A DNA stretch of 22,846 nucleotides from a virus, in IMG/VR virus record IMGVR_UViG_3300020411_000944, positions 1 through 22,846 of that record. The stretch is one strand, 5' to 3'. Within the stretch, counting starts at the first letter, position 1, and each line of letters starts with the position of its first letter. Shown here in pieces: positions 1-22,846 of this stretch. The translations under genes and the position numbers were made by a program. The notes beneath the pieces are model-generated. The model was not told the origin of the DNA, did not search any database, and saw only the letters and a program-made list of their open reading frames with translations.

Positions 1-149
1 AGAGCAGCTACGATACCGATCATTGCAAGCTGACCGTTTGTTCTTTCAGCTTGTTCCATGATGAAGTTTTCTTCGTTGTTGTTCATAAGTCTTGGTGGTG
101 TTTCTTTAGCGAAAATGTTTTGTTTACCGTATTCGGTTATTGTTGTCAT
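1..149 (-). CDS. hli: High-light-inducible protein, N-terminal part (runs off the left edge)
   Basis: The 49 visible codons start at ATG 149 and read through the window edge. After a variable N-terminus of about 35 residues comes ERTNGQLAMIGIVAA, the start of the single chlorophyll-binding helix of HLIP/CAB-like proteins (family motif ExxNGRxAMxGF; here Gln replaces the usual Arg). HLIPs sit in the thylakoid membrane, bind chlorophyll and carotenoid and protect photosystem II under excess light; phage copies are thought to keep the infected host's photosynthesis running. The gene lies directly downstream of the scaffold gene, as in P-SSP7-like phages, where hli and psbA sit between scaffold and major capsid genes. 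No Shine-Dalgarno sequence is visible, but a stem-loop (159-205) lies just upstream. The C-terminal half of the helix is outside the window. Confidence 0.88.
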   Translation of the reverse strand, partial: MTTITEYGKQNIFAKETPPRLMNNNEENFIMEQAERTNGQLAMIGIVAA

Positions 150-158
150 TGATTTTAA

Positions 159-205
159 AGATAGGTGAATGGCGAGGATGATCGGTCAGGTCGCCATGTC
201 TATCT
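159..205 (-). other. Intergenic stem-loop between scaffold and hli
   Basis: On the minus strand AGATA pairs with TATCT and ATGGCGA pairs with TCGCCAT around a 15-nt loop, with a small internal loop between the two helices. The structure begins at the stop codon of the scaffold gene and ends about 10 nt before the hli start. In T7, similar intergenic hairpins are RNase III processing sites. There is no long U-tract, so a strong intrinsic terminator is less likely. It may separate or stabilise the hli message. Confidence 0.5.
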
Positions 206-998
206 AAAAATTAATGTCTGATCGTTCTAGTTTAGCCATGATTTCATCACGGTATGCAGGGTCATCATGATATCTTGGGTCTTCCATAGCCTTTACCATT
301 TCAGCTTGGCTATTAAAGACATTTGCCTGAGTCTTAGGTGCTTTACCTGTGACCATCTGACCATCTCTACCAGCTGCATCTGCATACTTAAGAGCTAATG
401 CTTGTACGGCAAAGTAAGCAGCCATTGGGTTGCCTTGCTCCATAATTGCATCGAACATACTTACTTCTTGTTCAGGTATATTCTGTGAAGCCCATCCAAG
501 TAAGTTGTTATAGTTCTCTTGACCTCCAACTAAACCATGTATTTGTTGTACGTCTTGTTGAGTGAAATCTCTACCTGTATCTGAAGAGGATCTAGATTTC
601 ATTTCCATTGCAGCCTTAGCAACTTCAATAGAATCCATCTTAGCTAACTCTTCAAACAAACCTTTATCTATATTATTCTCTGAACTTTGTCTCCACAAAG
701 CTTCTAAAATATTTTCATTTCCCTCGTTTGGACTCTCCTGTTCAGGTTCATTTTTGGATTCTTCATCCTCTGAATCTGGCTCAGATTTTTGGCCCATTTT
801 TCCTTGCAGTTCTAGATATGCTTTCTCTAATTCTTTAGCATTCTCATATTTACCAGCAAGTTTACCCTCTTGTTTTCTGTCTAAATCTTCCCCAATTAAT
901 AGGGAATCCTTCTCCTCATTAGATAAATCATTTACCGATTCTGCGTTATCAGAAGGGTTTGATTCAGTCTCCATTGTGAGTGTTTGTTCTTCGCTCAT
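204..998 (-). CDS. Capsid assembly (scaffolding) protein, T7 gp9-like
   Basis: This 264-residue protein is very acidic and hydrophilic in its first 110 residues (Glu/Asp/Asn/Ser-rich), has predicted helical segments in the middle and ends with an alternating-charge helical tail (about residues 233-260, including EMVKAMEDPRYHDDPAYRDE). That composition, the absence of a globular enzymatic motif and the position immediately after the portal match phage scaffolding proteins such as T7 gp9, which chaperones capsid protein into procapsids and leaves before DNA packaging. Its ATG overlaps the portal stop codon in an ATGA arrangement, which implies translational coupling. The N-terminal portion contains EGKLAGKYENAKELEKAYLELQ, a segment common in podoviral scaffolds. 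Assignment rests on composition, synteny and this motif. Confidence 0.82.
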   Translation of the reverse strand: MSEEQTLTMETESNPSDNAESVNDLSNEEKDSLLIGEDLDRKQEGKLAGKYENAKELEKAYLELQGKMGQKSEPDSEDEESKNEPEQESPNEGNENILEALWRQSSENNIDKGLFEELAKMDSIEVAKAAMEMKSRSSSDTGRDFTQQDVQQIHGLVGGQENYNNLLGWASQNIPEQEVSMFDAIMEQGNPMAAYFAVQALALKYADAAGRDGQMVTGKAPKTQANVFNSQAEMVKAMEDPRYHDDPAYRDEIMAKLERSDINF

Positions 999-2569
999 TC
1001 TGTCTCAGGTGGTGGTGGTTGCATTTGTGCGGCTAGTGCAGGGTTCTTAGAAGGGTCCATTATTGGGGTCTTCATCATTGCAATTTGTTGCTCACCTTGT
1101 TGTTGTTGCATAGCCATCTGTTGTGCTTGCTGTTCTTTACCTTGTATCTCTTGCATGGACTTAACTAAGTTCAATACATCTATACCTTGTGAAGCTGCAA
1201 GTCTCTTTATTACTTCCTCTGGATTAATAAACTGTTGTACTGCCTCTGGTCCCATTGTCTGAGAGATAACTGTTAGGAATTGACCTAAGCTCTCTCTATC
1301 CTGACCACGACCTAGTGCATTAACACCAGCTACGATAGTAGGTTTAACAATATCCTTTGGTAGACGTGGTATCTTTCCAGTCTTTTGGAATTGATTTAAT
1401 ATTCTATTTAAGTATGGTAATAGGAACTCTGTAGTGAGTAGGCTGAATAGCCCTCCCAATTGTTGTTCCAATTCCATCTGTGTGAGGCGTACCTCTTCCG
1501 CTGTAGTTCGTTCACTTTGTCTAACTTGCATAACTAAGAACGCTTCATTAAGACGTTTCTCTAGTTGTTGCATCATCTGGAATGCAGTACCGAAGTCTGC
1601 ACTCTTACCTACCTGTACGACTCCTATGTCATCAGGTCTACCTTGCACGATTGCGCCGTTCCCTGCGTTAGCAAGGGTACTAGGTTTAGTCGTAGAGCTA
1701 GGTGATACGGTGAACACAACTTTAGCAGCAGCTGCTGAACCTTCTACTAAGGCTTGTGACAGTGCTTCTAATGATTTTAAGTCGCCAATAAACTGACCGA
1801 CTCTACCTCTTCCATAATCCTCACCATCCACTGTGTTAAATCTTAATGGAATCCAAGGTGTTACATCAACAGGTGCTTTCCCGTAGGATTTTGGTAATAT
1901 TTTACCATGTACTTCCTGATGCCAAACGTATCTGTTGTTGTCTCGTGTGATGTGGGTGTAGATGTCACACTCGTCAGCTTTATCATCAGATGAATCAACT
2001 ACTGTATCGTACTCTTTTAGTACATCCTCTGGTAGCTGATCAATAATTAATTTCTTAGCAATAGTTTCCTTCGTGACTATTTCAATCACATTGCCGTTAC
2101 CATCTCGTTCTATGACGTAGCGATTCAACGGATATACTTTCAGACCATCCTTACCCATAAAGATAAGTGCATTACCAGCTACTACTAAATGTAGAAGAGC
2201 TTCATGCACTACGACACGATCATTGGAAGCTGCAATAGCCTCCAAGATAGTGCGTTCAATCTTTGCAAAAGATAAGTCTAGTTCTGATCTAACTTGTGGA
2301 CCAAATTCCTGACCAAGTTGACTTTCATCTACCTGTAACTTGAAGAAGCTGGTTTGTACAGGGAGCATTGACTGCATAAGTTTAGCTGCCAATGTCACTG
2401 CACCTTTTGCTCCAACACTCTGCCAAGGTGTAGGGAGATGTCTCATCCCCTTGGTATATTGATCCTTAAGTATTAAATATGGAAGAGTTAATTCCGCTGC
2501 TTGTTCTGCCTCGTCTAGAAACTGGGTACGTTCTCCTGATAAATAATCATACCTAGTTTTTGCCGTCAT
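995..2569 (-). CDS. Portal protein (head-tail connector), T7 gp8-like
   Basis: The 524-residue length is close to T7 gp8 (536). The N-terminus carries the typical features of a T7-group connector: RTQFLDEAEQAAELTLPYL, followed by WQSVGAKGAVTLAAKLMQSM and a segment with PVQTSFFKL. The C-terminus ends in a Gln/Met-rich helical tail (MAMQQQQGEQQIAMMK) and a Pro/Glu tail. The portal forms the dodecameric ring at the unique capsid vertex through which terminase pumps DNA and to which the tail is attached. It starts one base after the upstream DUF4214 protein's stop codon (TAAATG) and overlaps the scaffold start (ATGA), so it is part of a tightly packed structural operon. No anomalies are seen. Confidence 0.93.
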   Translation of the reverse strand: MTAKTRYDYLSGERTQFLDEAEQAAELTLPYLILKDQYTKGMRHLPTPWQSVGAKGAVTLAAKLMQSMLPVQTSFFKLQVDESQLGQEFGPQVRSELDLSFAKIERTILEAIAASNDRVVVHEALLHLVVAGNALIFMGKDGLKVYPLNRYVIERDGNGNVIEIVTKETIAKKLIIDQLPEDVLKEYDTVVDSSDDKADECDIYTHITRDNNRYVWHQEVHGKILPKSYGKAPVDVTPWIPLRFNTVDGEDYGRGRVGQFIGDLKSLEALSQALVEGSAAAAKVVFTVSPSSTTKPSTLANAGNGAIVQGRPDDIGVVQVGKSADFGTAFQMMQQLEKRLNEAFLVMQVRQSERTTAEEVRLTQMELEQQLGGLFSLLTTEFLLPYLNRILNQFQKTGKIPRLPKDIVKPTIVAGVNALGRGQDRESLGQFLTVISQTMGPEAVQQFINPEEVIKRLAASQGIDVLNLVKSMQEIQGKEQQAQQMAMQQQQGEQQIAMMKTPIMDPSKNPALAAQMQPPPPETE

Positions 2570-3541
2570 TTATTTAACCCCAGTTAAAAGTCCAGTCGTT
2601 ACATTATTATCACCTGAACCACCTTGATACTTAAACGCATTCAAAGCATTCATTATATTATTCAAACCAAAGTTAGGTCGTACTCCACCTGGTGCGAATC
2701 CACCATAGCCACCATAGCCATAGCCAGAACCTCCACCGAAGCCACCCAAACCTTGTAAGGCAGCCATGAATTTAATAAACTGATCGAATGAGCTGCCTCC
2801 AGATTCCTCACCCTGCATAAACTTCTTAAATGCCTCAGCATCTTCAAACTGTGTCCACCAACCGTCAGTTGTACCTGGAGCAGGTTGTGTAGTACCTGGA
2901 GGAGTGATAGTACCTGGAGGAGTGTTAGAACCTCCACCACCACCACCACCGGGAAGAACTGGACCCATGCCACCTGGACCTGCACCACCACCTGTTCCTG
3001 GCGTGACTGGTGTGATAGTTACATTATTAATTGGAACGCCAGTAGGAGTATGAGTTGTACCTGGTACAAAGGCACCAGTGTTAGCAGGTGCTGCTGTTCC
3101 ATATGCCAATCCACCACCTACTTGTGGTCCTTGTATTTGTAACTGCTTATAGATACTACCTAATTCATCCCAGTGATCTTCACCATCTTGGTTAAGTGGT
3201 GATGACCAAGTGTTATCCTGTGCAAAGACTGGAGGTGCAGAAACTGCAGTACCAGCTTTCACATCAGCTATGTTTTGTTGATCATAAAGACCTCCACCTG
3301 GAGATACATGTTGATCTAAGTATGCATCACTAGCCTGTGCTCCAGAGTTAGCATCTGCATATGCTTTAGCTATTTTTGCTCTGTTTTTATACTCACTTCC
3401 TGATTGGATGCCTCTAGTAATATCTTCTACAGTTTGTCCTCTTTCCAGTTCACTTACCCAGTAATCCAAACCTTCTTTGGCAGCTTTCCTACCTAAGTGA
3501 GTACCGTAAAGGTCTTGTACTGTGTTTGCGTATGATGTCAT
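2570..3541 (-). CDS. DUF4214-like, glycine-rich putative virion protein
   Basis: Residues 8-53 read LYGTHLGRKAAKEGLDYWV, then a TVEDITRGIQSGSEY segment; this pattern (LYxxxLGRxxxxxGLxYWxxxL...I...I..S.EY) matches DUF4214, a repeat-like module found in surface and phage structural proteins. Downstream the protein becomes low in complexity: a Gly/Pro/Thr-rich linker (about 150-225) with a polyglycine run, then a helical patch (about 228-260), then a Gly/Tyr-rich stretch (GGFGGGSGYGYGGYGG). There is no catalytic motif. It overlaps the upstream gene by ATGA and abuts the portal, corresponding to the T7 6.7-7.7 region that encodes small virion or assembly proteins. A role as a structural or tail-associated protein is an inference from position and composition. 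Confidence 0.7.
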   Translation of the reverse strand: MTSYANTVQDLYGTHLGRKAAKEGLDYWVSELERGQTVEDITRGIQSGSEYKNRAKIAKAYADANSGAQASDAYLDQHVSPGGGLYDQQNIADVKAGTAVSAPPVFAQDNTWSSPLNQDGEDHWDELGSIYKQLQIQGPQVGGGLAYGTAAPANTGAFVPGTTHTPTGVPINNVTITPVTPGTGGGAGPGGMGPVLPGGGGGGGSNTPPGTITPPGTTQPAPGTTDGWWTQFEDAEAFKKFMQGEESGGSSFDQFIKFMAALQGLGGFGGGSGYGYGGYGGFAPGGVRPNFGLNNIMNALNAFKYQGGSGDNNVTTGLLTGVK

Positions 3542-4332
3542 GATCTTATAATTTTTAAGAAATTGTTTTTTGCATCGGGTGTTTTTTGTTGCTGTCGTAT
3601 TATTTTTAAGAAATTATCCTTAGCCTCTGGTGTTTTTTGTTGCTGTCGTATTATTTTTAAGAAATTATTCTTAGCCTCTGGTGTTTTCTGAGTATCATCA
3701 ATGAGTGCATAATAACTACCAGTCTCAGCAGGGTTATACTTCATTGCCGTTTTCAAGTCGAACCCTTCATCTAACTGTCTCTTATATAATTTCTTATAAT
3801 CAGAAACTGTATGACCTTGAGGATTAGTTTTCGCTATCCACTTAAGGTATTCTACAGTATCTTTATCAAGTTTTTGCTGACCTTTTCTATTGCCATAATT
3901 ATATCTAGGATCATTAGGCATTATTTTGTTTGGAGTTTTAAAGGTATGGCTAATCCAATTACCACTAGCCCACTTAGGTATCTTTTTACGAAGCCAACCT
4001 GTTCTTACGGTTGGCATTAAGTCTCCTGGCTTTGCTGACCATTTTTCAAAACCACCGAGCCATTGCTTAGGGTTGATCTTAATAGTTAGACCATCTTTCA
4101 TGTCATTGTAGTCCAAGTTGTTTCGTAAACCAACCTTGAGACGATGCTGTTTAACTTGATCTCTATCACCCCAACCTAAGAATTTTTTCAAACCAGCGAA
4201 GGTAAGTTGACCAGTCTTCGAAAAGCCTCCTGATCCACCACCTTTAGGTTTTCCTTTATTTTTAGCTCTAAATTTTGCCTGAACTCTTTTTCTATTAGCG
4301 TTATGCTTTTTTCTTTTTGACTGCCAGCCCAT
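3538..4332 (-). CDS. Unknown basic protein with C-terminal 17-residue tandem repeats
   Basis: I do not recognise a family. The 264-residue protein begins with a strongly basic tract (KRKKHNANRKRVQAK) and a Gly/Lys linker, suggesting nucleic-acid or capsid-interior contact. The middle is rich in Trp, Lys and Pro (GWLRKKIPKWASGNWISHTF). The C-terminus has three near-identical copies of a unit like QKTPEAKNNFLKIIRQQ. These correspond to a 51-bp DNA repeat at 3551-3690. The gene lies between the nrdB-proximal small ORF and the DUF4214 gene, with a stop codon overlapping the next start (ATGA), so it belongs to the structural operon. It could be a virion protein or a DNA-binding accessory; neither is demonstrated. 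Confidence 0.72.
   Translation of the reverse strand: MGWQSKRKKHNANRKRVQAKFRAKNKGKPKGGGSGGFSKTGQLTFAGLKKFLGWGDRDQVKQHRLKVGLRNNLDYNDMKDGLTIKINPKQWLGGFEKWSAKPGDLMPTVRTGWLRKKIPKWASGNWISHTFKTPNKIMPNDPRYNYGNRKGQQKLDKDTVEYLKWIAKTNPQGHTVSDYKKLYKRQLDEGFDLKTAMKYNPAETGSYYALIDDTQKTPEAKNNFLKIIRQQQKTPEAKDNFLKIIRQQQKTPDAKNNFLKIIRS
3551..3690 (-). repeat. Three tandem copies of a 51-bp in-frame repeat
   Basis: The plus-strand string ATTTTTAAGAAATT starts at 3551, 3602 and 3653, exactly 51 bp apart, and the rest of each unit is nearly identical. The third copy is partial at DNA level. Because 51 is a multiple of three, copy number can change without breaking the frame, so strains may vary in the length of this protein's tail. 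It is coding DNA and has no spacers, so it is not a CRISPR array. Confidence 0.9.
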
Positions 4333-4334
4333 AT

Positions 4335-4520
4335 CTATTCCTCACTGACTCGATCTTTTATCCACTCCACAACAGAGCGTTGGCCTGATCTATACATAAT
4401 TTTTTCCATTGATTCATCAGGGTTAGGTGTAATTGGTGGGTAAATTTCCTCAAGTTCAGCGAGGATTGACTCTAAATTTGGTCCAAGTATGGACTCAAGA
4501 GTATTGGGGTAGGTTGACAT
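4335..4520 (-). CDS. Small acidic protein of unknown function
   Basis: A 61-residue acidic protein starting MSTYPNTLESIL and containing the near-repeat ILGPNLESILAELEEIYPP. It ends in a basic/acidic helix (RSVVEWIKDRVSEE). I chose ATG 4520 rather than a further upstream ATG because the upstream extension lies entirely inside nrdB in another frame and is not protein-like. Even so it overlaps the nrdB end by 26 nt, and its stop lies 2 nt before the next gene's ATG. I recognise no family; the size and location between nrdB and the structural block suggest a small phage-specific accessory protein. Confidence 0.62.
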   Translation of the reverse strand: MSTYPNTLESILGPNLESILAELEEIYPPITPNPDESMEKIMYRSGQRSVVEWIKDRVSEE

Positions 4521-5214
4521 TGCTATGTTCAAAGAAGGCTGGCATTCTTGCTGACTTAGTTTCGGAAAGCTCTGGAGCTTTACCTTCATACATAAGTCGA
4601 TCACTGGTATCCAGCCAGAATTTTTTGCTTAAATATTTATCGCCATAGGTATTCTTACCTAATGGCTCCATGATCCAGTTAATTGTGGCCTTCCTAAGTT
4701 TGTCCAGAGAACTACTGCTGCGTAGACCCATATCAGCACATACGAGAGAGTTAGTGGCAACGTGTATTTGCTCGTCGCGACTGATGTCGGCGCTGACAGT
4801 CCTAAGACCAGCATTGCCGTTAAAACGAAAGAAGGGAAGAAGTACGAAAAATATTGCACGTTCAATTACTAATGCTTTGGTTATCATGTGATCAGGGTGC
4901 GCTTCCCACGCATCCCTTAATAGGAAGGCTTCTTTTTCTGCCTTCTCATCAACGCCTATAGCGTCGGTTATATAGCCAAGAGCGAGGTCATGTTTAACCT
5001 CGTCTTGGACGTTAGATTCTAGGAGTTTCCTCGCAGATTCGGGAACCTCTTTTTTAAGTGATTCTGCAATGAAGTCGCCAACTGGTAACTCCATGTGGCG
5101 TATTGCGAGAGCACGGTAGATGGTTTCCTCTGCTCCCTCTTTAAGTTTACCTTCTGTAGGTCGGACTGGTGTCCATGTTCTCTTTCTATTGAGTAACTTT
5201 TCATATAGGTTCAT
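4495..5214 (-). CDS. nrdB: Ribonucleotide reductase class I small (beta) subunit, lacking the usual radical tyrosine
   Basis: This 239-residue ferritin-like protein has the diiron/dimetal ligand pattern of NrdB: E42 (RHMEL), E72 and H75 (DEVKH), E118 (ERAIFF), E148 and H151 (DEQIH). It generates the oxidised cofactor that starts ribonucleotide reduction in NrdA. In canonical class Ia enzymes a radical Tyr lies seven residues after the E of ExxH; here that position is Leu79, so a tyrosyl radical at the normal site is impossible and a metal-centred or other cofactor is implied. It is shorter than typical NrdB (about 320-375). Start 5214 is preferred over 5229 because its ATG overlaps the nrdA stop as ATGA. 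Earlier literature on P-SSP7 reports that this subunit had been overlooked and its RNR misfiled as class II. Confidence 0.87.
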   Translation of the reverse strand: MNLYEKLLNRKRTWTPVRPTEGKLKEGAEETIYRALAIRHMELPVGDFIAESLKKEVPESARKLLESNVQDEVKHDLALGYITDAIGVDEKAEKEAFLLRDAWEAHPDHMITKALVIERAIFFVLLPFFRFNGNAGLRTVSADISRDEQIHVATNSLVCADMGLRSSSSLDKLRKATINWIMEPLGKNTYGDKYLSKKFWLDTSDRLMYEGKAPELSETKSARMPAFFEHSNVNLPQYS

Positions 5215-6584
5215 TCTTGACAATCGCATTGGGGTTCGTTTTTTAGAATCCCTTGCAAATAATCTTGGACTTCATCTTCATCCAGTGCTGCATATGCACT
5301 TGACTTATCCTGAACGTCACCCATTACTTGCAGTGAATAATAAAGTGAAGTTTGGGGACTATCTAGCCACTCTTCAACGAACTGTTCGTCGTAGGTTACA
5401 ACATCACTCCAAGAGTTGAAGCTGTATCCGTGAAGAAGCCCTGTATGGTTCAACATATACATCAACTGGTCAGCAACCTTCTTATAGGCATCCCAACCAA
5501 CTTCTGAGGCAATCTCTACATCACCATATTCATATGTCTGTACACCAAATGTACCAGAGTCACGATCAACACTCCGAGCTATAGGAGGTGCGATCTCTGG
5601 TGTGCAAGTAAAGCCTTCTCTGTCTTTACTGCGATATGAACAGCTTGCGGTAGGAGCGATAGCAAATGCTCGATCCATATTATATTCTCTGGCAACATCA
5701 GCCGCACTCTGAATGCCTTTATAAAATTCTGCAGCTAATAAACCAGCTGTACCAAGTCCAGGTATGCCATCATTTACTGCTTGTAATGCATCACCAAATT
5801 GTTCATAGGTGATGTTGTTCTGCCTTAGTAGGTTTGCTAATCCAAGGCATCCAAGTCCGACTTGGCGATCCGTTTCGCTGGGGAGATATTCTCCAGAACT
5901 TCCAATGCCTGTTTTGCTATGGAGGTCGCACAAACTTCGCATACCCTCAACAAAACCTTTTGACACGTCGGCGATTGTACAGGCACCGAGATTGACATGC
6001 TGGAGGAGGCAAGTTCCCCGTGATGGCAGGTATACCTCAAGGCATACATTGCCTCTGATTCTTTTTCCATTTTTATCGTACTTAATTTTGTTTAGCCATA
6101 TGTCACCCGACCTGATGCCATATATCAACGCATCACGTGTTACTTGGTCGGCACCATCCCATTTTTCTTGATTAATGTTGACGCATCGTTTAACCCAGGG
6201 AAGTTCAGCACGTGGGGTCGTGATAAATTCAATAATGTCAGGGTGATCCAAGTCGCAATGCAACACGCAAGCACCGTTCTTAAATTTGCCACCCCGTCTG
6301 ATAATTTCATTTAGGGTTGAGTAGATTTTTCCAAACGATACTGGGCCAGAAGCTGTAAGACCTTTTCCGTTTTCACTTCCTTTGGGTCTGAGCTTAGATA
6401 TATGGACAGCAACGCCAGCTCCATATCTGAGAGCGTGGCTGACGAATCTCCAACTTGCTTCGATTCCATTTGGTCCCTCCATTGAGTCTTCTACAACGAA
6501 GACAGTACAACTGACGGGTAGACGTGATTCTGGATCATCTATCCAGTTCTGAACTCTTCCAGTTCTAGATATTAAACTTGTCAT
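5211..6584 (-). CDS. nrdA: Ribonucleotide reductase class I large (alpha) subunit, compact form
   Basis: This 457-residue protein contains the catalytic barrel of NrdA: C26 (PVSCTVF, matching the first redox cysteine), N179-C181-E183 (NVCLE, thiyl-radical site), C202 (NLGACT, second redox cysteine) and a C-terminal CxC pair (C453, C455) for re-reduction. Tyr415-Tyr416 in SLYYS correspond to the adjacent tyrosines of E. coli NrdA (TLYYQ) that relay the radical from NrdB; they mark it as class I rather than B12-dependent class II. It lacks the roughly 200-residue N-terminal region with the ATP cone, so overall allosteric activity control is probably absent. The enzyme converts ribonucleotides to deoxyribonucleotides for phage DNA synthesis. 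Its start overlaps the MazG-like stop (TAATG) and its end overlaps nrdB. Confidence 0.92.
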   Translation of the reverse strand: MTSLISRTGRVQNWIDDPESRLPVSCTVFVVEDSMEGPNGIEASWRFVSHALRYGAGVAVHISKLRPKGSENGKGLTASGPVSFGKIYSTLNEIIRRGGKFKNGACVLHCDLDHPDIIEFITTPRAELPWVKRCVNINQEKWDGADQVTRDALIYGIRSGDIWLNKIKYDKNGKRIRGNVCLEVYLPSRGTCLLQHVNLGACTIADVSKGFVEGMRSLCDLHSKTGIGSSGEYLPSETDRQVGLGCLGLANLLRQNNITYEQFGDALQAVNDGIPGLGTAGLLAAEFYKGIQSAADVAREYNMDRAFAIAPTASCSYRSKDREGFTCTPEIAPPIARSVDRDSGTFGVQTYEYGDVEIASEVGWDAYKKVADQLMYMLNHTGLLHGYSFNSWSDVVTYDEQFVEEWLDSPQTSLYYSLQVMGDVQDKSSAYAALDEDEVQDYLQGILKNEPQCDCQE

Positions 6585-6958
6585 TAGACTAAATCACTTA
6601 ATGTAGGTGGTTTGTAATTTTTGCTCTTTAATACTTTACCGTCTTCCCTGTAGATAGGTTTGCCACCATCACCAAGTTTAGACATATTGCTTTCATGGAC
6701 TCGACGTAGAGCTTCGTCTAAATCCCACCCCATATTTGCTGCGTATTGATAGCAGACATATACGAGATCACTGAGTTCTTTAATAGCCTCCTCATGCAGT
6801 TGTAAGCTCTGTCGAAAGAGCATTCCTTCTGCCTCTAAAAATTCTTTAAACTCTTCAATTATTAAATTCCGCTGCATATTCCGTGAGCTGAGATTCTGTG
6901 AGTTCTTTACGTTGAATGCTGCTCTGAATTCTTTGGCTTGTTCTAAATTCGATTTCAT
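6584..6958 (-). CDS. MazG-like nucleotide pyrophosphohydrolase
   Basis: A 124-residue all-helical protein with the MazG/PRA-PH signature: EEFKEFLEAE (metal-binding EExxE type), then KELSDLVYVCYQYA, and a typical tail VHESNMSKLGDGGKPIYR ending in a Lys/Pro-rich segment. The family hydrolyses nucleoside triphosphates to monophosphates; phage members may limit aberrant nucleotides or influence ppGpp, which is not settled. It sits next to nrdA (stop and start overlap as TAATG), which suggests nucleotide-pool work. I prefer the ATG at 6958 (MKSNLEQAKEF), preceded by a TA so that it reads TAATG; an alternative start at 6994 adds 12 residues not needed by the family. Its first 104 nt overlap the upstream DUF3310 gene. 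Confidence 0.83.
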   Translation of the reverse strand: MKSNLEQAKEFRAAFNVKNSQNLSSRNMQRNLIIEEFKEFLEAEGMLFRQSLQLHEEAIKELSDLVYVCYQYAANMGWDLDEALRRVHESNMSKLGDGGKPIYREDGKVLKSKNYKPPTLSDLV

Positions 6959-7142
6959 TAGATAGGTAATGGATGGCTTTTGATAGGTCTTCAATGTCGT
7001 CGTCTTTATGACCAGCTCGGCAGACGTACTTAATTACATTTCCTAAGTGGAAGTTGAGTTCCTTGTCACGAATAAAATCCCAGACTTGGATGGATCCACG
7101 CCTATAATATTCGGGTCCGTGATCACTGGTGGTTTCGGCCAT
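6855..7142 (-). CDS. DUF3310 family protein (T7 gp1.7-related domain)
   Basis: The 95-residue protein has the full DUF3310 pattern: PEYYRRGSIQVWDFI, then LNFHLGNVIKYVCRAGHK and EDLSKAIHYLSNEIE. The domain occurs in many phages and is part of T7 gp1.7, a nucleotide kinase; the isolated domain as seen here has no proven activity. The neighbourhood (MazG-like enzyme, RNR) supports a nucleotide-metabolism role. The ATG at 7142 is required because the conserved region begins only about 10 residues later. It overlaps the preceding gene by 100 nt and the next by 104 nt in different frames, an unusually long dual-coding arrangement. Confidence 0.85.
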   Translation of the reverse strand: MAETTSDHGPEYYRRGSIQVWDFIRDKELNFHLGNVIKYVCRAGHKDDDIEDLSKAIHYLSNEIEFRTSQRIQSSIQRKELTESQLTEYAAEFNN

Positions 7143-7345
7143 TTCTCAAGTAAATTGGTAAGGCTATTAGATAATACAAAATTTTGCTTTTGTAATGCTA
7201 GGAAGACGGTGTTAACGTCTTCTCTAGGTGTTTCTGGATTCTCTAGGGAATCCTTTATTAATCTTAATTTTAAATCCTGTTCAACTGTTAATTTGGTAAT
7301 CGGGGCTGGGATTCCAGGGTATGGGTTCCATTTTTTCGTCGTCAT
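7043..7345 (-). CDS. Unknown protein between exonuclease and DUF3310 genes
   Basis: A 100-residue product starting MTTKKWNPYPGIPAP. It contains a hydrophilic helical section (VEQDLKLRLIKDSLENPE) and ends with a Pro-rich tail. I do not recognise it. It is supported because it is the only reading frame covering 7143-7280 on the coding strand and the surrounding genes leave no untranslated gaps. It overlaps the exonuclease by 65 nt and the DUF3310 gene by 100 nt. ATG 7345 (three codons inside the longest open frame) is the likelier start because it begins with a Met-Thr-Thr typical of short phage proteins, but this is not certain. Confidence 0.62.
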   Translation of the reverse strand: MTTKKWNPYPGIPAPITKLTVEQDLKLRLIKDSLENPETPREDVNTVFLALQKQNFVLSNSLTNLLEKWPKPPVITDPNIIGVDPSKSGILFVTRNSTST

Positions 7346-8018
7346 AATCCTCATTAGTTAGTATTCTTGCTAGACGTGCATTCATTAAAGCGATATCTTC
7401 CGATAATCCCTTCTCTTTAAATGCTTCTACAACGGTTTTCCAGCTATAACCTTTTTCTTCAAATAATGCTGTAGCTTTTTTTACTCCAATACCAGGTACT
7501 CCTGCGTAACCATCAGTATTGTCTCCAGCCATCGATTGAATTAGATGCCACTTAGCACCATCCTCTTTCGTGATTGTGAAAGATTCATCAAAGTTCCATA
7601 GCATCCCAGGAATTTGTTTCATGTCCTTATCAGGACTGACAATTATGTTGCCAGGATGTTTCGTTTGAAAAATTCCCATGCTGTCGTCTGCCTCCAATTT
7701 TGGCATCTTGATCACTGGGTATTCATCCTTAAGTTTGTTAATGACACGGCGATACCCGCAAGGTTTCTTACGGTTACGGTGTCCCTTGTAGTCAGCTTGG
7801 ATGTCCTTACGAAAGTTTTTACTGTCACTAAAGAACAGAATCATCTCATCGAAAGATCCAAACTTATTTGCAATCTTATTTAGTTCACGTTTGACACAGC
7901 TATAAGCATCTTTGAATGTAGAGGTAACAAGAATAACGTCATCTCCAAAATCAATTTCACTTTCTGCAGCTGCACAACACTTATAAACTATAAAGTCTGC
8001 ATCGCATAATAATTTCAT
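7281..8018 (-). CDS. 5'-3' exonuclease (T7 gp6-like, FEN family)
   Basis: The 245-residue protein has FEN/5'-nuclease metal sites: MKLLCDADFIVYK (D6 near the N-terminus), KLEADDSMGI (ExDD), VSPDKDMKQI (DxD), and a helix-3-turn-helix region MAGDNTDGYAGVPGIGVKKA that binds duplex DNA. T7 gp6 removes RNA primers and degrades host DNA from the ends and nicks made by endonuclease I, recycling nucleotides for phage replication. It starts 3 nt after the DNA polymerase stop, in the T7 order (polymerase then exonuclease). The length is shorter than T7 gp6 (300), mainly at the C-terminus. Function assignment is secure; host-DNA degradation is inferred from T7. Confidence 0.93.
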   Translation of the reverse strand: MKLLCDADFIVYKCCAAAESEIDFGDDVILVTSTFKDAYSCVKRELNKIANKFGSFDEMILFFSDSKNFRKDIQADYKGHRNRKKPCGYRRVINKLKDEYPVIKMPKLEADDSMGIFQTKHPGNIIVSPDKDMKQIPGMLWNFDESFTITKEDGAKWHLIQSMAGDNTDGYAGVPGIGVKKATALFEEKGYSWKTVVEAFKEKGLSEDIALMNARLARILTNEDYDDEKMEPIPWNPSPDYQINS

Positions 8019-8021
8019 AGG

Positions 8022-9284
8022 TTAGTGTACCTCAGCCCACGTAGCTCCTGATTTTGCTTCAGCTGCTATTGGTATTCTGAGGTTGTAGTACTCACCTGCT
8101 TGAGCTGCAGATAATTCAAGTAAGAACTTGAGATCTTCTACATCCTCTTCTTTACATTCATATTGTAGTTCATCATGAACGAATGCAAGTTGGTGAGCAG
8201 TTGGTGGTAAATTTTCATGTGTAATGTATAGCCAACGCTTCGCGACAATTCCCGCTGAGCATTGGAGTAAATAGTTGAGAGCTTTGTGTTGACTGTCTAC
8301 GAAGATTTTACGTCCGTCGATAGCCATGATCGTGCCTGTAGCAGACCTTTTCTTAACAGCCTGTAGTAGCTCTGATAATCCATCAATGGCTTCGATGAAC
8401 GCGGCTCGTACCTGTTTTCCTCTAGCTCTTGCTTTATCTGTCGATAGTTGTTTATCGACTGAGAGTCCAATTTTGACATCACCTGCTCCATATAAAAAGG
8501 CATACGAAATTGTCTTTACTTGGCGTCTTGTTACACCGATCTTATCTGCATTGACTTGGTGTATATCTCCGTTAAGGAGTATGTCGGCATATCTCCCACC
8601 GTCGTATCTGGCGAGGTAGTGAGCAAGCATCCTAAGTTCAATGCCACTAAGGTCAGCCCCGCACATAACCATTCCTGGCGAGGCGGTAAATAGTTTTCTA
8701 AATTCTTCACCTGCTGGTACCTGGGCTAAATTTGGTTTTCGATGGGCTGCTCGGAAAGTATTTGTACTCACTGAGCAATGATGGTGTATTCGGCTAGATG
8801 TCGTACATAGCTTCAGCCATGCGTTCACGCCTTCGGATATCATTCCTAATGCTTTCTTCAGTTCCAAGCATCGGAGAAATTGAAGAGCTATATCCGTCCC
8901 AATCTCCTTTAAGACGATCTCGTCTATCACGGGCTTCCCGTTGGAGCTTATTGATGACGGCTTCCAGCCATAGTGTGTTGTCAGTACCCATGCAATATGA
9001 TCTCTTGAAGTGGGGTTTAGTTCTTTGAGTCGGATGCTTTCAGCACCAGCGACATAGCCTTGGGTCCGATTATTTCGTTTAGGATTAAATACTGATCCTG
9101 CAACAAAAGGGTGCCTGTTTCGAAGTAGTTGAGTAAAGTCTTCCAACTCTGTTCTGAGAGACGATTCAAGTTCCCATGCAGAGCGTTCATTAAAGTACCA
9201 TCCATGTAATTCCTGTTGGGTGAGTATTGTTGCGACTGAATGCTCTAGCGCGCACCAGTCAGGTAAGGGTGAAAATGGTCGCAT
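8022..9284 (-). CDS. DNA polymerase, polymerase (5'-3') domain, separate reading frame
   Basis: This 420-residue frame carries the complete family A polymerase core: motif A GADLSGIELRMLAHY (D211), motif B/O-helix RRQVKTISYAFLYGAG (R253, K257, Y261) and motif C FVHDELQ (D371), with the upstream thumb/palm segment PNLAQVP. It lacks an exonuclease domain, which is encoded by the preceding frame (9245-9766) in the +0 frame, while this one is -1. The ATG at 9284 lies inside the end of the exonuclease gene, overlapping by 40 nt. T7 polymerase is one 704-residue chain; here 173+420 residues cover the same domains. Tyr at the O-helix position (T7 Y526, E. coli F762) is associated with lytic phages. 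See the finding on the split. Confidence 0.92.
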   Translation of the reverse strand: MRPFSPLPDWCALEHSVATILTQQELHGWYFNERSAWELESSLRTELEDFTQLLRNRHPFVAGSVFNPKRNNRTQGYVAGAESIRLKELNPTSRDHIAWVLTTHYGWKPSSISSNGKPVIDEIVLKEIGTDIALQFLRCLELKKALGMISEGVNAWLKLCTTSSRIHHHCSVSTNTFRAAHRKPNLAQVPAGEEFRKLFTASPGMVMCGADLSGIELRMLAHYLARYDGGRYADILLNGDIHQVNADKIGVTRRQVKTISYAFLYGAGDVKIGLSVDKQLSTDKARARGKQVRAAFIEAIDGLSELLQAVKKRSATGTIMAIDGRKIFVDSQHKALNYLLQCSAGIVAKRWLYITHENLPPTAHQLAFVHDELQYECKEEDVEDLKFLLELSAAQAGEYYNLRIPIAAEAKSGATWAEVH

Positions 9285-9766
9285 AATTTCTTTGTAACTT
9301 CTACGTCCTGAGCGCAGTAATCTTCCATTTCTTGACTCCACTCTGACCAATCACTCGTCTTACCAAACTCTCCTTTATATTCTCCAAGCCTATAACCGTA
9401 TGACTCAAGACTATGGCGGCCATAAAGTTGAAGTGGCATATGTCTCCACTTATGTTTATGATCTATGTCATAGAGATTTGGGTGGTATAGACGTGATAGA
9501 AGAAGAGTGTCAATAATACGAGCACGGGGAGTGAAATAGTTATATAATTTGCGAAGCACCGCGCAGTCAAAACCAATAACGTTGTGACCAACAATCGTGT
9601 CAGCAACAAGTAATTTATTAATTCCCTCACAAATGGAATACTTGTTATTCTTTTCATCATTGTAAGTTTCTATCTCATCTGTAGTGGAGTCGTATATTGC
9701 TATGCAATGAATACGTGTTACATCGTGCAGCAGACCATTTGTTTCCAGGTCAAACACGAGTGTCAT
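9245..9766 (-). CDS. DNA polymerase, 3'-5' proofreading exonuclease domain, separate reading frame
   Basis: The 173-residue protein is a DnaQ-like exonuclease domain: ExoI LVFDLETNG (D and E ligands at residues 5 and 7), ExoII GHNVIGFDCAVL (N and D), ExoIII YCAQDVEVTKKL (Y and D). It matches residues 1-200 of T7 gp5 and stops a short distance after ExoIII, at the hinge to the polymerase domain. ATG 9766 is chosen because it overlaps the upstream stop as ATGA and places ExoI close to the N-terminus as in T7; an ATG four codons upstream is possible. It would remove misincorporated nucleotides, either as a separate subunit binding the polymerase chain or through a frameshifted fusion. Confidence 0.9.
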   Translation of the reverse strand: MTLVFDLETNGLLHDVTRIHCIAIYDSTTDEIETYNDEKNNKYSICEGINKLLVADTIVGHNVIGFDCAVLRKLYNYFTPRARIIDTLLLSRLYHPNLYDIDHKHKWRHMPLQLYGRHSLESYGYRLGEYKGEFGKTSDWSEWSQEMEDYCAQDVEVTKKLCDHFHPYLTGAR

Positions 9767-9993
9767 TTCTTCATCCACTTATAAGTCTTATCTACAAACT
9801 TGGCTTTTTTCTTTGCCTCCTCGCTGGGTGGCTTAGGTTTATTCAATTTTGGTGGTTCCTTGGCATGTTCATACCAGGGATGTTCGTATAATCCTTCCTC
9901 AAAAATCCGTGGTTTCCGCTGTTTGGCTGGCTCCACGTAGAAAGGATGGTTCTTCAGCATCATTCTCACTAAATCTGCAGTTGGATAAGTCAT
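9763..9993 (-). CDS. Small basic, proline-rich protein of unknown function
   Basis: A 76-residue protein with MTYPTADLVRMMLKNHPFYVE at the N-terminus followed by a Lys/Pro/Glu-rich stretch and a basic tail (VDKTYKWMKK). I do not recognise a family. It lies between primase-helicase (overlap 95 nt) and the polymerase exonuclease gene (overlap ATGA), exactly in the replisome cluster. The coupling with the exonuclease gene supports its translation. A role as a replisome adaptor is only suggested by position. High Lys/Glu content with no hydrophobic core in the second half suggests a disordered tail. Confidence 0.62.
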   Translation of the reverse strand: MTYPTADLVRMMLKNHPFYVEPAKQRKPRIFEEGLYEHPWYEHAKEPPKLNKPKPPSEEAKKKAKFVDKTYKWMKK

Positions 9994-11506
9994 AAGTTAA
10001 TTTGCAAGCTATACCTGTCTCGCCTGAATAACGGTTTTTAAGGACTCTAAGAGTCGTATCGCTTCCTCCCTCTGTGGACTGTTGGTCTCGTTCAAGTCCA
10101 ACGACCGCATCTGATATTTGAGAAATACTATGAGATCCCCTAAGTTGCGACAGGGAAACTCTACCTCCTTCTTCATGTGATTTTCTGTCATTACTTGTAC
10201 GTCTTAAATGACTAACTAAGAAGAGAGTGATACCAGTACGTTCAACTAAACTACGAAGCTTAGTCATTGTCTGATCTATCATTCGTCTCTCATCCCCATC
10301 AAGTCCACTTAATAATATACTAAGATGGTCTAAGAATATAATACGACACTCCAATCCACTGGCAAGGTATTCGATCCTATTGTAAACCACGCTCGGATCA
10401 AAAGAACCGAAGCCATCAAACATGTAGAGATTCCAATTAGCAATGGTATTAGAAAAATGCTCTTTGAGTTCTTTTTCACTATGTTCACCTATGTGTAATG
10501 CTTTGCCTACAGCAGTAGACATAAGACCTAATGCTGTTTGTCGATTACTTGCTTCAAGATCCAAGAACCCAACTCGTTCCCCTTTGTTGAGGAGGTGAAC
10601 TGCAATTTCACGAGTGATCGTGGATTTTCCTTGACCAGTGCCACTAGTAAATGTGACAAGTGATCCGTACCTGATCCCTCGTAATTTCTTATTAAGTCCT
10701 TGGTATGGGTAGTCATGGTCTGATTCTTTCTGGGGTGTAGTTACTTCTTTAAGTAATGTTTTCGCATCGACTATTCCATCAGGTTGATATGGTTTAGCAT
10801 CCCATATAGCTTTCCTTATTGCTTCTGAGTCATTCGCTTGCAAAGCTTCCGAAGCGTCTTTATAGGATTGGAGCCTTGCAATTTTTGTCTTCCCTGGTGG
10901 TAGTACGCTTGCAGCATCTTCCGCTGCTTTTCTTCCAGCCTCATCTCCATCAAAGAAGAGAACAATTTCCTCATATCCTTGGAATAAATCGTATTGTTTT
11001 TGTATATCTTTCTTAGCTGAGGCAGCTCCATGTGGTAGTGATACATGAGGCCATCCAGTCATTGCCTCGTAGCCAGAGGCAGCATCTAGCTCCCCTTCAT
11101 AAACAATGATCCGTTTACCGCTACTAGGAAATAAATGCTGACCAAACAAAGTATCAGTAGATATCCCTTCATAATAGAAGTCCTTTTGCTTAGTCTTTAC
11201 CTTCGCTCCTTGAAGTATTCCATCGCTTGTGAAATAATGGAAGCGTAGGAGTTCTCCATCTCTGAAGATTTTATACTTTTGGTTTGTCGCCTCACTGATT
11301 CCTCTACGTTGCAGCCGTACGGCAGATCCTTTGAGTTGTACATTGGTTGACATTTCGTGATTGTGAATATTTTCCCCAGTCCCTGGGGTGCGGGTGTGAC
11401 ATACAAAGCAGTAGGTATGTCCATCTGAATACTCAGACTTAGCATCACTACTGCCACAGTTTTCACATGCTGTATGCCTAACAAATTCGCTCTCTACGTG
11501 AGCCAT
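9899..11506 (-). CDS. DNA primase-helicase, T7 gp4-like
   Basis: The 535-residue protein has, in order: a zinc-binding domain C14-x2-C17-x15-C33-x2-C36 (the same spacing as T7 gp4), a TOPRIM primase domain with E137 (VYEGELDA) and D186/D188 (FFDGDEAG), and a RecA-like helicase domain with Walker A SGTGQGKST (residues 288-296), Walker B IIFLDHLSI and a SQLRGSHSISQ motif near the C-terminus. It ends in an acidic tail ending in Phe, as T7 gp4 does for polymerase binding. It unwinds DNA as a ring and synthesises primers for lagging-strand synthesis. An internal Met52 could give a shorter helicase-only form like gp4B, but no strong ribosome site is visible. It overlaps endonuclease I by 13 nt. Confidence 0.96.
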   Translation of the reverse strand: MAHVESEFVRHTACENCGSSDAKSEYSDGHTYCFVCHTRTPGTGENIHNHEMSTNVQLKGSAVRLQRRGISEATNQKYKIFRDGELLRFHYFTSDGILQGAKVKTKQKDFYYEGISTDTLFGQHLFPSSGKRIIVYEGELDAASGYEAMTGWPHVSLPHGAASAKKDIQKQYDLFQGYEEIVLFFDGDEAGRKAAEDAASVLPPGKTKIARLQSYKDASEALQANDSEAIRKAIWDAKPYQPDGIVDAKTLLKEVTTPQKESDHDYPYQGLNKKLRGIRYGSLVTFTSGTGQGKSTITREIAVHLLNKGERVGFLDLEASNRQTALGLMSTAVGKALHIGEHSEKELKEHFSNTIANWNLYMFDGFGSFDPSVVYNRIEYLASGLECRIIFLDHLSILLSGLDGDERRMIDQTMTKLRSLVERTGITLFLVSHLRRTSNDRKSHEEGGRVSLSQLRGSHSISQISDAVVGLERDQQSTEGGSDTTLRVLKNRYSGETGIACKLTYDLSNCRFSENDAEEPSFLRGASQTAETTDF

Positions 11507-11844
11507 TCTATTGGTATGTTATGGTACGCACACCAGGGGATTTTGTGGCGATCACACCATTGTGCGTACGTTGTCTTTGATTTTTTTGAGATCTTATTGT
11601 ATGGAGCTTGGAAGACCATTCTCAAGTCTATATCTGGATGTTGCTCCACTACATTCTTGACTTTACGGCGGTCAGCTGAATCCCAATATCCTTTGCATTC
11701 TAAGTAAACGCCGTTGTTTAAGAGAAAGTCTGGTGAATAATTATGTTGTATTTCATATGGAATCCTTGTCGGTTCATATTCATAATCAATCTTTAATTCA
11801 CATAATAAATCTGAGACCTTTTCTTCTAACTCAGACCTGAACAT
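11494..11844 (-). CDS. Endonuclease I, T7 gp3-like Holliday junction resolvase
   Basis: The 116-residue protein aligns by eye with T7 gp3: LEEKVSDLLCELKIDYEYE, YSPDFLL, YLECKGYW and DRRKVKNVVEQHPDID. The catalytic acidic residues and Lys of the PD-(D/E)XK fold are present (E near the N-terminus, D of SPDF, E-x-K of LECKG). The enzyme cuts branched DNA, resolving replication and packaging intermediates, and also breaks down host DNA. It is shorter than T7 gp3 (149), lacking the extended basic C-terminus. Its ATG overlaps the end of the SSB gene by one base and its stop overlaps the primase start, so it sits in the T7 order 2.5-3-4. Confidence 0.94.
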   Translation of the reverse strand: MFRSELEEKVSDLLCELKIDYEYEPTRIPYEIQHNYSPDFLLNNGVYLECKGYWDSADRRKVKNVVEQHPDIDLRMVFQAPYNKISKKSKTTYAQWCDRHKIPWCAYHNIPIEWLT

Positions 11845-12413
11845 TAGAAGTCATCTTCTACTGAAGATGGTGTCCCGACTGCTTCTACGTTAGGTTCACC
11901 TGCCTTGTAGCCACTGGTCTTGCCGAATAACTCAGCTACACCTGACTCATCTAAGTCACCTGTATCCACACCAGCTCCACCTTGACAAGTTACAACCTGT
12001 ACTCCAGATAACTTTAGAGATGTACCATATGAGATACCGTCTCTGAGGAGATAAGGTTTTTGTATGAATCCCAACTTGACTGTACTTCCAGCATAGACAG
12101 GAAGATTAGGGTCAGTAATAGGACTACCTTCTGTATCGACCACTGGTGGTCTTTTATCCTCACTCCATGAGAACTTAATGATGTATTTTCCATCTGATAC
12201 TTCCTCCCAAGGTTCTGGCTTTAGTGATGATCTTTTAGGGTTCTTGAGTTTAGACTCGGCCCACTTAAGACAATCAGTTCTTTCTTCTTCTAACTTATCA
12301 ATCAAGTCTTGTCCTACTACAGCTCTCAAGCTATAGCCATACTGACTCGGCTTCATTACAGCCTGATAACCCTCTAATACAACAGGATCAGGTGTGACGT
12401 GGATGTTTCTCAT
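11844..12413 (-). CDS. Single-stranded DNA-binding protein, T7 gp2.5-like
   Basis: The 189-residue protein has an OB-fold-sized body with alternating beta segments (KYIIKFSWSE, STVKLGFIQKPYLL, TSLKLSGVQVV) and ends SSVEDDF: an acidic C-terminal tail with a terminal Phe, the hallmark of gp2.5, which contacts the polymerase and helicase. It coats single-stranded DNA and promotes strand annealing. It is located between a 66-residue gene and endonuclease I, the same order as T7. The start overlaps the upstream stop as TAATG. Shorter than T7 gp2.5 (232) mainly in the middle. Overall identity is low by eye, but tail, length and synteny agree. Confidence 0.88.
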   Translation of the reverse strand: MRNIHVTPDPVVLEGYQAVMKPSQYGYSLRAVVGQDLIDKLEEERTDCLKWAESKLKNPKRSSLKPEPWEEVSDGKYIIKFSWSEDKRPPVVDTEGSPITDPNLPVYAGSTVKLGFIQKPYLLRDGISYGTSLKLSGVQVVTCQGGAGVDTGDLDESGVAELFGKTSGYKAGEPNVEAVGTPSSVEDDF

Positions 12414-12613
12414 TACTTAGAAGCCTCGCTAGGTGTGAGTGCTTTAAGCTCCTTAGCAATTGACTCTTTATATTCAGTCAACTCATTGATACGTGCCTCA
12501 ATGTTCTTTAGTTGATTCTCTTTAGCTTCTCTCTCTGCCTGTTGTAGCCTCTCTTCTGAGACAACAATTACACGTGTGGGAGCAAAGAAGCTATCAAATA
12601 ATGATGTGTACAT
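12413..12613 (-). CDS. Small coiled-coil protein in the position of T7 gene 2
   Basis: A 66-residue protein: a short hydrophobic/aromatic N-terminus (SLFDSFFAPTRVIVV) then a long charged helix (SEERLQQAEREAKENQ onward) with heptad-like spacing of Leu/Ile, suggesting a coiled coil. It starts one base after the RNA polymerase stop (TAAATG) and its stop overlaps the SSB start (TAATG), so it is translated with them. T7 gene 2, encoding the host RNA polymerase inhibitor of similar size, sits near this position, but I see no sequence similarity, so this is only positional. Function unknown. Confidence 0.75.
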   Translation of the reverse strand: MYTSLFDSFFAPTRVIVVSEERLQQAEREAKENQLKNIEARINELTEYKESIAKELKALTPSEASK

Positions 12614-14953
12614 TTAACAAAAAAAGTAAGTGGATTCAATTACTGACTCAGGTTTAAGGTCGCCAATAATCGGTGGTTCAGTTTCCGCACCTATCTGGTT
12701 AGCGAAATCTGTTAGGTAATCATGCTCTGCGAACAGGTGCATGTATTTCTCTCTGACAATTTTAGATAACTCAGTCATATCAGTAGCTCTACATAAGACA
12801 CTATCATGTATCAAAGCTATTGGATTGTTAAAGTCTAAAGCTGATAGACATAAAAGAGAAGCGTCTAATGAATGTATAAGATTAGGGGCAGTAGCAGCCT
12901 TATGTCTAGCTTTATCTACCGTCCCTGTATCTCCAGTAGACACCCTCATATTACATTGACCTAAGACTTGTAAGGTTATACGTTCATATTCTTTCTTGAA
13001 TATCTGTTGAGATACAATGAAACCTGATGGTGTTACCCACTCAAGTTCAGTAGCTCCACGTTTAATCGCTTTACTTACCTCATCTTCTATCCATTTCATA
13101 ACCCTCATAGGGCCAGGTACTATGACATTCATAGCATCTCTAACAGCTTTAACTGTTTGAGTTAAATCTTCCTTATCAATCTCTATATCCTTATCCTTTA
13201 AAGCATCCCTGATGTACGTCCTATTAGAGAATGGCTTTGCATTGTATGGTATCGTCATTACTGTACGCTTTGTACATTTACGATCCCAGTCAGGGCGTAG
13301 CTTTAGAGGTATATTTGGTTTAGATGTTTCAGCTATTACTTTATAAGCATCTTGCGGCTTATCTGATGGTAATACATTAACAAGTTGAGCTGTTGATTTA
13401 TCTTTAGCGAGACCTGCTAGTATTTGTAAACCACTACATGTAGCGTCTATAGCTATAGGTAAGCCAGTGCTAATTCGATCTCTCTTTATAACACAATGAT
13501 ACATTTCGTCACATGCTGCAAGGAATTGCCACGGTTCCTCAGCTCCCTCCCATAAAGGTAGGTTATCTATAGGATCTGTAGCTATTAATTCTATTTCATG
13601 CTCTGATCTGTATGTCCAACTAAGACGATCATCAAGCGTCTCTTTATCTAGACCAAATGTAGTAGCAACTTGAAACCTTATCCATCTCTCTGCTTCCTCA
13701 TCCATGAAGGATTCATCAGCGAAACGAATAAGACTCTTACCCCAGTCGGTGTCTTGAGGTGTTAGGAATGCAGGTATAGGGTAGATCCGACCTCGGTAAT
13801 CAAATGACCACGGAATATAGAACTTTTCTTTATCCTTAAAGCGTTCTACTGTTTCCATAGTCATCCTTGTACGACATGACTTCTTAAATTCCTGTGCCAT
13901 TAGGTTTCTAACCTCAGACACTTTCCTTCTCCATGTCTTCCTTGACTCAGCATTCTCTGCTATGTCATAAGGTTTGGGTGGTAGATCGTAATTACATATA
14001 GGTTGAAATTTACCCACACTCCTACCCATTGACTGAAGTATTTCAGACACCTTAACAGTCAATGGGTTCAGGGTATAAGCAACCTTTTGTATTTTGTTAA
14101 GGAACTTAAAAGGTTTTTCTCCCTGTATACATGACGACTCAGACCTACGAACCATATCATGACCACGCATGATCTCATTAAGCAAGTAACCACCTGGCTT
14201 TTCAGGTGTCCAGTCATTCGGCTCAATCAACATAGGCCAAGCTAATGGACTGAATAATTCAGCATTATACATGACCTGATCTTTGATAGCCATGAACTCA
14301 GCTGTAGGTACTACGTAACTGTTCTTCTTCCTACCCTTATAGATAATCTGTTTCTCAAACCATTTACTTGTGTCTATGATACAGCTAAGTAACCAACCTC
14401 CTAGCTTAACTCTATTAGCCCTACCCCATGTCGTCCATTGTTGTACCTTATATCTATTCATTAAGGTTTGTATTACTACAATCTTTTGATCTGTACCTAT
14501 GGATTTATGCCAGTAGTTCTTCTTAAGAGTGTTAAGCAGCCCAGGTGCATGTCTTTCATAATGTCTCATCTGACATTCATTCTCTACACCTTTGCCAATA
14601 GCATCACATATATTCTGTATCTGATTACTATCTTCTTTATGGCTAAAGACTTTATCTATTGTTATCTTACATGCTATAGCTGCAGCCGCAAGTGGTTCAA
14701 TGTCAGCTAAGTATTGTTTAATCTCCTTGAATGATTGACCAGTATGACCTTTATGTATTCGTAAATTAGTTTCTTTGATTCTTTCTACTACTAAAGGTAG
14801 TAAAGCATCAATGGTTGTTACTCCATACACAGAAGCTGAAGCATACTCTTTATCTTCAAGGTTTTTAGTATTGTCTCTTAGACGTTTTAATCCTTGAGCA
14901 ATTGCATCACGTTCGTGGTTGATTTGCTCATCTATTTGAGCAGGTGTTGGCAT
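12614..14953 (-). CDS. Phage single-subunit DNA-directed RNA polymerase, T7 gp1-like
   Basis: The 779-residue protein contains the T7 RNA polymerase motifs: FDYRGRIYPIP (residues 384-394, active-site DxxGR-like region), motif A AIDATCSGLQ (D503; T7 D537), motif B TKRTVMTIPYNAKPF (K562 and Y570; T7 K631 and Y639) and motif C ALIHDSVL (D717; T7 D812), preceded by IHSLDASLL. It is about 100 residues shorter than T7's 883, mostly in the N-terminal and loop regions, as in other cyanophage enzymes. It transcribes the phage's middle and late genes; no phage promoter consensus could be recognised. Tyr570 is the 2'-OH discriminator. Start ATG overlaps the preceding small gene stop (TAATG). Confidence 0.97.
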   Translation of the reverse strand: MPTPAQIDEQINHERDAIAQGLKRLRDNTKNLEDKEYASASVYGVTTIDALLPLVVERIKETNLRIHKGHTGQSFKEIKQYLADIEPLAAAAIACKITIDKVFSHKEDSNQIQNICDAIGKGVENECQMRHYERHAPGLLNTLKKNYWHKSIGTDQKIVVIQTLMNRYKVQQWTTWGRANRVKLGGWLLSCIIDTSKWFEKQIIYKGRKKNSYVVPTAEFMAIKDQVMYNAELFSPLAWPMLIEPNDWTPEKPGGYLLNEIMRGHDMVRRSESSCIQGEKPFKFLNKIQKVAYTLNPLTVKVSEILQSMGRSVGKFQPICNYDLPPKPYDIAENAESRKTWRRKVSEVRNLMAQEFKKSCRTRMTMETVERFKDKEKFYIPWSFDYRGRIYPIPAFLTPQDTDWGKSLIRFADESFMDEEAERWIRFQVATTFGLDKETLDDRLSWTYRSEHEIELIATDPIDNLPLWEGAEEPWQFLAACDEMYHCVIKRDRISTGLPIAIDATCSGLQILAGLAKDKSTAQLVNVLPSDKPQDAYKVIAETSKPNIPLKLRPDWDRKCTKRTVMTIPYNAKPFSNRTYIRDALKDKDIEIDKEDLTQTVKAVRDAMNVIVPGPMRVMKWIEDEVSKAIKRGATELEWVTPSGFIVSQQIFKKEYERITLQVLGQCNMRVSTGDTGTVDKARHKAATAPNLIHSLDASLLCLSALDFNNPIALIHDSVLCRATDMTELSKIVREKYMHLFAEHDYLTDFANQIGAETEPPIIGDLKPESVIESTYFFC

Positions 14954-15072
14954 TAGGTTACATCATCAATAAGTTGTTCTTCCATAAGTTTTATTAATTC
15001 ATCCCTGTATGGATGATCCTTTACGTCCTTGATTAATTCAGCTAGACGTATCTGCCTTGTGCGTTTGTTCAC
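14953..15072 (-). CDS. Very small protein immediately before RNA polymerase
   Basis: A 39-residue frame from GTG 15072: basic N-terminus (NKRTRQIRLAEL), then KDVKDHPYRDELIK and LMEEQLIDDVT, an amphipathic helical pattern. The stop codon overlaps the RNA polymerase ATG (TAATG), the coupling used repeatedly in this genome. It overlaps the upstream gene end by 35 nt. No ATG is available; GTG 15072 is the nearest plausible start and another GTG lies 15 codons upstream at 15117. It contains an in-frame CAAGGAC motif (Lys-Asp), shared with neighbours. No family recognised; real translation is plausible but not certain. Confidence 0.5.
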   Translation of the reverse strand: MNKRTRQIRLAELIKDVKDHPYRDELIKLMEEQLIDDVT

Positions 15073-15376
15073 GGTTCTCTGGGTGTGGTGATAGTTTATG
15101 TATTGCTTCGTGATCACACACTACAAATTCATGTGTGTTCACTAGCTTTCTGATCTTATTCTCTGCTGCAGATCTATACTTATATGAATACTCCTTAACC
15201 TTACCAGTCTTCAATGATGTAGCTCTTATAACGCAATCATGGCTGCTAGGTAGTAACCAATTAGCCACATAAAATGCATAGAACTGATCATAAGGTATGG
15301 ATGGAAAGTATTCATACTCTGTATCTGCTACAGCTCTCCAATTGTTTGGATAATACTGTTTAGATTTCTTTTTCAT
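15038..15376 (-). CDS. Unknown early protein (112 aa)
   Basis: The 112-residue product starts MKKKSKQYYPNNWRA and contains YEYFPSIPYDQFYAFYVAN, a beta-rich SHDCVIRATSLKTGKVKEY segment and a C-terminal His/Pro/Asn-rich tail. I selected ATG 15376 over the far upstream ATG at 15445 because the extension reads through the previous gene in another frame. It overlaps the upstream gene by 17 nt. The pattern of a short conserved Trp/Tyr N-terminal region and an RNA/DNA-interaction-like basic middle (YKYRSAAENKIRK) is typical of small early phage proteins, but I recognise no family and propose no function. Confidence 0.72.
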   Translation of the reverse strand: MKKKSKQYYPNNWRAVADTEYEYFPSIPYDQFYAFYVANWLLPSSHDCVIRATSLKTGKVKEYSYKYRSAAENKIRKLVNTHEFVVCDHEAIHKLSPHPENREQTHKADTSS

Positions 15377-15614
15377 AGTCCTTAAAATCCTTTGTTTGAT
15401 CATAGTCTTTGCCAGTCCACACTTCACGTGTGTCCTCATCTTCACAGGGTATTACGTCCTTGAGTTCTTCATCGAGTAACCCTGCTAAGTTGATAGCACG
15501 ATAGCCAGCTTCGATGTTATCTGCACCTTGTACTATGTACTCATTCTTGTTAGTTAGCACGACAAATCTCCTAAGTGGAATGTCACTTAAGCGCGCGTGA
15601 TTGTGAAGATTCAT
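15360..15614 (-). CDS. Unknown early protein (84 aa)
   Basis: An 84-residue acidic protein: RRFVVLTNKNEYIVQGADNIEA suggests a small beta-hairpin domain followed by helix, then LKDVIPCEDEDTREVW and a charged tail (DYDQTKDFKDYEKEI). Its ATG comes 2 nt after the stop of the 43-residue basic gene. It carries one CAAGGAC motif in frame (LKDV). It overlaps the downstream gene by 17 nt. I do not recognise a family. It lies in the early operon just before RNA polymerase, where T7 encodes host-takeover factors. Confidence 0.7.
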   Translation of the reverse strand: MNLHNHARLSDIPLRRFVVLTNKNEYIVQGADNIEAGYRAINLAGLLDEELKDVIPCEDEDTREVWTGKDYDQTKDFKDYEKEI

Positions 15615-15616
15615 TG

Positions 15617-15748
15617 TTAATTAGTGTGTGTAAGTTTACGTACTAATTGTTTAGTTCTAGCCTTAGCTTGACGTAATTGTTGTGGCTTACGTCTGCCTTT
15701 GTTCTTGCGTTTAGTATCCGCGTCCTTGAACTTTAATATAATATTCAT
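15617..15748 (-). CDS. Small, very basic protein (43 aa)
   Basis: A 43-residue protein dominated by Lys/Arg/Gln: DADTKRKNKGRRKPQQLR followed by AKARTKQLVRKL. It is too small for most automatic gene callers. Translation is strongly supported by a good Shine-Dalgarno AGGAG about 9 nt before the ATG, rare among these genes. It overlaps the preceding gene by 38 nt and ends 2 nt before the next start. Its charge suggests binding to nucleic acid or to an acidic protein. It contains an in-frame CAAGGAC (FKDA). No family recognised. Confidence 0.72.
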   Translation of the reverse strand: MNIILKFKDADTKRKNKGRRKPQQLRQAKARTKQLVRKLTHTN

Positions 15749-15959
15749 TGAGTAGTTTCTCCTTTAATGTATGTACGTCCTTGCTACTCATAGTGCATGA
15801 ATCGGGACGCAAATTGATATGGTTGAATCTACCAATGAGATGTATAAGTTCAGCACTATTTAAATTCAATTGACCTCCTTGATAATGTGATAGTAAGGGA
15901 TGTGCCTGTATCCTAACGGTATTTTTTACACATGCTAATAGCAGAGGAAACCGTAACAT
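15711..15959 (-). CDS. Unknown early protein (82 aa)
   Basis: An 82-residue frame starting MLRFPLLLACVKN, with LNLNSAELIHLIGRFNHINL in the middle and SSKDVHTLKEKLLNEYYIK at the C-terminus, a helical, charged end. The hydrophobic N-terminus is too short and followed by basic residues, so it may be a weak signal-like or membrane-interacting segment, or simply a buried helix. An internal ATG (MSSKDV) could be the true start, giving only 26 residues; I prefer the long form because the middle segment is protein-like. It carries the CAAGGAC motif (SKDV). It lies just after the covarying hairpin at 15974. No family recognised. Confidence 0.6.
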   Translation of the reverse strand: MLRFPLLLACVKNTVRIQAHPLLSHYQGGQLNLNSAELIHLIGRFNHINLRPDSCTMSSKDVHTLKEKLLNEYYIKVQGRGY

Positions 15960-15973
15960 AATTAACAGGCAGT

Positions 15974-16015
15974 GAGTCCCTCATCCAACCCACGTATGGG
16001 CTGGAGGAGAGAGTC
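15974..16015 (-). ncRNA. Structured intergenic hairpin HP1 (paralogue of HP2)
   Basis: Minus-strand RNA: a 5' arm GACTCTCTCCTCCAGCCC, a 6-nt loop ATACGT, and a 3' arm GGGTTGGATGAGGGACTC. It forms 16 pairs with mismatches at the third and tenth positions of the 5' arm. It begins at the last base of the stop codon of the upstream gene. Compared with HP2, all three arm differences occur at paired positions, and two preserve pairing (C-G to U-A). This supports a conserved RNA structure. A long, nearly perfect helix just after a stop codon is the layout of T7 RNase III sites; processing here is an inference. Confidence 0.75.
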
Positions 16016-16236
16016 TACTTAGTGGAAGCAGTCTTCTTCTTTGGTGTTACTTCTTTCTCAAGTGATTTCTTTACCATCTCTTGAGCAAACTTAAGCATAG
16101 TCTCAGGCTTGATACCGTCAATGACTACACGATCTTCATAGTCTCTACTTATAACCAACCCACTATGCTCCGCGCAGTACCAGATCTGTGCGTCCTTGAG
16201 ATAGTATTCATGTGTTGATTCGAATGTTAAAGCCAT
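16015..16236 (-). CDS. Unknown early protein (73 aa)
   Basis: A 73-residue protein: MALTFESTHEYYLKDAQIWY then HSGLVISRDYEDRVVIDGIK, and a highly basic C-terminus (LEKEVTPKKKTASTK). The first 55 residues look like a small beta-alpha fold with a Cys; the tail looks disordered. No family recognised. It contains the in-frame CAAGGAC motif (LKDA, codons 13-16). It is bracketed by two long covarying hairpins (HP2 upstream, HP1 at the stop), suggesting its message is released by processing. No Shine-Dalgarno sequence precedes the ATG; the leader is AU-rich. Confidence 0.72.
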   Translation of the reverse strand: MALTFESTHEYYLKDAQIWYCAEHSGLVISRDYEDRVVIDGIKPETMLKFAQEMVKKSLEKEVTPKKKTASTK

Positions 16237-16256
16237 GATAAATTAATAAACAATAA

Positions 16257-16274
16257 GAAGGATATGAATCCTTC
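16257..16274 (-). other. Alternative hairpin competing with HP2
   Basis: On the minus strand GAAGGAT pairs with ATCCTTC around a TCAT loop (7 bp). The GAAGGAT arm is also part of the 3' arm of HP2, so the two structures exclude each other. This could be accidental or a switch between a long and a short hairpin. Confidence 0.45.
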
Positions 16275-16305
16275 ATCTAACCCCGAAGGGCTAGAGGAAA
16301 GAATC
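16266..16305 (-). ncRNA. Structured intergenic hairpin HP2 with UUCG loop
   Basis: Minus-strand RNA: 5' arm GATTCTTTCCTCTAGCCC, tetraloop TTCG, 3' arm GGGTTAGATGAAGGATTC. UUCG is a stable loop when closed by C-G. The hairpin starts within the stop codon of the upstream 86-residue gene. It is clearly related to HP1 but differs at compensating positions. No U-tract follows. A processing or stabilising element, e.g. an RNase III site as in T7, is the likeliest role. Confidence 0.75.
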
Positions 16306-16564
16306 AATCAAACGCACGCGCATATGCTTGATCAAAGATAACACGGGCTTGTTTGCCTATGCTTACTATGTCCCTGATAAGCAAGCGTGTCTCATCAAGG
16401 TGTATCTGCCAGCGTGTGCGTATGTCTGTGTAATACTTACTCATAGGTATTACAGTTAACTCATCAACAAGACAATGATCTTGTAATGAATTAGCTATCT
16501 CTATTAACTGAGCTTTAGTTAGTTTCTCAGTAATAGTATAGGTTAATGCGTCCTTGTATTTCAT
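16304..16564 (-). CDS. Unknown early protein (86 aa)
   Basis: The 86-residue protein starts MKYKDALTYTITEKLTKAQ and is mainly helical (IEIANSLQDHCLVDEL; TRLLIRDIVSIGKQAR). The Lys-Asp of codons 4-5 is encoded by the CAAGGAC motif. It follows tRNA-Asp after about 100 nt that hold two further hairpins, and its stop lies within HP2. I see no catalytic motif and recognise no family. No Shine-Dalgarno sequence is visible. Confidence 0.72.
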   Translation of the reverse strand: MKYKDALTYTITEKLTKAQLIEIANSLQDHCLVDELTVIPMSKYYTDIRTRWQIHLDETRLLIRDIVSIGKQARVIFDQAYARAFD

Positions 16565-16590
16565 GAATCAAAATGAAAGACGGCAAGATA

Positions 16591-16618
16591 TGTAAGCACT
16601 AAAGGTAGTAGTGCTACA
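16591..16618 (-). other. Hairpin in the leader of the 86-residue gene
   Basis: On the minus strand TGTAGCACTA pairs with TAGTGCTTACA with one bulged base, around a 7-nt loop. It lies between tRNA-Asp and the ATG at 16564. It may be a processed 5' end or block the leader; there is no U-run to make it a terminator. Confidence 0.5.
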
Positions 16619-16643
16619 GGTAATGCAAGCATTGAATGATTAA

Positions 16644-16660
16644 CCACTCTCAGTGAGTGG
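16644..16660 (-). other. Hairpin directly after tRNA-Asp
   Basis: CCACTC pairs with GAGTGG around an ACTGA loop, starting 4 nt after the tRNA discriminator base on the minus strand. It is a likely 3' trailer hairpin of the tRNA precursor. A weak terminator is possible, but only a short U-containing stretch follows. Confidence 0.5.
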
Positions 16661-16663
16661 CAA

Positions 16664-16735
16664 CGGTCCATGCGGGAATTGAACCCGCATTACTAGCGTG
16701 ACAAGCTAGCGTACTAACCATTATACGAATGGACC
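16664..16735 (-). tRNA. tRNA-Asp (anticodon GUC)
   Basis: A complete cloverleaf on the minus strand. Acceptor arms are GGTCCAT and ATGGACC; the D-region is TCGTATAATGGTTAGTAC; the anticodon arm is CTAGC-TTGTCAC-GCTAG with anticodon GTC; the T-arm is GCGGG-TTCAATT-CCCGC. The discriminator is G and no CCA is encoded. It lies between two early protein genes in the same transcription unit, 22 nt after the stop codon at 16758. It reads GAC and GAU codons; GAC is the Asp codon in the enriched CAAGGAC motif of the neighbouring genes. Processing of this tRNA would necessarily cut the early message here. Confidence 0.95.
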
Positions 16736-16739
16736 AGAA

Positions 16740-16756
16740 AAGGACATTAAGTCCTT
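16740..16756 (-). other. Hairpin between the acidic early gene and tRNA-Asp
   Basis: AAGGAC pairs with GTCCTT around TTAAT on the minus strand. It overlaps one of the CAAGGAC copies and lies just downstream of the stop codon at 16758, 4 nt before the 5' end of tRNA-Asp. Confidence 0.55.
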
Positions 16757-16757
16757 G

Positions 16758-17108
16758 TTATGCTTGGATAGCATAGAGTTCATCGTCTTCAAGTGCATCA
16801 ACACCATCAACAATACTCATAGCTACAAGCTCAATGAATGACCAAGTAACATCGTTCTTATAGCCAGTGATGTTGTTAGAGTTGTTATTCCAAATCTCTT
16901 CAACAACATCATCACCTAATGTGTCAGTGATGTACTCGATCATCTCATCTTCATACTTATCAAAGAAAGATAGAGTGTCCTTGTAATAGATGTGGTCATG
17001 TGCCACACCTGATACGCAGCCATGCTCTACTATTTCTTTACATGTTTCATAATCGTAAGTGTCCTTGATTACATCATAGGCACTTGATAATCCGATGTTT
17101 AATTGCAT
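16758..17108 (-). CDS. Strongly acidic early protein (116 aa), Ocr-sized
   Basis: A 116-residue protein with 26 Asp/Glu against 5 Lys and no Arg (net about -21). It contains EHGCVSGVAHDHIYYKDTL and FFDKYEDEMIEYITD. The Gly-Cys-Val-Ser-Gly...Tyr-Tyr-x-Asp-Thr pattern recurs in many phage proteins of unknown function (I believe catalogued as DUF7222; not verified). Length, charge and early position are like T7 Ocr (117 residues), a DNA mimic that blocks restriction enzymes, but the sequences are not alike, and a shared fold is not shown. It has two CAAGGAC motifs (IKDT, YKDT). It lies between the tRNA-like element at 17149 and tRNA-Asp. Confidence 0.78.
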   Translation of the reverse strand: MQLNIGLSSAYDVIKDTYDYETCKEIVEHGCVSGVAHDHIYYKDTLSFFDKYEDEMIEYITDTLGDDVVEEIWNNNSNNITGYKNDVTWSFIELVAMSIVDGVDALEDDELYAIQA

Positions 17109-17131
17109 GATGATAATTAATGAGTGAACAT

Positions 17132-17147
17132 TTACCCTTATGGGTAA
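17132..17147 (-). other. Hairpin following tRNA-like element D
   Basis: TTACCC pairs with GGGTAA around an ATAA loop on the minus strand, directly after the acceptor-like 3' strand of element D and before the acidic early gene. It could be a trailer hairpin or protect the 5' end of a processed message. Confidence 0.5.
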
Positions 17148-17148
17148 G

Positions 17149-17194
17149 AGCTAGGCAGGGACTCGAACCCTGCTGTAGTCCTTGACTACTAGCT
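17149..17194 (-). ncRNA. tRNA-like element D (minimal, no D-arm or true anticodon arm)
   Basis: Minus-strand RNA of 46 nt. The acceptor-like stem is AGCTAG/CTAGCT (6 bp). It is followed by an internal hairpin TAGTC-AAG-GACTA, a 3-nt linker CAG, and a canonical T-arm CAGGG-TTCGAGT-CCCTG, then one base and the 3' acceptor strand. The T-loop has the UUCRANY pattern, and the T-stem closes with the invariant G-C pair. It starts 7 nt after the stop codon of the 90-residue gene. A normal tRNA would need about 25 more nt, so it is not a decoding tRNA. It offers the coaxial acceptor/T-stem recognised by RNase P and tRNase Z. Confidence 0.75.
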
Positions 17195-17201
17195 TATTTG
17201 T

Positions 17202-17474
17202 TTATACAAATGATGGTAACTGAGGACCGAAGTCATACTGTTGTGAACCGTATCCAACTAACTCAGTGCGGTTAGCCTTGACGCAGTTGTTGTTAACCCA
17301 GAAACCTAGTGATACATCAGGGTTGAACAATACATTTGCTATTGCTCTAGCTGATACATTCTCATACTCGTACTCATATCCATTAGTGAATCTTACTTGT
17401 GCTTTCCTTGCAAGCAAGTCAACCTTAAGTAAGTCAATAGCAGCTGATGTACGTGTTGGAACTGTGATAAACAT
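17202..17474 (-). CDS. KTSC-like early protein (90 aa)
   Basis: The 90-residue protein shows the layout of the KTSC domain: STSSAAI-like start (TSAAIDLLKVDL), then VRFTNGYEYEYENVSARAI and SLGFWVNNNCVK. KTSC is a small all-beta domain found alone in phage and bacterial proteins or attached to lysyl-tRNA synthetases and other enzymes; its role is unknown. The C-terminus is Gly/Gln/Tyr-rich. The match is by eye and weak in the first 20 residues. The gene lies between tRNA-like elements C and D. No Shine-Dalgarno sequence is visible. Confidence 0.7.
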   Translation of the reverse strand: MFITVPTRTSAAIDLLKVDLLARKAQVRFTNGYEYEYENVSARAIANVLFNPDVSLGFWVNNNCVKANRTELVGYGSQQYDFGPQLPSFV

Positions 17475-17498
17475 AATGAATGAAGTTAAGTGTACAAT

Positions 17499-17517
17499 TT
17501 GGGATGCGATATCCCAA
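17499..17517 (-). other. Hairpin following tRNA-like element C
   Basis: TTGGGAT pairs with ATCCCAA around ATCGC (7 bp) on the minus strand. It lies 2 nt after element C and 25 nt before the ATG at 17474. Its position is like the hairpin after element D. Confidence 0.55.
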
Positions 17518-17518
17518 T

Positions 17519-17559
17519 ACCTGACTGAGGAGTTGAACCTCAGTTAATACCCATCAGGT
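17519..17559 (-). ncRNA. tRNA-like element C (smallest of the series)
   Basis: Minus-strand RNA of 41 nt. The acceptor-like stem is ACCTGA/TCAGGT (6 bp). An 11-nt linker follows without a clear internal hairpin, then the T-arm TGAGG-TTCAACT-CCTCA. The loop fits UUCRANY, and the T-stem can be extended by a C-G pair. It begins at the last base of the stop codon of the 59-residue gene. It is in effect an acceptor/T-stem minihelix. Confidence 0.65.
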
Positions 17560-17738
17560 TAAGCACCATTTGTATAGGAACCCATTGTAGTTTGGCTCCC
17601 ATTTAGTGCACGGAAGATAACCTCGGCGTATCCGTACTCTTCGGATAAGTCAAGGCATAATGACCAGCAGTCATCGAGCTTAGCAAATGCTGTATTCTCG
17701 AAAGGTGCTGCAGGGCAGCGGACTTCATACTTAAACAT
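17559..17738 (-). CDS. Unknown early protein (59 aa)
   Basis: A 59-residue protein MFKYEVRCPAAPFENTAFA with a helical middle (DDCWSLCLDLSEEYG) and AEVIFRALNGSQTTMGSYT. The ATG at 17738 is used; a longer frame would start at TTG 17756, inside the leader between tRNA-like element B and this gene. Two of its three Cys lie in DDCWSLC, but no CxxC pair suggests zinc binding. I recognise no family. Its stop overlaps element C. Confidence 0.7.
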   Translation of the reverse strand: MFKYEVRCPAAPFENTAFAKLDDCWSLCLDLSEEYGYAEVIFRALNGSQTTMGSYTNGA

Positions 17739-17757
17739 GATAATATAATTGAACAAT

Positions 17758-17808
17758 GAAAGAGTGAGGTTTCGAACCTCAGCATCACGCTACACACTGT
17801 ACTCTTCC
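17758..17808 (-). ncRNA. tRNA-like element B (overlaps the end of the upstream gene)
   Basis: Minus-strand RNA of 51 nt. The acceptor-like stem is GGAAGAG/CTCTTTC (7 bp with one G-U). A short TACA-GTG-TGTA hairpin resembles a D-arm, then 9 nt (GCGTGATGC) replace the anticodon arm, then T-arm TGAGG-TTCGAAA-CCTCA. The 5' acceptor strand is encoded in the last codons of the upstream 69-residue gene, and its TAG stop lies inside the internal hairpin, so cleavage at the 5' end would remove the stop codon. Confidence 0.7.
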
Positions 17809-17999
17809 CAGTATTCCTGAAGCTCGTCAGGATCTGTGATAGTCTCGGAGTCTACGTAGTAGTGAGCACCGAGTCCAGATGAACTAGGCCATCCACGTCC
17901 TTGTAAGGACTGGAGAGCTGCTAATACAGCTGGATCTTTAGCTGCCTTGTCATTGACAAGAGCGCAGCCATTGAACATTGGAAACAATTCTGTTTGCAT
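17790..17999 (-). CDS. First early gene: unknown protein (69 aa)
   Basis: A 69-residue protein MQTELFPMFNGCALVNDKAA, then AVLAALQSLQGRGWPSS and an acidic C-terminus (DSETITDPDELQEYWEEYSV). I chose ATG 17999 because the longer frame starting at 18080 runs through tRNA-like element A and is not protein-like. A hairpin GTCCTT-AC-AAGGAC is embedded in the coding region (17897-17910), including the CAAGGAC motif. It is the first gene after the putative host promoter, where T7 encodes anti-host proteins. No family recognised. Confidence 0.7.
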   Translation of the reverse strand: MQTELFPMFNGCALVNDKAAKDPAVLAALQSLQGRGWPSSSGLGAHYYVDSETITDPDELQEYWEEYSV

Positions 18000-18017
18000 A
18001 ATAAATAAAGTAAACAA

Positions 18018-18066
18018 AACCCAGTCAAGGACTCGAACCTTGATGAACGCCGATGCATTCTGGGCT
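18018..18066 (-). ncRNA. tRNA-like element A (leader of the first early gene)
   Basis: Minus-strand RNA of 49 nt. Acceptor-like stem AGCCCAG/CTGGGTT (7 bp, one G-U), internal hairpin AATGC-ATCG-GCGTT, linker CAT, T-arm CAAGG-TTCGAGT-CCTTG, one base, then the 3' acceptor strand. Architecture is the same as element D although the stems differ in sequence. A U-rich trailer follows for about 18 nt to the ATG at 17999. It lies in the 5' leader of the early transcript, so 3' processing would create the start of the first message. Confidence 0.75.
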
Positions 18067-18090
18067 GTTCGTTCATTCATGTTTAACCTA

Positions 18091-18149
18091 GAGCTGGCTT
18101 GGCATCTCCTGAAGGCCTACTTAGTTTCGGCTACTCAAGCAATCAGCTC
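18091..18149 (-). repeat. Inverted repeat in the early leader
   Basis: GAGCTG pairs with CAGCTC at the ends of a 59-nt region on the minus strand, and GCTTG pairs with CAAGC just inside, separated by a 3-nt bulge. The interior is not clearly foldable. It lies between the promoter and element A, so it would be transcribed. It might be a degenerate further tRNA-like element, but no canonical T-arm is visible. Confidence 0.45.
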
Positions 18150-18214
18150 ATCGTTGGCAGTTTATTCGGTTGTCGAGATACGGTTGAGAGCTGGCTGAAG
18201 GGACACCACCAGAA

Positions 18215-18251
18215 AGTTCTCTTAGTTGATTCTGATTGAATCTTGAGAACT
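18215..18251 (-). repeat. Nested hairpin near the start of the early transcript
   Basis: AGTTCTC pairs with GAGAACT, and within it GATTC pairs with GAATC around a 5-nt loop. A second small hairpin CTCTC/GAGAG follows at 18252-18271. They lie 40-80 nt after the putative start point at about 18291. They may protect the 5' end of the early RNA or be processed by RNase III. Confidence 0.55.
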
Positions 18252-18298
18252 CTCTCACCCTCTAACGAGAGTTCGAAAGATCTCAATCTTCAAGAATC

Positions 18299-18327
18299 AA
18301 TCTACATCCGACCGATCCACAAGTCAA
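18299..18327 (-). promoter_or_regulatory. Putative host sigma-70-type promoter for the early genes
   Basis: On the minus strand a -35 TTGACT (18322-18327; 5 of 6 matches to TTGACA) is followed by a 17-nt spacer and a -10 TAGATT (18299-18304; 4 of 6 matches to TATAAT). Transcription would start near 18291 and run through the hairpins and tRNA-like elements into the early genes. A host-type promoter is expected because the phage polymerase is itself encoded in this unit. I found no stronger candidate in the 18.1-18.7 kb region. Confidence 0.55.
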
Positions 18328-18419
18328 GCGTCATTTGGTGTTGATTTGCTGACATTACCACATTATTCCTTCAAACAGCAGTGATAGCAGTAGATATCAG
18401 CATAGCTTATCAATCAGTT

Positions 18420-18719
18420 GGTCAATCATTAGCGAAGCTAAGCATCGCGCACAGATCGCACACCACACACGCCGCCGATCCAACTACCGCGCCTGGTCGC
18501 ACGTGTGGCACAGTGAGAAGCCAGTTGTTGCAAGGGATTTCACGGCACAACACGCGCAAACGCGAACCAACTACCGCCCGCGCGCCCCCGCATGGGGGGT
18601 ACCGCCGTCCCTTTCCTACCGATAATAGACTTCAGAAATTTATGCCAAATTTTCAGGGAAAATAAAGATAAAATAGTAAATAAGCAGGATTATAAGGCAT
18701 ATACCAGGGATAATCCAAC
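18420..18719. other. Gene-free GC-rich island, probable genome-end / terminal-repeat region
   Basis: No credible gene lies between talC and the promoter. The part 18441-18500 is 67% GC and 18541-18600 is 72% GC by count, in an otherwise AT-rich genome. It contains an 11-bp direct repeat CCAACTACCGC (18480-18490 and 18567-18577), a perfect inverted repeat CCCCC-GCAT-GGGGG (18585-18598) and a small hairpin TTAGC-GAA-GCTAA (18429-18441). The last late gene (talC) and the first early gene flank it in head-to-tail order. In P-SSP7-like phages talC is near the right end of the linear genome and direct terminal repeats are present, so the ends likely lie here. The exact boundaries cannot be read from one copy. 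Confidence 0.6.
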
Positions 18720-19358
18720 TCATCCTGCAAAATCAAGCTTAAACTGCTCTAATCCTTTATCTGTTAGCGCATGTTTCGCCATATTATCGAATACTTTAGG
18801 AGGAATAGTACATATATCTGCACCAAGACCAAAAGCTACGCCAACTGACTGAGCATCACGTACAGAAGCTGCTAATATTAACGTATTAATGAATTGTTTC
18901 TTAAATACATTAGATATATCGTTAATTAACCTCATACCATCAAGGCTATTGTCATCCATACGTCCAATAAAGGGTGAAACATACATTGCACCTGCTAAAC
19001 CACACAATATTGCCTGGGATACACTAAATACTAATGTCATATTAACTCGTATACCGATATTCGAAAGATATTTACAAGCTTTAAGCCCTTCTATCGTACA
19101 AGGAAGCTTAATTGTAGCTACGTTACCGTAGTTCTTCTGCACACATACTGCATTAGCTATAAATTCTTTCGAATTATCACCATTTACTTCAATACTCAGA
19201 TCTTCTACACCTAATTCAATAATATCCGAATATACTTTCCACGGATCTCTACCACTCTTTCTAATAAGTGTAGGATTAGTTGTGATACCATGTATAAGAC
19301 CAGTATCTAATCTTTCTTCTATATCACTTACAATAGCTGTATCAAGGAATAACTTCAT
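18720..19358 (-). CDS. talC: Transaldolase, TalC/FSA-type
   Basis: The 212-residue protein is a short-form (TalC/FSA) class I aldolase: MKLFLDTA with D6, GITTNPTLI with T26 and N28, VATIKLPCT with the Schiff-base lysine K84, and later TLVFSVSQA and YVSPFIGRMDD. These are the conserved residues of the family. It moves a dihydroxyacetone unit between sugar phosphates in the pentose phosphate pathway. In cyanophages it is thought to divert host carbon from the Calvin cycle to make NADPH and ribose phosphate for dNTP synthesis, complementing nrdAB. It lies after terminase and before the presumed genome end, as in P-SSP7. A structured leader of about 150 nt precedes it. No truncation is seen. Confidence 0.94.
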   Translation of the reverse strand: MKLFLDTAIVSDIEERLDTGLIHGITTNPTLIRKSGRDPWKVYSDIIELGVEDLSIEVNGDNSKEFIANAVCVQKNYGNVATIKLPCTIEGLKACKYLSNIGIRVNMTLVFSVSQAILCGLAGAMYVSPFIGRMDDNSLDGMRLINDISNVFKKQFINTLILAASVRDAQSVGVAFGLGADICTIPPKVFDNMAKHALTDKGLEQFKLDFAG

Positions 19359-19394
19359 TACGTTAGTTTGGGTGTTAGTGGTGGTGTTATAAGA

Positions 19395-19416
19395 ATCTCG
19401 AAACCTCTGTCGAGAT
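19395..19416 (-). other. Hairpin in the talC leader
   Basis: ATCTCGA pairs with TCGAGAT around an 8-nt loop on the minus strand, about 37 nt before the talC ATG. Confidence 0.55.
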
Positions 19417-19422
19417 ATGTAT

Positions 19423-19464
19423 AAGGGGAAGAGTTGTCTACGAAGTAGGCAATGTCTTCCCCTT
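19423..19464 (-). other. Strong 10-bp hairpin in the terminase-talC interval
   Basis: AAGGGGAAGA pairs perfectly with TCTTCCCCTT. The 22-nt loop contains a smaller hairpin CTAC-TTC-GTAG. It lies between the terminase stop and talC, in the position of T7's last RNase III region. No U-run follows, so processing rather than termination is likelier. Confidence 0.65.
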
Positions 19465-19465
19465 G

Positions 19466-19492
19466 AGGGGCGAGTCCACCCTTCTCTCCCCT
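19466..19492 (-). other. Third hairpin in the terminase-talC interval
   Basis: AGGGG pairs with CCCCT and, after one mismatch, GAG with CTC, around a 9-nt loop. The CCCC of its 3' arm can alternatively pair with the following GGGG (loop TCAA), which belongs to the 10-bp hairpin, so alternative folds are possible. Confidence 0.5.
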
Positions 19493-19511
19493 GTATACAT
19501 AACGACTCAAG

Positions 19512-21254
19512 CTAAACCCAGGTATAGACTGAGGACTTATTGTTGTCTATTCTATTAGCCATATCTCTTTGTTCTTTATTCATTCCTAACACTAAGTGGT
19601 CTGCAGAGGCTTGAGGGTTGTCTAAATAGTCTTGTAGCATAGATTGCCATTCTTCTGCTTTACGTGCCTTCACGGCCTCGTGAGCACTGATAGAGAGGGC
19701 ATCTGTAAAATACTTAACCCCTTGTGCAAGACAATCTAATCTGTCATCATGTCTTATTGCACCTTTCTCTCTACACATCCTACCCATTTGGTAGAATAGC
19801 ATGTACATGAGTCTCTTTTCAGGAGCTTCATCTTTGTTAGAGGCGTAATCCCACTCTATAACTTTTTTGTCTACTACTAACCTGTGTTGGTTCATGACAG
19901 GTTCTAGAGAGTCTATTATTCTGTCTTCTTTTCTAACGTTAGCTCTAACTTCTTCTACATCTATGTGTTGGCCTGTCATCTGTAGATGTTTTTTAAATAA
20001 TTCACAGACAATACCATCACCGAAGTTAGTTTCAATTACAAGTTTAGTAACTCCATATTTTCTACATCCTCTAAGTATATTGAGCAAGGTATCGTCAGAG
20101 TATCCGTCCCTATACGCACGCATTTCATGCAGAAAGAGGAATCCATTCTTTTGGGATATAAAAGCTGCTGCTGTTTCATCCGTTCCTCGACCCGACGGAT
20201 CGACGGAGCATATAGTTTCGCTATACTCTGTCCACTCTCCTTGAAGCTGCATCGGAGAATAAAAATAATCTCCTGGTAAGCCGACAGTGGGTAATTCTTT
20301 AATGACGTTTTTGGGATCTGAGCACCAGATAATTTGATCGGGAGCAGACTTAGGGTTAACACTGGTGACAATGAGATCAGCCATCTTAAGAGGGAATTTC
20401 TCTGCATCACTTAAACTTGTATCTAATTGGAACTGAAGCATGTAGTTACTCCGTCCCATAGCAGCTTCACGTTCTAATAGGTCGTCATTAGCAAATCTAT
20501 CAGGGTCGGTGACTTCCCATTCATCAGCACCTTGATCTAGATCCTCTTGTATCTGTGGTGCTAGAAGTCCTTCGTATTGACTAAGTTTGTCTTTTCTTGG
20601 ATATCTTGAGGGCCAAACAAAGGGACGGTAGTTACGCTCAGCCAGCTTACGATAAACAGTAAAAACAGTCTGAGGAGTCCCAAGGTAGCAAATACGGCTA
20701 TCGTTTTTGGGGGTAAGGATACTTTCTGCTTCCGTACAGAGTTGAAGAAGTTTCTCACGCATCAACTCCGTCATACTGTTTCCTGGTACTTCTATATCGT
20801 CTAGAACCATGAGGTCTGCACGAGAACCAGTTAGTTGCCCAGTGATACCAACGCTTTTTACGCTTGGAGCCTGATGAGGCGAGCACTGTACGTCGAAGGA
20901 TATACGACTCCACCTTGCCTCGTCGCTTTTTGGTTGTAGGTGTTGTAACCACGGTGTTTCAATAATTAGTTTCTGTAGGAAGATTGACATGTTATCTGCA
21001 CGTTCTTTAGATGCAGATATAATCATTATCTTTCTTTCTGGGTCTTTAAATAGTGTCCATAAGACAAAAGCACCTGTAATCCATGATTTACCGACTCCTC
21101 GGAAAGCTTGGATCTGTAGACGCTTTGGTCCGTGTTGTAAGTAGTCTGCAATAGCAAACTGTGCTCTTGTAGGAGGGGGTAGATCAAGCTGTTCCCATAA
21201 TGCGGTCAGAAACAGCTTGAAATCGTCCTGTAAGGCCTCTAAAGGGTTAGTCAT
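19512..21254 (-). CDS. Terminase large subunit, T7 gp19-like
   Basis: The 580-residue protein has an N-terminal packaging ATPase with Walker A AFRGVGKSW (residues 50-58) and Walker B LMVLDDIE (148-155), and a C-terminal RNase H-like nuclease with D352 (SVDPSGRG), E408 (VIETNFGDG) and a final acidic site HDDRLDCLAQG. It cuts concatemeric phage DNA and pumps it through the portal. T7 gp19 is 586 residues, so it is full length. It begins 10 nt after the preceding unknown gene. The small terminase subunit is not evident in this window and may be beyond the right edge or highly divergent. Confidence 0.96.
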   Translation of the reverse strand: MTNPLEALQDDFKLFLTALWEQLDLPPPTRAQFAIADYLQHGPKRLQIQAFRGVGKSWITGAFVLWTLFKDPERKIMIISASKERADNMSIFLQKLIIETPWLQHLQPKSDEARWSRISFDVQCSPHQAPSVKSVGITGQLTGSRADLMVLDDIEVPGNSMTELMREKLLQLCTEAESILTPKNDSRICYLGTPQTVFTVYRKLAERNYRPFVWPSRYPRKDKLSQYEGLLAPQIQEDLDQGADEWEVTDPDRFANDDLLEREAAMGRSNYMLQFQLDTSLSDAEKFPLKMADLIVTSVNPKSAPDQIIWCSDPKNVIKELPTVGLPGDYFYSPMQLQGEWTEYSETICSVDPSGRGTDETAAAFISQKNGFLFLHEMRAYRDGYSDDTLLNILRGCRKYGVTKLVIETNFGDGIVCELFKKHLQMTGQHIDVEEVRANVRKEDRIIDSLEPVMNQHRLVVDKKVIEWDYASNKDEAPEKRLMYMLFYQMGRMCREKGAIRHDDRLDCLAQGVKYFTDALSISAHEAVKARKAEEWQSMLQDYLDNPQASADHLVLGMNKEQRDMANRIDNNKSSVYTWV

Positions 21255-21264
21255 GTGTGTTTGG

Positions 21265-22626
21265 TTATTTATTAATTTTCAAAGCCTTATTAAGCCTATG
21301 ATCAAGTCTTAGGTTAAAGTTTTTCTGTGCTGTAGATCCTGAATATGATTTAGCTCCAGCTTTAGGTGTTTCCAAACCAAACACTTCTTTGACTTTTGGA
21401 TGAACACCACCAGTATTAGGTGCTTTTTGTAGAGTCATCAATAATTGCTTAACCTGATTAGGATCTTTAGGGTTAATAACAGCTATCTCACCATATTTCT
21501 CTGGATGCTTAAGAATTTTATTTCTTAGATGTTGTGGATGTAGAGAGGCTAATTCAGGATGTTTTCTAAGTATAAAATTCAACTTCATATTCATGAAATT
21601 ATTTGTCAACCTATGTTGATCGTAAGCAACTTTCCTTAACATCTTTGCTTGTGCTTTAGCTCCCATTGTTTGCCAACGACCATTAGCCATTAAAGCTTCT
21701 ATTTGCTGTCTTTCAGGTATTGAATCATATAATCTGTGTAAAGTATCATGATCAACACTACCTTTTTTACGAGACCAAGCCCAGACAATATTCTCTCCAG
21801 CATTACCAGTTTTAACTTTATCTTTCCATAACACTGTGCTTACAGCTTTATTATTTGGTGTATCTAAAGCTCTTCCCCAGAAATCAATATCTAGTATATG
21901 ATGTGAATCAGCTTTTTGAAGACTACCACCACTATACTTAACTAAATATTTTAATGGACTATTTTCAACTTGACTTGAAATTATAGCTTTTTTATTTCTT
22001 GAACTAAGTTTATCGTGCCTACCTGATTCAACATAACGTACTACTTTAGATAAAGCTGTATCAGATTGTTTTTGAGCACCAGTTATACCTAACTTTTCAA
22101 CATTTTCTTTAGTAACCTTACCCCATGTAGCAGCCGCCTCATCAGCGGTCATTTGAAATGGTTTAGAACCGTCAATTATCGGTTCAACTGTTTTTGGTAT
22201 ATTTCCCAAATCTGAACCAATTGTAGCTAATACAGGTTGTGGTTTAATGGATGTTAAAGCGTTAGTACCACCTTTAAGTTCACCAAAACCAGGATAGACC
22301 CCATAACCTATTGTTTTACCAACATTATAAGGGACATTGTATTTTTGTGCAGATAGACCTACTTGATTAGCCCAAGCTTCTTCTCCAGGTAATTCAGTGA
22401 ATTCACCAAACTTTTGTAAAGCTGGTGCAACCTTTTGTACTAAAGGATTATTAGCTATATTCTCACCAGCTTTGTTTAACCAATTCCATGTAGGTGCTGG
22501 TATATCTTTGGGTGAATTGTATTCTTGTCCTTTAAAATAATATCTAGTTTGACCATCCTTACCTATCATAGTTTCAGTACCATGAGGTAAATGTTCATTT
22601 TCATGCAAACTACTTAACACACCCAT
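21265..22626 (-). CDS. Unknown 453-residue late protein upstream of terminase
   Basis: A 453-residue basic protein. It begins MGVLSSLHENEHLPHGTETM and has GKDGQTRYYFKGQEYNSPKD, a motif common to phage minor structural proteins. The middle has SHHILDIDFWGRAL and GENIVWAWSRKKGSVDH, and the C-terminus is rich in Lys/His/Asn. The His-His-x-x-Asp/His-containing segment is vaguely like HNH-type nucleases, but no full motif is confirmed. Its AT-rich codon use resembles neighbouring late genes. It lies in the interval between tail fibre and terminase, where T7 has lysis and small terminase genes. I do not recognise a family; a structural or DNA-processing role is possible. Confidence 0.7.
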   Translation of the reverse strand: MGVLSSLHENEHLPHGTETMIGKDGQTRYYFKGQEYNSPKDIPAPTWNWLNKAGENIANNPLVQKVAPALQKFGEFTELPGEEAWANQVGLSAQKYNVPYNVGKTIGYGVYPGFGELKGGTNALTSIKPQPVLATIGSDLGNIPKTVEPIIDGSKPFQMTADEAAATWGKVTKENVEKLGITGAQKQSDTALSKVVRYVESGRHDKLSSRNKKAIISSQVENSPLKYLVKYSGGSLQKADSHHILDIDFWGRALDTPNNKAVSTVLWKDKVKTGNAGENIVWAWSRKKGSVDHDTLHRLYDSIPERQQIEALMANGRWQTMGAKAQAKMLRKVAYDQHRLTNNFMNMKLNFILRKHPELASLHPQHLRNKILKHPEKYGEIAVINPKDPNQVKQLLMTLQKAPNTGGVHPKVKEVFGLETPKAGAKSYSGSTAQKNFNLRLDHRLNKALKINK

Positions 22627-22629
22627 AGC

Positions 22630-22773
22630 TTACCTCATCGTTTTGAACTGTTTCCCTCTATCTTCAAAATATGCTTCCTTAGCTTCCCTCATCTCTTTGT
22701 ATTCTTTTGCATCAGCTTTGTCTTTTTTAGACTCATAGGTTGCTGTACCTGTAAATTCTTTTTTCTTTGCCAT
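22630..22773 (-). CDS. Small charged protein (47 aa)
   Basis: The 47-residue protein has MAKKKEFTGTATYESKKDKA then KEYKEMREAKEAYFEDRGK, a single highly charged helix. Its ATG overlaps the preceding stop as TAATG, and its stop is 3 nt before the next ATG, so translation is likely coupled. I recognise no family. Its size and lack of a hydrophobic core suggest a helical adaptor or disordered protein. Confidence 0.65.
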   Translation of the reverse strand: MAKKKEFTGTATYESKKDKADAKEYKEMREAKEAYFEDRGKQFKTMR

Positions 22774-22846
22774 TAGCTGATATGATTTAGTATAAGTTGC
22801 TCTCTGGAAGGGTTACGTCCATATGTCTGACGCATCCATCCGAGCC
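22773..22846 (-). CDS. C-terminal end of an upstream gene (partial)
   Basis: One reading frame is open from the right edge to a TAA that overlaps the next ATG. The last residues are GWMRQTYGRNPSREQLIL and NHIS. The TAATG coupling, used throughout this genome, supports this frame over the two others, which have stops nearby. The product cannot be identified from 23 residues; tail fibre or a small late protein is possible. Confidence 0.5.
   Translation of the reverse strand, partial: LGWMRQTYGRNPSREQLILNHIS

Follow-up and report, generated by a model that had tools for sequence, protein, structure and literature searches.

CAAGGAC, a sense-strand word repeated along the early region of T7-like cyanophages

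The early region and its CAAGGAC sites

We have analyzed a stretch of 22,846 nt of viral DNA (IMG/VR record IMGVR_UViG_3300020411_000944), which we call the window. Its early region lies on the minus strand (14954–18719) and extends from the transaldolase gene (18720–19358) to the phage RNA polymerase gene (12614–14953). A weak sigma-70-like sequence, TTGACT-17-TAGATT (18299–18327, minus strand), is a candidate early promoter; the number of such matches is that expected by chance. Two of the early minus-strand genes are considered below: one codes for a KTSC-domain protein (17202–17474, phrog_7365), the other is a small ORF (14953–15117, phrog_21680) shared by all the complete, motif-rich early regions that were examined. 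The predicted structure of the 84 amino acid family at 15360–15614 has a low confidence (pLDDT 68). Covarying mini tRNA-like elements sit between early genes.

The first 640 nt or so of the early region, the promoter zone, contain no CAAGGAC sites. Eleven sites follow, all of them on the minus strand, which is the coding strand. The most upstream one (17897–17903) is in the Gln-Gly frame of ORF 17790–18080. The next one (17178–17184) is non-coding; it lies in a mini tRNA-like element, within the small hairpin, whose loop reads CAAGG. Two sites are then read in frame as Ile-Lys-Asp-Thr (17061–17067) and Tyr-Lys-Asp-Thr (16977–16983), followed by a second non-coding site (16751–16757), in the 5' arm of a hairpin directly ahead of tRNA-Asp. 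The other six are also in a Lys-Asp frame: Tyr-Lys-Asp-Ala near the start of ORF 16304–16564 (16550–16556), Leu-Lys-Asp-Ala (16192–16198), Ser-Lys-Asp-Val (15777–15783), Phe-Lys-Asp-Ala of ORF 15617–15748 (15722–15728), which overlaps in another frame the end of the upstream ORF 15711–15959, Leu-Lys-Asp-Val (15456–15462), and Ile-Lys-Asp-Val in the small ORF directly ahead of the RNA polymerase gene (15025–15031). This tally of eight Lys-Asp sites, one in another frame (17897) and two non-coding ones (16751, 17178) is identical to that of the initial annotation.

The whole window contains 14 copies of CAAGGAC on both strands, a number never reached in dinucleotide shuffles (mean 2.5). The eleven coding-strand copies found in 2.9 kb (15025–17903) compare with 0.15 expected under a zero-order model or 0.36 under a second-order Markov model (P about 2e-13 or less, < 1e-8 once corrected for 16,384 heptamers), which confirms the early enrichment first noticed by eye. 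Only two copies had been noted elsewhere; the coding strand has two (10696 and 3127) and the plus strand one (18026). As claimed, seven coding-strand copies extend to CAAGGACG, with none on the opposite strand. The frequency of the word is not similar throughout the genome: outside the early region it is near background.

Distribution among T7-like cyanophages

CAAGGAC is also the top early-region 7-mer in many relatives. In fact, its enrichment is general among T7-like cyanophages, dozens of which carry the same sense-strand word. A sample of 88 non-redundant complete early regions contains 534 CA[A/T]GGAC copies in sense versus 37 in antisense, and 48 of the 88 have at least one copy per kb. 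The 48 richest complete regions present 279 copies, versus 28 expected and 9 in antisense; a sample chosen via another gene gives 365 sense and 12 antisense copies. The motif is present in the cultured phages P-SSP7, P-SSP2, P-SSP3, P-GSP1, NATL1A-7, S-TIP37 and S-SBP1, absent in Syn5 and SS120-1, and absent or nearly so in Tangaroavirus; S-RIP1 and S-CBP1 are also motif-poor. It follows the phylogeny of the phage RNA polymerase closely (lambda 0.96). The motif is rather rigid, with 248 distinct copies versus mostly 5–50 for its single-letter neighbours. Position 3 also allows T, with CATGGAC enriched as well as CAAGGAC, and position 8 disfavours C. No word of equal strength was found in motif-poor relatives; the leader words TCACAATC and TCACAGTC and CGAGGCA are all weaker.

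The motif is confined to the early region. Over most of the 4 kb ahead of the RNA polymerase gene there are 2–3 sites per kb, versus mostly 0–0.3 per kb from 2 kb past the start of this gene. At the other end, the 14.2 kb that precede predicted early promoters contain a single site (0.07 per kb), versus 69 sites in the 37.5 kb that follow them (1.8 per kb). The array starts with transcription, at the predicted early promoter. From the RNA polymerase gene onward, 155 sense copies are observed versus 77 expected, so the word is not avoided there.

Such a distribution, limited to the sense strand of the stretch expected under the host polymerase and beginning at the predicted promoter, also fits a DNA signal coupled to transcription. 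The heptamer would then be a site for pausing, antitermination or loading, recognised in the non-template strand or in the nascent RNA by the host polymerase during elongation or by an elongation factor of the phage, and would keep the host polymerase processive or regulated over this region. The independence of the motif from position and frame and its lack of RNA structure preference, described below, agree with this. However, no NusG/RfaH-like gene was recognised among the early proteins of the window, and many copies per kb would be unusual for loading sites: those such as ops for RfaH normally act once, near the promoter. We consider this explanation rather unlikely, and infer that the readout takes place on RNA.

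The copies found in later genes bear on two other possibilities. A phage or host endoribonuclease might cut early mRNAs at CAAGGAC, ending early expression. The T4 RegB target, GGAG/U, is likewise a short GGA-containing word found on the sense strand of early messages, and RegB also cuts some sites within coding sequence (PMC3014915). CAAGGAC, however, is another word, spread almost evenly across coding sequence, whereas RegB sites are mostly in ribosome-binding regions, and no such concentration in translation initiation regions is seen for our motif. No RegB-like gene was recognised among the early ORFs of the window, and a lasting cutter would select avoidance in middle and late genes, which is not seen. 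We regard cleavage as unlikely. A pause or termination heptamer for the phage RNA polymerase, of the T7 class II ATCTGTT type, which would bar this polymerase from the early region in concatemers, is very unlikely. Both are strand-specific heptamers of T7-like phages, and our motif tracks the phylogeny of this polymerase, but T7 has a single sense site near its left end rather than an array, and the avoidance expected in genes transcribed by the phage polymerase is not found. Because the motif is not avoided in later genes, we would guess that its effect on the message is favourable or neutral rather than destructive.

Frames, codon choice and RNA context

By frame, 181 sites are read as Lys-Asp or Met-Asp, 53 as Gln-Gly or His-Gly and 23 in the third frame, while 74 are intergenic, non-coding sequence being 24% of the total. 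The Lys-Asp frame accounts for about half of the sites, and the density is similar across all frames and spacers. In homologous genes, the motif appears at 4–13 differing alignment positions or frames per family. Codon choice is also affected: among Lys-Asp pairs, 60% are written AAG-GAC in early genes versus 21% after the start of the RNA polymerase gene, and a C directly precedes AAG-GAC in 82% of cases versus 50%. This shift to C-AAG-GAC is confined to early genes. Use of all frames, non-coding copies, turnover of positions and codon choice lead to the same conclusion, already advanced in the initial annotation: selection acts on the nucleic acid and not on the protein. Its target is most likely the early RNA. 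The idea of one site per gene was rejected, since counts per gene are Poisson and not even.

A Lys-Asp protein motif, or codons adapted to the phage tRNA-Asp(GUC), would account for the most frequent frame, but other frames and spacers are similarly dense and CATGGAC is enriched too. The link with tRNA-Asp suggested earlier also fails in both directions: P-SSP7, P-SSP2, P-SSP3, P-GSP1, S-TIP37 and S-SBP1 are motif-rich without this tRNA, and three loci (L141, L136, L071) have it and are motif-poor. We take this explanation as refuted, its chances being practically negligible.

The predicted accessibility of the sites (unpaired probability in RNA folds) is equal to that of heptamers of the same composition, and their hairpin or loop context does not differ from that of controls. 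A ribosome-binding role was rejected: in the motif-rich set the distribution around start codons is nearly flat, with a mild excess only. Copies directly before ATG are found in L030, L100, L102 and NATL1A-7. Pairing with a small RNA, another of the early suggestions, finds little to pair with. The RNA elements of the window contain a single complement, in a T-arm near 18026, the only recurrent complement among relatives is the T-arm of the mini tRNA-like element, in a few of them, and the early regions of the motif-rich P-SSP7 and P-SSP3 contain no antisense CAAGGAC.

It had also been suggested that the motif might promote recombination and the exchange of gene cassettes; this would make it a polar, perhaps Chi-like DNA signal in the early region. 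Like Chi and other polar DNA motifs, it is short, strand-specific and distributed, and it lies in a region with a high gene turnover. However, the Prochlorococcus host shows no Chi-like excess (one genome has 28 copies in 386 kb, where about 20 are expected, and there are 4–7 copies of CAAGGACG per genome), the motif is missing upstream of the early promoter, and alignment breakpoints with relatives do not cluster at it: homology ends within 15 nt of the motif in 12.5% of cases, versus 9.8% by shifts, with fewer ends than expected at wider distances. We find this role highly improbable.

A candidate reader and comparison with known systems

The explanation that we favour, with moderate confidence, is that early RNA carries a cis-acting mark, CA[A>T]GGAC with G, A or T as the next letter, read in single-stranded form by a small sequence-specific protein. 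The binding site proposed at first still gives the best account, although only for the sense strand that is transcribed. The recombination, small-RNA and tRNA-Asp roles proposed with it are not sustained. The host polymerase would transcribe the early region of many T7-like cyanophages into RNA marked by this word, selection would set many copies along the transcript, in any frame and in spacers, and the reader, either phage- or host-encoded, would set how stable the early messages are or how they are translated, with a CsrA-like logic.

Our guess for the leading candidate reader of CAWGGAC is the KTSC protein (17202–17474). Its assignment is based on the family profile and the predicted fold: 24 of 33 family members match PF13619 (best 2e-8), the window's own ORF remaining below the cut-off (E 0.045), and the top Foldseek matches are KTSC structures, including 4rgi and 7x8c. 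In P-SSP7, the corresponding candidate is the ORF at 718–888. A KTSC family protein that binds single-stranded DNA is reported by Tian et al. 2022 (cited in PMC11237433). The KTSC gene is also a near-universal early gene in motif-rich phages: in the first sample, all 20 complete early regions rich in the motif have it, and two nested lineages have lost both gene and motif. On the other hand, its association with the motif is not significant after phylogenetic correction. The gene is undetected at four loci with 1.1–1.5 sites per kb, and Tangaroaviruses have the gene and almost no motif. In PGLS on the RNA polymerase tree, t is 1.65 for KTSC, 2.15 for phrog_21680 and 3.15 for the best of 49 families, none of which stands out. 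The strong signal for KTSC and phrog_21680 as readers by presence or absence is gone once phylogeny is accounted for.

T7-like cyanophages abound in the sea. To our knowledge, little is known about how they handle their early messages after infection. A fixed word over unrelated early genes of many lineages, gained and lost at many positions, is strong evidence of a transcript-wide sequence-specific reader, which, once found, would show the way in which a small phage tags early RNA as its own. Tentatively, this might be a viral post-transcriptional code not described before, in which an early phage protein, possibly KTSC, reads CAWGGAC in single-stranded RNA at many sites on each early message, independently of gene and frame, so that the phage tells its own early RNA from host and later phage RNA. 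Finding the reader would also make early-to-middle switching directly testable, because the cultured P-SSP7, P-SSP2, S-TIP37 and S-SBP1 carry the word and the related Tangaroavirus, S-RIP1 and S-CBP1 hardly do.

Among known systems, CsrA/RsmA (PF02599) recognises mRNA sites with the consensus A/U-CANGGANG-U/A. Membership of a CsrA/RsmA regulon is not supported: none of 7 host genomes (several of them incomplete) or 10 phage records contains a homologue, with positive controls. Our motif also differs in its nearly fixed C at position 7, and it shows no preference for hairpin loops in predicted folds: the ANGGA core is present in every site, with the same unpaired probability as controls of the same composition. 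The likeness lies in the word itself, with an invariant C, A and GGA, a tolerant third letter, a preference for G at position 8 and A/U ahead of the C, and in the presence of many sites on the target RNAs.

CAAGGAC in the window

The phage in the window is a T7-like cyanophage, its DNA about 70–75% identical to that of Prochlorococcus phages such as NATL1A-7, and its genes are encoded on the minus strand. Comparison with annotated relatives places the early region between the genes for transaldolase (18720-19358, minus) and phage RNA polymerase (12614-14953, minus). This is the interval in which the initial annotation had noticed an excess of CAAGGAC, and the excess is confirmed: the window has 14 copies, 11 of them on the coding (minus) strand at 15025-17903, where base composition predicts 0.15 in 2.9 kb and a second-order Markov model 0.36. 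With P about 2e-13 or less, the enrichment survives correction for all heptamers. Seven copies in the window extend to CAAGGACG, and two motif copies lie inside the coding region for an early protein with a DUF7222 domain (16758-17108, Pfam E 4e-13). Only one copy (18026) is on the plus strand; it forms the 3' side of a T-arm hairpin and is apparently incidental.

The reading frames are as originally tallied: eight copies encode Lys-Asp, one encodes Gln-Gly and two are in spacers. When relatives are included and the motif is widened to CA[AT]GGAC, 181 sites encode Lys-Asp or Met-Asp, 53 Gln-Gly or His-Gly and 23 use the third frame, while 74 are found in spacers, which make up 24% of the sequence. 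Each homologous early gene family has the motif at several alignment positions or in several frames (4 to 13), therefore it has been repeatedly gained and lost. AAG-GAC accounts for 60% of Lys-Asp pairs in early genes and for 21% in the RNA polymerase gene and those after it; C precedes it in 82% versus 50% of cases. Frame use, turnover of positions and Lys-Asp codon choice make it near certain that selection acts on nucleic acid and not on protein, as had been proposed from the window.

Distribution among T7-like cyanophages

A heptamer count in relatives had been suggested as a check: CAAGGAC is often the top heptamer of the early region in IMG/VR relatives, in sense only. In 51 motif-rich early loci there are 248 distinct copies versus 11 antisense, while words that differ by a single letter mostly have 5 to 50. 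The main accepted variant is CATGGAC (52 sense, 3 antisense), and C is avoided at position 8. A larger sample, 88 non-redundant complete early regions (397 kb), gives 534 sense and 37 antisense CA[AT]GGAC sites, with at least one per kb in 48 regions; all 48 contain CAAGGAC (279 observed, 28 expected). Early regions picked solely by their KTSC gene, a sample which partly overlaps other contigs, have 365 sense versus 12 antisense sites. Counts per gene are Poisson, which rejects one site per gene. Near-tandem runs are found in L059 (CAAGGACGCAAGGACGCA, 6625-6709) and in P-SSP2 (CATGGACGCATGGACG, early region offset 1963-2005).

Cultured carriers are P-SSP7, P-SSP2, P-SSP3, P-GSP1, NATL1A-7, S-TIP37 and S-SBP1, with early-region G+C from 0.35 to 0.51. 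The early regions of Tangaroavirus, Syn5, SS120-1 and S-SRP01 do not contain CAAGGAC. We have found no published description of the element in the open-access literature searched.

Motif density is 2–3 per kb through most of the 4 kb preceding the RNA polymerase gene, and mostly 0–0.3 per kb beyond 2 kb past its start. Almost no motif is found in the first 600 nt that follow the late gene ahead of the early region. When predicted early promoters are used as the alignment point, the 14.2 kb upstream contain one site and the 37.5 kb downstream contain 69. This is strong support, though indirect since the promoters are consensus predictions, for placing the element in transcribed sequence; in the window, the sole early promoter candidate does not exceed chance. 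Readout is very probably at the RNA level or coupled to transcription. Sites are structure-neutral in predicted RNA folds; an earlier fold test, which lacked a proper control, had made them slightly less accessible. Later genes contain 155 copies versus 77 expected. This lack of avoidance argues against two roles, one lastingly destructive and the other as a terminator for the phage polymerase. In four loci (L014, L089, L107, L108), isolated copies are found at the genome-end region, within the first 35–75 nt past transaldolase, the last late gene before them.

Two roles put forward in the initial annotation have been abandoned. Homology breakpoints between the window and its relatives do not coincide with the motif, as a recombination signal for cassette exchange would suggest, and no association with the phage tRNA-Asp(GUC) was found. 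A Chi site is also rejected, CAAGGAC being near expectation in a Prochlorococcus genome.

A candidate reader

These facts need the fewest assumptions if the motif is a sense-strand element of the early transcript and its reader a sequence-specific protein that binds single strands. The original idea of a binding site is kept in this narrower form, with a candidate reader only. The reader may well be an RNA-binding protein.

Three gene families are common to all 18 motif-rich regions first compared. One includes window ORF 17202-17474, whose assignment to the KTSC domain rests on profile matches (24 of 33 members) and on the predicted fold. KTSC proteins have been described as RNA-binding (PMC7824862), as DNA-binding (PMC9503650) and, by the title of a paper cited in PMC11237433 (Tian et al. 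2022), as single-stranded DNA-binding. L032 with L106, and L042, are nested among motif-rich relatives and have lost both KTSC gene and motif. There are a few exceptions both ways. Motif density closely tracks RNA polymerase phylogeny (lambda 0.96), and after phylogenetic correction neither KTSC (t=1.65) nor phrog_21680 (t=2.15), a small ORF (14953-15117) before the RNA polymerase gene, nor any of the 49 families compared stands out as a motif predictor. We consider the KTSC protein a rather doubtful candidate. P-SSP7 (NC_006882.2) has an unannotated early KTSC-domain ORF at 718-888, upstream of its first annotated gene.

Mini tRNA-like elements and known systems

Mini tRNA-like elements are found between early genes: they have a T-arm with a TTCRA loop and an enclosing 6–7 bp acceptor-like stem, without anticodon arm. 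Besides one true tRNA-Asp, the window has four, all minus (18065-18019, 17808-17758, 17559-17519 and 17194-17149), none of which is called by ARAGORN or Rfam. All early regions together give 92 sense and 17 antisense candidates, true tRNAs included, and shuffled sequence about 3. An alignment of sixteen short elements shows 97% pairing and 61 two-sided compensatory cells, versus 16 in shuffles. Many of them show a regular order: mini tRNA-like element, another small hairpin directly 3' (for example 17150-17125 and 17518-17495), next gene. If the upstream element were cut, this second hairpin would be located at the new 5' end. Further window hairpins are found near 16310-16270 and 16020-15975. 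Sense-only leader words, TTCACAATC or TTCACAGTC, precede early genes in the window (atgaatCTTCACAATCACG, about 15620-15595) and in relatives such as L102, L100, L001, L136 and L303; in some phages CAAGGACGCA and the start codon come directly after the leader word. Since motif-rich and motif-poor phages alike contain mini tRNA-like elements, these are probably a system separate from the motif.

As for known systems, an analogue of the T7 class II terminator is rejected: T7 has a single sense ATCTGTT, without an array. The sequence pattern of the element resembles the CsrA/RsmA consensus; no CsrA was found in the hosts or phages searched. The mini tRNA-like elements are possibly RNase P / RNase Z processing punctuation of early mRNA, and in this they may be like mitochondrial t-elements.
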